64,000 nucleotides of DNA, taken from NCBI RefSeq assembly GCF_026410385.1, contig NZ_JAPMLT010000001.1, positions 1 through 64,000 of the forward strand, read 5' to 3'. A program made the position numbers and the translations under genes. Shown in pieces: positions 1 through 64,000 of the stretch. The stretch is from Tumebacillus lacus (GTDB lineage: Bacteria > Bacillota > Bacilli > Tumebacillales > Tumebacillaceae). Position 1 is the stretch's first letter. The number at the start of each line of letters is the position of its first letter. The notes below the pieces were generated by a model. It made no database searches, was not told where the DNA came from, and worked only from the letters and a program-made list of their open reading frames with translations.

Positions 1-178
<178 letters not shown>

Positions 179-276
179 AGCCGATCCGGGCGCAAGCCCA
201 CCTCATATAAACATTCGCATCCAGTTTTCAAGGAACACCAACTCCCAAACCAACCCGTCCTGCACCTGACGCCCGC

Positions 277-371
277 CCGAGCGGTTGGGGTGTCCCTTGG
301 AGGAGCGAGTTGTTTTGGCCGGTTTTGCCAAAACGTGTTTGAGCGGGGCAAGGGATACCCCAACCGCTCGG
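277..371. repeat. Large imperfect inverted repeat in the 23S-5S spacer
   Basis: A 22-base arm at 277-298 and its complement at 350-371 match with one mismatch. The inner sequence (about 299-349) can extend the stem imperfectly around a GGCCGGTTTTGCC centre. It sits between the 23S end and a degenerate 5S copy. The rest of the spacer, 179-276, shows a conserved-looking CAGTTTTCAAGGAACA motif near 221-236 and nothing coding. The hairpin could be an RNA-processing structure or a small mobile repeat; the sequence alone does not decide. Confidence 0.7.
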
Positions 372-393
372 ACCACCCAGCAATCAAAAAAGC

Positions 394-519
394 GTCTCGT
401 GACAATGGCGGAGAGGTCACACCCGTTCCCAACGGTTGCGCCAGACGCGAAGCGAACGCAGCGTAGCAAAGTATGGTACTTGGACCGCAGGGTCTTGGGA
501 GAGCAGGTCATCGCGGTGC
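394..519 (+). pseudogene. Degenerate 5S rRNA copy
   Basis: The first ~38 bases and the last ~48 bases closely match the intact 5S gene at 1431-1548. The central 34 bases of the intact gene are replaced here by 42 unrelated bases (about 433-474) rich in GCGAAGCGAACGC-like sequence. The terminal helix also has two mismatches that the intact gene lacks (C396 opposite T517, and the inner C403-A510 pair). The replaced part carries helix II/III residues essential in known 5S rRNA, so this copy is probably non-functional. Confidence 0.8.
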
Positions 520-604
520 GTGTTGTCTTTCCAACAAGAGTCACAAGACAACAAGAGCGTTGGAGGCCCCAAAAACCAACGACGAAAAACCCAATCTTTA
601 CCTG

Positions 605-633
605 TTGCCTAGATCCGCTCAAGATGTTATATT
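605..633 (+). promoter_or_regulatory. Sigma-A-type promoter for the tRNA cluster
   Basis: TTGCCT (605-610), a 17-base spacer and TATATT (628-633) lie 34 bases before tRNA-Leu. The stretch 520-604 just upstream has an 8-bp inverted repeat (GTTGTCTT / AAGACAAC) but no gene. Confidence 0.6.
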
Positions 634-666
634 TATATACGTCGCCAGCACAACACAACAAAACAT

Positions 667-751
667 GCGGTCGTGGCGGAATGGCAGACGCGCACGCTTG
701 AGGGGCGTGTGGGGTTTCCCCGTGGAAGTTCGAGTCTTCTCGACCGCACCA
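667..751 (+). tRNA. tRNA-Leu (anticodon GAG)
   Basis: An 85-nt class II tRNA with a 7-bp acceptor stem (GCGGTCG/CGACCGC), a long variable arm, anticodon GAG and an encoded CCA end. It is the first tRNA after the cluster promoter. Confidence 0.95.
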
Positions 752-756
752 AACTT

Positions 757-832
757 GCCTTTTTAGCTCAGTAGGTAGAGCGCATCCATGGTAAGGATGA
801 GGTCATCGGTTCGATTCCGGTAAAAGGCACCA
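757..832 (+). tRNA. tRNA-Thr (anticodon GGT)
   Basis: A 76-nt cloverleaf with acceptor GCCTTTT pairing AAAAGGC, anticodon loop ATGGTAA (GGT) and an encoded CCA. Confidence 0.95.
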
Positions 833-836
833 TATT

Positions 837-912
837 GGAGGTTTAGCTCAGCTGGGAGAGCATCTGCCTTACAAGCAGAGGGTCGGCGGTTCGATCCCGT
901 CAACCTCCACCA
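837..912 (+). tRNA. tRNA-Val (anticodon TAC)
   Basis: A 76-nt cloverleaf with acceptor GGAGGTT, anticodon stem CTGCC/AGCAG around TAC and an encoded CCA. Confidence 0.95.
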
Positions 913-954
913 TTTTCATAAGCATACTCACGATGTCTAACAGAGACACATCGT

Positions 955-1030
955 CGCGGGGTGGAGCAGTTGGCAGCTCGTCGGGCTCATAACCCGAAGG
1001 TCGCAGGTTCAAGTCCTGTCCCCGCAACCA
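955..1030 (+). tRNA. Initiator tRNA-fMet (anticodon CAT)
   Basis: It has the initiator hallmarks: an unpaired C1 opposite A72, three consecutive G-C pairs below the anticodon loop (CGGGCTCATAACCCG), and an encoded CCA. At 76 nt it is one base shorter in the D-loop than the common 77-nt form. Confidence 0.93.
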
Positions 1031-1033
1031 CAT

Positions 1034-1110
1034 GGAGCTGTGGTGTAGTGGCCTAACATGCCCGCCTGTCACGCGGGAGACCGCGGGTTCGAATCCCGTC
1101 AGCTCCGCCA
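1034..1110 (+). tRNA. tRNA-Asp (anticodon GTC)
   Basis: A 77-nt cloverleaf with acceptor GGAGCTG, anticodon stem CCCGC/GCGGG around GTC, and an encoded end GCCA. Confidence 0.95.
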
Positions 1111-1114
1111 AAAC

Positions 1115-1149
1115 AAAGACCCGAGCCGATCCCGGTTCGGGTCTTTTTC
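1115..1149 (+). terminator. Rho-independent terminator after tRNA-Asp
   Basis: A GACCCGA...TCGGGTC stem followed by a T run. It ends the first tRNA sub-cluster, so the following tRNAs need their own promoter. Confidence 0.85.
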
Positions 1150-1187
1150 TATCAAAAAAACAGGAAAAACTTTTTTCAAAAAAACTA

Positions 1188-1216
1188 TTGCCCAAATCGG
1201 ACAAGCATGCTATTAT
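1188..1216 (+). promoter_or_regulatory. Sigma-A-type promoter for the second tRNA/5S group
   Basis: TTGCCC (1188-1193), a 17-base spacer and TATTAT (1211-1216), about 30 bases before tRNA-Gly and directly after the terminator. Confidence 0.7.
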
Positions 1217-1246
1217 AAATTCTGTCGCCGGACAACAACGGCACAT

Positions 1247-1321
1247 GCGGAAGTGGCTCAGGGGTAGAGCATCGCCTTGCCAAGGCGAGGGTCGCGGGTT
1301 CGAATCCCGTCTTCCGCTCCA
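1247..1321 (+). tRNA. tRNA-Gly (anticodon GCC)
   Basis: A 75-nt cloverleaf with acceptor GCGGAAG/CTTCCGC, anticodon stem CGCCT/AGGCG around GCC and an encoded CCA. Confidence 0.95.
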
Positions 1322-1330
1322 TCTTCATAA

Positions 1331-1417
1331 GCGGTCATGGCGGAATTGGCAGACGCGCAAGATTCAGGTTCTTGTAGGGGCAACCCTGTGGAGGTTCAAG
1401 TCCTCTTGACCGCACCA
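1331..1417 (+). tRNA. tRNA-Leu (anticodon CAG)
   Basis: An 87-nt class II tRNA with a long variable arm, anticodon loop containing CAG and an encoded CCA. It is a second leucine isoacceptor in the same cluster. Confidence 0.95.
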
Positions 1418-1430
1418 TGTTTTGAAAACC

Positions 1431-1548
<118 letters not shown>

Positions 1549-1553
1549 TTTAC

Positions 1554-1629
1554 GCTGTCATAGCTCAGTTGGTAGAGCACCACCTTGACATGGTGGGGGT
1601 CACAGGTTCGAGTCCTGTTGATAGCACCA
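1554..1629 (+). tRNA. tRNA-Val (anticodon GAC)
   Basis: A 76-nt cloverleaf with acceptor GCTGTCA/TGATAGC (one G-T pair), anticodon stem CCACC/GGTGG around GAC and an encoded CCA. It is the last tRNA of the cluster. Confidence 0.95.
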
Positions 1630-1634
1630 CACAC

Positions 1635-1669
1635 AAACACCGATGCAGATGCTGCATCGGTGTTTTTTA
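1635..1669 (+). terminator. Rho-independent terminator ending the rRNA/tRNA cluster
   Basis: An ACACCGATGCA...TGCATCGGTGT stem followed by a T run, a few bases after tRNA-Val. Confidence 0.9.
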
Positions 1670-1703
1670 TTATCCTGGTAGGAGAAAAAGGAGCGAGCGA
1701 CCG

Positions 1704-2462
1704 ATGTTTTTGCGAGAGATCCAGTTTTTGTGGGAGCGAGTGACGGACGAGCAGCGGGCCCAGTATCCGGTGCATCTGCCGGCGTATCAGGGGGTTGAGT
1801 CGATGGAGATCAACGGGGCGGTGACCTTCTTTGTCGGGGAGAATGGCACGGGGAAATCGACATTGTTGGAAGCGATCGCGGCCCTGTGCGAGTTTCCCAC
1901 GGGAGGTGGGGAAGTGTTGGCCGATGAGCATTCGGTGAGCGAGCCGTTTCCCTTGCAGGACATGCTGCGACTCTCGTGGATGCCGAAAGTGCGGACCGGA
2001 TTTTTTATGCGGGCGGAGACCTATTACAACTTTGCATCGTTGTTGGATGAGCGAATGAGAGATCCGGACTTTGCAGCGGATCCTTATGCGCGATATGGAG
2101 GTAAATCCCTGCATAAGCAGTCGCACGGAGAATCCTTTTTGAAAATGTTCGAAACACGCTTTTCAGAGAAAGGCCTGTACCTGCTCGACGAACCGGAGGC
2201 CGCCCTTTCCCCAGTCAGACAGTTGAGCTTTCTGCGGTTGATGAAACAGATGGCTGACACCGGCAAAGCGCAATTTATCATCTGCACGCACTCCCCGATC
2301 TTGCTTGGCTATCCGGGTGCGGAGATCTTTACATTCGACCGCTCCCCTTTGCAGCGGGCCGAGTACGAAGAGACCGAACATTACACCGTCACCCGGTACT
2401 TCCTCAATAACCGGCAAGAAGTGCTTCGCGAACTGTTTAAAAGAGAGGACGACTCTCTGTAA
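1704..2462 (+). CDS. AAA family ATPase (ABC/SMC-like fold, standalone)
   Basis: A 252-residue cytoplasmic ATPase of the SMC/ABC-like group. Visible motifs are Walker A GENGTGKST at 45-53, a short signature SHGES at 140-144, Walker B LYLLDEPEA at 158-166 and an H-loop CTHSP at 194-198. There is no membrane segment and no fused nuclease or transport domain, so the substrate is unknown. The ATG at 1704 is chosen because AAAAGGAG lies about 9 bases upstream; the frame stays open further upstream across the tRNA but has no other good start. The gene follows the tRNA terminator and precedes the sigma-factor operon by 61 bases. Confidence 0.85.
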   Translation: MFLREIQFLWERVTDEQRAQYPVHLPAYQGVESMEINGAVTFFVGENGTGKSTLLEAIAALCEFPTGGGEVLADEHSVSEPFPLQDMLRLSWMPKVRTGFFMRAETYYNFASLLDERMRDPDFAADPYARYGGKSLHKQSHGESFLKMFETRFSEKGLYLLDEPEAALSPVRQLSFLRLMKQMADTGKAQFIICTHSPILLGYPGAEIFTFDRSPLQRAEYEETEHYTVTRYFLNNRQEVLRELFKREDDSL

Positions 2463-2483
2463 CAGATGACCGGATCGTTCGTC
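2458..2483 (+). promoter_or_regulatory. Candidate ECF-type (autoregulatory) promoter
   Basis: TGTAAC (2458-2463), a 16-base spacer and CGTC (2480-2483) resemble the TGAAAC-N16-CGT(A/C) promoters of SigW-type ECF factors. Transcription would start near 2490, leaving no leader for the GTG at 2497; this supports the ATG at 2524 as the sigma-factor start. The autoregulation is inferred. Confidence 0.45.
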
Positions 2484-2523
2484 TATTGGGTCAAAAGTGA
2501 AAGAGAGGGGGCGAACAAAGCGG

Positions 2524-3033
2524 ATGGAATGGACCGACGTGTATGAAGAGCATGCCGACAATGTGTTTCGCTTTTTGATGTATTTTCTCGGCAACCGCGA
2601 AGATGCGGAAGATGTGACGCAAGAGACGTTTTTAAAAGCGTTTCACAAACAAGACTCCTACAAACAGCAAGCCTCGATCCGCACTTGGCTGATCATCATC
2701 GCGCGGCACCAGGCGATCGACCGCGTGCGGCGCAAACAGCGCGGCAAACTGTTGCACAACCTGTTCCGACGCGAGCAGCCGGAGCAGATCGCACTGCCGG
2801 AGGAAATGCTGTTCCAGAGCGAGACCAAGCGGGAGTTGTATCTGGAGATCCAGAACCTCAAGCCTGATTACCGGGCCGTGGTCATCCTCAAAGGCATCCA
2901 AGAGCTGACCAACCAAGAGGTGGCCGATATCCTTGGCTGGTCAGAGGGCAAAGTGCGCGTGACCTTTCATCGGGCGATCAAGTCGCTTGGCGGCAAACTC
3001 ATGAAGGAGGCGGAAGCGTATGGAATGGTCTAG
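2524..3033 (+). CDS. ECF-type RNA polymerase sigma factor
   Basis: A 169-residue sigma-70 family protein of the extracytoplasmic-function class. Region 2 covers about residues 8-72, with the DAEDVTQETF stretch typical of helix 2.2-2.3 and RTWLIIIARHQAIDRVR at the region 2.4 end. Region 4 covers about 115-162, with a helix-turn-helix around EVADILGWSEGKVRVTFHRA. There is no region 1.1 or 3. The ATG at 2524 has a GAGAGGGGG purine tract upstream. The last 14 bases overlap the next gene, a membrane protein that has the layout of an anti-sigma factor, so the pair is very likely a cognate sigma/anti-sigma system. Its target regulon cannot be read from this window. Confidence 0.93.
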   Translation: MEWTDVYEEHADNVFRFLMYFLGNREDAEDVTQETFLKAFHKQDSYKQQASIRTWLIIIARHQAIDRVRRKQRGKLLHNLFRREQPEQIALPEEMLFQSETKRELYLEIQNLKPDYRAVVILKGIQELTNQEVADILGWSEGKVRVTFHRAIKSLGGKLMKEAEAYGMV

Positions 3034-3844
3034 CGAGGAACGCAAAGTGGTAGAAGAACTGGGCGAGATGCCGACGTTTCGTCTCTCGCCTGAGAAGCGC
3101 ATGACGATGCGCGGAGCCGTGCAACACCGGATGCAGCAAGCCAGCCGTCGCCGCTTCACGCTGATCGCGGGCGGGGCGGCCTCCGTTGCCTTGGCGGTCG
3201 TGCTGACCGTCGGACTTTGGCAGAGCGGGTCGTTGCCGGGGATCGGCGGCGGCTCGGTCACGGGCGGCCTCGGTCAGCCGTCGCATTCGCAGGAGATGAC
3301 ATTTGTGGCGGAGTTTCAGATCAAGTCCGCGCCGGGGGAGACGGTCTCCGAAGAGGGCCTACATGCGACCGTTGCCGCGTTGAAAAAACGGGCCGAGGTG
3401 GCAGGGTTAATCCCGTGGGAGATGCAGACGATCTCGCCGGATCGGGTGAAGATCTGGTCTGGCGGTACTTTTGATCGTGACCTAGTAGTGCAGATGTTCC
3501 TGCAGGAGGCAAAAATTGAGTTTAAATCGCCGGAGGGTGAGGTGCTGGCAAACGGCCGAGATCTCAAGTCGAATGCACGGATGATGTTCGATCAGGCGGG
3601 ACAGCGACCGGTGCTGATCGAATTTAAAGATGCGGCACTGCTGCGGGACATCACCAGTGCCTACCGAGGACAACAAGTGTCGATCTGGTTGGACGGTGTG
3701 CTGCTGGCGTCGCCGACGATTCAAGAGGAGCTCTTGAACGGGCAGGTGGCACTCGCAGTGCCTGAACCGGCGCAAATGGTGAGTCTGATCAATGCAGGCG
3801 CGCTTCCGTATGAATTGGAAGTGGTCCAGCAGACAGCACAATAA
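3020..3844 (+). CDS. Putative membrane anti-sigma factor with SecD P1-like extracytoplasmic domain
   Basis: A 274-residue single-pass membrane protein: about 45 charged cytoplasmic residues, one membrane helix at about 46-67, a Gly/Ser linker, then an outer domain at about 93-270. The outer domain resembles the P1 domain of the translocase subunit SecD: LKKRAEVAGL (121-130) matches the SecD RRVDxLGV-type motif, WLDGVLLASPTI (223-234) matches the VLDGxVxSxPxI motif, and AGALPYELEVV (259-269) matches the conserved end. The 12 SecD membrane helices are absent. It starts inside the sigma gene (14-base overlap, GAAGGAGG upstream), which implies coupled translation and an anti-sigma role. The anti-sigma assignment rests on context and topology; no ZAS zinc motif is visible. 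Confidence 0.75.
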   Translation: MEWSSEERKVVEELGEMPTFRLSPEKRMTMRGAVQHRMQQASRRRFTLIAGGAASVALAVVLTVGLWQSGSLPGIGGGSVTGGLGQPSHSQEMTFVAEFQIKSAPGETVSEEGLHATVAALKKRAEVAGLIPWEMQTISPDRVKIWSGGTFDRDLVVQMFLQEAKIEFKSPEGEVLANGRDLKSNARMMFDQAGQRPVLIEFKDAALLRDITSAYRGQQVSIWLDGVLLASPTIQEELLNGQVALAVPEPAQMVSLINAGALPYELEVVQQTAQ

Positions 3845-3846
3845 GG

Positions 3847-3882
3847 AAAGGCTCGATCCAAGACGTGGATCGAGCCTTTTTT
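3847..3882 (+). terminator. Rho-independent terminator of the sigma/anti-sigma operon
   Basis: An AAAGGCTCGATCC...GGATCGAGCC stem followed by a T run, beginning 3 bases after the stop codon. Confidence 0.92.
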
Positions 3883-3916
3883 GCAAGAGTCGGACTGTAT
3901 GGGAGAGTCGGAACCT

Positions 3917-3945
3917 TTGTCAGGGTGCGGTTAATAAGATATAAT
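3917..3945 (+). promoter_or_regulatory. Strong sigma-A promoter for the GRAS-family gene
   Basis: TTGTCA (3917-3922), a 17-base spacer and a perfect TATAAT (3940-3945), 40 bases before the start codon. Confidence 0.8.
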
Positions 3946-3984
3946 CATTGAAATGATGGAGTTAAAAGATAGTGAGGAGATAAA

Positions 3985-5103
3985 ATGGTTGATGTTTTAG
4001 ATACGAACAAACCCTCTTGCCCGAAAAAGTCGTTACTGACAAGTCTCGTCGAAGCGCTGTATGCAAAACGGGATGAGGAGGCGCAAGGGGTCTTGGAACG
4101 GTTGGTGCGCGATCATCTCGATCCGGATCAAAATCCCGAAGATTTGATCTACTATGTGTTCACCTCTGCGCTGTCCAAACGGCTGCAGTCGAAAGCGACA
4201 GACGAGATCAACCTCTATTTGAAAAAATATGAAAACACGCAGATCGATCTGTTCAATCTGGTCGCCCGCCACATGCCGTTTGTCGGCGGTGCAGGGCAAC
4301 TGGCGAATCTGCATCTCGCCCCGCATATGGCCGGTCAGGAGCGCGTCACCTACCTCAACATCGGGATCGGTACCGGCCGTCAAGAGGTGGCTCTGCTGGA
4401 GCTGTTGAAAGAACAGGATCAACTGCCCCGGCAGATGACGGTGATCGCCGTCGAGCCGTTCCTCGATGCGCTGACAGAGGCGGAACGGGCGATTCGTGAG
4501 GCATGCGGTCGTCTGGGCGTGGAAGTGGACGTGCGCACCCTGCACACGGTGTCTGAAGAACTGACGGACGCCGACTGGGAGTCGTTCCGCCCGACGGACG
4601 GATCCCCGTTGCTGATCAACAGTGCTTTTGCCCTGCATCACATTCGCGGCGTGGGCGAAGAAGCGGGTACCCGTGAGCGGGTGTTCGGCAAACTGGGCGC
4701 GTTGCAACCGGCGGCGGTGGTGTTGTGCGAGCCCAATTCAGATCATTTCCATTCCGATCTGCCTGTGCGGTTTGCAGCGTGCTGGCATCATTTTTCACAC
4801 GTGTTTGATTTTATCGACCGGATCGAGACGACGGGCGAGGAAAAGATCGCGTTGAAAATGTTTTTTGTCCGAGAGATCGAAGACATCCTCGGCAATCGTG
4901 AAGAAAACCGTTACGAACGCCATGAACGGGCGCAAACATGGGCTGCACGTCTGCAAAGTGCCGGATTTGAATTGATGATCGATGAAGAGGCGATGCAGAA
5001 GGTCGCGCGTCTTCATCCGCTGATGGAAGTCGTGAAACACGAGGGGTACATCGGTCTCGACTATCGCGGCGAAACGCTGGTAGCCGTCTTCTGCGGCGTG
5101 TAA
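3985..5103 (+). CDS. Bacterial GRAS-family protein (Rossmann methyltransferase-like)
   Basis: A 372-residue protein whose central and C-terminal parts follow the GRAS domain known from plant transcription regulators and from some bacteria, where it has been proposed to be a Rossmann-fold methyltransferase. Visible landmarks are YLNIGIGTGRQE (123-134, glycine loop in the place of VHIID), INSAFALHHI (211-220), a VVLCEPNSDHF strand-loop (245-255), and the PFYRE/SAW-like block with RYERHE (309-314) and WAARLQSAGF (319-328). The first ~95 residues are helical and unassigned. There is no signal peptide. It has its own promoter and GAGGAG site and is flanked by terminators, so it is monocistronic. 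The substrate is unknown; the fold call is strong, the enzymatic role is inference. Confidence 0.85.
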   Translation: MVDVLDTNKPSCPKKSLLTSLVEALYAKRDEEAQGVLERLVRDHLDPDQNPEDLIYYVFTSALSKRLQSKATDEINLYLKKYENTQIDLFNLVARHMPFVGGAGQLANLHLAPHMAGQERVTYLNIGIGTGRQEVALLELLKEQDQLPRQMTVIAVEPFLDALTEAERAIREACGRLGVEVDVRTLHTVSEELTDADWESFRPTDGSPLLINSAFALHHIRGVGEEAGTRERVFGKLGALQPAAVVLCEPNSDHFHSDLPVRFAACWHHFSHVFDFIDRIETTGEEKIALKMFFVREIEDILGNREENRYERHERAQTWAARLQSAGFELMIDEEAMQKVARLHPLMEVVKHEGYIGLDYRGETLVAVFCGV

Positions 5104-5107
5104 ACAG

Positions 5108-5150
5108 AAAAAGAGACCGGGTGCTCAAACGGCACACGGTCTCTTTATTT
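5108..5150. terminator. Bidirectional terminator between convergent genes
   Basis: An AAAGAGACCG...CGGTCTCTTT hairpin with A-rich and T-rich flanks, placed between the GRAS gene and the minus-strand small membrane gene. Confidence 0.85.
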
Positions 5151-5330
5151 CCAATAAAACACGGTCGAGATGATCCAAGCGGCAAAGCCGACGAGCAACA
5201 ACCCGATGAAAAAAGCGGAATAGGGAATGACGAAGTCAAAAATCATTTTGGTCAGGAAACTGGCAAACAGCTCCACGCCGCCAATCCAGATCATGGAAGA
5301 GGCGAGCGTTCGTACAGTATGGCGACGCAA
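5145..5330 (-). CDS. Small membrane protein, 61 aa (unknown function)
   Basis: A 61-residue protein with two predicted membrane helices, about residues 13-31 and 36-57, and a basic N-terminus. No family is recognised. Translation most likely starts at the TTG at 5330, because AGAGGAG lies 8 bases upstream on the minus strand; the nearby ATG is out of frame. A minus-strand promoter (TTGAGA-18-TATGAT) lies at 5361-5390. It is convergent with the GRAS gene and divergent from the DUF5665-type gene. Confidence 0.65.
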   Translation of the reverse strand: MRRHTVRTLASSMIWIGGVELFASFLTKMIFDFVIPYSAFFIGLLLVGFAAWIISTVFYWK

Positions 5331-5360
5331 AGGACATGCTCCTCTCTTTCGTTCCTATTT

Positions 5361-5390
5361 ATCATACACCCCCCGACGTTTCGTTCTCAA
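5361..5390 (-). promoter_or_regulatory. Minus-strand promoter for the 61-aa membrane protein
   Basis: Read on the minus strand: TTGAGA (5385-5390), an 18-base spacer and TATGAT (5361-5366). The region between here and 5503 also holds the imperfect palindrome ATTGT-N7-ACAAT at 5401-5417. Confidence 0.55.
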
Positions 5391-5503
5391 TGGACAGTCG
5401 GATTGTAAAATTGACAATTCTGTGCCCGCCTCCTTCCACATATCTCTCATCATGGAGGGCATCGTTCTCGGGAATAGTAGTCAGTAAGCAGGAGGGATCG
5501 TTT

Positions 5504-5893
5504 ATGAGAAGAAAGGAAGAACGTCAGGAAGAGACGCGTCGCCGTGCATGGGCCACGGAGCGGGTCGATCAAGAGAAGGAACATGCGATACGTCATGAAG
5601 AGCAACTGAGTCGGCTGTCTGAGCAAATCGAGCGTCTTGCCGTCCATATGGAACGAGCTCAATTTGCTGAGTATGTGAAGCTGATGCAGCGGCCCAAACG
5701 CATGATTATGCTGAATTTGGTTGGCGGCATCGCGCGCGGGGTCGGCGTGGGTCTCGGGGTGACGGTCATCCTTTCGGTTCTGCTCATCCTGCTGCATGAA
5801 CTCGCGTTGCTCAATCTGCCGCTGATCGGTGACTTTATCGCCAGGATCGTCAAGATTGTGGAAGCGCAGATGAATACGCCGACTTTTCAATGA
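5504..5893 (+). CDS. DUF5665-type coiled-coil membrane protein
   Basis: A 129-residue protein: a highly charged, probably coiled-coil N-terminal half (about 1-65), then a hydrophobic segment at about 76-103, and a second apolar stretch near 104-121. The overall layout matches DUF5665 proteins of spore-forming Firmicutes; the assignment is from memory of that family and moderate. The ATG at 5504 follows GGAGGG with good spacing. The stop codon is 35 bases before the YteA-like gene, so the two are probably co-transcribed. The function is unknown. Confidence 0.7.
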   Translation: MRRKEERQEETRRRAWATERVDQEKEHAIRHEEQLSRLSEQIERLAVHMERAQFAEYVKLMQRPKRMIMLNLVGGIARGVGVGLGVTVILSVLLILLHELALLNLPLIGDFIARIVKIVEAQMNTPTFQ

Positions 5894-5928
5894 CGGTCAG
5901 CCACAGCCAACGGGAGGGGGAGTCTTCG

Positions 5929-6702
5929 ATGAGCCTGACGAACGAGCAACTGAACCGGTTGCGTGGACTGTTGGAAGACGAGTTGAGCGATGTTCGCGAC
6001 CGTTTGGATCACAACGACTCGTACCAGTTGGACGAATCGTTGATGGATTCGATCGGAGAGCTGTCTCATTATGACAATCATCCGGCCGACATCGGCAGCG
6101 AGGTGTTTGAGCGCGGGAAAGACCTCGCATTGCGGGAGGGCGACTCTCTGCACCTCGATGAGATCGATGAAGCGCTGGAGCGCATGGAAGACGGAACGTA
6201 CGGCTCTTGCTTGCATTGCGGGGCGGAGATCCCGTATGCACGGCTGGAAGCGCAGCCGGCAGCGAGATTTTGTGTAGGATGCAAGGAGGACGCGGAGGCG
6301 CGCGAGATCTCGGCAAACCGCCCGGTGGAGGAGAATTTTCTCTATCCGTCCTTTGGCCGTACGTTTATGGATACGGATGCAGAGGACCAAAACGGGTTTG
6401 ACGGCGAGGATTCGTGGCAGGCGGTGGCGAGGTTTGGCACCGCGGCGACCAACGATGAAAACCCGGTCGCGTACAAGCCGGATGATTACTGGACCAATTC
6501 CGAGGAGCCGATCGGCTATGTGCAGGATATCGAAGGCTACCTGCTGGCCGATCTGTACGGCAATCCGGTGTCCGAATCGGCGACGCCGTTTGTTCGCAAT
6601 GATGCGTACAAGCGTTCCTGGGAAGAGGCGTATGCGGACGAACTGACCCATTCGCCCGATGAGGAGCCGGACCCGTCCGGTTTGGAACAGCCTGGTGAAT
6701 AA
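5929..6702 (+). CDS. YteA-like sporulation protein with DksA/TraR zinc finger
   Basis: A 257-residue protein. The N-terminal ~75 residues carry the YteA-type core (GELSHYDNHPAD near 43-54, then ERGKDLAL). A DksA/TraR C4 zinc finger follows with Cys94, Cys97, Cys115 and Cys118. The acidic C-terminal ~135 residues include repeated aromatic/acidic segments and no further recognised domain. DksA/TraR proteins can act on RNA polymerase; YteA relatives are annotated as sporulation proteins of unclear role. The ATG at 5929 is preceded by GGGAGGGGG. It ends just before a strong terminator shared with the convergent subtilisin gene. Confidence 0.85.
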   Translation: MSLTNEQLNRLRGLLEDELSDVRDRLDHNDSYQLDESLMDSIGELSHYDNHPADIGSEVFERGKDLALREGDSLHLDEIDEALERMEDGTYGSCLHCGAEIPYARLEAQPAARFCVGCKEDAEAREISANRPVEENFLYPSFGRTFMDTDAEDQNGFDGEDSWQAVARFGTAATNDENPVAYKPDDYWTNSEEPIGYVQDIEGYLLADLYGNPVSESATPFVRNDAYKRSWEEAYADELTHSPDEEPDPSGLEQPGE

Positions 6703-6743
6703 AAAAAAGGACTCTCCGGCTGCGAGCCGCAGAGTCCTTTTTT
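6701..6743. terminator. Bidirectional terminator between convergent genes
   Basis: An AAAAGGACTCT...AGAGTCCTTTT hairpin flanked by A and T runs, serving the YteA-like gene (plus) and the subtilisin gene (minus). Confidence 0.9.
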
Positions 6744-6747
6744 GTGT

Positions 6748-8424
6748 TTACTTCGCGCTCATGTCGAGCAGGAAGGTGCCGGTGCCGCTGTAGGAGAGCA
6801 CGTCGACGCGGTAGGTGCCGGTGACGGTCGGGTTGAAGGTGACCAGCTCTTGGCGCGTGGTGCCTTCCGATTTGTTGACCAGCGTGCCGGACGGGTTGTA
6901 GACGAACAGGTCGAAGTCAGGCGAGGACGAGAACCACGACGAGGTGTGGTCGCGCATGATCAGCGTGACGGCTGCCGGGGTGCCGGTCGCCGTGACGTTG
7001 AAGGTGAACGATTTCTTTTGACCGCTGGTCGTCAGGGAGTCGACGACGCCGGTGTGCGTCGGGACGGACGGGCCGGTGCCTGCGTAACCGCCTGCCGATT
7101 TGACTGCGTCATACGCCCGCAGACGACCGTACCCGTAGTCGATGTCCTGACCGGCCGGACCCCAGTCTTCGGCGGTGTTGAACATGATGCTGCGGATCTG
7201 CGCCGGCGAGAGCGCGTAGTTTGCGTCGAGCATCAGCGCTGCAACGCCTGCGGTGTACGGCGTCGCCATCGAGGTGCCGCTGTAGGTGACGTAGCCGTTG
7301 GTGGTGCCGGTCTTCGGCGCGGTGATGTTGAAGCCCGGTGCCATGATGTCCGGCTTGATGCGTCCGTCAGCCGTCGGTCCGCGCGAGGAGAACGAGGTGA
7401 CGTTGAAGCCCATCTCGCCGACATCCGCAAATGCGCCGACGGTGAGGGCGTCGCGAGCCGCGCCCGGCGAGCCGATGGTCGAGCGTTTCGGGCCGGAGTT
7501 GCCCGCTGCAACCGCCGGGACGATGCCCGCGGCGTACGCGTTGTTGATCGCCGTCGAGGTGGAGTCGGTGCCGTCCGAGGAGCCGGAGGTACCGAGCGAG
7601 AGGTTCATGACTTTGATGCCGTAGACGTCTTTGTTTTGGATCGCCCAGTTGATGCCGGCGTCGACGTTGGACATCGTGCCACTGCCTTGGCCGTCGAGCA
7701 CTTTGATGCCGACGAGCGCGGCACCCGGAGCGACGCCTTTGTTCAGGCCGTCGCCTTCGCCGGTGCCTGCGACGATGCCGCCGACGTGGGTGCCGTGGCC
7801 GTTGTCGTCATACGGGGCGGTCTGGTTGCTCACAAAGTCTTTGAAGGCGAGGATCTTGCCGCCGTCGAGGTCGACGTGACCGCCGTGGATGCCGGTGTCG
7901 ATGATCGCGACGACGACGTCATTTTTGGAGTACGACGTCGGATTGCCGTCGCGGTCGCCGTCCACGCCGAAGTCGGTGACCGCTTTTTTCGAACCGAAGG
8001 AGTCGACGGCGGTCGCCATGTCGGCTTTGACCGGCGCGTCGAACTGGATCGACTCGATCATCGGGAGTTTTTGCAGGCGCTCGATCTGCTTTTTGGTCAG
8101 TTCGCCTGCGAAGCCTTGGTAGGCGTATTGGAAGGTAAACTTCGTCTTGAAGTCGCCATGATCTTTTTTCAATTTGGCCAGCTTGTCGTCGCTGAACTTT
8201 TCGGTGAGGCGGATGATCACCGGAACGGTGTCGCCGTCCGCTTTTTCTGCGAGGATCGCTTCCAGATCGTCGTACACTTTGTTGCTGTCTTTGTCGGTGG
8301 TCACCACGATCTTCTCGTCTTTGCCGGATGCGTCCGGTGCCGGTTTGACGGCGCCTGCCACACTGAAGGTGCTCACGGTCAGAAGTGCGGAAAGTGTCAG
8401 TACTGCCCAAGCCTGTTTCTTCAC
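6748..8424 (-). CDS. Secreted subtilisin-like serine protease (S8) with propeptide and PPC domain
   Basis: A 558-residue secreted protease. It has a signal peptide at about 1-25 (MKKQAWAVLTLSALL...), an I9-type propeptide at about 65-130 (VPVIIRLTEKF onward), and a catalytic domain at about 168-460 with Asp176 (IIDTG), His213 (GHGTHV), oxyanion Asn309 and Ser385 (SGTSMATP). The C-terminal pre-peptidase (PPC) beta-domain is at about 470-558. It starts at the GTG at 8424, which has GGGAGG 9 bases upstream and directly precedes the KKQ signal-peptide start. It probably degrades proteins outside the cell. A minus-strand promoter overlapping a palindrome lies upstream. Confidence 0.95.
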   Translation of the reverse strand: MKKQAWAVLTLSALLTVSTFSVAGAVKPAPDASGKDEKIVVTTDKDSNKVYDDLEAILAEKADGDTVPVIIRLTEKFSDDKLAKLKKDHGDFKTKFTFQYAYQGFAGELTKKQIERLQKLPMIESIQFDAPVKADMATAVDSFGSKKAVTDFGVDGDRDGNPTSYSKNDVVVAIIDTGIHGGHVDLDGGKILAFKDFVSNQTAPYDDNGHGTHVGGIVAGTGEGDGLNKGVAPGAALVGIKVLDGQGSGTMSNVDAGINWAIQNKDVYGIKVMNLSLGTSGSSDGTDSTSTAINNAYAAGIVPAVAAGNSGPKRSTIGSPGAARDALTVGAFADVGEMGFNVTSFSSRGPTADGRIKPDIMAPGFNITAPKTGTTNGYVTYSGTSMATPYTAGVAALMLDANYALSPAQIRSIMFNTAEDWGPAGQDIDYGYGRLRAYDAVKSAGGYAGTGPSVPTHTGVVDSLTTSGQKKSFTFNVTATGTPAAVTLIMRDHTSSWFSSSPDFDLFVYNPSGTLVNKSEGTTRQELVTFNPTVTGTYRVDVLSYSGTGTFLLDMSAK

Positions 8425-8477
8425 AATGTTCAGCCTCCCAGTTTTAATTTCTTTTATTTGATAGTTCTTACACATAG

Positions 8478-8506
8478 ATGTTAACATTAACTTTTACAAA
8501 ATGCAA
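8478..8506 (-). promoter_or_regulatory. Subtilisin promoter with overlapping palindrome
   Basis: On the minus strand: TTGCAT (8501-8506), a 17-base spacer and TAACAT (8478-8483). The -10 element overlaps the perfect 10-bp palindrome ATGTTAACAT (8478-8487), which could be an operator. Confidence 0.55.
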
Positions 8507-8530
8507 TATATTTTCTGAAAAATACGTCTT

Positions 8531-8560
8531 TTTACACCCTTCCACTCGATATGCTAAGAT
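8531..8560 (+). promoter_or_regulatory. Promoter for lspA and the pseudouridine synthase gene
   Basis: TTTACA (8531-8536), an 18-base spacer and TAAGAT (8555-8560), 49 bases before lspA and divergent from the subtilisin promoter. Confidence 0.5.
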
Positions 8561-8609
8561 GGGCTTGGCAAAAACGCCCGGTGGACAGGGCGGAAGAGGT
8601 GTGAATCCG

Positions 8610-9083
8610 ATGTTGTTCTATGTTTTGATTGCCCTGGTGGTTGGGATCGACCAATGGGTGAAATACTACGTGCGAACCAATATGGATCTCTACGAATCGT
8701 ATCCGCTGATCGAAGGCGTGATCAACATGACGTCGCACCGCAATCCTGGTGCGGCTTTTGGCATCCTCGCCGGGCAGCAGTGGTTTTTCCTGCTCAGCAT
8801 GCTGGCGGTGATCGTCGTGGTGTTCTACTACCGTCGCAAGGGGGAGTTGATCGGCCGTCCGGTGATGGCGACAGGGCTCGCGTTACTGGTTGCGGGTGCG
8901 ATCGGCAACGGGATCGACCGGATGGTGTTCCGGGAGGTCACCGATTTCTTTGATTTGCAATTTGTCAACTTTGCGATCTTTAATGTAGCCGATATCGCGA
9001 TCAACGTCGCGGTCGGATTGATGGTGCTGTCCGCGCTTTTTGAAGGGCGGAACGTGAAAGAAGGCCAGCAGGAGGAGTCATAA
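8610..9083 (+). CDS. lspA: Signal peptidase II (lipoprotein signal peptidase)
   Basis: A 157-residue polytopic membrane aspartyl protease that cleaves prolipoprotein signal peptides after lipidation. It has four membrane helices (about 1-15, 55-73, 84-102 and 122-142). Catalytic aspartates are Asp103 in GNGIDR and Asp128 in FNVADI; the NPGAAFG motif (45-51) is present. The ATG at 8610 is used; an in-frame GTG at 8601 next to GGAAGAGG is an alternative that adds three residues. Its stop codon overlaps the ATG of the next gene (TAATG), a conserved lspA-ylyB arrangement. It ought to process the lipoproteins encoded here, such as the GerC subunit. Confidence 0.95.
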   Translation: MLFYVLIALVVGIDQWVKYYVRTNMDLYESYPLIEGVINMTSHRNPGAAFGILAGQQWFFLLSMLAVIVVVFYYRRKGELIGRPVMATGLALLVAGAIGNGIDRMVFREVTDFFDLQFVNFAIFNVADIAINVAVGLMVLSALFEGRNVKEGQQEES

Positions 9084-10102
9084 TGGCAGAATATCAAGAT
9101 CTGGATGAGCTGCTCGAAGACGAGCCGTTTGAAGAGGAAGAAGAGGCGGGCGAGCGCACGGTCTCGGTGCTCGGCAGCGGGCTGTCGGAGTTTACGGCGG
9201 AGCAAGGCGGCGAGCGCGTGGACAAGCTGATCGCCGAACAGAGCGGCGGGGCGCTGTCCAGGACGCAGGTCCAAGACCTCATCGATCAGGAACTGATCGT
9301 GGTCAACGGCAAGAAGGTCAAGTCGAACTACAAGCTCAAAGCAGGCGACACGGTCACGGTCAACGTGCCGGAGCCGCAAGAGGTGTCTGTCGAACCGGAA
9401 AACATCCCGCTGGACGTGGTCTATGAGGACAGCGATGTGATCGTGGTGAACAAAAAGCGCGGCATGGTGGTGCATCCGGCGATGGGGCATTACTCGGGCA
9501 CGCTGGTCAACGCGCTGCTCTACCATTGCAAGGATCTCTCCGGGATCAACGGCGAAGTGCGCCCCGGCATCGTACACCGCATCGACAAGGACACGACCGG
9601 TCTGTTGATGGCGGCGAAAAACGATCTGGCCCATCGCGGGCTGGCCGCACAGCTCAAGGAGCACAGCGTGACCCGCAAATACGTGGCGGTCGTGCACGGC
9701 GTGATCCCGCATGACCTCGGCACGGTGGAAGCGCCGATCGGCCGCGACCCGGTGCATCGCCAGCAGATGGCGGTGGTGCGCGAGGGCGGACGCGAGGCGG
9801 TGACGCATTTTCAGGTGATCGAGCGTCTGCCCAAGCACACGGTCGTCGAGCTGAAACTCGAAACAGGACGGACGCATCAGATCCGCGTACATATGGAGTT
9901 TATCGGCCATCCGCTGGTCGGCGACCCGAAGTACGGCAATCAAAAGCGCAACCGCTTTGGCGATATCCTCCAAGGGCAAGCGCTGCATGCGCAGGTGCTG
10001 GGGTTTGTACATCCGCGCACGGAGGAGTATCTGGAGTTCTCGGCGGAGATGCCGGATGAAATGGTACGGCTGATTGAAAGATTGAAGCAAGAAGAGGCTT
10101 GA
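9083..10102 (+). CDS. RluD-type 23S/tRNA pseudouridine synthase (YlyB-like)
   Basis: A 339-residue pseudouridine synthase of the RluA/RluD family. It has an unusual acidic N-terminal extension (about 1-25), an S4 RNA-binding domain at about 41-100, and a catalytic domain with HRIDKDTTG at 165-173, where Asp168 is the catalytic residue. RTHQIRVH lies near the C-terminal third. It converts uridines in rRNA or tRNA to pseudouridine; the exact target is not deducible. Its start overlaps the lspA stop by one base (TAATG), implying coupling. Its stop codon overlaps the -35 box of the pyr promoter. Confidence 0.93.
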   Translation: MAEYQDLDELLEDEPFEEEEEAGERTVSVLGSGLSEFTAEQGGERVDKLIAEQSGGALSRTQVQDLIDQELIVVNGKKVKSNYKLKAGDTVTVNVPEPQEVSVEPENIPLDVVYEDSDVIVVNKKRGMVVHPAMGHYSGTLVNALLYHCKDLSGINGEVRPGIVHRIDKDTTGLLMAAKNDLAHRGLAAQLKEHSVTRKYVAVVHGVIPHDLGTVEAPIGRDPVHRQQMAVVREGGREAVTHFQVIERLPKHTVVELKLETGRTHQIRVHMEFIGHPLVGDPKYGNQKRNRFGDILQGQALHAQVLGFVHPRTEEYLEFSAEMPDEMVRLIERLKQEEA

Positions 10103-10127
10103 CGGGTCAGGCAGGAACTGCTATTCT
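10099..10127 (+). promoter_or_regulatory. Promoter of the pyr operon
   Basis: TTGACG (10099-10104), a 17-base spacer and TATTCT (10122-10127), overlapping the stop codon of the upstream gene. The predicted start near 10134 places the whole PyrR leader in the transcript. Confidence 0.75.
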
Positions 10128-10145
10128 AGCAGAAGAACTTCACAG

Positions 10146-10890
<745 letters not shown>

Positions 10891-10893
10891 CCC

Positions 10894-10997
10894 CTCTTTA
10901 AGGAGCGTCCCGTGAGGCGCAGAAGAGCGGTGCGATTCGCGGTGTGTTTTGCCATGCGAGTTTAGTGCCCTCTCTGCCCGGCGGAGAGGGCTTTTTT
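10894..10997 (+). promoter_or_regulatory. PyrR-dependent attenuator 2 (pyrR-pyrP intergenic)
   Basis: CTCTTTAA then GCGTCCCGTGAGGCGC (10905-10920) and AGAAG form a PyrR-type binding loop of the TCCCGTGAGG variety, followed by a terminator GCCCTCTC...GAGAGGGC with a T run (10967-10997). The loop sequence differs from site 1 but keeps the core UCC-N-G-GAGG. Confidence 0.75.
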
Positions 10998-11041
10998 ATG
11001 AAAATGAACTGAATCTTTATCGACCTCAGGAGGAACTCATC

Positions 11042-12286
11042 ATGAAGCAAATCGTCGATGTTCATGAGCGCCTGCCGCTCGGGCAATCGCTGCCTTTATC
11101 CTTGCAACATCTGTTCGCGATGTTTGGCGCAACGGTGCTGGTGCCTTTTCTGACCGGTCTCAATCCGGGTGTGGCGCTGCTCACCTCGGGGATCGGCACG
11201 CTGATCTACATTTTCCTGACCAAAGGCATGATCCCCGGCTACCTCGGCTCGTCGTTCGCCTTCATCGCACCGATCATCGCGGTGTCGCAAGCGGAAGGCC
11301 CGGGAGCGGCGCTGTTCGGTTGCTTCCTGTCCGGGGTCGTCTACATCATCGTGGCGATGATCATTAAAAAAAGCGGACTCGGCTGGCTGAATCGCCTGCT
11401 GCCGCCGGTCGTCGTCGGCTCCATCGTCATCGTGATCGGGCTCGGCCTCGCCGGTGTCGCGGTCGATATGGCGGAGGCGAACTGGGGCACGGCGTTTGTG
11501 GCACTGATCGTCGCGGTGATCGCATCGGCGTTCTTCCGCGGGTTCCTCGGGGTCATCCCGATCTTGCTCGGCATCATCGGCGGCTATGTGTTTGCCGCCG
11601 TGCAAGGTCAAGTCGATTTCTCGAAAGTGGCGGAGGCGAGCTGGTTTGCTCTGCCGCACTTCCAAGCTCCGACCGTCTCCTGGACGGCCGCCCTGCTGAT
11701 CGCGCCGGTCGCGCTGGTCACCATCGCGGAACACGTTGGTCACCTGCTCGTCACCGAAAACATCGTCGGTCGCGATCTGATGAAAAAGCCGGGTCTGCAC
11801 CGCTCGATGCTCGGTGACGGTGTGGCGACGGCGATTGCCGGTCTGATCGGCGGCCCGCCGAGCACGACGTACGGCGAGAACATCGGCGTCATGGCGATCA
11901 CCCGCGTCTACTCGGTCTGGGTGATCGGGGGAGCGGCGGTGCTGGCGATCCTCTTCTCCTTCGTCGGCAAGATCTCGGCGCTGATCTCCTCGATCCCGGT
12001 GCCGGTCATGGGCGGCATCTCGATCCTGCTGTTCGGGATCATCGCGTCGGCCGGTCTTCGGATGCTGGTGGAGAGCGGCATCAACTACGGCCACAAGCGC
12101 AACCTGATCATCTCCTCCGTCATCCTCGTGTTCGGGGTGGGCGGTGCGAAGATCGAGGTCGGCTCGGTGGCGTTGGAAAGCATGGCGCTGGCGACGTTTG
12201 TCGGCATCCTGCTCAACTTGATCCTGCCGAAAGATCTCAACCAAGACGCTGCCAAAGAAAACGCGGCGGAAGCAAAAACTGAATAA
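11042..12286 (+). CDS. pyrP: Uracil permease (UraA/PyrP, NCS2 family)
   Basis: A 414-residue polytopic membrane protein of the nucleobase-cation symporter-2 family, with about 12-14 membrane helices from residue ~20 to ~405. It imports uracil, probably with protons. Family-like features are the QHLFAMFGATVLVPFLTGL start and the conserved GGPPSTTYGENIG loop near residue 272. The ATG at 11042 follows AGGAGGA. It is the second gene of the pyr operon, behind attenuator 2, so uptake is tied to pyrimidine need. Confidence 0.95.
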   Translation: MKQIVDVHERLPLGQSLPLSLQHLFAMFGATVLVPFLTGLNPGVALLTSGIGTLIYIFLTKGMIPGYLGSSFAFIAPIIAVSQAEGPGAALFGCFLSGVVYIIVAMIIKKSGLGWLNRLLPPVVVGSIVIVIGLGLAGVAVDMAEANWGTAFVALIVAVIASAFFRGFLGVIPILLGIIGGYVFAAVQGQVDFSKVAEASWFALPHFQAPTVSWTAALLIAPVALVTIAEHVGHLLVTENIVGRDLMKKPGLHRSMLGDGVATAIAGLIGGPPSTTYGENIGVMAITRVYSVWVIGGAAVLAILFSFVGKISALISSIPVPVMGGISILLFGIIASAGLRMLVESGINYGHKRNLIISSVILVFGVGGAKIEVGSVALESMALATFVGILLNLILPKDLNQDAAKENAAEAKTE

Positions 12287-12329
12287 CGCGCACACTACGG
12301 TGTGAGTGTACTCGTCTTAGGACGCGAAC

Positions 12330-12440
12330 GCCTTTAATCCAATACAGAGAGATTGGCAAGGTGAGTCGACGGACGCGGATTGAACCTGTCTGCAGAGGAC
12401 TCCCTATGCCCAAAAAATTTGCATAGTGGAGTCCTTTTTT
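12330..12440 (+). promoter_or_regulatory. PyrR-type attenuator 3 (pyrP-pyrB intergenic), divergent loop
   Basis: CCTTTAATCC AATACAGAGAGATTGG CAAGG (12331-12361) has the layout of a PyrR loop, but its core reads ATACAGAGAGA in place of the usual TCCAGAGAGG. A terminator stem GGACTCC-CTATGC...GCATAG-GGAGTCC with a T run follows at 12396-12440. Regulation by PyrR is likely from position, but weaker binding is possible. Confidence 0.7.
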
Positions 12441-12483
12441 ATAAAAAGGAGAACCAGAACTGACAGATATCGGAGGGGTTACG

Positions 12484-13443
12484 ATGTACCACGTGCTCAG
12501 CGCGCACCAATTTGACCGCATTCAACTGGATCAACTGTTCCGTATGGCAGACATCATGGAATACAACGCGAAAAACGGCGGCACGAATCTGCTCCAAGGG
12601 AAGATCATGGCGGCCCTGTTCTTTGAACCGAGCACGCGGACCCGGTTTTCGTTCGAGTCGGCGATGATGCGACTGTCCGGCAGCGTGATCTCGACGGAGA
12701 ACGCCACTCAATTTTCCTCGGCGATCAAAGGGGAGACGCTGGAAGACTCGATCCGCGTGATCTCCTCCTACGCCGACGTGATCGTGTTGCGCCACAACGA
12801 AGAGGGCGCGGCCAAGCGGGCGGCACAGGTGGCGGGGGTGCCGGTGATCAACGCCGGGGACGGCTCCGGCGAGCATCCGACCCAGTCGCTGCTCGATCTG
12901 TACACGATTCAGAAGGAACTGGGTGCCATCGACGGACTGAAGGTGGCGATGGTCGGCGACCTGACCTACGGGCGAACGGTACATTCCCTCTCCTACATGT
13001 TGGCAAAATACGAAAAGGTGACGGTGTACTTCGTCTCGCCGGAAAACTGCCCGATCCCGGAGAAGGTCAAAGCGTATCTCGATGAGCGCGGCGTGACGTA
13101 CTTTGAGGAGACCGATCTGGAAAAGGTGTCGGGCGAAGTCGATGTGCTCTATATGACGCGGATTCAGAAGGAGCGATTCCCAAGCGGGGAAGAGTATCTG
13201 AAAGCGGCGGGCAAATATGTGATCAACCAAGAGATCGTCGACGGAATGAAGCCGAACGCAATCATCTTGCACCCGCTGCCGAGAGCCGGCGAGATCTTGC
13301 CGGAAGTGGATGGCGATGCGCGGGCCGCGTATTTCCGCCAAGCGACGAACGGGGTGTACATCCGCATGGCGCTGCTGGCGTACTGCCTGAAAGAACAGCA
13401 GTTGGAACGCGATCTCGAGGCGCTGGCTGAAGTGTTGAAATAG
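12484..13443 (+). CDS. pyrB: Aspartate carbamoyltransferase catalytic subunit
   Basis: A 319-residue enzyme joining carbamoyl phosphate and aspartate to give N-carbamoyl-aspartate, the committed step of pyrimidine synthesis. The carbamoyl-phosphate loop STRTRFSF is at 50-57, HPTQSLLD near 131-138 and HPLPR near 260-264. No regulatory pyrI gene follows, as usual in Firmicutes. The ATG at 12484 follows GGAGGGG. The stop is 16 bases before pyrC. Confidence 0.97.
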   Translation: MYHVLSAHQFDRIQLDQLFRMADIMEYNAKNGGTNLLQGKIMAALFFEPSTRTRFSFESAMMRLSGSVISTENATQFSSAIKGETLEDSIRVISSYADVIVLRHNEEGAAKRAAQVAGVPVINAGDGSGEHPTQSLLDLYTIQKELGAIDGLKVAMVGDLTYGRTVHSLSYMLAKYEKVTVYFVSPENCPIPEKVKAYLDERGVTYFEETDLEKVSGEVDVLYMTRIQKERFPSGEEYLKAAGKYVINQEIVDGMKPNAIILHPLPRAGEILPEVDGDARAAYFRQATNGVYIRMALLAYCLKEQQLERDLEALAEVLK

Positions 13444-13459
13444 AGGAGGGCTCGGACAA

Positions 13460-14746
13460 ATGGGACTGTTGCTGAAAAACGGACGACTGCTCAATCTGGA
13501 GACCGGCGAGCTGGAAGCGCGTGAGATCTTGATCGAGGGAGACCATATAGCGGAGATAGCGGAACTCGTGGAAGAAAGCGGGCATGAGGTGCACGATCTG
13601 AACGGCGGGGTGATCCTGCCGGGCTACATCGACATGCATGTGCATCTGCGGCAGCCGGGGTTCGAGGCGAAGGAGACGATTGAGACCGGGACGAAGGCGG
13701 CGGCCCGCGGCGGGTATACGACGGTGGCCTGCATGCCGAACACGCGTCCGGTGATCGACACGCCGGAGCGCATCCGCTATGTGTACGACGTGACGGAAAA
13801 GGAAGGCTCCTGCACGGTGCTGCCGTACGGTGCGATCACGGTCGGGGAGCTCGGCGAAGAACTGACCGACATCATCGCGCTGCGGGAAGCGGGCGCGGTG
13901 GGGATCACCGACGACGGCGTCGGTGTGCAGTCTTCAGCGATGATGCGACGGGCGATGGAGGTGGCGGCCTGCCAGGACATCCCGGTGGTGATCCACTCGG
14001 AGGACGAGGATCTGGCGAAGGACGGCTGCATGAATGAAGGAGTCGTCTCGAAGCGGCTCGGTCTGCCGGGCATTCCGGGTCTTGCGGAGAGCGTGATGAT
14101 CGCCCGCGACATCATGCTGGCCGAGGAGACGGGGGCGCATCTGCACGTCTGCCACATCTCGGACGCAGGCTCGGTGGAGCTGGTGCGCTGGGCGAAGCAG
14201 CGCGGTCTGAAGGTGACGACCGAGGTGACCCCGCATCATCTACTGCTGACCGAATCGATCATCGACGAGACGGACGGCGGTGATGCGAATATGAAAGTCA
14301 ACCCGCCGCTGCGCACGGAGGCGGATCGTCAAGCTTGTCTGCAAGGGCTGCTGGACGGGACCATCGACATGATCGCGACCGACCATGCGCCGCATACGGA
14401 AGAGGAGAAGAAGCGTTCGTTTGCGACGGCTCCGTTCGGATTTACCGGGATCGAGTTTGCGTTCCCGCTGCTGTACACGGAGTTGGTGGAAAAAGGGACG
14501 ATTGGGCTGGCTGAACTGGTGAAAAAGTTTGCGACCAATCCGGCGCAGGTGTTCCGACTGCCGGGCGGCAAGGTGGAACAGGGCGGCATCGCCGATCTGA
14601 CGGTGGTCGACCTGGAGACGGAGCAGGCGATTGATCCGAACGCCTTTTTCTCGAAGGGGAAAAATACGCCGTTTGTCGGCAAGCGCGTGAAAGGCTGGAG
14701 CACCCTGACGATCAACCGGGGGCGCGTGACTTATAAGACCGAGTAA
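13460..14746 (+). CDS. pyrC: Dihydroorotase
   Basis: A 428-residue metal-dependent amidohydrolase that cyclises carbamoyl-aspartate to dihydroorotate. The metal motif DMHVHLRQPG is at 58-67 (histidines at 60 and 62). Further zinc-site histidines lie in VIHSED and HVCHIS, and ATDHAPHT near 308-315 carries the catalytic aspartate. Length and layout fit the Gram-positive class I type. GAGGAGGG precedes the ATG. It is followed by a 112-base purine-rich gap before carA. Confidence 0.96.
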   Translation: MGLLLKNGRLLNLETGELEAREILIEGDHIAEIAELVEESGHEVHDLNGGVILPGYIDMHVHLRQPGFEAKETIETGTKAAARGGYTTVACMPNTRPVIDTPERIRYVYDVTEKEGSCTVLPYGAITVGELGEELTDIIALREAGAVGITDDGVGVQSSAMMRRAMEVAACQDIPVVIHSEDEDLAKDGCMNEGVVSKRLGLPGIPGLAESVMIARDIMLAEETGAHLHVCHISDAGSVELVRWAKQRGLKVTTEVTPHHLLLTESIIDETDGGDANMKVNPPLRTEADRQACLQGLLDGTIDMIATDHAPHTEEEKKRSFATAPFGFTGIEFAFPLLYTELVEKGTIGLAELVKKFATNPAQVFRLPGGKVEQGGIADLTVVDLETEQAIDPNAFFSKGKNTPFVGKRVKGWSTLTINRGRVTYKTE

Positions 14747-14858
14747 CAGAGAGAAAGAACAGAGAGAAAAAGAACGAGAGCAACAGGACAGAGTGGCAGT
14801 ACGGAATGGCAGTACGGAGTGGGCACGACTGAGATTTGAAGAGAAGGGTGGAGACAGA
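14747..14858 (+). other. Purine-rich pyrC-carA gap with a short tandem repeat
   Basis: Nearly all purine over 14750-14792 (GAGAGAAAGAA-type), followed by two copies of TGGCAGTACGGA at 14794-14805 and 14807-14818. There is no PyrR loop and no terminator. The carA ribosome-binding site (AAGGGTGGAG) lies at the end. Confidence 0.6.
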
Positions 14859-15941
14859 ATGCGAGCGCGATTGATTTTGGAAGACGGCACGGTGTTTGAA
14901 GGCGAGGGCTTCGGAGCGTCTGGCGAGAGTTTTGGAGAAGTGGTGTTTAACACCGGCATGACCGGGTATCAGGAGGTGCTGACCGATCCGTCGTACTACG
15001 GGCAGATCGTCACGATGACCTACCCCCTGATCGGTAACTACGGCGTGAACGTCGATGACATCGAGTCCAGCCATCCGCATGTACGCGGCTTTGTGGTGCG
15101 CGAATGGTCGGATCATCCGAGCAACTGGCGGATGCAAGGGACGCTGGACGAATACCTGAAGCGTCACAACATCCTCGGCATCCAAGGCATCGACACGCGG
15201 ATGCTGACCAAAAAGATCCGCGTGCGCGGCACGATGACGGGCGTGATCACCACGCTGGACAAGCCGGTCGAGGAATATGTCGCGGAGCTGAACAAAGACC
15301 ATCTGCTCCCTCGCGATCAGGTAGCGCAGGTCAGCACCAAATCGACCTACCGCTGCCCTGGCGAAAAACACCGCGTGGTGGCGATGGACTTCGGCATGAA
15401 GGCGGGCATCCTGCGCTCGCTTCTGGCACGCGGCTGCGATGTGACAGTGGTGCCGGCGAGCACCGGGTTTGAAGAGATCATGGCCTGGAAGCCGCACGGG
15501 GTGTTTCTGTCGAACGGCCCTGGTGACCCGGCCGATCTGAACGATGTGATCGAGACGATCAAGGAACTGATCCCGGCGGTGCCGATCTTTGGCATCTGCC
15601 TCGGCCATCAACTGATCTCGCTGGCTTGCGGGGCGAAGACGGAAGGGCTGAAGTTTGGCCATCGCGGCGCGAACCACCCGGTCAAAGATCTGCTGACCGG
15701 CCGCTGCTACATCACCTCGCAAAACCACGGCTATGTGGTCGTCGACGAGTCGCTGGCGGGCACGGGCCTGGAACTGACACATATCAACCAAAATGACCGC
15801 TCCGTAGAAGGCGTGCGTCATACGAAATATCCGGTCTTCTCGGTGCAATACCATCCGGAAGCGCGTCCGGGTCCGGACGACTCCGACTATCTGTTTGACC
15901 GATTCATCGATGTCATGAACGCTCACTGGGAGGGGAACTAA
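14859..15941 (+). CDS. carA: Carbamoyl-phosphate synthase small (glutaminase) subunit
   Basis: A 360-residue subunit that hydrolyses glutamine and channels ammonia to CarB. The N-terminal CPSase domain covers about 1-150. The class I glutamine amidotransferase domain covers about 170-358, with nucleophile Cys247 in FGICLGHQ and the catalytic histidine in the YHPEA motif near 331. Translation starts at the ATG at 14859 ([10 protein letters not shown]), which has GGTGGAG upstream; an upstream in-frame ATG has no site. The stop lies one base before carB, so the two are translationally linked. Confidence 0.96.
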
Positions 15942-15942
15942 C

Positions 15943-18900
15943 ATGCCGCTGCGCACAGACCTTAAGAAAATTCTCGTCATCGGCTCGGGTCCGATCATCA
16001 TCGGCCAAGCGGCGGAGTTTGACTACGCCGGTACGCAGGCTTGCCAAGCGCTGCGTGAGGAAGGCATCGAAGTGGTGCTCGTCAACTCCAACCCGGCGAC
16101 GATCATGACCGACCTCGACATCGCCGACAAAGTGTACATCGAACCCTTGACTCCGGAGTTTGTGGCGCAGATCATCCGCCAAGAACGGCCGGACGGGGTG
16201 CTGGCGACGCTGGGCGGGCAGACCGGTCTCAACCTGGCTGTGAAACTGCACGAGATGGGCGTTTTAGAGGAAGAAGGCGTGGAACTGCTCGGCACGGCGC
16301 TCCCGTCGATCCAGCAGGCGGAAGACCGCGACCTGTTCCGCGAGCTGATGCGTGAACTGAACGAACCGACCCCCGACTCGGAGATCGTCAACACTTATGA
16401 AGGCGCAAAAGCGTTCGCCAACCGCGTCGGATTTCCGATCATCATCCGTCCGGCGTTTACGCTCGGCGGCACCGGCGGCGGGATCGCCAAGGACTGGGCG
16501 GAGTACCAAGAGATCTGCGAACTGGGTCTGTCCCTCTCGCCGATCACGCAGGTGCTGGTCGAGAAGTCGATTGCCGGCATGAAGGAAGTCGAGTATGAAG
16601 TCATGCGCGACAAAAACGACAACTGCATCGTGGTCTGCAACATGGAAAACTTCGACCCGGTCGGCATCCATACCGGCGACTCCATCGTCGTCGCGCCGTC
16701 GCAAACGCTGTCCGACCACGAGTACCAGATGTTGCGCACGTCGGCGTTGAAGATCATCCGCGCGCTCGGCATCGAAGGCGGCTGCAACGTGCAGTTCGCG
16801 CTCGACCCGGACTCCTTCCAATACTATCTGATCGAAGTCAACCCGCGCGTCTCCCGCTCGTCGGCGCTCGCGTCGAAAGCGACCGGCTATCCGATCGCCA
16901 AGATCGCAGCCAAAATCGCCGTCGGCTACACGCTGGATGAGATCGTCAACCCGGTGACGAAGCAGACGTACGCGTGCTTCGAACCGGCTCTGGACTACAT
17001 CGTGACCAAGATCCCGCGCTGGCCGTTCGATAAATTTATCTCGGCGAAGCGGGTGCTGGGCACGCAGATGAAGGCGACCGGCGAAGTCATGGCGATCGAA
17101 CGGAGCTTTGAAGCGTCGCTGATGAAAGCGGTGCGGTCGCTGGAGATCGACCTGGAAGACCTCGATCTGCCGGGTGCGAACGAACTGTCGACCGAGCAGT
17201 TGGAAAAACGTCTGGTGGTCGCCGACGACGAACGCCTCTTCCTGATCGCCGAAGCGTTCAAGCGCGGCTACACGGTCGATCAATTGCATGACCTGACGAA
17301 AGTGGACGAATGGTTCCTTGTCAAAGTGGGAGGGATCGTGCGCCTGCTGGAGCGCATCGGGACGGAAGGTCTGACCGAGGAACTGCTCATCAAGGCGAAG
17401 AAATGGAGCATCCCGGATGCGACCATCGCCCGCTATGCGAACAAGACGGAGGAAGAGGTGCACGGCACCCGCACGGCGCTCGGCCTGCGCCCGGTGTATA
17501 AAATGGTCGACACCTGCGCGGCGGAGTTTGATGCGGAGACCCCGTACTACTACTCGTCCTACGAGCAGGAAGACGAAGTGATCGACTCCGACCGCAAGAA
17601 AGTGGTCGTGCTGGGCTCCGGTCCGATCCGCATCGGTCAAGGCATCGAGTTTGACTACTGCTCGGTGCACGCGGTGTGGGGGCTGAAAGCGGCCGGGTAT
17701 GAATCGATCATCATCAACAACAACCCGGAGACGGTGTCGACCGACTTCTCGACGTCCGACCGCCTGTACTTTGAGCCGCTGCACATCGAGGATGTCATGC
17801 ATGTGATCGAGCGGGAGAAACCGGAAGGCGTCATCGTCCAATTCGGCGGCCAGACGGCGATCAACCTCGCGGAACCGCTGCAAAAGCGCGGCGTGAAGAT
17901 CCTCGGCACGCAGCTTGCCGATATCGACCGGGCGGAAGACCGGGAGAAATTTGACCAACTGCTCACCGAACTGGACATCCCGCGCCCGGAAGGCCGCACG
18001 GTGTTCACGGTGGAAGCGGCGGTGGATGCGGCGAACACGATCGGCTACCCGGTGGTGGTGCGTCCGTCCTACGTGCTCGGCGGACGGGCGATGGAGATCG
18101 TCTACACCGAGAAAGATCTGCTCCACTACATGACCCACGCGGTCAAAGTGAACAAAGAGCATCCGGTGCTCGTCGACCGCTATCTGACCGGCCTTGAGAT
18201 CGAGGTGGACGGTATCTCCGACGGCGAAGAGGTGCTGATCCCGGGCATCATGGAGCACGTCGAACGCGCCGGGGTACACTCGGGTGACTCCATCGCGGTG
18301 TATCCGACGCAAAAGCTCTACCCGCATCTGAAAGAGACGATCCTCGACTACACGACCCGCATCGCGCGGGCGCTGAACGTCAAAGGGCTGCTCAACATCC
18401 AGTACGTCATCTCGAAAGACCAAGTCTTCGTGATCGAGGTCAACCCGCGTTCCTCGCGCACGGTGCCGTTCCTCTCCAAGGTGACGGGCGTGCCGATGGT
18501 CGATGTGGCGACGAGCATCATTTTCGGCAAGTCGCTGGCTGACCAAGGCTACAAAGGCGGCTTGTGGCCGGAGCCGACCGATCAAGTGGCGGTAAAAGTG
18601 CCGGTGTTCTCCTTTGCCAAACTGCGCCGCGTCGATGTCACGCTGGGCCCGGAGATGAAGTCGACCGGGGAAGTCATGGGCCAGGAGTCGTCGTTTGCCA
18701 AAGCGCTGTACAAAGGTCTGCTGGCAGGCGGCATCCAGATCCCGGATCACGGCACGATGATCGCGTCGATTGCCGACAAGGACAAGGAAGAGGCGTTGCC
18801 GATTCTGCGCGGGTATGCGCGCCTTGGCTTCAAATTTGTCGCAACATCGGGCACGGCGAGCCTGCTGCGTGAAAACGGCATTCAAGTCAAGGAAGTGCAA

Positions 18901-19146
18901 AAGATCTCCGAAGGCTCGAACGATCTGCTCGACCACATCCGCAGCGGCAAGACGAACATGGTCATCTCCACGCTGACCCGCGGCAAAGAGCCGACCCGCG
19001 ACGGGTTCCGCATCCGCCGGGAAGCGGTGGAGCACGGCATCCCGTGCCTGACCTCGCTGGACACGGCAAAAGCGATGCTCGATGTGCTTTCGTCGATCAA
19101 GTTTGTGACGGCGCCGCTGGAGGCCCCGATGACGGTAACTCGATAA
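15943..19146 (+). CDS. carB: Carbamoyl-phosphate synthase large subunit
   Basis: A 1067-residue enzyme that makes carbamoyl phosphate from bicarbonate, ammonia and two ATP. The two homologous synthetase halves are visible: the N-half begins with [21 protein letters not shown]-type sequence near residue 12, and the C-half repeats it as [17 protein letters not shown] near 552. Each half has an ATP-grasp domain, and the C-terminal ~130 residues form the MGS-like allosteric domain. Full length for the family. It overlaps neither neighbour; pyrK starts 14 bases later with AAGGAGG. Confidence 0.97.
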
Positions 19147-19159
19147 GGAGGCGGTTTGG

Positions 19160-19942
19160 ATGGCACGGCTGACGATCCTCGAACACCGGGAGATCGCGGA
19201 AAACATGATGTGGCTGGCGTTTTCGGCCCCGCAGGATCTCCGCTATACGCCTGGACAGTTTTTGCACATCCGCGTTACGGACGGGGTGGACCATCTGCTC
19301 CGACGCCCGATCTCGCTCTGCTATGTGCAGGGCGAGGGAGGCGCGAAGAGCCAAGCGATTGCGGTGGCCTATCGCGTCGGCGGCAAAGGCACGGAACTTT
19401 TGCGCAAGAAAAAGGTCGGGGAGGAGCTGGACGTGCTCGGCCCGCTCGGCAACGGATTTACCCTGCATGAAGGCGACCGTCACGCGCTGCTCGTAGGCGG
19501 CGGGATCGGGGTGCCGCCGATGGTGGAACTGGCGGAACAGCTGACCCAACAGGGCACGAAGGTGACCTCGATCATCGGCTTCCAGTCGGCGAACGTGGCG
19601 ATCTTGCAAGAGGAGCTGAGCCGCTATGGCGAGGTGCTGGTGGCGACGAACGACGGGTCACTCGGTCTGCAAGGGTTTGTCACCGACTATATGACGGAGG
19701 AACTGCTGGCAACGGCCGACCGCTTCTACGCGTGCGGCCCGACGCCGATGCTCCGGGCGGTGCAGGCGAAGATGGACGGCAAGGTCGAAGGCTACCTGTC
19801 GCTGGAAGAGCGGATGGGCTGCGGCATCGGGGCTTGCATGGCCTGCGTGACGTCGTGCCGGATGGATGACGGCTCGGTCGGCTATAAAAAAGTGTGCAAG
19901 GACGGCCCGGTATTTTCGGCTCCGAAGGTGGTGTTCGCATGA
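19160..19942 (+). CDS. pyrK: Dihydroorotate dehydrogenase B electron-transfer subunit
   Basis: A 260-residue FAD/[2Fe-2S] protein that passes electrons from the PyrD flavin to NAD+. The FAD-binding RRPISL is at 48-53, the NAD-binding GGGIGVPPM is at 113-121, and the cluster cysteines are Cys221, Cys226, Cys229 and Cys246, with an extra Cys233. Its last four bases overlap the pyrD start (ATGA), consistent with the heterotetrameric PyrD-PyrK complex. Confidence 0.96.
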
Positions 19943-20871
19943 CGGTGAGAGATGTCGATATGTCGGTCCGAATCGGTCCGATCACGATGAAAAATCCGGT
20001 GACGACAGCGAGCGGCTGTTTCGGATTTGGCAAGGAGTTTGCTGATTTTTATGATCTGAGCGTGCTCGGCTCGATCACGGTCAAGGCGACGACCATCGAG
20101 CCGCGCCTTGGCAATCCGACGCCGCGCGTGGCGGAGACGCCGGGCGGGATGCTGAACGCCATCGGGCTGCAAAACCCCGGCGTCGAGCTGGTGATCGCGC
20201 AGGAACTGCCGCATCTGCGCCGCTATGAGATTCCGGTGTTTGTCAATGTGGCAGGGACGACGGTCGAGGACTATGTGGACGTCACCAAGCGGCTGATGGA
20301 CAGCGAAGATGTCGACGCGGTGGAAGTCAACATCTCCTGCCCGAACGTGAAATGCGGCGGCATCCAGTTCGGCACCGATCCGCTGCAGGCGGCGCAGGTG
20401 ACCGAGGCGATCAAACGGGTATCCCGCGTGCCGGTGATCGTCAAACTGTCGCCGAACGTCACCGACATCGTCGCGATGGCGAAGGCGGTGGAAGCGGCCG
20501 GGGCGGATGCGATCTCGATGATCAACACGCTGGTCGGGATGTCGATCGACCTGAACAAGCGCCGTCCGTTGATCGCCAACGGCGTCGGCGGGCTGTCCGG
20601 CCCGGCAGTGAAGCCGGTCGCCGTCCGCATGACCTATCAGGTGGCGCAGGCGGTCTCGATCCCGATCATCGGGATGGGCGGCATCATGACGGCGGAAGAC
20701 GCGATTGAATTTATCATGGCGGGGGCGACGGCGGTGGCGGTCGGCACGGCAAACTTTGTCAATCCGCTGGCCTGCCCGGAGATCATCGAAGGCATCCGTC
20801 AATACTGCCTCGATCATGGCATCGCAAGCATCCGCGACCTGCAGGGCGCGGCATGGAAGGAGCTGGCGTAG
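19939..20871 (+). CDS. pyrD: Dihydroorotate dehydrogenase B catalytic subunit (class 1B)
   Basis: A 310-residue FMN-dependent TIM-barrel enzyme oxidising dihydroorotate to orotate with NAD+ through Pyr[12 protein letters not shown] (131-141) carries the class 1 catalytic cysteine, Cys134; the FGTDP motif that follows is typical of class 1B. It starts at the ATG overlapping the pyrK stop. Two bases separate its stop from the pyrF ATG. Confidence 0.96.
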
Positions 20872-20873
20872 AG

Positions 20874-21614
20874 ATGACGGAACAGCGCGTGAAACCGGAA
20901 GAGAAGATCTTCGTGGCGCTCGACTATGACAACATGGACGATGCGCTGCGCACGGCCGACAAGCTCGGCGATACGATCCGCACGATGAAGGTCGGCCTGC
21001 AATTGTTCTTTCACGCTGGACCGCAGATCCTGCACCGGCTGAACGAGATGGGCTTTCAGGTGTTCATGGACTGCAAGTTTCACGACATCCCGAACACGGT
21101 CGCAGGCGCGGCCGACTCGGTGACGCAACACGGGGTGTACATGTTTAACGTGCACTGCGGCGGGGGCCTTGCGATGATGCAGCGGGCGAAGGAAGCGGCG
21201 ATCCACCGGGCGAAGGCGCAAGGCCTGACGATCCCGAAGGTGATCGGCGTGACGCAACTGACCTCGACGGCACAAGAGACGCTGAACCGCGAGATCGGCA
21301 TCCCGGGCGATGTGCGCGATATCGTCGTCCACTATGCACGGCTGGCGAAGGAAGCGGGTCTGGACGGCGTGGTGGCGTCCGGGCATGAGATCTCGTATAT
21401 CCGCGAGGCGTGCGGCGAGGACTTCCTGACGGTGATCCCCGGCATCCGTCCGACGTGGGCGGGTGCAAACGACCAAAAGCGGGTGATGACGCCGGGCGAA
21501 GCGCTGCGGCTGGGCGCGCACTATCTGGTGATCGGACGCGCGATCACGCATGCGAACGATCCGCGCGCTGCTGCGTTGCGGATCTTGGAAGAAGTACGAC
21601 AGGAGGCCAACTAG
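20874..21614 (+). CDS. pyrF: Orotidine 5'-phosphate decarboxylase
   Basis: A 246-residue TIM-barrel enzyme decarboxylating OMP to UMP. The catalytic array [10 protein letters not shown] is at 66-75 (Asp66, Lys68, Asp71), and the phosphate-binding TPG/R segment lies near the C-terminus. The ATG at 20874 uses AAGGAG located inside the end of pyrD. The sequence ends just before pyrE. Confidence 0.96.
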
Positions 21615-21616
21615 AC

Positions 21617-22246
21617 ATGACAACTGAACTTTCCGCCCGCATTGCCAAATCGCTGCTGGAGATCCAAGCGGTGGCCTTGCGCCCGCACGAGCCGTTTACC
21701 TGGTCGTCGGGCATTCGCTCGCCGATCTACTGCGACAACCGCCTGACGATGGGCTACCCGGAGATCCGGGAGATGATCGCAGACGGATTTGCAGAACTGA
21801 TCAAGGAGAAGTACGGTGACGTCGATGTGATCGCCGGCACGGCGACGGCGGGCATCCCGCATGCGGCGTGGGTGGCGCACAAGCTCGGCAAGCCGATGAT
21901 CTACGTGCGTTCCTCTGCGAAAAAGCACGGCAAAGGCAATCTGATCGAAGGCGTGCTGCGCGACGGGCAAAAAGTCGTGGTCATCGAAGACCTGATCTCG
22001 ACGGGCGGCTCTTCGATCCAAGCGGTGCAAGGCGTGCGCGAGGCGGGCGGCGAAGTGATCGGCGTCGCGGCGATCTTTACGTACGAGTTCCCGAAAGCAT
22101 CGGCGGCATTTGCAGAAGCGGGCGTGCCGTTTGCGACGCTGTCTTCCTATTCGGCTCTGCTGCCGATCGCTGCGGCTGAGAACTATATCTCCGCAGATGA
22201 TGTCGAGCTGTTGCAAAAGTTCCGCGAGGCTCCCGAGCAGTATTAA
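21617..22246 (+). CDS. pyrE: Orotate phosphoribosyltransferase
   Basis: A 209-residue type I phosphoribosyltransferase converting orotate and PRPP to OMP. The PRPP-binding loop [12 protein letters not shown] is at 121-132 and the flexible-loop region [11 protein letters not shown] at 98-108. The ATG at 21617 follows AGGAGG, which lies in the end of pyrF. It is the last gene of the pyr operon; a strong terminator follows. Confidence 0.97.
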
Positions 22247-22257
22247 GTCAAATCTCT

Positions 22258-22297
22258 GTAAAACCTTCCTGCTAAGCAAGCAGGAAGGTTTTTTTAT
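22258..22297 (+). terminator. Rho-independent terminator of the pyr operon
   Basis: An AACCTTCCTGC...GCAGGAAGGTT stem followed by seven T, shortly after pyrE. Confidence 0.93.
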
Positions 22298-22362
22298 TAA
22301 AAGGAATTGAGGGGCAGGATGTGGAAGTAGAAAGGACTGAAAAGGGAGCGAGGGAGTCTGTG

Positions 22363-22629
22363 ATGAAGGTACTCAATCTGATGGAATCGGTGGTGTCCGA
22401 GGTGTTGGACGTCCAGATGAACCATCTACAGATGAACTGCACGTGTGAGCAATGCAAAAATGACGTGTTGGCGATCGCATTGAATGCGTTGCCGACGCGC
22501 TATGTGTCGTCCACGCGCGGACAGACGATTCAGCGGGCCAAATTGATGGATGAGCAGACCCTCGCCGATGTCTTGCGCGAGATCTCGAAAGCGGCGGCGA
22601 TTGTGTCGAACAAACCGTCACACACCTGA
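22363..22629 (+). CDS. ComFB-like late competence protein
   Basis: An 88-residue protein matching the ComFB family: an NCTCEQCKNDVLAIALNALP block at about 26-45 with three cysteines (CxCxxC), followed by the conserved RYVSS. ComFB is encoded with the competence DNA-import genes in Bacillus, but here it stands alone between the pyr operon and a Crp/Fnr regulator. The ATG at 22363 follows GAGGGAG; a GTG at 22321 behind GAGGGGCAGG is an alternative adding 14 residues. The family's molecular role is unclear. Confidence 0.85.
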   Translation: MKVLNLMESVVSEVLDVQMNHLQMNCTCEQCKNDVLAIALNALPTRYVSSTRGQTIQRAKLMDEQTLADVLREISKAAAIVSNKPSHT

Positions 22630-22696
22630 AAAATCGTCATCCGCCCAAATGAGAATTGATTGAGAAATTGTCTTGCGGGGCGGGCGTGATTGTGTT

Positions 22697-22708
22697 ACTT
22701 TATAAAGT
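22697..22708. promoter_or_regulatory. 12-bp perfect palindrome upstream of the Crp/Fnr gene
   Basis: ACTTTATAAAGT reads the same on both strands. It overlaps a possible promoter (TTGCGG near 22673, 17 bases, TACTTT) and lies 45 bases before the regulator's start. Autoregulation by the encoded protein is a reasonable but untested inference. Confidence 0.5.
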
Positions 22709-22752
22709 GAAGCGACATACCGATATACTGTAGAGTGGAGGAGGCAGTCGAC

Positions 22753-23439
22753 ATGAGTGGAATTTGCGAAATCTGCTACCTCAGACAATATGACCTGTTC
22801 AAAGATCTGGATGAAGAAGAACTCGATCAACTGGGTCGCGGCTCTCAGCCGGCGACCGTGCCGAAGCGCGAATACATTTTTACGCCTGACGAGCCGAGCT
22901 CGCAGGTTTATATGCTCAAGTCCGGCCGGGTGCGCATCTCGCGCCTGTCGGAGACGGGCAAACATTTTACGCTTGTCATCTTGGAGCCGGGCGATATCTT
23001 TGGCGAGAGCGCGATTTTTTCCGATGAGCCGCGCCGCAATTTTGCCGAAGCGCTCGACGAGGCGGAGATCTGCGCCATCGACAAGCGGGAGTTTGAGAAC
23101 GTCGTCATGAAAAACGCCAGCGTGTCGCTCAAGATCGCGCAGATCGTCGAGCACCGTCTGACCGAGGCGCAAGAGCAGATCGAACATCTCGTGTTCTACG
23201 ATGTGCAGACCCGTCTCGCCCGCCTGTTGCTCAAATTGGCCGACATCCACGGCGAACGGGCGGACAAAGGCGTCAAGATCGGGATCAAACTGACGCACGA
23301 AGACATCGCCTCGCTGATCGGCTCGACCCGTGAGACGACGAGCAAGATCTTGAACGAGTTCAAGGCAAACGGCTGGATCGATGTGCAAAAACGGCATATC
23401 ATTTTGTTGGATCAGAAGGTATTGGCTGAGATGAAGTAA
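22753..23439 (+). CDS. Crp/Fnr-family transcriptional regulator
   Basis: A 228-residue regulator with an N-terminal cyclic-nucleotide-binding-like beta-roll (about 20-130), a dimerisation helix at about 125-165, and a C-terminal winged helix with LTHEDIASLIGSTRETTSKIL near 183-203. It has a CxxC at residues 5-8 and one more cysteine near 106, which is fewer and differently placed than in classical Fnr iron-sulphur proteins, so the ligand is uncertain. The ATG at 22753 follows GGAGGAGG. It has its own promoter region with a palindrome and its own terminator. Confidence 0.92.
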   Translation: MSGICEICYLRQYDLFKDLDEEELDQLGRGSQPATVPKREYIFTPDEPSSQVYMLKSGRVRISRLSETGKHFTLVILEPGDIFGESAIFSDEPRRNFAEALDEAEICAIDKREFENVVMKNASVSLKIAQIVEHRLTEAQEQIEHLVFYDVQTRLARLLLKLADIHGERADKGVKIGIKLTHEDIASLIGSTRETTSKILNEFKANGWIDVQKRHIILLDQKVLAEMK

Positions 23440-23462
23440 AGGCGGCTGCGATCCGCCTTTGG

Positions 23463-23503
23463 AAAAGACCCCTTTTTCCCGGCGGGAGGAAGAGGTCTTT
23501 TTG
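23463..23503 (+). terminator. Terminator after the Crp/Fnr gene (copy 1 of a duplicated hairpin)
   Basis: An AAAAGACC...GGTCTTTTT stem with a CCCGGCGGGAGGA-containing loop. Nearly the same sequence recurs 77 bases downstream. Confidence 0.8.
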
Positions 23504-23538
23504 TTTGATGAAGTGAAGACGGGAGAGATCCGTCTAGG

Positions 23539-23579
23539 AGAAAGACCCCTTTTTCTCGGCGGGAGGAGGAGGTCTTTTG
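23539..23579. terminator. Second copy of the duplicated terminator
   Basis: It repeats the preceding terminator with few changes (AAAGACCCCTTTTTC...GAGGTCTTTT). Read on the minus strand it terminates the convergent SDR gene. Confidence 0.75.
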
Positions 23580-23592
23580 TCTGTTTGGCCGT

Positions 23593-24684
23593 TTAACGGA
23601 CCGGGATCAGTTTGTCAGGGTCGGTTCGATGCGCGATGTAGTAGTCGACGGCAGGTTGCAGGAACTCACGGAGCGAGGGGCAGTGGATGCCGGCTGCCAG
23701 CAGGTCTTGCTGGGCTCCTGAGGCGTCGTAGTCGGCGAGGTGGGAGAAATAGGCGATGGTCTCTTTTTCGACGCGTACGAAGCGGCGCAGGGGGCTCAGC
23801 GACAGCGACGCTTCGATGAGGGAAGAAGGCAGGGTCCAGGTCGGTTTTTTGCCGAGCAGAGCGGTGCAGATCATCTCGTATGTTTCGCGGGCAGAGCAGG
23901 GGTTCGGATTGGTCAGGTGGTAGACGCGGTCGAGGGCCTCCTGCGCGAAGGCGAGGTGGGCGGTGGCGTCGATGATGTAGTCGACGGGCACAAGGTTGAT
24001 GTGGGCGGCTCCGGCGCCGACGTAGGGCACGGGCAACGCGCGCAGCCGGTCGAGGAAGCGCATGATGAAGTAGGGACCGTCAAATTTGGCGGTCTCGCCG
24101 GTGCGGGAGTCGCCCATGACAATGCCAGGGCGGATGATGGTGAGCGGCACGTCTTCGCGCAGAGCTTGCACGTTGACCTCCGCGGCAAATTTGGTGGCTT
24201 CGTAGTGGTTTTTGAACGACTGGCCGCAGTCGAGTTCGCTTTCGTAAATGCGGCCGGTGCGGTCGCCGGAGACGTAGGCGGTGGAGAAATAGGTATAGCG
24301 TTGCAAGTGCGTCAGACTGCGCACAAAATCGTTTACATGATCGGTGCCGATGACGTTGACGCGGTAGGCGATGTCCTGCGGCACGGCGAGGTCGTAGAGG
24401 GCGGCGAGGTGAAAGACGTGCGTGACGTCGCGGCGCAGGCGGGTGAGGTCGTCCGAGCCAAGGCCGAGGCCCTTGGCGGTGATGTCGCCCTGGATCAGGC
24501 GGTAGCGCTCGCGTGGAGAGGCTCCGTCCGCGACGAGGCGATCGAGTTCCTGTTTTGCGCGCGAAAGTTGGCTCGGATGGACGAGCAGTTCGAAGCGGGC
24601 GAAGGGGTGGAAACGGGCGATTTTTTTCAACAGCCGGGTGGCGATAAAGCCGGGAAAGCCGGTGATGAAGGATACGGATGTCAT
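23593..24684 (-). CDS. SDR-family NAD(P)-dependent oxidoreductase (acyl/thioester reductase-like)
   Basis: A 363-residue extended short-chain dehydrogenase of the NAD_binding_4 (male-sterility/thioester reductase-like) type. The nucleotide-binding TGFPGFIA is at 8-15, FHLAALYDL near 91-99, the active-site Ser134 in YFSTAYVSG, and Tyr161-x3-Lys165 in YEATK. The C-terminal part (about 240-363) is the substrate-binding region. It likely acts on an acyl thioester or sugar-like substrate, but which one cannot be read. The ATG at 24684 has GGAAGGA upstream. It stands alone, so context adds nothing. Confidence 0.85.
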   Translation of the reverse strand: MTSVSFITGFPGFIATRLLKKIARFHPFARFELLVHPSQLSRAKQELDRLVADGASPRERYRLIQGDITAKGLGLGSDDLTRLRRDVTHVFHLAALYDLAVPQDIAYRVNVIGTDHVNDFVRSLTHLQRYTYFSTAYVSGDRTGRIYESELDCGQSFKNHYEATKFAAEVNVQALREDVPLTIIRPGIVMGDSRTGETAKFDGPYFIMRFLDRLRALPVPYVGAGAAHINLVPVDYIIDATAHLAFAQEALDRVYHLTNPNPCSARETYEMICTALLGKKPTWTLPSSLIEASLSLSPLRRFVRVEKETIAYFSHLADYDASGAQQDLLAAGIHCPSLREFLQPAVDYYIAHRTDPDKLIPVR

Positions 24685-24862
24685 AGAATGGACTCCTTCC
24701 AAATATCGTAAATAATCAGAAAAATGAATTTTAATGGATGGTGATAAGATTCGCCGTCTGACTGTGTATTCCTTTTCTGAGGAGGGGTGAGACAGTGTGG
24801 GCATCCTTGACATCTGCGTTTCGGGTCTTTACGATCAAAGCAATTGAAAGATGGACAAAGAA

Positions 24863-24906
24863 GGAAGAAGCCGTCTGCGCGCCGGGTGGAGCGCAGGCGG
24901 CTTCCC
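24863..24906 (-). terminator. Minus-strand terminator after the 49-aa gene
   Basis: On the minus strand a GGAAGCCGCCTGCGC...GCGCAGACGGCTTC hairpin followed by a T-rich stretch, starting at the stop codon of the small gene. The gap 24685-24862 holds no other convincing feature. Confidence 0.65.
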
Positions 24907-25056
24907 TTACGATTGATCGAAGGAGCGGCGCTTGACGGTGACGGGGCGATCGCGACGACGGAACTGGGTGAACAGGAAGATGATGCCGATGCATTCGGCG
25001 AGGTTGCCGGCGATGCCGATGGTGTCGCGGATGAGCAGGAACCATTTATCTTCCAT
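24907..25056 (-). CDS. Small hydrophobic protein, 49 aa (unannotated small ORF)
   Basis: A 49-codon frame with a very strong ribosome-binding site (AAAGGGGGGAG, 5 bases before the ATG at 25056). The protein starts MEDKWFLLIRD, has one predicted membrane helix at about 13-31, and ends in a basic tail (RRRDRP...KRR). Its stop codon sits at the edge of a terminator, as expected for a real monocistronic gene. No family is recognised. It is divergent from the hydrolase gene. Confidence 0.6.
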   Translation of the reverse strand: MEDKWFLLIRDTIGIAGNLAECIGIIFLFTQFRRRDRPVTVKRRSFDQS

Positions 25057-25103
25057 CGAGCTCCCCCCTTTCCGGACTGTTTTGGTGTCGATTTTATGTG
25101 CTG

Positions 25104-25133
25104 TGGACAGGTGAAAGAACTGCTCGGTACAAA
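25104..25133 (+). promoter_or_regulatory. Promoter for the alpha/beta hydrolase gene
   Basis: TGGACA (25104-25109), an 18-base spacer and TACAAA (25128-25133). The predicted transcript start near 25140 is only 3 bases before the ATG at 25143, so the GTG at 25161 is the better translation start. Confidence 0.5.
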
Positions 25134-25160
25134 TTAGAAGCGATGGGGGATGACAAAACG

Positions 25161-25997
25161 GTGAACAGAGAGAGAAAGCTGCATACGTTGGTCTTTCCGA
25201 CAGAGGCGGGGGTGACGCACCGCGCCGATCACAAGGAGCCGTCGATGGCGGTGGTGTTGGTGCACGGTGCGGGCGATCACAGCGGGCGTTACGGGCATGT
25301 GGTGCGGGCGTTGACGTCGCGGGGCATCCCGGTGGTGACCGGGGATCTGCCGGGGGCGGGCCTTACGTCAGGATTGCCCGGTCACGTCGATTCGTTCGAC
25401 GAGTATCTCGATGCGGTGGAGCAATGGGTGAAACAAGCGACTGAACTGGCGACACACGGCCGGGTGGTGTTGCTCGGTCACAGCATGGGCGGGCTGATCG
25501 CGGTGCGGTATCTGCAGGAGCGTCTGTCGCGCACTCCGCAAGTGATTGCGGCGGTGTTGTCGTCGCCGTGCCTGAGGCTGGCGGTGGAGGTGCCGGGCTG
25601 GAAGAAGGGGCTGGCGGCCGTCCTCGATGCGGCGACACCGCGGCTTCGGATGAGCAGCGGTCTCAGCGCGTCGCTGGTCTCCCGGTCGCCGGAAGTGGTG
25701 CAGGCGTACGCGGATGATCCGCACTGCGGCATCCCGGTCAGCGTGCGCTGGTATCGGGAGTTGACGCGGGCGATGGAGCAGGCGCGGGCCCAAGCGGAAC
25801 GGGTGCGCGTGCCGGTGCTGCTGATGCAGGCCGGGCAGGATCTGCTCGTCGATGCAGAGGCGGCGGAACCGTTTTTCCGGCGGCTGCCTCTGGGCGGGAA
25901 ATATGTGGAATATCCGGAGTGCTATCATGAACTGTTCAATGAGCCGGAGCAGGGCGAGGTGCTGCAGGAGATGACGGAGTGGCTGACTCAACTGTAG
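25161..25997 (+). CDS. Alpha/beta hydrolase (monoacylglycerol lipase / lysophospholipase-like)
   Basis: A 278-residue serine hydrolase. The nucleophile is Ser108 in GHSMGG, the acid is probably Asp227 in AGQDLLVD, and the histidine is His256 in YHELFNEP, in the order typical of YtpA/monoglyceride lipase relatives. The oxyanion HGAGDHSGRY motif is at 35-44. There is no signal peptide, so it is cytoplasmic. The GTG at 25161 is chosen because GGGGGAT lies about 10 bases upstream and the promoter leaves no leader for the ATG at 25143; the longer start would add 6 residues. The substrate (lysolipid or glyceride) is inferred from the family. Confidence 0.85.
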   Translation: MNRERKLHTLVFPTEAGVTHRADHKEPSMAVVLVHGAGDHSGRYGHVVRALTSRGIPVVTGDLPGAGLTSGLPGHVDSFDEYLDAVEQWVKQATELATHGRVVLLGHSMGGLIAVRYLQERLSRTPQVIAAVLSSPCLRLAVEVPGWKKGLAAVLDAATPRLRMSSGLSASLVSRSPEVVQAYADDPHCGIPVSVRWYRELTRAMEQARAQAERVRVPVLLMQAGQDLLVDAEAAEPFFRRLPLGGKYVEYPECYHELFNEPEQGEVLQEMTEWLTQL

Positions 25998-26026
25998 GGA
26001 CGGGTGATCTGCCGGAAGTTCTGTGG

Positions 26027-26055
26027 TTGCCAAGAGGGAATCCTTGTCATATACT
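26027..26055 (+). promoter_or_regulatory. Promoter of the ABC-F leader
   Basis: TTGCCA (26027-26032), a 17-base spacer and TATACT (26050-26055). It lies 311 bases before the ABC-F start, creating a long transcribed leader. Confidence 0.75.
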
Positions 26056-26094
26056 GGTGATAACTTGAAGAGGAAAGGTGGTATCTGTTTCGAC

Positions 26095-26118
26095 ATGATC
26101 TTTTCGTTTGAATTCTAA
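26095..26118 (+). CDS. Possible 7-residue leader peptide of the ABC-F gene
   Basis: ATG-ATC-TTT-TCG-TTT-GAA-TTC-TAA would encode MIFSFEF. A GAGGAAAGGTGG purine tract lies about 13 bases upstream, a little far for a strong site. Short leader peptides are a known part of antibiotic-induced ABC-F regulation; this one is a candidate only. Confidence 0.35.
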   Translation: MIFSFEF

Positions 26119-26156
26119 TACACCCTGAGACGAAAATAGGTGTGGAAGAATGCAAA

Positions 26157-26316
26157 CGCGGCTTGTTTTAGACAAGCGGCGAAGGCGGGAGAACTGTGTC
26201 CGCTTTCGTGAGAAGAACGTGATTCGAAACGGTTACGGGACAGGTCTGCGGGCCTGTTGCTGTCCTCTTTCGTCTGTTCGTTCTGCCGTGGGCGCGTTTG
26301 CACCCGCGGCTTTTTT
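26157..26316 (+). promoter_or_regulatory. Candidate transcription attenuator in the ABC-F leader
   Basis: The leader has a first hairpin CGCGGCTTGT...ACAAGCGGCG (26157-26181, one mismatch), a small ACAGG/CCTGT hairpin near 26240-26257, and an intrinsic terminator GCCGTGGG...CCCGCGGC plus six T at 26285-26316, all upstream of the ABC-F start and inside its transcript. No gene precedes this terminator in the transcript except the possible leader peptide, so premature termination is the natural reading. Confidence 0.65.
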
Positions 26317-26365
26317 GCGTCTTGGGGTCGGTCGGAACGAGTTTAAGATCCCAGGGGGAATGGAT

Positions 26366-28192
26366 ATGTACGCGATGCAATGGATGGATTTGAAAAAGAT
26401 GTTTGGGACGAGAACGGTGTTTGCCGGTGTGAGCGGCGGGCTGTTGCCAGGCGAGAAGGTCGGGCTGGTGGGACCGAACGGAGTCGGCAAGTCAACGTTT
26501 CTGCACGTGTTGTGCGGGAAGGTTCCGACGGAGGACGGCACGGTGCTGTGGGATCGGACGGTGACTTCAGAGCGGGTCGGTCTTTTGACGCAGCAGACGG
26601 AGTGGGGCTCCGGTGAATCGGTTAAAGGATATGTGCGCGCCGGTAAAGTAGGACTATTGTCCTTGGAAAAGGATCTAAATGAGATCGAAGGCCTATTATC
26701 GGTGGGTATTATTTCCCGAGAAATAGAGGAGTTGTTGGTGCGGTACGGGGAGTTGCAGGAGCGGTATGAGTCGCTCGGCGGCTATTCGGTGGAAGCGGAG
26801 GTCGAGCGGGTGCTGCGCGAGGTCGGTCTGCCGGACGCGGTGTGGGAGCAGGAGGTGGCATCGTTGAGCGGCGGGCAGAAGACGCGGGCGCAACTCGCGC
26901 GTTTGTTGCTGCAGGAGCCGGAGGTGTTGCTGCTCGATGAGCCCACGAACCATCTGGACGGAGAGACGATCGAGTGGCTGGAGCGGTTTGTGCGAGGGTA
27001 TGCCGGGACGGTGCTGGCGGTGTCGCATGACCGGGTGTTTTTGGATCGGGCGGTGACGCGGATCTTGGAGCTGAGAAAAGACGGGATGGGGTCGTATCCG
27101 GGCGATTATACGGCGTATGCGCTGGCGAAGGAGGCGGAGCGGCAGCGGCACCGGTCGTTGTATGAGAAGCAACAGGCGGAGGCGCGCCATCTGCAGGAGT
27201 CGGTGGATCGGTTTCGACTGTGGGCGCAGCGGGCGCATGGCGGCGGCGACAAGAGCGGGGCGAAGAAGATGCATGCGAAGATGCGGCACAAGGGGCGGCA
27301 GTTGGAGAAGTTGCAGGCGGAGCGTGTGGCCGCGCCGCGTGATCAGGTCGGAATGAAGATCGGATTTGTGGGTGGGGAGGCGTTTGGAAACCGGGCGTTT
27401 CTCGTGGAAGGCGTAGCTGTCCGGTTTGCGGAGCGGACGTTGTATGAAGGGGTGACGTTTGCCGTGGAGAAGGGGCAGCGGGTGGCGTTGGTCGGGCCGA
27501 ACGGGTGCGGAAAATCGACGCTGCTCAAGGTGCTGTGCGGGGAGATGGAGCCAAGTGACGGGGAGGTCAGGCGCAGTCCGTCGGTGCGGATCGGCTATTT
27601 CGGGCAGGAGGTGGAGCGGCTCGATCCGACACGGACGGTGCTGGCGGAAGTTTTGGAGATCGAGGGACTGACGGAGACGGATGCGCGGACGATCCTCGGG
27701 AGTTTTTTGTTTCGGAAAGAGGAGGTGGGCAAGAAGGTCGGCGAGTTGAGTCAGGGAGAGAAATGCCGGGTGGCGTTTGTGAAGCTGATGCTGGCCGATG
27801 TAAATGTTTTGGTGTTGGATGAGCCGACCAATTATCTGGATATTCTGTCGCGGGAACGGATGGAAGAAGCGTTGAGGGAATATTCCGGAACTTTGCTTGT
27901 GGTGTCGCACGACCGACGGCTGGTGGAGCGGTTGGCGACGCAGGTGCTGGTGTTTGCGGACGGGGCGGTGACGCACTATCCGGGAACGTGGCAGGAATGG
28001 CAGGAGCGACAGGCTCGAAGGGCGCAGACGCATGTGGAGGTGCGGCATGCAGAGGCGAGGCTGTTGCTTCAGATGGAGTTGTCGAGGCTGGCGGAGCAGG
28101 CGGCAGACGGGCAGTTGTCGGAGGAGAAGCGGGCGGTATATGTGCGGGAGATGGATCGGGTGTCGGGGGAGTTGCGGGCTTTGCATGACTAA
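26366..28192 (+). CDS. ABC-F family ATPase (possible ribosome-protection protein)
   Basis: A 608-residue soluble protein with two ABC ATPase domains and no membrane helices. Domain 1: Walker A GPNGVGKST 36-44, LSGGQ 167-171, Walker B and LLLDEPTNHLD 188-198. The interdomain linker is charged and helical, about 255-335. Domain 2: Walker A GPNGCGKST 377-385, LSQGE 461-465, LVLDEPTNYLD 482-492. The C-terminal ~70 residues are charged. ABC-F proteins act on the ribosome as translation factors or antibiotic-resistance factors. The ATG at 26366 is chosen because AGGGGG lies 7 bases upstream; the ATG at 26360 is too close. The attenuator-like leader favours an inducible resistance role, which is inferred. 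Confidence 0.88.
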   Translation: MYAMQWMDLKKMFGTRTVFAGVSGGLLPGEKVGLVGPNGVGKSTFLHVLCGKVPTEDGTVLWDRTVTSERVGLLTQQTEWGSGESVKGYVRAGKVGLLSLEKDLNEIEGLLSVGIISREIEELLVRYGELQERYESLGGYSVEAEVERVLREVGLPDAVWEQEVASLSGGQKTRAQLARLLLQEPEVLLLDEPTNHLDGETIEWLERFVRGYAGTVLAVSHDRVFLDRAVTRILELRKDGMGSYPGDYTAYALAKEAERQRHRSLYEKQQAEARHLQESVDRFRLWAQRAHGGGDKSGAKKMHAKMRHKGRQLEKLQAERVAAPRDQVGMKIGFVGGEAFGNRAFLVEGVAVRFAERTLYEGVTFAVEKGQRVALVGPNGCGKSTLLKVLCGEMEPSDGEVRRSPSVRIGYFGQEVERLDPTRTVLAEVLEIEGLTETDARTILGSFLFRKEEVGKKVGELSQGEKCRVAFVKLMLADVNVLVLDEPTNYLDILSRERMEEALREYSGTLLVVSHDRRLVERLATQVLVFADGAVTHYPGTWQEWQERQARRAQTHVEVRHAEARLLLQMELSRLAEQAADGQLSEEKRAVYVREMDRVSGELRALHD

Positions 28193-28254
28193 AAGATGCA
28201 TGAGCAGGAAAAAGGAGGGAAACATAGGGGCAAATCAAAATGGGGAGGAACCCG

Positions 28255-30468
28255 ATGTCCGTATGGTCGAAGATCGGTCGGTTGTTTGCGGTGGACGATA
28301 CGATTCTGGACGAGGATTTCTCGCTGCTCGGGAAGACGAAAGGGCGGTCGGGAAGCGAACCGGAATCGGCTCAAATGCCGCGACAAGACGACCCGCCCGA
28401 AAAAGAACCGCCGGAGGAAGAACAGGTGGCAGAACCGGAGCGAGAACCGGAGGACGGCGGCAGTACGAACAGAATCAAATATCGCAAAACGATTCGTCCG
28501 CGCAAGATCGGCCGTGCAGCACAGGTGGAGAAGGATGGCTCCGAGGCGGTGCGTGAGTCTGAAGGTGCTGGCGGTGAGAGGGAGCCAAAGGCGACACAAG
28601 CGTCACGAGGCGATGACCGCGAGAAGGCGGAACAAAAGTCTGACGGCACAGGTCGCGAGAAGGACGCCGAGGGGGCACAAAAGTCTGACAGCAAAGGTCG
28701 TGAGAAGGAAGCCGAGGCGGCACAAAAGTCTGACAGCACAGGTCGCGAGAAGGCAGCCGAGGCGGCACGTAAGTCCGGCGGTCATGGACGCGCGAGAGAG
28801 ACCGAGGCGGATGTGCAGCAAAGCGACGATGACGATTCGTCGGCGGATGGTGAGGGGAAAGAAACGCCCGATGATTTGGAAGAGGAGGCCGTTCCGGAAA
28901 AGATCGGAGCGAGTCTGGCGGAGAATCGGGAAAGGGTGGAGTTCATTTTTCGGATGCCCACGAACGCGGATGTGGTGATCCGGGACTTTTGGGTGGTCGA
29001 TCATGTGCCGGTGCGGGCGTTTGCCGTGTTTCTGGAGGGGTTGTCCGATACGAAGATCATCAATGAGTATGTGCTCGAACCGCTGATGCTTCGTGCGAAG
29101 GAACCGACGAACGGCGGAAAGGATGATCTTCTCGAACGGGCGCGGGAGATGCTGGTGCCCGGCAATCAGGTTGCGGTGTATGACGCCTGGACCGAAGCGA
29201 CGAAGCAGATCCTCACCGGTTCGACCGCACTCTTTTTCGAAGGAATCGACAAGACGCTGGTCGTGGCGACGAACGGCTGGGCCCATCGCGGCGTCGGCGA
29301 GACCAAGACGGAGACGGTCGTGCGCGGCCCGCACGATGCGTTTACCGAGAACTTGCGCGCCAACACCGGTCTCGTCCGCGCTCGTCTGCGAACGGAACGT
29401 CTGATCACGGAGATGATGCAGATCGGCGAGCTCGCCCCCACCGATCTCGCGATCATGTACGTGGACGGCATTGTCAACCCCGCCCTCGTCGAAGAGGTGA
29501 AACGGCGCATCGAAGCGGTCAAGGTCGATTTTCTGCAGGACAGCGGCCAACTCGAACAGTTTATCGAGGAACCGCCCCGCGGCCTGATCCCCCGGATGAT
29601 GGCCACGGAGCGGCCGGACCGAGTCGCTCAGTCGCTGTCAGAAGGATTTGTCTCGGTCTTTGTCGGTCAAAGCCCATATGTGCTGATCATGCCGACGATG
29701 CTCTGGTCGCTGATTCATACGCCGGAAGATGCCTATCTGCGCTTTCCGTTCGGTTCGTTTATCCGCTTGATCCGCTTTATCGCCTTCGTGGCGGCGATGC
29801 TCTTGCCGGCGATCTATATCGCGATCACCAACTATCATCCGGAGATGATCCCGACCGACCTGATGCTGACCATCGCAGCCGCCCGTGAGAAAGTGCCGTT
29901 TCCGCTGGTGCTGGAGGTGCTACTGATGGAACTGGCCTTGGAACTGATCCGCGAGGCGGGCATCCGCATCCCGAATGTGATCGGTCCGACCATCGGTATC
30001 GTCGGCGCGTTGATTCTCGGACAAGCGGCCGTTCAAGCGGCTGTGATCTCGCCGCTGTTGGTGATCGTGGTCGCGGTGACGGCGCTGTCCGCGTTTACGA
30101 TGCCAAACTACAACATTTCGTTCGCTGTCCGGACGCTGCGCTTTCTGTTCATCTTTCTCGCCGCTTGCTGGGGATTTTACGGGATCACGCTCGGGGTGAT
30201 GTTCATGTCAATGCACTGGGCGCAGACCAAGTCGTTTGGCGTGCCGATGTTGACGCCGATCGCTCCGTTTAAACGCTCCAGCCCAGATGTGATCATCCGC
30301 GGCCCGATCTATGAGCAGGAGATGCGGCCCCGCCCGCTCTACCCGCAGTCGCTGCGGCGGCAAACTCCTTTCACGCGGTCCTGGGCGCCGACGACGCACG
30401 ACTCGGAGGAAGCGCGGCGTAAAAAAGCCAAAGAAAATCCTGACCGCGAACCACGAAGCCGCCGATAA
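28255..30468 (+). CDS. Spore germinant receptor A subunit (GerA family)
   Basis: A 737-residue A subunit of a Ger(x)ABC nutrient receptor in the spore inner membrane. The first ~225 residues are hydrophilic and highly charged and contain four ~15-residue repeats (AQKSDSxGREKxAEA type, about residues 126-185). The conserved GerA domain follows from about 225, with membrane helices clustered at about 500-660. A basic/proline tail ends the protein. The ATG at 28255 follows GGGGAGG. It is the first gene of a gerA-gerB-gerC operon, 12 bases before the B gene. Confidence 0.93.
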   Translation: MSVWSKIGRLFAVDDTILDEDFSLLGKTKGRSGSEPESAQMPRQDDPPEKEPPEEEQVAEPEREPEDGGSTNRIKYRKTIRPRKIGRAAQVEKDGSEAVRESEGAGGEREPKATQASRGDDREKAEQKSDGTGREKDAEGAQKSDSKGREKEAEAAQKSDSTGREKAAEAARKSGGHGRARETEADVQQSDDDDSSADGEGKETPDDLEEEAVPEKIGASLAENRERVEFIFRMPTNADVVIRDFWVVDHVPVRAFAVFLEGLSDTKIINEYVLEPLMLRAKEPTNGGKDDLLERAREMLVPGNQVAVYDAWTEATKQILTGSTALFFEGIDKTLVVATNGWAHRGVGETKTETVVRGPHDAFTENLRANTGLVRARLRTERLITEMMQIGELAPTDLAIMYVDGIVNPALVEEVKRRIEAVKVDFLQDSGQLEQFIEEPPRGLIPRMMATERPDRVAQSLSEGFVSVFVGQSPYVLIMPTMLWSLIHTPEDAYLRFPFGSFIRLIRFIAFVAAMLLPAIYIAITNYHPEMIPTDLMLTIAAAREKVPFPLVLEVLLMELALELIREAGIRIPNVIGPTIGIVGALILGQAAVQAAVISPLLVIVVAVTALSAFTMPNYNISFAVRTLRFLFIFLAACWGFYGITLGVMFMSMHWAQTKSFGVPMLTPIAPFKRSSPDVIIRGPIYEQEMRPRPLYPQSLRRQTPFTRSWAPTTHDSEEARRKKAKENPDREPRSRR
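28630..28809 (+). repeat. Four 45-bp tandem repeats in the gerA-type gene
   Basis: Units begin at 28630, 28675, 28720 and 28765, each about 45 bases (15 codons) and in frame. The second and third units are nearly identical; the fourth is diverged. Confidence 0.85.
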
Positions 30469-30480
30469 GGAGGAGTGCAT

Positions 30481-31596
30481 GTGCTGAAGACCGGATATCT
30501 CGGACGCAGGGAACTGTTTGCGCTGGTGTTCGCCGTGCTGCTCGCCAACGTCTTTCTCACGTTGCCGCAACAGATGGTGATGCACGGAGGCGCGGCAGCT
30601 TGGATGATCCCGTTCGTCTCCGCCATGATCTGCATGATCGTCTGGGCGGTGTGCGCGCCCGCTCTGGTCATGCATCCCGGCGAAAATATGCTCTCTTTGG
30701 CGGAGCGCTGTCTCGGCCGGATCGGGGCCGGGATCGCGGTGCTGATGATCTGCCTGTTTCTGATGGCGGAGGCGGCCTCGACGTTTCGCCTCTTCACGGA
30801 GATGGTGATCACGACGGTGTTGCCCCGCTCTCCCATCTCGTTTATCGCGATACCGTTTTTGCTGTCGGTGCTGTATTACGCGTATACGGGGATCGAAGGA
30901 TTGACCCGCGTGTCCAGTCTGTTTTTGCTGCTTTTTCTGTTTGGACTGGTCTCGTTGCTGGCGCTTAACAGCAACTGGATGAATGTCGAGTATCTGTTTC
31001 CTTTTTGGGGTACCGGGCCGTTACGGGTGATCAGCGGCGGCTGGCAGTTTTCCGGCGCGTTTCTCAACGTGCTGCTTCTGGCGGTGTTCGGATCGCTGCT
31101 GCGAAATCCGGCAGACGCGGTGCGGATCGGCTATTGGAGCACGGGCGCGACGGCGGTGGTGTATGCGGTGATGGTGCTGTCGTTTACGCTGATCTTCCCG
31201 CCGGAAGCGTCGATGCGTGCGCCGTTTCCGCTCTATCAGCTGGGCCGCTTGATCTACATCGGCCAGTTTATTCAGCGGTTGGAAGCGGCGTTTGTGTTTA
31301 TCTGGGTGGCGTTGGCGTTGATCAAAGTCGGAACTCTGGTGTTCGTGATCTCCTACCTGATCGCGTGGTTCTGCCGGATGCCGGTCTATCGGCCGGTTGT
31401 GTTTTCTGTCGGCACGATCCTCTATGCGCTGGCGTTTGTGCCGGAGAGTTGGCCGGAGGTCAACATGTGGAACACAAACATCCTGATGAAAGTCGGTTGG
31501 ACGGTGGCTTGGTTCATCCCGATGGCGATCCTTTGGATGGCGCGTTGGAAGGATGGAAAGGGGGAGGATCGGGATGCACACCGAAACGCCTCCTAA
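30481..31596 (+). CDS. Spore germinant receptor B subunit (GerB, APC-like permease fold)
   Basis: A 371-residue integral membrane protein with about ten membrane helices from residue 10 to 360, typical of GerB subunits, which belong to the APC superfamily and bind germinants. The GTG at 30481 (MLKTGYLG) is chosen, 6 bases after AAGGAGGA; a GTG at 30475 is too close to that site. Its end overlaps the C-subunit start by 23 bases, showing translational coupling. Confidence 0.93.
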   Translation: MLKTGYLGRRELFALVFAVLLANVFLTLPQQMVMHGGAAAWMIPFVSAMICMIVWAVCAPALVMHPGENMLSLAERCLGRIGAGIAVLMICLFLMAEAASTFRLFTEMVITTVLPRSPISFIAIPFLLSVLYYAYTGIEGLTRVSSLFLLLFLFGLVSLLALNSNWMNVEYLFPFWGTGPLRVISGGWQFSGAFLNVLLLAVFGSLLRNPADAVRIGYWSTGATAVVYAVMVLSFTLIFPPEASMRAPFPLYQLGRLIYIGQFIQRLEAAFVFIWVALALIKVGTLVFVISYLIAWFCRMPVYRPVVFSVGTILYALAFVPESWPEVNMWNTNILMKVGWTVAWFIPMAILWMARWKDGKGEDRDAHRNAS

Positions 31597-32872
31597 ACGC
31601 GTCTGGCGGCCGTTGCTCAGCCTGTTGCTGATCGTCTCGCTGACGATGGCCGCCTGCACCGGCTGCTATGACAGGATCGAACTGGAAGGGATGGCGTTTG
31701 TCGTGTCGCTCGGCATCGACAAAGCTCCGGAGAATATGATCGACGTGACAGCCCGCATCGCCGTGCCGAGCGCACAGGAAGCCGGGCGCGAGGAGGGCGG
31801 TGAGTCGGGGAGTCAGGTATCCGGCGCGGAGGCGATCACCGTACGGGCGCACACGATCCCCGGTGCGCTCAACTTTTTAAACACGACGGTCGAACGGCGG
31901 ATCTCGCTGCTCCATCTGGCTAACCTCGTGGTCGGGGAGGAGATGGCAAAGGACGAGCAGTTCATCGAGTTTCTGCGTCCGCTGACCCGGTATCGGGAGT
32001 TTCGCCGCACCGTCCATGTGTTTGTCACGCGCGGGACCGCGCGGGAGACGTTTGACCAAAACAAGCCGGTGCTGGAAAAATCGGTCAGTCGATTTAACGA
32101 GTCGGTCACCAATGTCGGCAAGCACACCGGATTGACGCCGTACGTGATCTTTCACGAATTTATTACGTCGATGGAAGCGCCCAATCAAGACGCGATCTTG
32201 CCGACAGTGGGGATTAATGACAAGGTGAAGAAAAAAAACAACAGCGACGATTCGGAGGGAGAGTCGTGGGCGGAGGAGACGGAACTCTCCTCCGTGCCCG
32301 GAGAGGTGGTTCGGCAAGGGGGCAATCCGCTGGAGTTTGTCGGCACGGGCGTGTTTCGCGACGCCAAACTGGTCACGATGCTCGACGGTATCGAAACGCG
32401 GATGCTGCTGACTTTGCGCGGGGAACTGTTGCGCACGCAGATGGACTTTCCCGATCCGCTCCAAAAGGGTGCGTACGTTTCGGTGGAGCTCAAACATGCC
32501 CGTTCGCCGCATATCGAGGTGGATCTTTCGCAAAAGCCGGTGCGCGTGCATGTGAATGAGTCCCTCGAAGGGGATTTGATCGGCGTGCAAAGCCATGTCA
32601 ACTATACGGAGTTGAAACATCTGCATCAGTTGGAACAAAAGATCGGAGCTCGGCTGAGTCGTAATCAAAAAGAGCTGATTGAACGGATGTTTCATGAGTA
32701 TCAAGCAGACCCGTTCCACATCTTCAAACAGACGCGGTCCCAGTTTGCGACGGCGGCCGACCTGCAGCGGTTTCCGTTTCGAAAATCGTTGAAGACGGCG
32801 AAGGTGGATGTGAAAGTGACGATCAACATCAGGCGGACCGGTGTGCAGACCGCTCCGATCATCGCCAAGTAG
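31574..32872 (+). CDS. Spore germinant receptor C subunit (Ger(x)C lipoprotein)
   Basis: A 432-residue lipoprotein of the Ger(x)C family. It has a hydrophobic signal at about 14-32 ending in an MAACTGC lipobox region, followed directly by the YDRIELEG motif (family consensus C-W-D-R-x-E-L); either of the two cysteines could be lipidated, the second being the usual position. Ger(x)C family sequence continues to about residue 425. The ATG at 31574 follows GGGGAGGA inside the B gene. Confidence 0.93.
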   Translation: MHTETPPKRVWRPLLSLLLIVSLTMAACTGCYDRIELEGMAFVVSLGIDKAPENMIDVTARIAVPSAQEAGREEGGESGSQVSGAEAITVRAHTIPGALNFLNTTVERRISLLHLANLVVGEEMAKDEQFIEFLRPLTRYREFRRTVHVFVTRGTARETFDQNKPVLEKSVSRFNESVTNVGKHTGLTPYVIFHEFITSMEAPNQDAILPTVGINDKVKKKNNSDDSEGESWAEETELSSVPGEVVRQGGNPLEFVGTGVFRDAKLVTMLDGIETRMLLTLRGELLRTQMDFPDPLQKGAYVSVELKHARSPHIEVDLSQKPVRVHVNESLEGDLIGVQSHVNYTELKHLHQLEQKIGARLSRNQKELIERMFHEYQADPFHIFKQTRSQFATAADLQRFPFRKSLKTAKVDVKVTINIRRTGVQTAPIIAK

Positions 32873-32892
32873 GCAAGGAGGCGAGGGCACAG

Positions 32893-33075
32893 ATGAAGTG
32901 GATCATTCTGGGGTTGCAGTTGTTCCTCCCGGCTGCGGTCGCGGTGTACACGATCAATTTTGGCCGTTGGATGAACAAGCGCGGGGAAGGATTCGGTGCG
33001 GGCACAGCCTATGTGTTGGCCTTGCTGGCGTTCGGCCTCTCCGCCGGGGTGTTGCTGTACAACAACAACAGATAA
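32893..33075 (+). CDS. Small two-helix membrane protein, candidate germinant-receptor D subunit
   Basis: A 60-residue protein with two membrane helices (about 4-22 and 38-56) joined by a basic loop (GRWMNKRGEG). It starts 20 bases after the gerC stop with AAGGAGG, so it belongs to the same operon. In several Bacillus species, small two-helix D proteins encoded in or next to gerA-type operons modulate receptor function; size, topology and position fit that group. There is no sequence proof. It is followed by a terminator. Confidence 0.65.
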   Translation: MKWIILGLQLFLPAAVAVYTINFGRWMNKRGEGFGAGTAYVLALLAFGLSAGVLLYNNNR

Positions 33076-33081
33076 GCGACG

Positions 33082-33120
33082 AAAAAAGGCAGGTGCCGCT
33101 GTGCGCACCTACCTTTTTTT
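33082..33120. terminator. Bidirectional terminator after the ger operon and the GntR gene
   Basis: An AAAAAAGGCAGGTGC...GCACCTACCTTTTTTT hairpin between convergent genes; its minus-strand side overlaps the end of the regulator gene. Confidence 0.9.
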
Positions 33121-33801
33121 GTGCAGAGCCTGTTCGACCTGCTCCAGATGGCGGAGCAGACGGTCGCGGGCCGCGTCCGGATCGCGGTCGCGGATCGCTT
33201 CATAGATCTCCTGATGCTCCTGCCACAGCCGGACGGACGATGCCCCGCGCGCATACAGCCACAGGTTGCGCGAATCCCGGATCGACGCGTTCATCGCTTC
33301 GGAGAGCGAGTTCATCATCGCGGTGAGATAAGGGTTTTTTGTGGCCGCGGCGAGGGCGGTGTGAAACTGAATGTCGGCGAGTCGGCTCGACTCCTCGCTG
33401 TTGACGGCGAGCGACATTTTTTCGAGGATCTGCTCCAGGAGGGCGAGATCGTGCTCGTCGTGGTGCAGGGCCGCCAGCTCTGCGCAGCCGCTCTCGATCA
33501 CCTTGCGCACTTGCAACAGGTGCAGCAGTTCATCAGGCGGTGAGGAGAGCAGCGGCGGCAGGCTGGCCAAGGCAGCGGCCGCGTTTTTTTTGACGTAGGT
33601 GCCTTCGCCTTGGCGCGCTTCGATGAGATCGCGCGCTTTGAGCTGGCTCAGGGCTTCGCGGACGGTGGATTTGCCGACGCCATACTGTTCGGCGAGCCGG
33701 TCGATGGTGGCGATCTTGTCGCCCGGTTTGAGCATGCCTTCTGCGATCATCCGGCCGATCTCGTCGGCGACGATCTGATAGTTTTTCTTTGTCAGGACCA
33801 T
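33109..33801 (-). CDS. GntR/FadR-family transcriptional regulator
   Basis: A 230-residue regulator with an N-terminal winged helix (RLAEQYGVGKSTVREALSQL near 34-53, then the wing ARQGEGTYV) and a C-terminal all-helical FCD ligand-binding domain at about 85-220. FadR-subfamily members commonly sense organic acids. It is divergent from glcD-glcF (95 bases between starts), so it likely controls them in response to glycolate, lactate or a related 2-hydroxyacid. The start at 33801 is not certain. Confidence 0.9.
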   Translation of the reverse strand: MVLTKKNYQIVADEIGRMIAEGMLKPGDKIATIDRLAEQYGVGKSTVREALSQLKARDLIEARQGEGTYVKKNAAAALASLPPLLSSPPDELLHLLQVRKVIESGCAELAALHHDEHDLALLEQILEKMSLAVNSEESSRLADIQFHTALAAATKNPYLTAMMNSLSEAMNASIRDSRNLWLYARGASSVRLWQEHQEIYEAIRDRDPDAARDRLLRHLEQVEQALHKKR

Positions 33802-33827
33802 ATCCCCACTCTACACAACGAGGCTCA

Positions 33828-33856
33828 TTGAAACAAGGCGTAACCTGTGCTAATCT
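33828..33856 (+). promoter_or_regulatory. glcD promoter in the divergent intergenic region
   Basis: TTGAAA (33828-33833), a 17-base spacer and TAATCT (33851-33856). The short palindrome TGTATTTACA (33856-33865) overlaps the end of the -10 box and is a possible operator for the divergent GntR protein. Confidence 0.6.
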
Positions 33857-33896
33857 GTATTTACATTCATCTGATGACTGGGAAGAGGGTTGCGCG

Positions 33897-35357
33897 ATGG
33901 AAAAGGAACTGAAGAGCCAACTGCGTCAGATCGTAGGCGAGAGATGGTTTCTCGATACGCCGGATGAGCTGTACGTCTATTCCTATGACGCGACGCCGCT
34001 GTACCAAGCGATGCCGGACGCCGTGGTGATGCCGAGCTCCGTGGAGGAGATCGCGGCGGTGTTGAAGATCGCCAATCAGCATCGCATTCCGATCGTCTCG
34101 CGCGGCTCGGGCACCAATCTGTGCGGCGGCACGGTGCCGACAGAGGGCGGGATCGTGCTGGTGACGAACCGATTGAACGGCTTGCAAGAGATCGATGAGG
34201 AAAATTTGACCGCGACGTTCGGGCCGGGTCTGATCACGTCGGAGTTGCATCAAGCGGTGGAAGCGCGGGGGCTGTTTTACCCGCCCGATCCTGGCAGCAT
34301 GCGGATCTCGACGATGGGCGGCAATGTCGCGGAGTGCGCGGGCGGCATGCGCGGTTTAAAATACGGCGTGACCAAGGACTACATCATGGGCCTGCAAGCG
34401 GTGCTGCCAAACGGCGAGGTGCTGCGCTTTGGCGGCAAAAACGCCAAGGACGTAGCGGGCTATGACATCACCAAACTGCTGGTCGGCTCGGAAGGGACGC
34501 TGGCGGTGGTGACGGAGATCACGGCCAAACTGTTGCCGTTGCCCAAGGCCAAGCAGACGATGGTCGCATATTTCAGCGACCTGACCGACGCGGCCCGCAC
34601 CGTGCAGCGCGTCATCGCCGAGAGGATCATCCCGGCGACGATGGAGTTTCTCGATCAGGCGACGATGAGGGTGGTCGAGGAGTTTGCCCGGATCGGGCTG
34701 CCGCTCGATATGAAGGCGATGCTGTTGATCGAGCAGGACGGCGATCCGCTCCAAGTCGAGCAGGATATGATCCGCATCGCCGAGATCGCACACGCGGAAC
34801 GGGCGGTGGAAGTGCGCACGGCGCAACATGCGGAGGAAGGCGCGAAATTGATGGCCGCCCGCCGGGCCGCACTGTCTGCTCTGTCCCGCGTCAAGCCGAC
34901 GACGATCCTCGAAGATGCGACGGTGCCGCGCGCCCGTCTGGCGGAGATGGTTGATCAGATCGGGGTGATCGCGAACAAATACAGCGTGCCGATCTGCACG
35001 TTCGGCCACGCAGGCGACGGCAATCTGCACCCGACCTGCATGACGGATGAGCGCGACACGGAGGAGATCCACCGCGTCGAGATGGCGTTTGGCGAGATCT
35101 TTGAAGCGGCGATCAAACTCGGCGGCACGATCACCGGCGAGCACGGGGTCGGCATCGCCAAAGCGCCTTATCTAGAATGGAAAGTGGGCGCGGGAGGCAT
35201 CGACCTGATGAAGCGGGTCAAGGAGGCGTTCGACCCGCACGGGATCATGAACCCTGGTAAGATGTTTGCGAAAGACCAACGACGCAGAGTGGTGGTGAAA
35301 ACGCATGGGTGCGCTCACGAACATGTTGGCGGCGGGCACGGTCACAGCCGGGCCTGA
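33897..35357 (+). CDS. glcD: FAD-linked 2-hydroxyacid oxidase subunit (GlcD-like)
   Basis: A 486-residue FAD-binding type 4 (vanillyl-alcohol-oxidase fold) enzyme. The FAD domain is at about 38-215 with SRGSGTNLCGG and PDPGSMRISTMGGN; the C-terminal FAD-oxidase domain follows, with HAGDGNLHP and GEHGVGIAK. It oxidises glycolate or D-lactate-type 2-hydroxyacids and passes electrons to the GlcF iron-sulphur subunit. The last ~20 residues form a His/Gly-rich tail (HGCAHEHVGGGHGH) encoded in the 53-base overlap with glcF. There is no glcE gene, as in other Firmicute two-gene versions. The ATG at 33897 follows GGAAGAGGG. Confidence 0.92.
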   Translation: MEKELKSQLRQIVGERWFLDTPDELYVYSYDATPLYQAMPDAVVMPSSVEEIAAVLKIANQHRIPIVSRGSGTNLCGGTVPTEGGIVLVTNRLNGLQEIDEENLTATFGPGLITSELHQAVEARGLFYPPDPGSMRISTMGGNVAECAGGMRGLKYGVTKDYIMGLQAVLPNGEVLRFGGKNAKDVAGYDITKLLVGSEGTLAVVTEITAKLLPLPKAKQTMVAYFSDLTDAARTVQRVIAERIIPATMEFLDQATMRVVEEFARIGLPLDMKAMLLIEQDGDPLQVEQDMIRIAEIAHAERAVEVRTAQHAEEGAKLMAARRAALSALSRVKPTTILEDATVPRARLAEMVDQIGVIANKYSVPICTFGHAGDGNLHPTCMTDERDTEEIHRVEMAFGEIFEAAIKLGGTITGEHGVGIAKAPYLEWKVGAGGIDLMKRVKEAFDPHGIMNPGKMFAKDQRRRVVVKTHGCAHEHVGGGHGHSRA

Positions 35358-36660
35358 GCACTGTCCGGACAGCTCGCTGCCCCGGCTGTTGGACCAGTTT
35401 GACATGGATGAGATCCTCAACTGCATGCAGTGCGGGTTTTGTCTGCCTGCCTGTCCGACGTACCGACAGACGGGGAAAGAGTCGGCCTCGCCGCGCGGTC
35501 GGATCGCGCTGATGAAAGGCGCGGCGACCGAACGGCTCCAGATCGACGAGGAGTTTGAACACAATATGTATCTCTGCCTCGGCTGCCGGGCCTGCGAGAC
35601 GGCGTGCCCGGCGGGGGTGCCATACGGCTCATTGGTCGAGACGGCCCGCGATGTGGTGGAGACCCGTAAGAAGCAGAAGGGGGATACTTCGCTGCTTCGC
35701 GATCTGATCTTCCACGAGGTCTTTCCGCATCCGGAGCGGCTGGAACTGATGGGATCGCTGCTGTGGATGGCGCAGGCGGCAGGTCTGCAAGCTCTGGCTC
35801 AAAAGACCGGGCTGATCAAGATCATGCCGCGTCAGGCAGCGGAGATGGCGACGGCGGTGCAGACGATCGCGTCACCGTGGCAGCGGATGAAGCGGGAGCC
35901 GGTCATGGAGCCGGAGCGGGAAGCGGCTGGTTTGAAAATCGGACTGTTCACAGGTTGCGTCATGGACATGATGTTTTATGAGACCAACCAAGCGACCGCC
36001 CGCGCACTGACCAAAGCCGGTTGCCAAGTGGTGTTTGCAAAGGAGCAAGCCTGCTGCGGCGCGCTGCATGCCCACGCCGGAGAGCAGAGCGGCGCGGTTG
36101 AACTGGCAAAACGGAACATCGAGGCGTTTGAAAGAGCGGGCGTCGATTTTGTGGTCAACAACGCAGGGGGCTGCGGCGCGGCGTTGAAGGAGTATCATCA
36201 CTGGTTCCACGACGACCCGGTGTGGAAAGAGCGGGCGATGCGATTTGTCGGCCGGGTGCGCGACGCAAACGAATTGCTCGCGGAACTGCCGCCGCTTTCG
36301 TTCAGCAAAGAACTGAACGTGCGCGTCACCTACCAAGACTCCTGCCACCTCGCCCACGGGCAAGGCGTGCGCAACCAGCCCCGCCAGTTGCTCAAAAGCA
36401 TCCCCGGCGTGGAGTTTGTGGAGATGCGCGGGGCCGACACGTGCTGCGGTTCGGCGGGGATCTACAACATCACCAATTTTGACATGTCGATGCAGATCCT
36501 CGACGACAAGATGGTCGACGTGGAAAACACGAAGGCCACGCTGATCGTCACGTCCAATCCGGGCTGTCTGCTCCAGATGAAAAAAGGCATCCAGCGCGCC
36601 GGGATGACGGGGCAGATGGAAGCAGTGCACATCATGGATCTGATCGAGCGGGCGTTGTAA
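35305..36660 (+). CDS. glcF: Glycolate/2-hydroxyacid oxidase iron-sulphur subunit (GlcF-like)
   Basis: A 451-residue protein with two [4Fe-4S] ferredoxin motifs: Cys40, 43, 46, 50 (CMQCGFCLPAC) and Cys91, 94, 97, 101 (CLGCRACETAC). It also has two cysteine-rich CCG domains (ACCGALHAHAG near 250 and TCCGSAGIYN near 384). It transfers electrons from GlcD to the membrane quinone pool. The start at 35305 lies 53 bases inside glcD; GAGTGGTGG is its likely binding site. A strong terminator follows. Confidence 0.92.
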   Translation: MGALTNMLAAGTVTAGPEHCPDSSLPRLLDQFDMDEILNCMQCGFCLPACPTYRQTGKESASPRGRIALMKGAATERLQIDEEFEHNMYLCLGCRACETACPAGVPYGSLVETARDVVETRKKQKGDTSLLRDLIFHEVFPHPERLELMGSLLWMAQAAGLQALAQKTGLIKIMPRQAAEMATAVQTIASPWQRMKREPVMEPEREAAGLKIGLFTGCVMDMMFYETNQATARALTKAGCQVVFAKEQACCGALHAHAGEQSGAVELAKRNIEAFERAGVDFVVNNAGGCGAALKEYHHWFHDDPVWKERAMRFVGRVRDANELLAELPPLSFSKELNVRVTYQDSCHLAHGQGVRNQPRQLLKSIPGVEFVEMRGADTCCGSAGIYNITNFDMSMQILDDKMVDVENTKATLIVTSNPGCLLQMKKGIQRAGMTGQMEAVHIMDLIERAL

Positions 36661-36663
36661 AAA

Positions 36664-36703
36664 AGCAAGAAAAAGCGGCGTGCCGATGCACGCCGCTTTT
36701 TCT
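36664..36703. terminator. Terminator after glcF
   Basis: An AAAAGCGGCGTGC...GCACGCCGCTTTT hairpin with a T run; on the minus strand it would also end the 27-aa small gene. Confidence 0.92.
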
Positions 36704-36787
36704 TTACATCTGAACCTTGAACTTGATGCTCACGAGACCGGGTATCACCCAGATCACGATCTCGTCAAGCCGGAAACGTCGTTTCAT
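36704..36787 (-). CDS. Tiny protein, 27 aa (unannotated small ORF)
   Basis: A 27-codon frame starting at the ATG at 36787, with a perfect GGAGGTG site 6-7 bases upstream on the minus strand. The peptide MKRRFRLDEIVIWVIPGLVSI... is basic then hydrophobic, so it may be membrane-associated. The stop codon abuts the terminator hairpin. There is no homology that I recognise. Confidence 0.5.
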   Translation of the reverse strand: MKRRFRLDEIVIWVIPGLVSIKFKVQM

Positions 36788-36877
36788 AAGTGTCCACCTC
36801 CGGAAAGGATGGTGGCAATCCGCGACGCTCCGGTTTCTCCTCGCCAGATGTATATGCGAGGAAGCGGAACCGAATGT

Positions 36878-37030
36878 CTATAGATAAGTATCGATCATAT
36901 GGCTAGCCCAATAGGAGAAGAGGTCGATGAGCCGCGGCGAGTCGTCAAATCCGAGCGGCAGGACCAGACCGAGCGCGATCAGCAGCAGGCCGGTAAACAT
37001 CGGGGTGTATTCTTTCAGCTTGAGTCGCAA
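36878..37030 (-). CDS. Small membrane protein, 50 aa (unannotated small ORF)
   Basis: A 50-codon frame starting at the TTG at 37030, with AAAGGAGGA about 6 bases upstream. The protein (MRLKLKEYTP...) has one predicted membrane helix at about 11-28 and an aromatic C-terminal part. It lies upstream of and in the same direction as the 27-aa gene, with a TCCTCGC...GCGAGGA hairpin between them. The two may form a small minus-strand unit. Function unknown. Confidence 0.5.
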   Translation of the reverse strand: MRLKLKEYTPMFTGLLLIALGLVLPLGFDDSPRLIDLFSYWASHMIDTYL

Positions 37031-37191
37031 ACGTGTCTCCTCCTTTCTCAAACTCTAGCATACAGGAAAATGGGTTGGGTAATTTTAACAAAATATCGAA
37101 AATTGGTTAGAATACCCTTCGCGAATCGGTCGCTCGATGTGGGGGTGCCACATAGAGTATAGGGATGAGAGAAAAAGGGGGAGCTTTTCGG

Positions 37192-37431
37192 TTGGATACG
37201 AGAACGAGAATCCAAATGCAGGAGACGGCCAAATTTGCGGTCGTGTTTCTGGTGATCTTTATACTGGGGATCGTGCTGGTGGAGTCGCTGCCGGCCTCGA
37301 TGCGGGGGGAAGGAACAAAGCTCGGCGTCGTGTTCGGCGTATGTATCGCGTTGCTTGGCGTCGTGATGGCCGAGGAGAAAGAGCAACAGATGGCTGCGAT
37401 CATGGGTGGGAAAGGGGCCTCCTCACGGTAA
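37192..37431 (+). CDS. Small membrane protein, 79 aa (unknown function)
   Basis: A 79-residue protein with two predicted membrane helices (about 15-33 and 43-60) and an amphipathic C-terminal tail. The TTG at 37192 is chosen because AAGGGGGAG lies 8 bases upstream; the ATG at 37165 (9 residues longer) has no clear site. It is convergent with the Cache-subtilase gene and followed by a bidirectional terminator. No family recognised. Confidence 0.6.
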   Translation: MDTRTRIQMQETAKFAVVFLVIFILGIVLVESLPASMRGEGTKLGVVFGVCIALLGVVMAEEKEQQMAAIMGGKGASSR

Positions 37432-37450
37432 GGAAGCCCCTTTCCTTTTA
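37409..37450. terminator. Bidirectional terminator between convergent genes
   Basis: A GGAAAGGGGC...GCCCCTTTCC hairpin with a T-rich flank, overlapping the ends of both genes. Confidence 0.85.
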
Positions 37451-39433
37451 TGATTTCACCGTCTCGCGGGCTGCGTTCAAGGCGCGGCCGATGTTGATCT
37501 GGCCATGTCCGTAGTAGTCGTCAAATCCGGAAGGACCGAGGTCGTCCGACGTCTGTTCGAGGATCTCGCGCACTTGATCCGGAGTCAGATCAGGGTTGAC
37601 GGAGCGGATCAGAGCGGCGAGGCCGGCGACGTGCGGTGTCGCCATCGATGTGCCGGACAGGGCGACGTAGCGGCGATCCGGATAGGTGCTCGGGATCGCG
37701 ACGCCAGGGGCGGAGACGGAGCAGTGCGGGCCAAAGTTGGAGAAGGTGGCCGACTCGGTCGTCTCGTCGTTGGCGGCGACGGCGATCGCTTCCGGATAGG
37801 CGGCCGGGTAGCTCGGCTCCGGGATGCCGTCGTTGCCCATTGCGGCCAGCACGACCGCACCTTTGTCATAGGCGTAACGGATCGCTTCGTGCAGGTAGTC
37901 GGAGTCGCTGTATTCGCCAAGCGACAGGTTGACCACCGTCGCGCCGTGGTCGACCGCCCAGATCACGCCGTCGGCGATGTCGACGACCGAGCCGGAGCCG
38001 TCAGCTCCCATCGTTTTGATCGGCATGATCTTGCCGGCCCAGTCGATGCCGGCGATGCCTTCGAGATTGTTGGTGCGGGCGGCGATGACTCCGGCAACGT
38101 GCGTGCCGTGACCGTTGTCGTCCTGCGGCACGTTGCTGCCGTCGATGGCGTTCCAGCCTTCGGTCAGCTGCCCTTTCAGGTCCGGGTGGTCGAGGTCGAC
38201 GCCGGTGTCGACGACGGCGATGATCACTTTCGGGTCACCGGTGGAGATCTGCCACGCTTTATCCGCACCGATCAGCGGCAGGTTCCACTGGTTGCTGCCG
38301 TAAAACGTGTCGTTCGGCGATTCGATCACCCGCTCTTTGGCAGTTGTCTCGCCCTCTTTGACGGTGGCGGTGTTTTGCCGCAGTTTGGTGTGCGCCTCGG
38401 CGATGCGAGCGCCTTGGGAGCGGAAATAAGCGATCATGTCGGCGGTTGAGGTGGTATCCGATTGGAAAATATACACATGGCGGTTGTTGCGTGAGTGGTT
38501 GCGGACGAGCTTGCCTTTGATGTCGCCCGTCATTTTCGTGATCTGCTCCTGCGTCAGAGCTTGATCAAATCGGACGAGCACCTGCCCGTGAACGACTTGC
38601 CCGTGGATGCGGGCTTTGTCGCCTTTTGAGGTGACGCTGACTCGCCAGGCGGTGCCGTCCACTTTGGAGACGGCCCGTTTGCGGGAGACCTGCCGGGTCT
38701 TTACGCCGCCTTTGGCTTCGGAGTTGCCGCCTTGGTCCTGCAGGCCGCGGGTGCCGGCTCCGATCTTTTCGTTGTAGCAGTCCAGCCCGACGAGGCTGGT
38801 CTTCGTGCCCATCTCGTCGTCTTGGGTGCGGATCACCTGCATCAGGTGGCCCATCTCCACATCGGCTGTCAGCGAGCCGACGACCTGCGAGCCGCGCAGG
38901 ACGGGGACGCCGAGCGTCATGCCGATTTTTTCTTTCGGGTCGTTGGCCTGCGGCTTGCGGTAGAGGTCGGATACGTAAAAATTGTCCTTGACGATAAACG
39001 GATGCGCTTGTTTGAGCAGGTCGGAACGCAACGGATGACCGACCTGCAGCGGATTGTTCAGATCTTCCGTCAAGGTCAGGGCCACAAATTGCGAATGCTG
39101 GCTGAGGTGTTGTTTCAGCACGTGCAGGCGCTCGGCGGTGGTCCCTGCATGTCCGAGTTCATTGGAGATCTCAGTGAGCATCGTCCGGCAGTCGCGCACG
39201 CACAATGACGCGGTGCGGGCGATGTCTTTGGCGACGACGCTTTCGTTGCCTTGCGCTTTTTTCGCTGCCAGTGCTCGGATCTGGGCGGTGCGGGCGTCTG
39301 CTTTTGCCGGAGTTTTGGCCGGTGTCGGCGTCGACTGGCGAGCCGCAAAGGGCGCTTGATCCTGTACGAAGAACGGAGTCATCAACAAAGCGGTCAGGGC
39401 GGTGATCATGCCCCATCTGGCACGCCGTTTCAT
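37448..39433 (-). CDS. Subtilisin-like protease (S8) with N-terminal Cache-like sensor domain
   Basis: A 661-residue exported protein. It has a signal or anchor segment at about 7-24, an extracytoplasmic alpha/beta region at about 55-205 with the layout of a Cache domain (FVALTLTED near 117-125, then MTLGVPVLRGSQVVGSLTAD near 172-191), an I9-like propeptide region at about 279-345, and a peptidase S8 domain at about 385-655. The catalytic residues are Asp409, His444, oxyanion Asn534 and Ser596 in SGTSMATP. The ATG at 39433 has CAGGAGG 9 bases upstream. The Cache call is from motif pattern and is moderate; the protease call is firm. Confidence 0.88.
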   Translation of the reverse strand: MKRRARWGMITALTALLMTPFFVQDQAPFAARQSTPTPAKTPAKADARTAQIRALAAKKAQGNESVVAKDIARTASLCVRDCRTMLTEISNELGHAGTTAERLHVLKQHLSQHSQFVALTLTEDLNNPLQVGHPLRSDLLKQAHPFIVKDNFYVSDLYRKPQANDPKEKIGMTLGVPVLRGSQVVGSLTADVEMGHLMQVIRTQDDEMGTKTSLVGLDCYNEKIGAGTRGLQDQGGNSEAKGGVKTRQVSRKRAVSKVDGTAWRVSVTSKGDKARIHGQVVHGQVLVRFDQALTQEQITKMTGDIKGKLVRNHSRNNRHVYIFQSDTTSTADMIAYFRSQGARIAEAHTKLRQNTATVKEGETTAKERVIESPNDTFYGSNQWNLPLIGADKAWQISTGDPKVIIAVVDTGVDLDHPDLKGQLTEGWNAIDGSNVPQDDNGHGTHVAGVIAARTNNLEGIAGIDWAGKIMPIKTMGADGSGSVVDIADGVIWAVDHGATVVNLSLGEYSDSDYLHEAIRYAYDKGAVVLAAMGNDGIPEPSYPAAYPEAIAVAANDETTESATFSNFGPHCSVSAPGVAIPSTYPDRRYVALSGTSMATPHVAGLAALIRSVNPDLTPDQVREILEQTSDDLGPSGFDDYYGHGQINIGRALNAARETVKS

Positions 39434-39575
39434 CAGCAATCGCCTCCTGCCTGTAGGTGGAATGAGCCGTCATCCGTCATCGACTAGTATTCGCCCCCTC
39501 CCGCTCGTCTATGAAGAATGAGCACGGGGAAAAGGTGGATACTAAAAGACACGCGGCGGGAAAGGAGGAGAGGCT

Positions 39576-41213
39576 GTGCATCGTGGTCATCTGCAGCATC
39601 TGCGGCATGCCCCCATCTCGCACTCGATTGGACAGTTGCTTTTGGCGTGGGGATTGATGATCTTGATCTTTCGCTTTACGCCGCCGTTTTTCAGCGGTGA
39701 TCTGGAGACGGCCAGGGGGTATCTGGGCACCATCGCGTCGACGCTCGCGACGATCCTCGCGTTGTCGATCTCGGTGATCATGGTCGCGATCCAACTGACG
39801 GCGAGCAAGTACACGCACCGAGTGCTGGATTTTTACGTCCGCTTTCCTTTTAATGCGAGCTTGCTGTCGTTTTACTTTGGCACGATCCTGCACGCGATCT
39901 ATCTGCTCTCCCGCATCTCCGACCATCCGGGTGATCAGCCGCCGCTGTGGCTGGATCAGGGGATGAGCGCCGATCTCGTGCTGCTGCTCGTCTGTTTTAT
40001 GGCGTTGCTGGTCTATCTCTACTTTGTGATCCAACTGCTCAAGCCGGAGACGATCGTGCAGGCGATCGAGCGCGAATATCTGACCGCCTATCGGGCCGGG
40101 GATTATCCGGGCGCGCTGGACAAGGTCGGGCAGATCTGTGACATCGCCAAAAAGGCGGTCAGCGAGATGGATGCGGTGACAGCCGTCTTTTGCGTGGAAA
40201 ATATCGCGGAGATGATGCATCAGGCCAAGCTCCCGTCGGAGCAGGCGGACGATGCGCTGTGGTATCATGAGCGGATCATCGACCAATTGGTCGGCATCGC
40301 ATCGATCTCGTTTAAAGAGCGGGAATTGGCTGTTTCGGGACGCATTTTAAATGAACTGCATGAAATGGGCATGCGCTATGCGGAGAGCGGGTCGCTGCGA
40401 GCGGCCAACCGCGTGATCGCGGCGTATGCGCTGATCACGCGAAACAATCTGATCGGCCAGCAGATGATGAACATGGTGAAACTGGCGGTGGAGCAGATCT
40501 TTGCGATCACCTGTCAGGTGGTGAAAAACCGGGAGTTGAACAAAGACATCAATTCCTTTGTGCTCCAATCGTTTCAAAGCCTCGGCGACATCGGCAAGCT
40601 GGTGATCAAGACGGAGACGTACGGTCACAATTTTGTGGCCAAATGCATCGTCTCGCACACGTTCGGCCAGTTGCTCAGCACGCTGATCGGAACGGAGGGC
40701 AAAGAGCGGATGCCCTTGGTCAAAGTGTTGCTGTTCGAATATATGAAGCTCGCCAAACGACTGATCTTAAAATCGGAAGCGATCGACGTCGTGCAGATCA
40801 CGACCTGGCTGCGCACGGCGACGATCCCGCATCGCGAGGAGCCGCGCCGGGTGTATCCGTACCTGTATCTGTTTTTGTTGCTGGCTTCGTCGGCGTTGTA
40901 TATGCGCCGCTCTGATATCGTGATGCTGCTGGTGCGGGCGGTGGGGAAATATTTTGCGCCCGATCACCGGTTGCTGGTCGAACTGTGCCAGAGCCGGCTG
41001 GAGATCCGCCATTTCTTTGATTATCATGAGCCGGAGCGCTATCTGATCCGCGTGTATGTGCTGTGGCGGGCGTATCACGCGTACACGCTTCGCTACCCGC
41101 GTGGACCGCAACGCAAGATCCGGCTGTCAAGGACGGTGGAGCGGGAGGAATGGCGTGACCTGTTTGACGGGCTCGATCCCAATGAGTTTTTGAACGAAGA
41201 GTTTCTGCATTGA
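39576..41213 (+). CDS. DUF2254-type membrane protein
   Basis: A 545-residue protein with four N-terminal membrane helices (about 18-38, 52-76, 92-112 and 130-157) and a long soluble C-terminal part. The segment TARGYLGTIASTLATILALSISVIMVAIQL (shortened here: around residues 48-75) followed by ASKYTHRVL is the DUF2254 hallmark. The function is unknown; a channel or transporter role is sometimes suspected. The GTG at 39576 follows AAAGGAGGAG. The gap 39434-39575 holds no other gene. It appears monocistronic. Confidence 0.8.
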   Translation: MHRGHLQHLRHAPISHSIGQLLLAWGLMILIFRFTPPFFSGDLETARGYLGTIASTLATILALSISVIMVAIQLTASKYTHRVLDFYVRFPFNASLLSFYFGTILHAIYLLSRISDHPGDQPPLWLDQGMSADLVLLLVCFMALLVYLYFVIQLLKPETIVQAIEREYLTAYRAGDYPGALDKVGQICDIAKKAVSEMDAVTAVFCVENIAEMMHQAKLPSEQADDALWYHERIIDQLVGIASISFKERELAVSGRILNELHEMGMRYAESGSLRAANRVIAAYALITRNNLIGQQMMNMVKLAVEQIFAITCQVVKNRELNKDINSFVLQSFQSLGDIGKLVIKTETYGHNFVAKCIVSHTFGQLLSTLIGTEGKERMPLVKVLLFEYMKLAKRLILKSEAIDVVQITTWLRTATIPHREEPRRVYPYLYLFLLLASSALYMRRSDIVMLLVRAVGKYFAPDHRLLVELCQSRLEIRHFFDYHEPERYLIRVYVLWRAYHAYTLRYPRGPQRKIRLSRTVEREEWRDLFDGLDPNEFLNEEFLH

Positions 41214-41318
41214 TCTCGTCTCGAAGCAAGCGGGGATGCTTTCTTTTCCAGTTCAAATATGATTCAATAAAAGAGAGTCTGGATCTTATCATTTTTTCTG
41301 ACAGAGGAGAGTTCCCGC

Positions 41319-41528
41319 ATGCGCGACATCGGAACGGGTAAGGTGGAGTTTTTGCTGGCGGACGGTTCGGTTCGCGAGTATGAAGGAGAAGTGGAACTGG
41401 CGGGCGAGCGCGTCGTCGTCACGGAGATCATCTATTTGAACGGCGTGCCGGGTGCGGCTCGTGAGATCAATCTGCCGCTCGGACAGTGCGTGATTTATTG
41501 GAAGCCGGAAGTCTACGAGGCGGAGTAA
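41319..41528 (+). CDS. Small soluble protein, 69 aa (unknown function)
   Basis: A 69-residue, probably all-beta protein (repeated strand-turn pattern, e.g. GKVEFLLADGSVREYEG at 7-23). No membrane helix and no recognised family. The ATG at 41319 follows GAGGAGAG. A terminator at 41588 ends it, so it is its own unit. Confidence 0.65.
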   Translation: MRDIGTGKVEFLLADGSVREYEGEVELAGERVVVTEIIYLNGVPGAAREINLPLGQCVIYWKPEVYEAE

Positions 41529-41587
41529 TCACGCTTCCCCCAAAAAGATCAAAAATACTGTCGAAAAGGTAACTTTTCACAAATTTG

Positions 41588-41615
41588 GCCGTCTCTATCT
41601 GTGAGACGGTTTTTT
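41588..41615 (+). terminator. Terminator after the 69-aa gene
   Basis: A CCGTCTC...GAGACGG stem and a T run, upstream of the ABC cluster. Confidence 0.85.
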
Positions 41616-41657
41616 GTTTGTTTTTTTTGGATTGTTTTTATGGGGAGGTTTCAGCAT

Positions 41658-44006
41658 ATGAAAAGGAAGCAAGTGGCCGGATGGCTGCTGGCATTCGCGT
41701 TGTTGATGCCGTTTGCGCCCGCGCAGGTGTCGGCGGCCGATCCGGTCACGGTGACGGTGAGCACCGGGTTTGGCGGGGCGTTTAAGCGGGAGGCGTGGAC
41801 GGCTGTCCGCATTACGATTGAAAACAAAGGTTCAGATCTCGCGGGTCAGTTGGTGCTCGAGCCGGAAAACCCACGGGAACACGACCGGGTTGGCGGCTCG
41901 TTTGCCAAGGAGGTCGTCGTGCCGGCCGGGACGACGAAGACGTTTACGCTGGAAGTGCCGGGCGGCTATTTCAATCGCCGGACGCAGGCGACAATCTATG
42001 ATGCGAAAGGTGAGGAGGTCGCGTCGCAGATCGTGCCGGCGGGCGGTGCGCTGGAGGAAGGAAACTCGTTCTTGATCGGCGGGATGACCGAAAAGCCGGA
42101 CGATCTCAATCTGTTTCAGACGCTCCCGTCCGGCGGGCTCGGCGGACGGATCGCGATCCAGTCGGTCGGAGCGAACAATTTGCCGGAAAGTCCGGATTTG
42201 CTGAATTCGCTCGACGTGCTAGTCATCAACCATGCGCCCAAAGAGCCGTTGTCTCCGGAACAAGTGGCGGCGGTGAAGACGTGGGTGGATCGCGGCGGTA
42301 CGCTGGTGCTGGCGGGCGGTGCCGATTTTAACGGTGGGGCTTCGCTGTTTGCCGATCTGTCGCCGGTGCTCGTGCGGGGCACAGCGCAGGTCACCGATCT
42401 GTCCGCGCTGACTGCGTATGCGGGTGCTGCACCGTCGGTGGCGCAGATGCTCGCTTCGACCGGTGAGCTGAAGCCCGGGGCGCGCTCGGTGGTCGCGTCC
42501 GGCGCGGTGCCTTTGGTGGCGGTGCAGAAGGCGGGCGCGGGCTCGGTGCTGTATGCGGCCTGGGATCTCAGCGAGGAGCCGCTGGCTTCGTGGGCAGGCA
42601 ACAAGGAGCTATGGCAAAAACTGCTGATGACGGAGACGAACAGTCCAGTGGGCCAGCCGGTGATCAATCCGGTCGGACAGATCCTGTCCGATGCGAAGTT
42701 TCAATTGCTCAATGCGTCGACGAGGTTTCGCGACCTGACGCCCGATCTCGGCCTCGCCATCGGTGCGTTCGGCGTGTATGCGGTTTTGGTCGGACCGGGT
42801 CTGTACCTGCTGCTGCGCCGGATCAACAAGCGCGAATGGGCCTGGGGCGCGATCCCCGGCACTGCGTTAGTCTTTTCCCTTGGCATCTGGCTGATCGGCA
42901 TGAACATGCACGGAAACGTCGCCCTGCAAGTCGTCTCGACGGTGGAACTGCTCAGTCCAGATACGGCCAAGGTGGGAGGAGCCGGATCGTTTGTCGTCAC
43001 GAGCGGCGGCTCTTACACGGTCGATCTGCCGGCCGGAATGCGGGCGTTTGCCAGCGATCAGAATGACGGCGGCGGACGGGTGATTCAAAACGGCGACAGG
43101 TCGCAGATCGTCTTTGAAAAGGTGCCATATTGGTCGACGCGTTCGGTGTATCTGGAGACGTATCTCAAAGGAAAAGGCAACATCGGGCATCAGTTGAAGG
43201 TCGACGCGTCCGGCAAAGTGACCGGGACGGTGACCAACAACAGCCAGTTTGATCTCGAAGAGACGCACATCCTGTTTGGCAAGGACGTGATTCGGGTCGG
43301 TGATCTCGATCCGGGTGCGACGGCACAGGTGGCGTATCAATTGCAAAACCAAAGTGCGCAACCGGGCAGGGCGTCGAACCTGTTGACCGAAAAGTTGACG
43401 ATGTCAAGCAACGGACAGTATGGTCGAAGCGACAGGGATCAGGAGCGCGAAATGCTGGCGGTGGCGGCCCATCCGCAAATTCTCGGGGAGGATCTGATCC
43501 ATCTCTACGGCTTTTCGCATACGCCGATGGGCACCTATACCATCGATGGGCAAAACGTTGAACGGGACCGGCAGTATTCGCTGGTGTATCAGACGTTGTC
43601 GCTGGCGCCGACAGAGGGCAACACGGTGTTGCCGCTCGGGTCGATCCAGCCGCAGATCAGTTCGACGACCGGCAATGCGCATGTGGATCAGAGTGGCGTG
43701 ATGCTTCAGAACGGGGTTGTGGAATTGCGCTACAACGTGAGGGCGGGCGGCTTTTTGGACCCGGAAAACGTGATGACCGATCTCGATCAGAGCACATACG
43801 CGATGCTGGAGAAAGAATATTACAACTGGTTGACCGGAAGTTGGGAACCGGTCGCCAAGGTGAATACGCCGTCGATGGCGGAGGGTGAATTGAAAAAATA
43901 TGTATCGGCAGACGGGACGCTGCAGGTGCGTCTGCGGAGCAATCTGCTGACCGATCTCTACGTGGTGTTTCCGAGCGTCGGTGTGGAAGGGACGGTGTCG
44001 CCGTGA
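41658..44006 (+). CDS. Exported/membrane protein with GATase-like domain, first gene of an ABC cluster
   Basis: A 782-residue protein. It has a signal peptide at about 1-27 (ending VSAAD), an extracytoplasmic beta-rich domain at about 30-150, a class I glutamine-amidotransferase-like segment near 180-340 (LDVLVINH...LSPEQVAAVKTWVDRGG; no catalytic cysteine seen), two membrane helices at about 370-395 and 405-425, and a second beta-rich domain at about 430-782. Its stop overlaps the GTG of the ABC ATPase gene (GTGA). It probably works with the transporter as a membrane-associated accessory subunit. The ATG at 41658 follows GGGGAGG. Confidence 0.75.
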   Translation: MKRKQVAGWLLAFALLMPFAPAQVSAADPVTVTVSTGFGGAFKREAWTAVRITIENKGSDLAGQLVLEPENPREHDRVGGSFAKEVVVPAGTTKTFTLEVPGGYFNRRTQATIYDAKGEEVASQIVPAGGALEEGNSFLIGGMTEKPDDLNLFQTLPSGGLGGRIAIQSVGANNLPESPDLLNSLDVLVINHAPKEPLSPEQVAAVKTWVDRGGTLVLAGGADFNGGASLFADLSPVLVRGTAQVTDLSALTAYAGAAPSVAQMLASTGELKPGARSVVASGAVPLVAVQKAGAGSVLYAAWDLSEEPLASWAGNKELWQKLLMTETNSPVGQPVINPVGQILSDAKFQLLNASTRFRDLTPDLGLAIGAFGVYAVLVGPGLYLLLRRINKREWAWGAIPGTALVFSLGIWLIGMNMHGNVALQVVSTVELLSPDTAKVGGAGSFVVTSGGSYTVDLPAGMRAFASDQNDGGGRVIQNGDRSQIVFEKVPYWSTRSVYLETYLKGKGNIGHQLKVDASGKVTGTVTNNSQFDLEETHILFGKDVIRVGDLDPGATAQVAYQLQNQSAQPGRASNLLTEKLTMSSNGQYGRSDRDQEREMLAVAAHPQILGEDLIHLYGFSHTPMGTYTIDGQNVERDRQYSLVYQTLSLAPTEGNTVLPLGSIQPQISSTTGNAHVDQSGVMLQNGVVELRYNVRAGGFLDPENVMTDLDQSTYAMLEKEYYNWLTGSWEPVAKVNTPSMAEGELKKYVSADGTLQVRLRSNLLTDLYVVFPSVGVEGTVSP

Positions 44007-44932
44007 TCCGCACGGTCAATCTCAGCATGAAATACGGTAAATTTCGCGCCGTTCACGATCTGAATCTGCAGATCGAGGCCGGATCGGTGTTTGGCTTTGT
44101 CGGACCGAACGGCGCGGGCAAATCGACGACGATGTCGATCCTCGCCACGTTGCTCGCTCCCACGTCGGGGCAAGCGTATGTCGACGGGTATGATGTGATC
44201 CAGAACCCGGAGGAGGTCAGACGGCTGATCGGGTACATGCCGGACTTTTTCGGGGTGTATGACAATCTGACGGCGGTGGAGTATCTGGATTTTTATGCCG
44301 GGGCGTACAACATCCCGGTGGAGAAACGGGAGACGCTGATCCGCGATTTGCTGGAGCTCGTCAACCTGTCGATGAAGGCGGATGCATACGTCGACACGCT
44401 CTCCCGGGGGATGAAGCAACGGCTGGGTCTGGCCCGGTGCTTGATCCACGATCCGAAAGTGCTGATCCTCGATGAACCGGCGTCCGGGCTCGATCCGAGG
44501 GCGCGCATCGAGATGAAGGAGATCCTCAAAGAGCTGAAGGGGATGGGCAAGACGATCCTGATCTCGTCGCACATCTTGCCGGAACTGGCGGAGATGTGCG
44601 ATCACATCGGCATCATCGAGCAGGGTCAACTGATCGCGATGGCGCCGGTCGACCAGATCGCTGCGCAGGTGGCGGGGCATCGCGTGCTGCGCGTAAAACT
44701 GCGCAGCCGGGCGGAGGACGCGCAGGCGCTCGTGCAGGATGCGAAAGGCGTGCAGTCGGTGACGCTGGAAGGGAAGACAGACCTGTTGATCGCCTATACG
44801 GGCGATGAAGAAGGCCAGGTCGCGCTGTTGTCGCGGCTGGTCTCGAACGGTCTGCCGGTGCTGGCGTTTTCGGAAGAGGCGGGCAATCTGGAAGAGGTGT
44901 TCCTCACGGTGACGAAAGGGGTCGGTTCGTAA
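44003..44932 (+). CDS. ABC transporter ATP-binding protein
   Basis: A 309-residue ABC ATPase. Walker A GPNGAGKST is at 34-42, the signature LSRGMKQR near 134-141, Walker B ILILDEP near 152-158, and the H-loop is ISSHILPEL near 191-199. The C-terminal ~90 residues are a DUF4162-like extension common in bacterial ABC-2 exporters. The GTG start overlaps the preceding stop, and its own stop overlaps the permease start (TAATG), so the three genes are translationally coupled. Substrate unknown. Confidence 0.92.
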   Translation: MIRTVNLSMKYGKFRAVHDLNLQIEAGSVFGFVGPNGAGKSTTMSILATLLAPTSGQAYVDGYDVIQNPEEVRRLIGYMPDFFGVYDNLTAVEYLDFYAGAYNIPVEKRETLIRDLLELVNLSMKADAYVDTLSRGMKQRLGLARCLIHDPKVLILDEPASGLDPRARIEMKEILKELKGMGKTILISSHILPELAEMCDHIGIIEQGQLIAMAPVDQIAAQVAGHRVLRVKLRSRAEDAQALVQDAKGVQSVTLEGKTDLLIAYTGDEEGQVALLSRLVSNGLPVLAFSEEAGNLEEVFLTVTKGVGS

Positions 44933-45792
44933 TGCAAAAGCTTTTGAGGCGCGTGACCAATCCGATCTTGGTTAAAGAGTATCGTTCGCGGATGCGCACG
45001 CTGAAGACGCCGGTCACGCTGTTTTTGTATCTGCTGGTGATGGGCGGCGTGATCTTTGGTTTTACGTATCTGCAATACGCGAGAAACGTGTACTACAATC
45101 CGGGGGACAGCCGGATGCTGTTCGTGATGCTGGCCGCGTTGCAACTGGTGCTGATCGCGTTTGTGACACCGGGGCTCGTGGCGGGGACGATCTCCGGCGA
45201 GCGGGAGCGGCAGACGCTGAACATTCTGCTGACGACCCATCTGTCGCCGCTGAAGATCGTGCTGTCCAAACTGGTGTCGTCGCTGTCGTTTATGGCGTTG
45301 CTGGTGTTTGCCACTTTGCCGGTGTATGCGGTGATCTTCCTGTTTGGGGGCGTCTCGCCTGGACAGGTGCTGGGCGTGTTCGGGTTTTATTTGATGGCGA
45401 TGATCTTGTTCGGGTCGGTCGGGCTGTTCTGTTCGGCGTGGTTTAAGCGCACGGGTGTCTCCACGGTGACGGCATACATGCTGACGTTTGCGCTGCTGGG
45501 CGGGACAGGGTTGGCCGCCGTGTTTCTGAATGAGATGCTCGATCTGCTGAACGGGCATGGCACGCATCCGAAGTTGTTTTATGTGGCGGCTTTGAATCCG
45601 GTGTTGAATCTGATCGCGATGTTTGAGCCGGAGTTCGTGACGCTCGGCAGCAATGTGGAGCCGCCGATCACGCCGTGGGTGTATTTTCTGATCGTGTATC
45701 TGCCTGTTTCTATTTTGTTGTGGTACCTGAGCGTGAAGCGATTGATGCCGGTGAAGCGGCCGATCTTCACCCGCAAGCGCAAGGGAGAGTAG
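44932..45792 (+). CDS. ABC-2 type transporter permease
   Basis: A 286-residue membrane protein with about six helices. It starts with the NPILVKEYRSRMR segment typical of ABC-2 permeases and has the SGERERQTLNILLTT coupling motif at about 87-101. It forms the membrane part of the exporter with the upstream ATPase. The ATG overlaps the ATPase stop codon. A 101-aa gene follows at 6 bases. Confidence 0.9.
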   Translation: MQKLLRRVTNPILVKEYRSRMRTLKTPVTLFLYLLVMGGVIFGFTYLQYARNVYYNPGDSRMLFVMLAALQLVLIAFVTPGLVAGTISGERERQTLNILLTTHLSPLKIVLSKLVSSLSFMALLVFATLPVYAVIFLFGGVSPGQVLGVFGFYLMAMILFGSVGLFCSAWFKRTGVSTVTAYMLTFALLGGTGLAAVFLNEMLDLLNGHGTHPKLFYVAALNPVLNLIAMFEPEFVTLGSNVEPPITPWVYFLIVYLPVSILLWYLSVKRLMPVKRPIFTRKRKGE

Positions 45793-45797
45793 CGGGC

Positions 45798-46103
45798 ATG
45801 ATCCCGCGGGAGCTGTTGAACGGGCTGATCGGCGGGCTCCTTTGGGGGCTCGTGACGGCGGTGCTGATGATCTGGCCGCTCGACATCGGTGTGAGACGCG
45901 TGCGGATCTCGTTTGCACGCGCCAAACGGGCAACCGTACCGGCGGCGACAGTGCCACTCGCGACGGTGCAGCCAGTCCCGACAGCACCTGCCTCATCGTC
46001 ACCAGACCTGCTGCCGACGGCCAAACAAGCACCCGTCAGTGAACCGACGGACGAGGGACCGAGCATCGCCTCACGTTTGCTGGAGAAAAAACGTAAACGA
46101 TAA
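45798..46103 (+). CDS. Small membrane-anchored protein of the ABC cluster, 101 aa
   Basis: A 101-residue protein with one N-terminal membrane helix (about 8-28) and an Ala/Pro/Thr-rich, probably disordered outer or cytoplasmic segment, ending in a basic KKRKR tail. It starts 6 bases after the permease with an AAGGGAG site. No family recognised; co-transcription suggests it belongs to the transporter. Confidence 0.65.
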   Translation: MIPRELLNGLIGGLLWGLVTAVLMIWPLDIGVRRVRISFARAKRATVPAATVPLATVQPVPTAPASSSPDLLPTAKQAPVSEPTDEGPSIASRLLEKKRKR

Positions 46104-46105
46104 CA

Positions 46106-46147
46106 AAGAAAAGACCGGGCTCGGCAAGAGAGAGCCCGGTCTTTTCT
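46106..46147. terminator. Bidirectional terminator between the ABC cluster and the esterase gene
   Basis: An AAAAGACCGGGCTC...GAGCCCGGTCTTTT hairpin. Confidence 0.93.
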
Positions 46148-46151
46148 TCTA

Positions 46152-46889
46152 TTAAAATGCAAGCTGGCGCACAAAATGGTCCAGCGCGCGCGGCAGATCT
46201 TCCTGCCAAAAGCCCCATGTGTGGTCTGCATCGTATTCGGCATAGTCGACGTCGACGCCTTGCGCTTGCAGCAGGTCGCGCATCCTGCGGTTGGCATCGA
46301 GCAAGTCGTATACGTTGCCGTTCGTTTCAAACCGCTCCTCTTGCAACCCGACCACCATGTAGACCGGCACCGTCGCGAGATCGCGGCGGCCCTCGACCTG
46401 CTCGTAGGTCGTACCTTTGAACGCGCCCGACTGCAAGGCGAGGTAGTGGAATTTGCGCGGATACTCCAACACCGTATGCAACGCGACCGTCGCCCCGAGC
46501 GAGGAGCCCATGATGCCGCGAGCCGGTCCCATCGGGAACGTGGCAAATCGCCCTTCCACCGCTGCCACCAACTCCTCGGCAAAAAAGCGCAGAAACGCCT
46601 CATGTTTCGCACCGTGCGGGTGGTATTCGTCGCGGCGCTTCGATTTGTCCACGGGCACGAACACCACGAGAAAACGGGTGGCCCGGATGTCGGCAAACCG
46701 CTCGTTGAGCAGCGAGATCATCCGCCCCATCATCATGTAGTCGGAACCGTCGTTGATATAGAGCACCGGATATTTGTACAGCGGCGAATAGTTGTGCGGG
46801 AGATAGACGTGTACTTCACGCGTTTCGCCCAAAAAGCGGCTGTCGATGTGAACGCGCTCCACGCTGCCCGTCAATTCTGTGGCTGGCAT
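46152..46889 (-). CDS. Esterase family protein (enterochelin-esterase/PF00756-like)
   Basis: A 245-residue cytoplasmic alpha/beta hydrolase of the esterase-D/enterochelin esterase type. The nucleophile is Ser130 in MGSSLGA, the aromatic YINDGSDY near 44-51 is typical, and the C-terminal DADHTWGFW contains the likely catalytic histidine. Siderophore-ester cleavage is one family role, but no siderophore genes lie nearby, so the substrate is open. The ATG at 46889 is chosen because GGAGGAGG lies 8 bases upstream; the ATG at 46895 is too close. Confidence 0.88.
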   Translation of the reverse strand: MPATELTGSVERVHIDSRFLGETREVHVYLPHNYSPLYKYPVLYINDGSDYMMMGRMISLLNERFADIRATRFLVVFVPVDKSKRRDEYHPHGAKHEAFLRFFAEELVAAVEGRFATFPMGPARGIMGSSLGATVALHTVLEYPRKFHYLALQSGAFKGTTYEQVEGRRDLATVPVYMVVGLQEERFETNGNVYDLLDANRRMRDLLQAQGVDVDYAEYDADHTWGFWQEDLPRALDHFVRQLAF

Positions 46890-47040
46890 GATCATTCCTC
46901 CTCCGTTCAGGTCGTTCCCATTATACCAAAATTTGCGAGGGTTGATGAAGTGCACGGGATTTCCAACAACTCGATATTTTCAAACGGGAGCTCTTGTAGT
47001 ATCCTAAAATCTACCGTTTCATATTCGATGGGGGATGTAG

Positions 47041-48645
47041 ATGAAAAATTTCCTTAAAGTATTTCCCTTTTTGCTGGTGTTTGTCCTTGTCTTTGCGCTG
47101 CAGGTGCGGCTCGATGTCGGGGCGCGCCATCTGCCGTATCTGGAGCCGTTCGGCCGCGAGACGATGATCGGGCCGTCGACGGCCAACCGACCGCCGCAGG
47201 TGCTGCCGGACAATCGCATCGCGTATCTGGCCAAGCCCGACATCGTGATCGCGGGGATCGATCCGGCTGGGCAACAGGTCAGCACAGAGCGTCGCCCCGC
47301 TCCGGCGGACGACCTGTTCGCCTCCACGCAGTTCCGCCTCTCCGGTGACGAGATCTACTGGATCGGCAACAAGCGCGTGCTGAAGCGGGCGACTTGGCAA
47401 AACGGCGCTTGGTCGACAGCCGAAGAGCTGGGCCCGTCCGCGTCGGGCCTCGGCCTCGCCGAATCGGGTGAACAACGCTATCTGCTCGCAGGTTTTGAAG
47501 GGGAGCTGAAGATCTGGAAGATCGAGCCGGGCCGCGTCATCCCGGTCCGCAACTACCCGATGAAAAAGCCGGTGTATCTCGACGCTTCTGTCGATGGACA
47601 GGGCGTGTTCCACATCGGGGCGGTCAATCAGCTCTCGTCCGACAGCTATGAATTTTACAACCTGACGCTGGACACCGCGACAGGCACTCCGTCCGACGCG
47701 ACGATGATCAAGGCGTTAAATCTCGACTCGTCCTCGATGATCGACGACATGAACTACGGCATCGACCGTACGCACGGTTATCTGTTGATGACGATCAAGA
47801 CGGGCCGCTCCAACAACCGCGACGTCCGCGTGTGGAACTTCCCGCTGCAAGAACCGACGGCGGGCAAGATGTTCTCGCTCGCAGGTGAAGTCGGGATGAG
47901 CGGCGGTTTCACGATCTACGGAGAGCCGGGGCAACAGGAGACGCTGGGGGTCGTCTTTGCAGCCGACTATCAAAAAAATCCGCGCGTGGGCAACCGCGAG
48001 ATCTTTATGGGCCACTTTAAAGGCGGAGAGTGGCAAGGGGATGCCGTTCGCATCTCGAACACGCAAAAGCCGACGGCCAACCCGGTCTTTGTCCGTCAAG
48101 GCGATGTGACGACCGTCGTGTTTACCGTGTTCACCAGCTTTGACGAATACACCCTCCACTACAACTCCGACTCGCCGTCCTACGCGGCGGCGACCAATGT
48201 GCTGACCGGCGACGACTACGCGTTTTCGGCGATGCAAGTGCCGCAGTATCTCGGGATGATGGCGGTGCTGTTCGTGCTCGTGATGGCGTGGCCGGTGCTG
48301 GCATACGTCTACCTGATCTGGTATCTGATCAAAAACGAGGACGCGCTCTACGACCAGCCGAACCGCCATTTCGTCATCGCGTTCGTTCTGTACCTGCTCG
48401 TGCAGGTCGCCGTGTTCCTCAACTACGGCAAATTTGACCAGATCGCGCTGTACGGCCCGGAATGGATGCTCTCGCCGGTCTGGTTCTCGCTCTTGATCAT
48501 CGGCATGGGCGTGCTCTCGTGGGGCTTTGCGTATCTGTTCGGCCGCATCCGCTACGAACGGCACGCCTTGGCGGAGTTTAACTATTTCTTTGGCCTGAAC
48601 ACGTGGATGGTCACCCTCGCCTTGTCGTACTTCATGGCGGCGTAG
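47041..48645 (+). CDS. Unknown membrane protein with large extracytoplasmic domain
   Basis: A 534-residue protein: one N-terminal helix or signal anchor (about 5-21), a ~370-residue extracytoplasmic beta-rich region (about 30-395) whose spacing of short hydrophobic strands suggests a beta-propeller, then about four to five membrane helices (about 398-428, 440-460, 478-498 and 513-533). The catalytic or transport role is unknown. The ATG at 47041 follows GGGGGAT. No family is recognised; it may be restricted to close relatives. Confidence 0.7.
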   Translation: MKNFLKVFPFLLVFVLVFALQVRLDVGARHLPYLEPFGRETMIGPSTANRPPQVLPDNRIAYLAKPDIVIAGIDPAGQQVSTERRPAPADDLFASTQFRLSGDEIYWIGNKRVLKRATWQNGAWSTAEELGPSASGLGLAESGEQRYLLAGFEGELKIWKIEPGRVIPVRNYPMKKPVYLDASVDGQGVFHIGAVNQLSSDSYEFYNLTLDTATGTPSDATMIKALNLDSSSMIDDMNYGIDRTHGYLLMTIKTGRSNNRDVRVWNFPLQEPTAGKMFSLAGEVGMSGGFTIYGEPGQQETLGVVFAADYQKNPRVGNREIFMGHFKGGEWQGDAVRISNTQKPTANPVFVRQGDVTTVVFTVFTSFDEYTLHYNSDSPSYAAATNVLTGDDYAFSAMQVPQYLGMMAVLFVLVMAWPVLAYVYLIWYLIKNEDALYDQPNRHFVIAFVLYLLVQVAVFLNYGKFDQIALYGPEWMLSPVWFSLLIIGMGVLSWGFAYLFGRIRYERHALAEFNYFFGLNTWMVTLALSYFMAA

Positions 48646-48717
48646 ACAAGCGCCGTTACGTCTGATCTTCCTCTCCATAGGATGTACCATGCATCCAAGC
48701 GGGGGAAGGTGACAGCG

Positions 48718-49506
48718 ATGGCCGATTCCTACGCGCCGGGGAGCAAGTGGAGAAAACACCGCCTCTTACTCGGCGCAAACTCTGACGTGCGAGCCTGCTT
48801 GCCGGAGACAGGGCTGTACAGCAAACAGCGTCTGCGCTCCTTCATCGGGCGACACGGTCAGATCTTTATCAAGCCGGTGTACGGCACCGGCGGCAAGCAC
48901 ATCCTGCAAGTGCGAAAAACGTCCGAAGGCGCCTACCGACTGCGAGCGGGCCACCGTGTGCGCTCGACGAACTCGCTCGACGAGTTGCACCGCTGGATCG
49001 AAGGGCATCGCAACAAAGCGAGATGCCTGATCCAGCAAGGCATCGATCTTGCAACTTGGCGAGGGCGACCGGTCGACATCCGCGTCTTTGTGCAGCGCAA
49101 TCAAAAAGGAAAGTGGGAAGTCACCGGCCGTCTCGCCCGCCGCGCGTCCCGAGACCTCGCCGTGACCAACGTGTCGCGGGGCGGTTCCGGGCATCCGGTC
49201 GGGGCGTATCTCTCAGGGCTCGGCTACGGCAGGGGAGAGCAAGAGCAGATCCTCCGCCGTTTGGACCGTCTGGCAGTCGGCGTGGCGCGCTACTGCGGCG
49301 GTCGGCATGTCAACGCCACCTACGGGCTGGACGTCGGACTCGACCGAGACGGGCATCCGTGGTTGATCGAGCTGAACACGGTGCCGCATGTGAGCCTGTT
49401 GAAGCGCTTGAAGCAAAAGCGCATCTACTCCCGCGCCCGCAAGCTGTGGTTGCTCCATCGCAGCATCAACGAAAAGGCAAAGCAACTGGCCAACGGGAAC
49501 TATTGA
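48718..49506 (+). CDS. YheC/YheD-like ATP-grasp protein
   Basis: A 262-residue protein with the ATP-grasp layout of YheC/YheD endospore-coat-associated proteins: IFIKPVYGTGGKHI near 61-74 (ATP-binding lysine and glycine loop), DIRVFVQRN near 121-129, and WLIELNTVPHVSLL near 220-233 with the metal-binding Glu/Asn. It is basic at both ends. The reaction is unknown in this family. The ATG at 48718 follows GGGGGAAGG. A long palindromic terminator follows. Confidence 0.85.
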   Translation: MADSYAPGSKWRKHRLLLGANSDVRACLPETGLYSKQRLRSFIGRHGQIFIKPVYGTGGKHILQVRKTSEGAYRLRAGHRVRSTNSLDELHRWIEGHRNKARCLIQQGIDLATWRGRPVDIRVFVQRNQKGKWEVTGRLARRASRDLAVTNVSRGGSGHPVGAYLSGLGYGRGEQEQILRRLDRLAVGVARYCGGRHVNATYGLDVGLDRDGHPWLIELNTVPHVSLLKRLKQKRIYSRARKLWLLHRSINEKAKQLANGNY

Positions 49507-49512
49507 ACGCCA

Positions 49513-49570
49513 AACAGGCACAAAAAAAGAGGAGGACGTCTACGGACGCCTCCTCTTTTTTGTGCCTGTT
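49513..49570. terminator. Very long palindromic bidirectional terminator
   Basis: Arms AACAGGCACAAAAAAAGAGG... and its complement pair over about 26 bp with two 1-base bulges around a TACG loop. It separates the YheC/D-like gene from the convergent ABC-2 genes, and its end overlaps the last bases of the minus-strand permease gene. Confidence 0.9.
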
Positions 49571-50372
49571 ATGAGCCGGTGCTCTGGTAGCGTTTGATGC
49601 TAAAGTTCCACACTCTCGCGGTCAGCCAGAGCAGGAACAGCGCGACGAGCGGTGTGAACCACGTCAGATACCCGAACGGATCGCTGCCCTCTTTGCCGAG
49701 CAGGAGCAGCGACGGGTAGTAGTTCATAAACGCAAACGGCAGCGCGACGGTGACGACAAAGCGCAGAACGTTGTTGAACATATCGATCGGATACTGCTGC
49801 ACCACGCCCCAGGAAAACTGCGTGGCCGCGTCGACCAGCGCACGGGAGCGAGTGGTGAAAAAGGCGGTGCATGACAGCATCAGCAGCAACGACAGCTCCA
49901 CAGCCGCGCTGGAGAGCGCGACGAGCAGGAACCACAGGAACATCCACCACGTCCAGTCGAGGGCGAGGTTTTGGTAGGCCAGCCCGATCATCAACGCCGA
50001 GAGCAACACGTCGCCCACGCCGAGGTAGTGGATCTCGCGACCCATAAATTGCACGAGCGGACTGGCCGGCCGGGTGAGCAGTTGGTCGAACGTGCCGTCG
50101 AGAATGAACTGTTCCAAATTGGTCACATGCCGGAAAAACACAGCCCGGATGCCGTGTCCGAGCAGCCAGAGGTTGTACAGGAAGACGATCTCCCAGAAGC
50201 CCCAGCCGTTCAGTTCGTGGAAGCGGTTGAGCAACACCCACGTCGTTCCAAGCGTCCCGGCGTTGAGGATAAACACGCCGAGGATGCCCATCAAAAAGTC
50301 AGCCCGGTACTGCAACCGCGTGATCACGGCCGCCCGGATCATTGTCAAATACACAGTCAAATGTTCGCGCAT
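49569..50372 (-). CDS. ABC-2 family transporter permease (second permease)
   Basis: A 267-residue membrane protein with six predicted helices. The pattern (charged N-terminus MREHLTVYLTMIR, a conserved TRPASPL... segment near 100) fits the ABC2_membrane_6-type permeases, which occur as pairs with one ATPase. The ATG at 50372 follows AAGGGGG. It is the last gene of a three-gene minus-strand operon with another permease and an ATPase. Confidence 0.88.
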   Translation of the reverse strand: MREHLTVYLTMIRAAVITRLQYRADFLMGILGVFILNAGTLGTTWVLLNRFHELNGWGFWEIVFLYNLWLLGHGIRAVFFRHVTNLEQFILDGTFDQLLTRPASPLVQFMGREIHYLGVGDVLLSALMIGLAYQNLALDWTWWMFLWFLLVALSSAAVELSLLLMLSCTAFFTTRSRALVDAATQFSWGVVQQYPIDMFNNVLRFVVTVALPFAFMNYYPSLLLLGKEGSDPFGYLTWFTPLVALFLLWLTARVWNFSIKRYQSTGS

Positions 50373-50376
50373 CGGC

Positions 50377-51177
50377 TCAACCCCCTTGCACGACCAGATG
50401 GCGGTGAATGCGGGCCCAGATGAAGCGGGCAGCCACAAACAATCCGATCATCCAGGCGGTCTGCGTCCACAGCGCGGTCGTCGCTTGCCCGCCGGAGATG
50501 ACTCCGGTGAACAGGCCAATCGGCGTGTAGAAGATCGATTGGAACGGCAGCGCGTACAGGAACGGCTGCATCCAGTCCGGGTACATCCAAAGCGGGATGA
50601 TCTGCCCGGACGCAAAGCGGATGAGCGCGTAGTACGTGAAGATAAAGCCGAGCAGATCCAGCGTTTTAAACGAGATCAGTCCGAACAGGAAGTTGCAGAA
50701 GAACAGGATCACCCACGCCTGAAACACGGCGATCAGGAAATAGACCACCTGCACCGCGTCGACCGGCAGGACCAAATCGAACAAGAGATAGGCGAACACG
50801 AGCGGCGGCAGCAGATAAAACGACAGCCGCACCACCGTCGCGCCAAAATCGCGGGCGAGCATGTGGAGCAGGAAGTCGACCGGCTTCATCAGGTCGGTGG
50901 TGATCAGCCCCATCCGCACCTGCCCTTGCAGGTAGGAGTGAACGCCTTCGTCGACGGAGAGCACGGCGCCCAGCAGAATGCCGAGCACAGCATAGGTGAT
51001 CATCTGCGTGAGCGTCGCGCTGCCAAATCCGGTCGGGGTCTGGGTGAACAGCACGTTCCAGAGCGTCGCGACCACATACAGCTGCAGGAACATGCCGCCC
51101 ATCTCAAGCCAGAAGTTCAGGCGGTAGGCCGACTGCTTGTAAAAATGCTGGCGGCTAAACGTCCAGAACAGCGACAT
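50377..51177 (-). CDS. ABC-2 family transporter permease (first permease)
   Basis: A 266-residue membrane protein with six predicted helices, homologous in layout to the following permease; the two probably form a heterodimeric channel. The ATG at 51177 is used because AAGGAGG lies 6 bases upstream; the ATG at 51183 is too close. It starts inside the end of the ATPase gene (23-base overlap), implying coupled translation, and is separated by four bases from the next gene. Confidence 0.88.
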   Translation of the reverse strand: MSLFWTFSRQHFYKQSAYRLNFWLEMGGMFLQLYVVATLWNVLFTQTPTGFGSATLTQMITYAVLGILLGAVLSVDEGVHSYLQGQVRMGLITTDLMKPVDFLLHMLARDFGATVVRLSFYLLPPLVFAYLLFDLVLPVDAVQVVYFLIAVFQAWVILFFCNFLFGLISFKTLDLLGFIFTYYALIRFASGQIIPLWMYPDWMQPFLYALPFQSIFYTPIGLFTGVISGGQATTALWTQTAWMIGLFVAARFIWARIHRHLVVQGG

Positions 51178-52177
51178 GTCCATCCTCCTTCTTCCGGTCG
51201 AGACCTGACTGGTAGATCTCGCGCACAATCGATTCGATCTCCGGCTCTTCGACCGTCAGATCGCGGATCGTATGTTTTTCCGCCACTTTCATCATCACGT
51301 CGGAAGCGGAGAGCTTTTCCTTGTCGAAGGCGATCCACACGCGGGAGCCTTCCTCGCGAAGCACGCGGGTGTTCGGGATGTGGAGCGCATAAGGCGCGTC
51401 GTCGAGCTCGATGACCAGCGTGCGCTCCGTGCCGTAGCGGGACTTGAGATCGTGGATCGAGCCGTCATAGAGCAGCTTGCCGTCGTCGATGATCGACATG
51501 CGGTGGCAGAGCTTTTCGATGTCGGCCATGTCGTGGGTGGTGAGCAGGATCGTCACGCCGCGGGTGCGGTTGATCTCTTTGATAAACTCGCGCAGACGCT
51601 CTTTGGCCAACACGTCGACGCCGATAGTCGGCTCGTCGAGGAAGAGGATGCGCGGGTCGTGCAGCATCGCAGCCGCCAGATCGGCGCGCATGCGCTGACC
51701 GAGCGACAGTTGGCGCACCGGTGTGTTTTCAAACTCGTGCAGTTCGAGCAGATCGCGGAAGGTGTTGAGATTTTTCTCATAGACGCTGTCCGGGATCTTG
51801 TAGATCGTCTTGAGCACGCGATAGCTCTCAATCGGCGGGATGTCCCACCAGAGCTGCGTCTTTTGCCCGAACACGACGCCGATGTTTTGCGCGTGTTCGC
51901 GGCGTTGCTTCCAAGGAGTCATGCCGGCAATCGAGATCTCGCCCGCCGTCGGGACGAGGATGCCGGTCATCATTTTAATCGACGTCGATTTGCCGGCACC
52001 GTTTGGGCCGATATAGCCGAGCAACTCGCCTTCCTCGATCTTGAAGGAAATGTCGTCGACGGCGACGTGCGAGGTATAGTCCGTGTTCCAGAGGTTTCGG
52101 ATGCCGGAGAGGAACCCCGTTTTCGGGACCAATTTTTTAAATTCTTTACGCAGGTTGTGAACCTCTATCAATGCCAT
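51155..52177 (-). CDS. ABC transporter ATP-binding protein
   Basis: A 340-residue ABC ATPase. Walker A GPNGAGKST is at 57-65, the Q-loop FGQKTQLWWD at 103-112, LSLGQ at 157-161, ILFLDEPT at 177-184 and the H-loop LTTHDM near 210-215. The C-terminal ~100 residues are an extra domain typical of this exporter subfamily. Together with the two downstream permeases it forms a complete ABC-2 exporter of unknown substrate. The ATG at 52177 is 12 bases after GGAGG, a long but usable spacing. Confidence 0.92.
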   Translation of the reverse strand: MALIEVHNLRKEFKKLVPKTGFLSGIRNLWNTDYTSHVAVDDISFKIEEGELLGYIGPNGAGKSTSIKMMTGILVPTAGEISIAGMTPWKQRREHAQNIGVVFGQKTQLWWDIPPIESYRVLKTIYKIPDSVYEKNLNTFRDLLELHEFENTPVRQLSLGQRMRADLAAAMLHDPRILFLDEPTIGVDVLAKERLREFIKEINRTRGVTILLTTHDMADIEKLCHRMSIIDDGKLLYDGSIHDLKSRYGTERTLVIELDDAPYALHIPNTRVLREEGSRVWIAFDKEKLSASDVMMKVAEKHTIRDLTVEEPEIESIVREIYQSGLDRKKEDGHVAVLDV

Positions 52178-52212
52178 GTTGTCATTTCGCCTCCAAGTCA
52201 AGACTATATCAT

Positions 52213-52243
52213 AAAAAAAGACTCCCGACAGTAACGGGAGTCG
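52213..52243 (-). terminator. Minus-strand terminator upstream of the ABC-2 operon
   Basis: On the minus strand a GACTCCCG...CGGGAGTC hairpin followed by seven T, only 36 bases before the ATPase start. It may end rqcH transcripts or act as an attenuator for the ABC-2 operon. Confidence 0.8.
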
Positions 52244-52456
52244 CGTTCGCCGTGTCCTTCCGGCATCTCCGGCCGATGTGAGCGCTCCGCATCTGGGCAG
52301 ACAGAGGCGGGGCCGATCGGCAGGGCGAGGTGGAAATGCCTTTTGGGGGAAGGGCGGCTTCATGATGGGTGGTTGCTATAGTGATACGAGAGACGCTCCC
52401 GTTTTTCGTCGGGAGCTTGAAGAAATTGTCTTTTGATCTTTTTTCCTGAGTACCCG
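52244..52456. other. rqcH-ABC intergenic region with an orphan T-box-like segment
   Basis: No gene is seen. The plus strand carries GATGGGTGG (52363-52371) followed by a GCTCCCG...CGGGAGC hairpin (52395-52416), an arrangement that resembles the antitermination end of a T-box, but the ACCGCG part is missing and no plus-strand gene follows. On the minus strand the same hairpin could weakly terminate rqcH. Confidence 0.35.
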
Positions 52457-54220
52457 TTACTTGGTCCGCAATTTGTCGGCGAGCGCGGCGTCCGGCGTGA
52501 CGTAGAGCGTCTTTTGATTGTCGAACAGGACAAAGCCCGGCTTGGCACCGTTTGGCTTCCAGACGTGTTTGATCAGCGTGTAGTCGACCGGGACTTGGCT
52601 CGACTCGCGGCCTTTGGAGTAGTAGGCGGCCAGTTGTGCCGCTTCCAGCAGGGTCTGTTCCGGCACGTCTTTTGCGCGGATCACGACGTGCGAGCCGGGG
52701 ATGTCCTTGGTGTGCAGCCAAGTGTCGGTGTTGTGGGCGAACTTCATGGTGAGGTACTCGTTTTGCTTGTTGTTTTTGCCCACATAGATGTCGAGGCCGT
52801 CGGAGGAGACGTAGCGCTCCGGCTTGACTTGCGTTTCCTTTTGCTTCGGCGGCTTTTTGCCTTTCGGGAGCGGCTTGCGTTTGACGCGCAGATAGCCTTC
52901 CTGCTCCAGCTCTTCGCGGATCTCCGCGATGTCGGTCCACGAAGCGGTGGAGAGGTGCTGGATCAGATTTTCCAGATAGTCGATCTCGATCCGCGTTTCC
53001 TCGATCTGCTGGGTGAGGATCGGGATCGACTTTTTGACCTTGTTGTATTTCTTGAAATACGCCTGCGCGTTTTCGTTGCCTGACAGGGCCGGGTCCAGCG
53101 GGATCGTCAGTTCGGCGAGGTTTTCGTCGTAGAAGTTTTGCACCGTCACCTGCTCCATCCCGCGCTCGATCAGATGCAGGGATGCGGTGATCAGCTCGCC
53201 GCAGATGCGGTTCTCCTCGGCGAGATCCGCTTCGGCGATGGCCGTTTCAAATTTGACGAGCTTGGTCTGGTTTTTCGACAGCTCGTTGGACAGCAGGCGT
53301 TCGAGGTCTTGATAGCGTTGGCGCAGCGTGTCCCGCCATGATTTTTCCGCGTAAAATTGGTCGATGGCGGCGTTGGTGGTCGGGTACGTTTTGGCTTCTC
53401 CGTCGAGATGAGTGAGGGCGAGGCAGGAGAACGCCTTCGGACGCTCGTCTTGGTAGACGACCGTCGGGACGTACCGGCGGTGGCGCACGTCGTCGATCAC
53501 CGTCGCGAACGCTTGCCATTCGTCGTCCGGGGACGGAGCTTGGTCTGCGTCGGCCAGCGCCGTTTTCAGGCGGAAGGCGATCTCCCGGCCCAGCAGCGGC
53601 GAGATGCCGGTGAACGCGTTGACGAGAAATTTTTCAAACGCGAGGTCGGCGCCCATCGTCTGCCGCAGCTCCTGGAAGCGGCCGAGCGAGACGTGGAACG
53701 GATGGTCTTTGTGCTGCTCCGGCGGGGCCACGTAAGTGCGGCCCGGCAGGACTTCGCGATGGCGCGAGGTGCCGTAATTGACGTGCACCAGCGAGTCGAG
53801 GATGCGGTTCTCCACCGGATCGAGCAAGATCACGTTGGAGTGGCGGCCCATGATCTCAATGACGAGCACGCGCTCTTTGAGATCTCCGAGCTCGTCGCGG
53901 TTTTCGATGCCGATGTGCAGGACGCGTTCGTTGTCGACCTGCTCGATGCGGGTGATCCGCCCGCCTTCGCAATGTTTGCGCAACAGCATGCAAAACATCG
54001 GCGGCTCGGCCGGATTTTGTCCCTGGTAGTTGTCGATCAGCTGCACCCGCGGGTACGACGGATTGGCCGTCAGCAGCAGTTTGTGATTGGCGCCCGATCC
54101 GCGCAGATGCAACAGCAAGTCGCGGGAGGTCGGCTGATAAATTTTATCCACGCGCCCGTTCATGAGCAACTCGGCGAGCTCCTCGGTGACGGCGCGCAGG
54201 ACGATGCCGTCAAATGCCAT
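52457..54220 (-). CDS. rqcH: Rqc2/RqcH-type ribosome quality-control factor (NFACT, FbpA-like)
   Basis: A 587-residue cytoplasmic protein of the NFACT family. The N-terminal NFACT-N region covers about 1-180 (start MAFDGIVLRAVTEEL), a helix-hairpin-helix/coiled-coil middle covers about 190-440 with a long charged helix pair, and the C-terminal NFACT-R domain covers about 460-570 with DGLDIYVGKNNKQNE and TWLHTKDIPGSHVVI. In Bacillus RqcH binds stalled 50S subunits and adds alanine tails to nascent chains; older annotation is fibronectin-binding protein. A strong promoter lies 72 bases upstream. Confidence 0.93.
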   Translation of the reverse strand: MAFDGIVLRAVTEELAELLMNGRVDKIYQPTSRDLLLHLRGSGANHKLLLTANPSYPRVQLIDNYQGQNPAEPPMFCMLLRKHCEGGRITRIEQVDNERVLHIGIENRDELGDLKERVLVIEIMGRHSNVILLDPVENRILDSLVHVNYGTSRHREVLPGRTYVAPPEQHKDHPFHVSLGRFQELRQTMGADLAFEKFLVNAFTGISPLLGREIAFRLKTALADADQAPSPDDEWQAFATVIDDVRHRRYVPTVVYQDERPKAFSCLALTHLDGEAKTYPTTNAAIDQFYAEKSWRDTLRQRYQDLERLLSNELSKNQTKLVKFETAIAEADLAEENRICGELITASLHLIERGMEQVTVQNFYDENLAELTIPLDPALSGNENAQAYFKKYNKVKKSIPILTQQIEETRIEIDYLENLIQHLSTASWTDIAEIREELEQEGYLRVKRKPLPKGKKPPKQKETQVKPERYVSSDGLDIYVGKNNKQNEYLTMKFAHNTDTWLHTKDIPGSHVVIRAKDVPEQTLLEAAQLAAYYSKGRESSQVPVDYTLIKHVWKPNGAKPGFVLFDNQKTLYVTPDAALADKLRTK

Positions 54221-54239
54221 ATTCTGTCACCCCGATCCT

Positions 54240-54262
54240 ATGAAAAAGGCACATCGCCCCGA
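54240..54262 (-). promoter_or_regulatory. Small hairpin in the rqcH leader
   Basis: On the minus strand CACATC-GGGGC-GATGTG is followed by CCTTTTTC, about 20 bases before the rqcH start. It has the form of a weak intrinsic terminator and could act as a leader attenuator. Confidence 0.4.
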
Positions 54263-54291
54263 TGTGTGGGGGAGTGCCGTCTTTGGTAGGT

Positions 54292-54320
54292 ATTATACAG
54301 GGAAGGATAATCGCTGTCCA
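54292..54320 (-). promoter_or_regulatory. Strong rqcH promoter
   Basis: On the minus strand: TGGACA (54315-54320), a 17-base spacer and a perfect TATAAT (54292-54297). Confidence 0.8.
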
Positions 54321-54373
54321 CTATTGAAATTCTTACGCGAACAGGGAAAAGCAGGAATCTGCCGGGAATAAGA

Positions 54374-54412
54374 AAACACCCCTTCACGAGGATCTGTGAA
54401 GGGGTGTTTTTT
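54374..54412. terminator. Terminator next to the 125-aa gene
   Basis: An AACACCCCTTCAC...GTGAAGGGGTGTT hairpin with a T run on the plus side and an A run on the other; it ends the minus-strand 125-aa gene. Confidence 0.88.
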
Positions 54413-54414
54413 GC

Positions 54415-54792
54415 TCAGTCTGTCTTGATCTCGATGCGAAACTGATGCTTTGTAAGCACGGTCAGGACCGGCTCAGGCGCAAGTCCAGGATTGGCGACGT
54501 GAAGGTCGCGCTCGCGGAAGAAGTGCAGACTGTCGTCGTCCGCGCAGACCAGTTTGACCACGCCGTGCTCGATGTGATCAAACAGGGCACCGGGGAGGTC
54601 GCGGTGTTCCAGCGTGACGATCGCAGTATCTTCCAGTCGGGAGAGGTGAAGAGAGAGTGTGAAGCCGAAACGGTCCGTTTTGGCATATTGGTAAATCTCC
54701 ACTTCTTCGTCGAGAACGCGCGGTTCGCTTTCGAAGATCTCCAGCAGGCGGTAGTAGTCGTAGTCGATGGATGCTCGCCTCCGATTTCGCAA
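54415..54792 (-). CDS. Hypothetical protein, about 125 aa
   Basis: A soluble, acidic protein rich in beta-strand pattern (LSLHLSRLEDTAIVTLEH near 46-63). No family recognised and no membrane segment. The start is unclear: the TTG at 54792 has AGGA about 8 bases upstream, but a much better site (GGAGG) lies further inside the gene and would serve an ATC codon at 54768-54766. A terminator follows the stop. Confidence 0.6.
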   Translation of the reverse strand: MRNRRRASIDYDYYRLLEIFESEPRVLDEEVEIYQYAKTDRFGFTLSLHLSRLEDTAIVTLEHRDLPGALFDHIEHGVVKLVCADDDSLHFFRERDLHVANPGLAPEPVLTVLTKHQFRIEIKTD

Positions 54793-54936
54793 TTCGTTTT
54801 CCTAATATCTTTTGTTGTTCATAAGGCGATCAAACGACTCGGATCTATGCTTGGATGAGTACGTCGCCCTTTTTTATTGTAGGGAAGTTTATTATGATGG
54901 AAGGAGCTTGGCAGAAAATGGACGGGAGTTGATGGT

Positions 54937-56388
54937 GTGGAGACGGTAAACGGGTATGCAACGGCTGCGGGAACCAAGAGGTATGCAGGGCGGCACGAGG
55001 ATTTGGCATATCGCGCATTCGGGGACGGCTTGCTGGTGAGCGAAGCGGGCTTTGGCTGCTACCGTGTCGATGTGGCGGTGGACGAGCATCGCGGGGTTTT
55101 GCGGAAGGCGTTGCTCCACGGGATCAATCTGATCGACACAAGCGCCAACTACAGCGACGGGGGGTCAGAGGAACTGGTCGGCGCGGTGGTGAGCGAGATG
55201 GTCGCGGCGGGGGAGTTGCGGCGCGAGGAGATCGTGGTGGTTTCGAAAGTTGGGTATTTGCAGGGGCAGAATTATCGGTTGAGTCAGGAGCGGAAGAGGG
55301 AAGGTCGGCCGTTTCCAGATTTGGTGGAGTATGGGGAAGGGCTGGAGCATTGCATTCATCCGGAATTTTTGGAGGATCAGCTCACGCGGAGTTTGGAGCG
55401 GCTGGGGATGGCGACGCTGGACTGCTATCTGCTGCACAACCCGGAGTATTTTCTGGGGTGGGCGAAGAATGCAGGCATCTCATTAGATGAAGCGAGAGCC
55501 GAATACGAGCGGCGGATCGAGCTCGCGTTTCGTCATTTGGAATCGGAGGTGGAGCGGGGGCGGATACGTGGGTATGGGATCTCGTCAAACACGTTCCCGG
55601 CATCGGCATCTGATGCACAGTTTACGTCGTTGAAACGAGTGTGGGAGATCGCGCAGAACATCGTGCCGGAGCCGCATTTTCAAGCGATCCAGTTGCCGAT
55701 GAATCTGTATGAGACCGGCGGCGTGACGGAGCGCAACAACGGCGGGCAGAGCGTGATCGAGTATGCGCGGGAGAAGGGATTGGTTGTTTTGATCAATCGG
55801 CCGTTAAATGCGTTTAAGGGAAATGCGCTCTATAGGCTGGCGGATGTTGCTGTCGGAGCGGAGGATCGTGGACGGGTTAAACAGATTTCGGCTTTGATAT
55901 CCGAGTTGGTGCGGCTCGAAGGCGAGTTTCAATTAAGTGAAGCCGAGTACGAGAAAGTCGCAGCCGGACGTCTCTTGCAAGAATACGGCCAGCAATTCCA
56001 GTCGCTGGATCATTGGCGGGAGGTGCTCTCCCAGTTTCTCGTGCCTACGGTGCAACAGGGCGTACAGATGCTGATGCAACGCGGGGTGACGGTCGAGAGC
56101 TACGTCAAGCACGTCAACGCAGCGATCCAGGCCTTCACGTCGCTGTACCAACTGCGAGATGCGGAAAAAGCGGCAGAGATCAAACGACGGGTGACGGCAG
56201 CCGAACCGGAGTGGGAGGCCCCGACGCTCAGCCAGACGGCGTTGCGGGCGTTGCGCTCGACAGCCGGGGTGACGACGGTGCTGGTCGGGATGCGACGGGA
56301 TGAGTTTGTCGACGATGTGGTCACAGAGTTGAAACGCGAGGTGGTCGTGAAAGATCGCCTGCACTCGTGGCAAACGTGGAACTCATGA
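54937..56388 (+). CDS. Aldo/keto reductase with an internal ~110-residue insertion
   Basis: A 483-residue NADPH-dependent oxidoreductase. The family barrel is recognisable at about 25-300: GFGCYRVD, the catalytic Asp and Tyr in NLIDTSANYSDGGSE (about 64-78), Lys in VVSKVG near 105 and His in LLHNPE near 168. The usual C-terminal end (ALRSTAGVTTVLVGM) appears only at about 444-458, so roughly 110-120 extra residues (about 310-430, mostly helical) are inserted before it. The GTG at 54937 follows GGGAG. The substrate is unknown, and no partner genes are nearby. Confidence 0.85.
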   Translation: METVNGYATAAGTKRYAGRHEDLAYRAFGDGLLVSEAGFGCYRVDVAVDEHRGVLRKALLHGINLIDTSANYSDGGSEELVGAVVSEMVAAGELRREEIVVVSKVGYLQGQNYRLSQERKREGRPFPDLVEYGEGLEHCIHPEFLEDQLTRSLERLGMATLDCYLLHNPEYFLGWAKNAGISLDEARAEYERRIELAFRHLESEVERGRIRGYGISSNTFPASASDAQFTSLKRVWEIAQNIVPEPHFQAIQLPMNLYETGGVTERNNGGQSVIEYAREKGLVVLINRPLNAFKGNALYRLADVAVGAEDRGRVKQISALISELVRLEGEFQLSEAEYEKVAAGRLLQEYGQQFQSLDHWREVLSQFLVPTVQQGVQMLMQRGVTVESYVKHVNAAIQAFTSLYQLRDAEKAAEIKRRVTAAEPEWEAPTLSQTALRALRSTAGVTTVLVGMRRDEFVDDVVTELKREVVVKDRLHSWQTWNS

Positions 56389-56441
56389 TGTCGTTGCATG
56401 TACAGCATCAATGAGAAGAAGGAGTATTGTGACACCTTAAA

Positions 56442-56473
56442 TGAAGGTCCTCCTGAGCCGGGAGGGCCTTTTC
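56442..56473 (+). terminator. Terminator after the aldo/keto reductase gene
   Basis: An AAGGTCCTCC...GGAGGGCCTT hairpin followed by TTCC. Modest T run, so efficiency is uncertain. The gap 56474-56547 has no clear promoter. Confidence 0.65.
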
Positions 56474-56547
56474 CCTTTGCTGCCTCGGACTTGTCAGGCT
56501 TGGTCTACACCCCAAGGGCCAAGCATAGACATGTTCTCAGGTAAACG

Positions 56548-59292
56548 ATGTGGAAAAAGGGGTGGCACCTGGTGCAGAAAAATCTTTGGCACACGATGGA
56601 TGTACAAGACGTACTCCAGATGCTCTCCGTGTCGCCGGACGGTCTGACGGACGCAGAGGCGGATCACCGGCGAGAACAGGTCGGGGAGAACAAACTGAAC
56701 GAAGCGGAGCAAAAGTCGCTCCTGACGATGTTCCTGAACCAATTCCGGGACTTCATGGTGCTGGTGCTGCTCGCGGCCACGCTGGTCTCCGGACTGCTCG
56801 GCGAACATGCGGATGCCGTTACGATCATTGCCATTATTATCGTCAACGGCATTCTCGGTTTCTGGCAAGAACTGCGGGCGGAAAAATCGCTCGCGTCGCT
56901 CAAACAGCTCACCGCGCCGACGTCGCACGTCATCCGCAACGGGCAAAAGCTGACGATCCCCGCGTCTGAACTGGTGCCGGGGGACATCATCTTCCTCGAA
57001 GCGGGCGACCGCGTGCCGGCCGACGTGCGCGTATTGCAAAGCTCCGGCCTCGAAGCGGAAGAAGCCGCTCTGACCGGCGAATCGTTGCCGGTGCAAAAGG
57101 CCAATGCGGCGATCCCGGATGCCAACGCGACGCTCGGGGACCGCAAAAACATGTGCTACATGGGCACGATGATCACGCGCGGCAAAGGGCGCGCGGTCGT
57201 CACCGCCACCGGCATGCAGACCGAGATGGGCCTGATCGCCGACCTGATCCAGACGGCCGAAGAGATGGAGACTCCGCTCCAACGCCGCCTCGATCAACTG
57301 GGTAAAATCCTCGTCTACGTCGCGCTCGGCATCACCGCTGTCGTCGTTGTGACCGGGATCCTGCATGGCAATGATCTCTACACGATGTTCCTCGCCGGCG
57401 TGTCGCTGGCGGTCGCGGCGATCCCGGAAGGACTGCCGGCCATCGTCACGGTGGCACTTGCGCTCGGCGTGCAGCGTATGATTAAGCGAAAAGCGATCGT
57501 CCGCAAACTGCCGTCTGTCGAGACGCTCGGCGCGGCGACGGTCATCTGCTCCGACAAGACGGGCACGCTGACCCAAAACAAGATGACGGTGCAAAAAGTA
57601 TGGGTCGGCGGTCAGTTCTACGACGTCACCGGCAACGGCTACGCACCGCAAGGCGAGTTCCTCTACTCCGGCAAGGCGATCGACCCGCACCGCCGTCAAG
57701 ACCTCAAGCGGCTGCTGGAAGTCTCCGTGCTGTGCAACAACGCGGTTCTTTATGAAGACAAAAACAAAAAGCACACCGACTGGGCGGTTCAAGGCGATCC
57801 GACCGAAGGCGCGCTGGTCGTGCTCGGCGCGAAGGCAGGGCTCTATCCGGAAGCGATGGAGGAGATGCAGCCGCGCCTTGACGAGATCCCGTTTGACTCG
57901 ACTCGCAAGATGATGTCGGTGTTGACCCGCGATCAGAAAAATGAGCTGTTCATGCTGACCAAAGGCGCGCCCGACATCCTGCTCGACCGCTGCGGGTACC
58001 TGCTGATCGACGGCAAGGTGACGCCGCTGACCTCTTCGCTTCGCCGCAGCATCCTGCAGGCGAACCAAGCGATGGGCATGGATGCGCTGCGCTGCCTGGC
58101 GCTGGCGTACCGTCCGCTGAAGGACCCGTCCCATTTCCAAAAAGGCGACCCGGAGCGCGACCTGATCTTCGTCGGTCTCGTCGGGATGATCGACCCGCCG
58201 CGTCCGGAAGTGTTTGACGCGATCCAACGCACGAAAAAAGCGGGCATCAAGACGATCATGATTACCGGCGACCACCAAGTCACCGCCGAAGCGATCGCCC
58301 GCCAACTCGGCATTCTGCCGCAGGGCGGTTTGACAGTCAACGGACAGGATCTCTATAATATGTCTGATAAAGAGCTGGCAGAGCGCGTGGACAATATCTT
58401 TGTCTATGCCCGCGTCTCGCCGGAACACAAACTCCGCATCGTCAAAGCGCTGCAATCCCGCGGCCACGTCGTCGCGATGACCGGCGACGGTGTCAATGAC
58501 GCGCCTGCGATCAAAGCGGCCGACATCGGCATCTCGATGGGGCTTGGCGGCACCGACGTCGCCAAGGACGCATCGGCGCTGATCCTGTCCGACGACAACT
58601 TCGCGACCATCGTCGCGGCGATTGAAGAAGGGCGGAGCATCTACGACAACATCCGCAAGTTTGTCCGCTATCTGCTGGCTTCCAACGTCGGGGAGATCGT
58701 CACGATGTTCTTGGCGATGCTGATGGGGCTGCCGCTGCCGCTGGTGCCGATCCAGATCCTCTGGGTCAACCTCGTCACCGACGGTCTGCCGGCCATCGCC
58801 CTCGGTGTCGACCCGGCGGAGAAAGACATCATGAAACGCCCGCCTCGCGACGTGCGCGAGTCGATCTTCGCACGAGGGCTTGGGTTCAAGATCCTCTCGC
58901 GCGGCATCTTGATCGGTCTGGTCACGCTCGGCGTGTTCTGGTTCTCCTTGCAGATGGAGCCGGACAATCTGGTCAAGGCGCAGTCGATGGCGTTCGTCAC
59001 GCTCGTCATGGCACAGTTGATCCACGTGTTCGACTGCCGCAGCGTCGACGGCGGCATCTTCTCCCGCAACATCTTTGAAAACAAATGGCTCATCGCGTCG
59101 GTGTTGTCTTCGGTCGTTCTGCTGCTTGGCGTCATGTACATCGAGGCGTTCCAGCCGGTGTTCCGCACCGTGCCGCTCGGCTTGATGGACTGGGTGATCG
59201 TCCTGATCGCGGCCGGCATCCCGACCTTTGCGCTCGCGGCACGCCGCGCCACCCGCAAGACAACCACCCGCATCGCGTCGAGCCGTCGATAG
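56548..59292 (+). CDS. Cation-translocating P-type ATPase (Ca2+-type, PII family)
   Basis: A 914-residue P-type ATPase. The actuator motif TGES is at 176-179, the phosphorylation Asp336 is in CSDKTGTLT, the PEGLPA ion-binding helix segment is at 293-298, and the hinge is [11 protein letters not shown] near 649-659. There are about ten membrane helices, with the final four to six after residue 700. The sequence resembles YloB/LMCA-type calcium pumps. The ATG at 56548 is used; a GTG at 56572 behind AAGGGGTGG is a credible alternative start eight residues later. It lies 32 bases upstream of dapF, so the two may be co-transcribed. Confidence 0.93.
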
Positions 59293-59324
59293 GACGACTG
59301 GACAGACAGGGGATACAGAGACAG

Positions 59325-60158
59325 ATGAAATTTACAAAAATGCATGGTCTCGGCAATGACTTCGCAGTCGTTGCCGAGTTTTCTTCCGTTCCGGAACGGA
59401 TAGCAGAGCTGGCCGTCGCCGTTTGCGACCGACACTTCGGGGCAGGCGCGGATGGACTGGTGTTGATCCTACCGAGCAACAAAGCAGATTTTCAAATGCG
59501 CATCTTCAACGCGGACGGCACCGAGCCGGAGCAATGCGGCAACGCGGTCCGCTGCGTGGGGAAATACGTCTATGACCACGGCCTGACCGACCGTACGGAG
59601 ATCACCGTCGAGACGGGGGCGGGCGTGCAAAGGCTGCAACTGGAGACACGGGACGGCAAAGTGACCCGCGTCACCGTCGACATGGGGCTGCCGATCCTGC
59701 AAGGGCTGCTCATCCCGACCGATGTCGACGCGGAACAGGTCGTCGCCGCCCCGCTGCGTGTCGACGGCGAGGAGTACCGCTACACCGCCGTCTCGATGGG
59801 CAATCCGCATGTGGTGCTGTTCGTCGATTCGTTGGCAGACGTCGATCTGCACGGCATCGGGCCGAAGATCGAGACGCATGAGCGATTTCCGCGCAAAGCC
59901 AACGTGGAATTTGTGCAGGTGCACGCGCAAAACGAAGTGACGATGCACGTCTGGGAGCGCGGTGTCGGCGAGACGCTGGCTTGCGGATCGGGCGCGTGCG
60001 CGGTCGGTGTCGCCGGGGTGTTGGAAGGGCGCACGTCCCGCGAGGTGACCGTCCATCTCAAAGGCGGCGATCTGTTGATCCGCTGGGATGAAAACGACGG
60101 CCGCGTCTATATGACAGGGCCGGCCGTCTCCGTGTACGACGCGGTTTGGAACGGTTGA
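59325..60158 (+). CDS. dapF: Diaminopimelate epimerase
   Basis: A 277-residue cofactor-independent epimerase interconverting LL- and meso-diaminopimelate for lysine and cell-wall synthesis. The two catalytic cysteines are Cys71 in EQCGNAVRC and Cys220 in LACGSGACA; MHGLGNDF opens the protein as usual. The ATG at 59325 is 32 bases after the P-ATPase stop, with CAGGGGA as a modest site. A terminator follows. Confidence 0.97.
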   Translation: MKFTKMHGLGNDFAVVAEFSSVPERIAELAVAVCDRHFGAGADGLVLILPSNKADFQMRIFNADGTEPEQCGNAVRCVGKYVYDHGLTDRTEITVETGAGVQRLQLETRDGKVTRVTVDMGLPILQGLLIPTDVDAEQVVAAPLRVDGEEYRYTAVSMGNPHVVLFVDSLADVDLHGIGPKIETHERFPRKANVEFVQVHAQNEVTMHVWERGVGETLACGSGACAVGVAGVLEGRTSREVTVHLKGGDLLIRWDENDGRVYMTGPAVSVYDAVWNG

Positions 60159-60167
60159 GAGACAGCA

Positions 60168-60203
60168 AAAAAGGGTCGCCTGGCACACAGGCGGCCCTTT
60201 TGG
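60168..60203 (+). terminator. Terminator after dapF
   Basis: An AAAAGGGTCGCCTG...CAGGCGGCCCTTTT hairpin with a short T run. Confidence 0.88.
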
Positions 60204-60204
60204 C

Positions 60205-60233
60205 TTGCATCTCGGTCCAAAATTGCGTAATAT
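60205..60233 (+). promoter_or_regulatory. Promoter of the yicC-remA-gmk-rpoZ group
   Basis: TTGCAT (60205-60210), a 17-base spacer and TAATAT (60228-60233), directly after the dapF terminator and about 90 bases before the yicC-type gene. A second TATGAT near 60292 could be another -10 box. Confidence 0.6.
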
Positions 60234-60321
60234 GAGCAGGAAAACAACGAAAAACGGCGAAAAACTTGTTTCCTGAACCGAATTTACGTAGTATGATAGA
60301 GGGCGAAAGAAGGGAATCCCG

Positions 60322-61203
60322 ATGATCAAGAGCATGACGGGCTACGGCCGGGGGGATCGGGTGGCGCAGGGCTACCGCGTCCTCGCCGAGATCAAGGCGG
60401 TCAACCACCGCTTTGGCGAGGTGGTCGTCCGGATGCCGCGCGAGTACATGCTGTTCGAAGACGTCATCAAAAAAACGGTGCTGGAGTCTGTCTCCCGCGG
60501 CCGTGTCGACGTCTTTGTGACGGTGGAGAAAACGGAGCAGGCCGCACGGACTGTCACGCTCGACGAGGAACTGGCTGCGCAGTTGAAGAGCGCGGCCGAT
60601 TCGCTGGCGTCACGGCTCGGCCTGACAGATACGATCCCGCTCGCCGACCTGCTCCGCCAGCCAGGAGTTGTCACCGTCAGCGAGACGGCAGATGACCCGG
60701 AGGAGCTGGAGAGCCTGTTCCTCGGAGCTGTGCGCGAGGCGGTGCAGAGCCTGCTGACGATGCGCTTTTATGAAGGCGAGCGTCTGGCCAAGGATCTCAC
60801 CTTGCGCCTCTCCAAACTGGGAGAGCTCTGTGCGGTGCTGGCAGCCCGCAGCCCGATCGTCGTCGAGGAATACAAGGAGCGTCTGGAGTCCCGGATGCGC
60901 GAAGCCTTGGAGGGTCGTGCGTTCGTCGAGGAAGCCCGGCTTTTGACCGAGGTGGCGGTGTTCGCCGACCGTGCGAGCATCGCCGAGGAACTGGTGCGCT
61001 TGCAAAGCCACCTGGAGCAGTTCTCGTCGATCCTCCTCGCCGAGGAGCCGATCGGCCGCAAACTCGATTTTCTCGTCCAAGAGATGAACCGCGAAGTCAA
61101 CACCATCGGTTCCAAAGCGAACGACCTCAAGATCGCGCAGCACGTCGTGGAGGCCAAGAGCGTTCTGGAACAAATTCGCGAACAGGTCCAAAACGTCGAA
61201 TAG
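60322..61203 (+). CDS. yicC: YicC/YloC-family endoribonuclease
   Basis: A 293-residue protein matching the YicC family: it begins IKSMTGYGRG, has AVNHRFGEVVVRMPREY near 27-43 and ends with the conserved EMNREVNTIGSKANDLKIAQHVVEAKSVLEQIREQVQNVE-type helix (residues about 254-293). YicC proteins are hexameric endoribonucleases. The ATG at 60322 follows GAAGGGA. It heads the conserved yicC-remA-gmk-rpoZ-coaBC-priA order. Confidence 0.95.
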   Translation: MIKSMTGYGRGDRVAQGYRVLAEIKAVNHRFGEVVVRMPREYMLFEDVIKKTVLESVSRGRVDVFVTVEKTEQAARTVTLDEELAAQLKSAADSLASRLGLTDTIPLADLLRQPGVVTVSETADDPEELESLFLGAVREAVQSLLTMRFYEGERLAKDLTLRLSKLGELCAVLAARSPIVVEEYKERLESRMREALEGRAFVEEARLLTEVAVFADRASIAEELVRLQSHLEQFSSILLAEEPIGRKLDFLVQEMNREVNTIGSKANDLKIAQHVVEAKSVLEQIREQVQNVE

Positions 61204-61292
61204 AGCTGGAAACGGCTGGGATTCCGTATCAGAGCCTGTTGGATTGGCAACAATGCAAGGCAGAGAGTTGTGACGTTTAGGAGGAATGGGTT

Positions 61293-61559
61293 GTGAGTAT
61301 CAAATTGATCAACATCGGGTTTGGCAACATCGTGTCGGCCAACCGCATCGTGTCGATCGTCTCCCCGGAGTCGGCGCCGATCAAACGGATCATTCAGGAA
61401 GCGCGCGACCGCGGCATGCTGATCGATGCGACGTACGGCCGCCGCACCCGCGCCGTGATCATCACCGACAGCGACCACATCATCCTGTCGGCTGTTCAAC
61501 CGGAGACGGTGGCGCATCGCCTCGTCGCGAAAGACAACAGCCAGGACGATGAAGAATAA
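61293..61559 (+). CDS. remA: Extracellular matrix regulator RemA (DUF370)
   Basis: An 88-residue DNA-binding regulator. It matches Bacillus RemA closely (start [20 protein letters not shown]), and [22 protein letters not shown] near 48-69 is the family core. RemA activates biofilm-matrix and osmoprotection genes in Bacillus. The GTG at 61293 is chosen over the nearby ATG at 61286, which is out of frame; TAGGAGGA precedes it. Between yicC and gmk, as in Bacillus. Confidence 0.95.
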
Positions 61560-61610
61560 ACCACTAGCGACCAAGTAACGCAAACCGTTAGGACCGGAAG
61601 GGGTAGAAGG

Positions 61611-62228
61611 ATGGTTCAAAAAGGGTTGCTCATCGTCTTGTCGGGCCCGTCCGGGGCTGGAAAAGGGACGGTCTGCAAGGCGCTGATGCCGCACGTGACT
61701 GACAACACGAAACTCTCCGTCTCCTGCACGACGCGCAACCCGCGCGAAGGCGAGATCGAAGGGGTCAATTATTTCTTTAAGAGCAAAGACGAATTTCGTC
61801 AACTGATCGAAGAAGATCAGATGCTCGAATGGGCGGAAGTGTACGGCAACTATTACGGCACGCCCCGTCGCTATGTCGAAGAGACGCTCGTGAAAGGGCA
61901 CAACGTCTTTTTGGAGATCGAGATGCAAGGCGCATTGCAGGTTCGCAAGAAATTTCCTGATTGCGTGCTGATCTTCCTCGTGCCGCCGTCGCTCGACGAG
62001 TTGAAGAGCCGCATCCTCGGACGCGGATCGGAGACGGAGGAGACGTTCAACCTCCGCTTTGGCGCAGCAGCAGACGAGATGAAGTACATAAGCCAGTATG
62101 ACTACGTGGTCGTCAACGACCAAGTGGAAACGGCCGTCGAAAAAGTTCGTGCGATCATGCAGGCAGAACTCTGCTCGGTCGCGCGTAACCTTGAATACTA
62201 TAACAGCTTGATACAGGAGGGGAAGTAA
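61611..62228 (+). CDS. gmk: Guanylate kinase
   Basis: A 205-residue enzyme phosphorylating GMP to GDP with ATP. The P-loop GPSGAGKGT is at 12-20, and the GMP-binding motif SCTTRNPREGEIEGVNYFF is at 38-56. GGAAGGGGTAGAAGG precedes the ATG at 61611. It directly abuts rpoZ (stop and start adjacent). Confidence 0.97.
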   Translation: MVQKGLLIVLSGPSGAGKGTVCKALMPHVTDNTKLSVSCTTRNPREGEIEGVNYFFKSKDEFRQLIEEDQMLEWAEVYGNYYGTPRRYVEETLVKGHNVFLEIEMQGALQVRKKFPDCVLIFLVPPSLDELKSRILGRGSETEETFNLRFGAAADEMKYISQYDYVVVNDQVETAVEKVRAIMQAELCSVARNLEYYNSLIQEGK

Positions 62229-62435
62229 ATGATCTATCCTTCCATCGATAAACTGATGAACAAGGCGGACAGCAAATACACGCTGGTCGTCGCGGCGTCC
62301 AAACGCGCTCGCCGCATTCAGGATGGTGCAGAGAAACACGTAAATGTCCCGACCAACAAAAACGTCACCGTTGCGCTCAACGAGATCCACGAAGACAAAG
62401 TTACCTTTGTGCGCACGAAAGAAGGCATCAAGTAG
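62229..62435 (+). CDS. rpoZ: RNA polymerase omega subunit
   Basis: A 68-residue omega subunit that helps assemble RNA polymerase. It begins MIYPSIDKLM, followed by KYTLVVAASKRARRI at about 16-30. GGAGGGGA at the end of gmk is its binding site. It is followed by a terminator before coaBC. Confidence 0.95.
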   Translation: MIYPSIDKLMNKADSKYTLVVAASKRARRIQDGAEKHVNVPTNKNVTVALNEIHEDKVTFVRTKEGIK

Positions 62436-62451
62436 GCTGAGCATGATGTTG

Positions 62452-62485
62452 CAAAGAAACAACCTCCCGGGGTTGTTTCTTTTTG
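62452..62485 (+). terminator. Terminator between rpoZ and coaBC
   Basis: An AAAGAAACAACC...GGTTGTTTCTTT stem with a T run. Partial read-through to coaBC is possible. Confidence 0.9.
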
Positions 62486-62536
62486 TACCAAGACAGAGCA
62501 GGACCAGAGACAAGAGAAGGAGAGGAGACGGTAGCC

Positions 62537-63763
62537 ATGTTGCAGGGGAAAACGATCGTGCTCGGCGTCGCCGGCGGCATCGCCGCTTTTAAAGCGGCTT
62601 CTCTCGCCAGCGCGCTGAGCAAAGCGGGAGCGGATGTGCATGTGATCATGACCGAATCCGCACAGAAGTTCATCACGCCGCTGACCTTTCAGAGCTTGAC
62701 CAAGCACCCGGTGTTGACCGACATCTTTACCGAGCCGGACCCGGCCGAACTGGCGCATATCGCCTTGGCCGACAAAGCGGACCTGATCGTCGTCGCCCCC
62801 ACCACCGCCAACGTGCTGGGCAAGGTCGCGCACGGCATCGCCGACGACATGCTGACGACGACGATCATGGCGACGCAAGCGCCGGTGCTGTTTGCGTTGG
62901 CGATGAATGTGAACATGTTCAACAACGCCATCGTGCAGGACAACATCGCCTATTTGCAGGAAAAGGGATACCTCTTCGCCGAACCGGCCGAAGGGTACTT
63001 GGCATGCGGTTGGACGGGCAAGGGCCGCCTGATGGAACCGCCGGACATCGCAGCGTATATCGAGGACTATTTCCGAAAAAAAAGCCAGCCGAAAGTGCGC
63101 GACCTCGAAGGGGTGCGCGTGCTGATCACGGCGGGTCGCAACAACGAGCCCCTCGACCCGGTGCGTTTTATCACCAACCGTTCGACCGGACGCATGGGCT
63201 ATGCGCTGGCCGAAGCGGCTCTGGCGAGAGGGGCGGATGTGACGCTCGTCTCCGGTCCGTCCGGTCTCACGCCGCCGTCCGGCGTGCGCACGGTGCCGGT
63301 GGAGACGGGGCTTGAGATGTATGCGGGCGTGATGGAGCATCTGGACGCGCATGATGTGATCATCGGCGCTGCAGCCGTCGCCGACTACAGGCCGAAGGAG
63401 CGCAGCACGGCGAAGATCAAGAAAAAGGACGGCCCGCTGGTGATCGAGATGGTGCGCAACCCGGACATTTTGCTGGAGGTCGGTCAGCGCAAACGCGCCG
63501 ATCAAGTGCTGGTCGGTTTTGCCGCCGAGACAAACGATGTGCTGGAAAATGCGCGCGGCAAACTGCAGCGCAAAAAGGCCGATCTGTTTGTTGCCAACGA
63601 CGTCTCGCGGGAGGGGGCGGGCTTTGGTACGGATACGAACATCGTCACGCTGATCGACCGGGAGCGTGAGGTGGACCTGCCGCTGATGAGCAAGCGGGAC
63701 GTCGCCGACCGGGTGCTCGACCGGGTCTTGGAACTGCGGCTGGAAAGGCAAGACGTACGATGA
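62537..63763 (+). CDS. coaBC: Bifunctional phosphopantothenoylcysteine decarboxylase / phosphopantothenate-cysteine ligase
   Basis: A 408-residue enzyme of coenzyme A synthesis. The N-terminal CoaC flavoprotein (about 1-180) has VAGGIAAFK (11-19), the catalytic His74 in ELAHIAL, the AMNVNMF loop and Cys156 in ACGWTGKGRL. The C-terminal CoaB ligase (about 190-408) has NRSTGRMGYALAEAA and the GAAAVADYRPKE motif. GAGGAGACGG precedes the ATG at 62537. Its stop overlaps the priA start (ATGA). Confidence 0.96.
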   Translation: MLQGKTIVLGVAGGIAAFKAASLASALSKAGADVHVIMTESAQKFITPLTFQSLTKHPVLTDIFTEPDPAELAHIALADKADLIVVAPTTANVLGKVAHGIADDMLTTTIMATQAPVLFALAMNVNMFNNAIVQDNIAYLQEKGYLFAEPAEGYLACGWTGKGRLMEPPDIAAYIEDYFRKKSQPKVRDLEGVRVLITAGRNNEPLDPVRFITNRSTGRMGYALAEAALARGADVTLVSGPSGLTPPSGVRTVPVETGLEMYAGVMEHLDAHDVIIGAAAVADYRPKERSTAKIKKKDGPLVIEMVRNPDILLEVGQRKRADQVLVGFAAETNDVLENARGKLQRKKADLFVANDVSREGAGFGTDTNIVTLIDREREVDLPLMSKRDVADRVLDRVLELRLERQDVR

Positions 63764-64000
63764 ACGGGACAGACCGGCAGATGGCGGCGCTTTGGGAGAC
63801 CGTTCGGAACAAGCGCTATGCCGAAGTGATCGTCGAAGTGCGCGCCGCTGAGGTCGACCGTCCGTTTCACTACGAAGTGCCGCCGAGTTGGGCACAGTGC
63901 GTGCATGTCGGCACTCGCGTTCTCGTCCCGTTCGGACCGCGCAAATTGGAGGGATACGTGGTCGGTTTTACCTCTGAGACGGACAAGCCGGAGAAGACCA
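63760..64000 (+). CDS. priA: Primosomal protein N' (replication restart helicase PriA), N-terminal part
   Basis: A frame starting with an ATG that overlaps the coaBC stop (ATGA) and running off the window. The first 80 residues (YAEVIVEVRAAEVDRPFHYEVP near 20-41, then GTRVLVPFGPRKLEGYVVGF near 51-70) match the PriA 3'-DNA-binding domain. Only this domain is visible; the helicase domain lies beyond the window. The coaBC-priA order is conserved in Firmicutes. Confidence 0.93.
   Translation, partial: MNGTDRQMAALWETVRNKRYAEVIVEVRAAEVDRPFHYEVPPSWAQCVHVGTRVLVPFGPRKLEGYVVGFTSETDKPEKT

Follow-up and report, generated by a model that had tools for sequence, protein, structure and literature searches.

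The GRAS locus of Tumebacillus lacus

The window, by which we mean the whole 64-kb stretch of Tumebacillus lacus DNA analyzed here, carries an uninterrupted open reading frame with an ATG start that encodes a protein of the GRAS family (Table 1). To the left of this gene are eight clustered tRNA genes (667-1629), an AAA ATPase gene, and an ECF sigma factor gene that overlaps a putative anti-sigma gene. To the right are a small minus-strand ORF and genes for DUF5665, YteA and LspA, an order also found in five relatives (G001-G004 and G006); the stretch fetched from G005 contains part of YteA, plus LspA only. Read by eye, with a 'bacill_yteA' match, the window order continues as yteA-lspA-rluD-like-pyrR-uracil permease, which we take to be the arrangement of Bacillus.

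None of the six stretches fetched from relatives showed the AAA, sigma, anti-sigma or GRAS gene; some of these stretches extend only a short way to the left. Among 13 other genomes of the order, only G001 has a whole-length relative of the anti-sigma protein, located elsewhere in its genome. At the place of the GRAS gene, G003 has an M3 peptidase-like gene (named by eye) and tRNAs, and G004 and G006 have tRNAs. Because the content of this place differs between relatives, with tRNAs in three of them, we conclude that the GRAS gene occupies a variable site beside tRNA genes. G001 carries there a cluster with MFS-like and peptidase-like genes (names partly by eye), and a 907-aa protein with an aminotransferase part (L038:5013-7736) that may belong to a biosynthetic cluster.

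Table 1. Coordinates of the GRAS gene, its pocket residues and its neighboring features in the window
Feature	Position	Strand	Evidence
ECF-type sigma factor, GRAS neighbor	2497..3033	+	Sigma70_r2 and r4_2
Putative anti-sigma protein, outer part a SecDF P1 head domain	3020..3844	+	PF22599
Terminator-like hairpin 3' of anti-sigma gene, between it and the GRAS promoter	3844..3882	+	-26.0 kcal/mol, six T ending 3' arm
Sigma-70-type promoter match TTGTCA-17-TATAAT	3917..3945	+	11/12 consensus positions; match to consensus only
Ribosome binding site GAGGAG	3974..3979	+	Five bases upstream of GRAS ATG, read from sequence
Predicted SAM-dependent methyltransferase with GRAS domain, 372 aa	3985..5103	+	PF03514 E 6.5e-36; model pLDDT 87.3; plant GRAS the best structural matches
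SAM-binding motif I, glycine loop NIGIGTG, residues 125-131	4357..4377	+	G127, G129, G131 in 29/29 bacterial GRAS
E157, acid at strand 2 end, expected SAM ribose contact	4453..4455	+	E/D in 29/29 bacterial, G/G/P in 3 plants; role by analogy with Asp77 of CysG
H218-H219 pair after strand 4, candidate metal/substrate ligands	4636..4641	+	Both in 29/29 bacterial, 0/3 plants
Terminator-like hairpin between GRAS and small minus-strand ORF	5110..5146	.	-22.9 kcal/mol

The initial annotation credited the gene with a very strong promoter and its own terminator. The gene does have its own promoter match, one of three sites with at least 11 of 12 positions that a consensus scan found across the 64 kb, both strands included, but a consensus match says nothing about strength. 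The downstream hairpin is a plausible terminator, with ATTTCC after it on the plus strand and a five-T run on the minus strand; it is weaker than described, since a terminator scan with a strict intrinsic-terminator rule, which this hairpin fails, reported it on neither strand. The same scan reported the hairpin upstream of the promoter on the minus strand only. Control of the GRAS gene by the upstream sigma pair was considered and rejected, as the upstream hairpin intervenes; GGAACC at 3910-3915 resembles what we take to be an ECF -35 box, and no matching ECF -10 was seen by eye.

Family membership and predicted structure

All three sequence features named in the initial annotation are present, namely the NIGIGTG loop, INSAFALHHI (211-220) and RYERHE...W...AGF (309-328). 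The PF03514 profile matches the protein strongly (124.5 bits versus a cut-off of 27; residues 16-343, profile positions 3-340 of 374), and the genome (4.18 Mb) has no second match to this profile. In a single-sequence search of solved structures, DELLA RGA came first (2.3e-14), followed by SCL3, DELLA 1, SHR and OsSCL7. Using the motif names of PMC4279901, the VTYLN of the window protein aligns with VHIID, with different letters and with G131 and Q133 kept, and its SAW segment retains R309, E311 and W319; N212, E249 and R262 are likewise shared with plant GRAS proteins.

An AlphaFold2 model built from 9 sequences (pTM 0.87) has a Rossmann methyltransferase-type fold, as in plant GRAS domains. 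By VIA, residues 9-372 of the model superimpose on SCL3 (6kpb) with a Z of 38.5 over 347 residues; the top eight entries are plant GRAS (Z 34.9-38.5), with SAM methyltransferases next at Z of at most 19.6, and the top 12 Foldseek rows are also plant GRAS structures. The likeness to SCL3, DELLA RGA (9lum), OsSCL7 (5hyz) and SHR/SCR (5b3g) extends over the whole length, cap and core, at 18-22% identity, although the window protein lacks the long N-terminal region of the plant proteins. Profile match and predicted fold both bear out the annotation, and the window protein belongs to the GRAS family and fold.

Foldseek's first matches outside the GRAS family are SgvM, an alpha-keto acid C-methyltransferase (7.8e-8), and 4m6x (1.8e-7), which we take to be MppJ, and these two make up the best six non-GRAS matches. 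Like the window protein they combine a helical N-terminal domain with a Rossmann core, but identity is 12-14%, 8fts aligns over 223 of 372 residues (Z 15.8), and the match of a bacterial GRAS profile to SgvM is not significant (E 0.46). The first non-GRAS entries by VIA are CmoA (Z 19.6) and the metal-dependent O-methyltransferases CysG/BelI (Z 18.9-19.1), further ones including EgtD, SgvM and MrsA (Z 15.8 to 15.0). Nearly the whole CysG/BelI chain fits the window core (9g0k, 208 of 213 residues, Z 19.1); these chains have ~210-230 residues versus 372 in the window protein, however, and align only from residue 87 or 88 onward. Bacterial GRAS profile searches gave non-significant matches to BelI (E 1.0-1.4) and arsenite methyltransferase (E 0.14).

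Conservation of the pocket

We compared pocket positions in 29 bacterial GRAS proteins, the window protein and 28 relatives, with three partial plant sequences (RGA, DELLA 1 and OsSCL7). The window protein has the Rossmann fold, the glycine loop and the acid after strand 2, all features of class I SAM methyltransferases. Kept in all 29 bacterial proteins are G127, G129, G131, an E or D at 157, E191, N212, H218, H219, E249, P250, D278 and E297, and position 269 is His in 27. Position 125 is D in 28 of the 29, the window protein alone having N. The three plant pieces, by contrast, have lost G129, E157, E191, P250, E297 and the His-His pair, through one of its two histidines. Neither SAM nor SAH was bound in ITC by plant GRAS domains, whose SAM-binding motifs are missing, according to PMC5873383 with reference to the SHR-SCR structure work.

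Adjacent histidines after strand 4 are also found in CysG/BelI, where Ca2+ is bound by His122-His123-Asp191 and docking places the substrate carboxylate on the calcium (PMC11408123). The ranges of the non-significant BelI match put H218-H219 at BelI 122-125, within about two residues of 122-123, and the invariant D278 is a possible counterpart of Asp191. Wild-type CysG and BelI remain active with EDTA and a truncated form does not (PMC11408123), so the role of the metal is not simple even there. In SgvM, zinc is held by H244 and H296 and the keto acid binds to the zinc (PMC10502145). By analogy with these enzymes, H218-H219 may hold a metal. An LHH after strand 4 is nevertheless common among methyltransferases without a metal. 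When the His-His stretch alone served as a profile, the search recovered no SgvM, BelI, arsenite methyltransferase or plant sequences; its only three matches were unrelated repeat proteins.

Distribution of bacterial GRAS genes

The description of bacterial GRAS proteins as rare holds for the class and phylum samples of T. lacus, and less so for one family of Bacteroidota. PF03514 matches above the cut-off occur in one of 4 genomes of the genus, one of 7 of the family, one of 14 of the order, and one of 398 in both the class and the phylum samples, several of which overlap, and the one is always the window's own genome. The PF03514 search thus did not find the gene in the three other genomes of the genus, and the class sample held one weak match below the cut-off (G1079, 21.1 bits). 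Among Bacteroidota, GRAS genes are present in 4 of 395 sampled genomes, and in the family of Larkinella in 19 of 200, the center genome included in each case. A scan of the GTDB species collection with two degenerate peptide patterns, which misses some relatives, returned eight loci, all in Bacteroidota.

Carriage of close relatives by phages or plasmids was also considered and rejected: a search of 50,697 phage records returned no relative, nor did a pattern scan of viral contigs, which detects close relatives only, and relatives occur in 2 of 72,556 plasmid records, both from Skermanella. These two plasmids (~310-330 kb) come from oil- or hydrocarbon-contaminated desert, and on both the GRAS gene is convergent with a PAS-type kinase gene accompanied by a response regulator (L002, L003).

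The bacterial relatives, from Bacteroidota, the Skermanella plasmids and G553, are 26-33% identical to the window protein, with 33% for its best bacterial match, and share its pocket positions. The window protein differs from them in its phylum, in N125 and in having no enzyme partner gene.

Gene context of the relatives

An enzyme gene adjoins the GRAS gene in 23 of the 28 related loci compared (L002-L011, L044-L046 and L063-L077), always on the same strand. The partner is a class I/II aminotransferase in 12 (L007, L044, L045, L068 and L070-L077), a phosphotriesterase (PTE)-family hydrolase following the GRAS gene in seven (L046, L063-L067 and L069), and a lactonase whose gene overlaps the GRAS start in four, all Larkinella (L005, L006, L009 and L010). 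As the 28 loci come from few lineages, these counts are not independent; aminotransferase partners fall on about four tree branches, namely L044, L007 (with a fragment in L008), L045 and one Spirosomataceae clade. No intact partner of the three kinds was present in L002, L003, L004, L008 and L011. In L008 the first 37 aminotransferase residues are encoded downstream of GRAS, followed by a group II intron maturase piece (8996-9412), which seems to have interrupted the aminotransferase gene. Two of the pairings occur together in G909, whose two GRAS genes adjoin an aminotransferase (L068) and a PTE-family hydrolase (L069), respectively.

Six of the 12 aminotransferases, one of the seven PTE-family hydrolases and one of the four lactonases were scanned against family libraries, the rest being named by BLAST to these. 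HisC was the best NCBIfam match of all six aminotransferases, two scoring above that cut-off and four below; given the two that pass the plain HisC cut-off, some may be ordinary histidine genes. No further homologue of three query aminotransferases was found in the flanks of the 28 loci at 1e-5. In the 64 kb of the window, no homologue of the partner aminotransferases, PTE or lactonase was found. The T. lacus genome (G000) was also searched for a partner aminotransferase away from GRAS: of its eight matches, compared with seven, six and seven in its three genus mates, none stood out.

Phylogeny and origin

In our trees, whose root serves drawing only, the plant proteins group with L044, supported at 100/99 in the full tree and at 99/97 once OsSCL7 and seven further sequences, near-duplicates or others, are removed. 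The corresponding values for the window protein, which groups with the Bacteroidota set, are 95/91 and 88/89, and its branch measures 1.6-1.7 changes per column. Both joins are uncertain because the branches are long. The L044 protein (L044:3631-4752 in G553) is much closer to plant DELLA than that of the window, matching DELLA 1 at 7.2e-37 with phmmer when the whole open frame is the query; its glycine loop is complete and its His-His pair present. This sequence fits the bacterial subgroup that has been reported in a clade with plants (PMC12448838).

The initial annotation had raised the question of transfer. A recent uptake from a plant, or plant or other foreign contamination of the assembly, could account for the gene not being found in three genus mates, for its solitary above-cut-off occurrence in the class sample, and for a left flank that is not common to the relatives in the stretches fetched. 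Yet the gene sits on an 840 kb contig whose order from 5148 rightwards matches that of G001-G004 and G006, its GC (0.559) and GC3 (0.651, second lowest among 11 genes) lie inside the range of its neighbors, and it has a bacterial promoter match and ribosome site. Moreover, both trees join the plants to L044 and not to the long window branch, and the window protein has pocket residues missing from the plants compared. Flank synteny, composition and both trees lead us to reject plant transfer and contamination as extremely improbable, and the idea of a recent gift from plants is left without support.

Proposed function

We propose that the window protein, as a member of the bacterial GRAS family, is probably a functional SAM-dependent methyltransferase acting on a small carboxylate substrate. 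This proposal draws on the retention of the SAM positions, the helical cap, fold neighbors that methylate small acids with the aid of a metal, and enzyme neighbors of amino acid, ester and lactone type. SAM would bind at the NIGIGTG loop with its ribose held by E157, and a helical cap (about residues 13-115) over the Rossmann core would enclose a small carboxylate, most likely an amino acid, an alpha-keto acid or a derivative. A divalent metal would probably be coordinated by H218/H219, with D278, E297 or H269 as an additional ligand. Counting against the proposal are N125, the failure to find homologues of the partner enzymes in the 64 kb, and the non-significant profile matches to SgvM, BelI and arsenite methyltransferase. 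The nearest model is beta-methyl amino acid synthesis, in which a keto-acid methyltransferase is paired with an aminotransferase. Because the window gene has no adjoining enzyme partner, having lost it or never had one, the substrate class is drawn from relatives in other phyla, and there is more doubt about the substrate of the window protein itself than about the chemistry.

Plant GRAS proteins are regulators, and the window protein could instead be a signaling or regulatory protein that binds a small molecule such as SAM or SAH without turnover and works with adjoining signal-transduction genes. The ECF sigma/anti-sigma pair ahead of the window gene would suit such a role, as would the kinase genes directly convergent with GRAS on the Skermanella plasmids, with the response regulator behind, and a convergent PAS hybrid kinase in L011. 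In L004 a Crp-type regulator is encoded two genes further along, followed by a gene resembling the L011 and L045 kinases, and in L045 a hybrid kinase lies just upstream, besides the aminotransferase. Such genomes commonly encode histidine kinases, however, which makes these genes weak evidence. Between the sigma pair and GRAS lie the hairpin and a promoter match of the gene's own, and the SAM-binding positions kept in all 29 bacterial sequences and the enzyme genes adjoining GRAS in most related loci point to catalysis, so that we regard a purely regulatory role as unlikely. Still less likely, in our estimation, is a methyltransferase or SAM-derivative enzyme of the tRNA pathway, CmoA-like and not acting on a free small acid. 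CmoA is indeed the best non-GRAS match by VIA, but CysG/BelI are level with it (Z within 1), Foldseek places SgvM and 4m6x in its best six non-GRAS matches, and the scanned partner genes are small-molecule enzymes by family name.

A broader and more tentative extension of the methyltransferase proposal is that bacterial GRAS proteins are metal-assisted amino or keto acid methyltransferases in two-gene operons with a HisC-like aminotransferase, ancestral to DELLA, SCARECROW and other plant regulators. We hold this to be possible but doubtful. The suggestion of an enzyme ancestry arises because in G553, nearest to plants here, the GRAS ATG overlaps the TGA of the aminotransferase gene.

Significance

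Bacterial GRAS proteins and their place among Rossmann methyltransferases were described by Zhang, Iyer and Aravind (2012), and these points and the transfer to plants are already published, as cited in PMC4279901, PMC5834537, PMC9942845, PMC10952515 and PMC5332381; the window protein therefore adds a member to a known group. We add the conservation of the SAM positions and the His-His pair in the bacterial sequences compared, the loss of several of these in the three plant pieces, the nearest folds, and the partner genes of the relatives. The literature searched did not mention pairing with an aminotransferase, PTE or lactonase; we do not claim the pairing as unreported, as the 2012 description possibly covers neighbors. 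The parts of that literature available to us likewise held no measured function for any bacterial GRAS protein, in agreement with the annotation of these proteins as being of unknown function.

Plant GRAS proteins govern growth, root patterning and symbiosis, and are considered to be of bacterial origin (PMC5834537, PMC12448838). The partner genes and nearest folds narrow the 'small-molecule methylase' to a few candidates open to assay, and a bacterial substrate would tell what the cavity of plant GRAS proteins once held.
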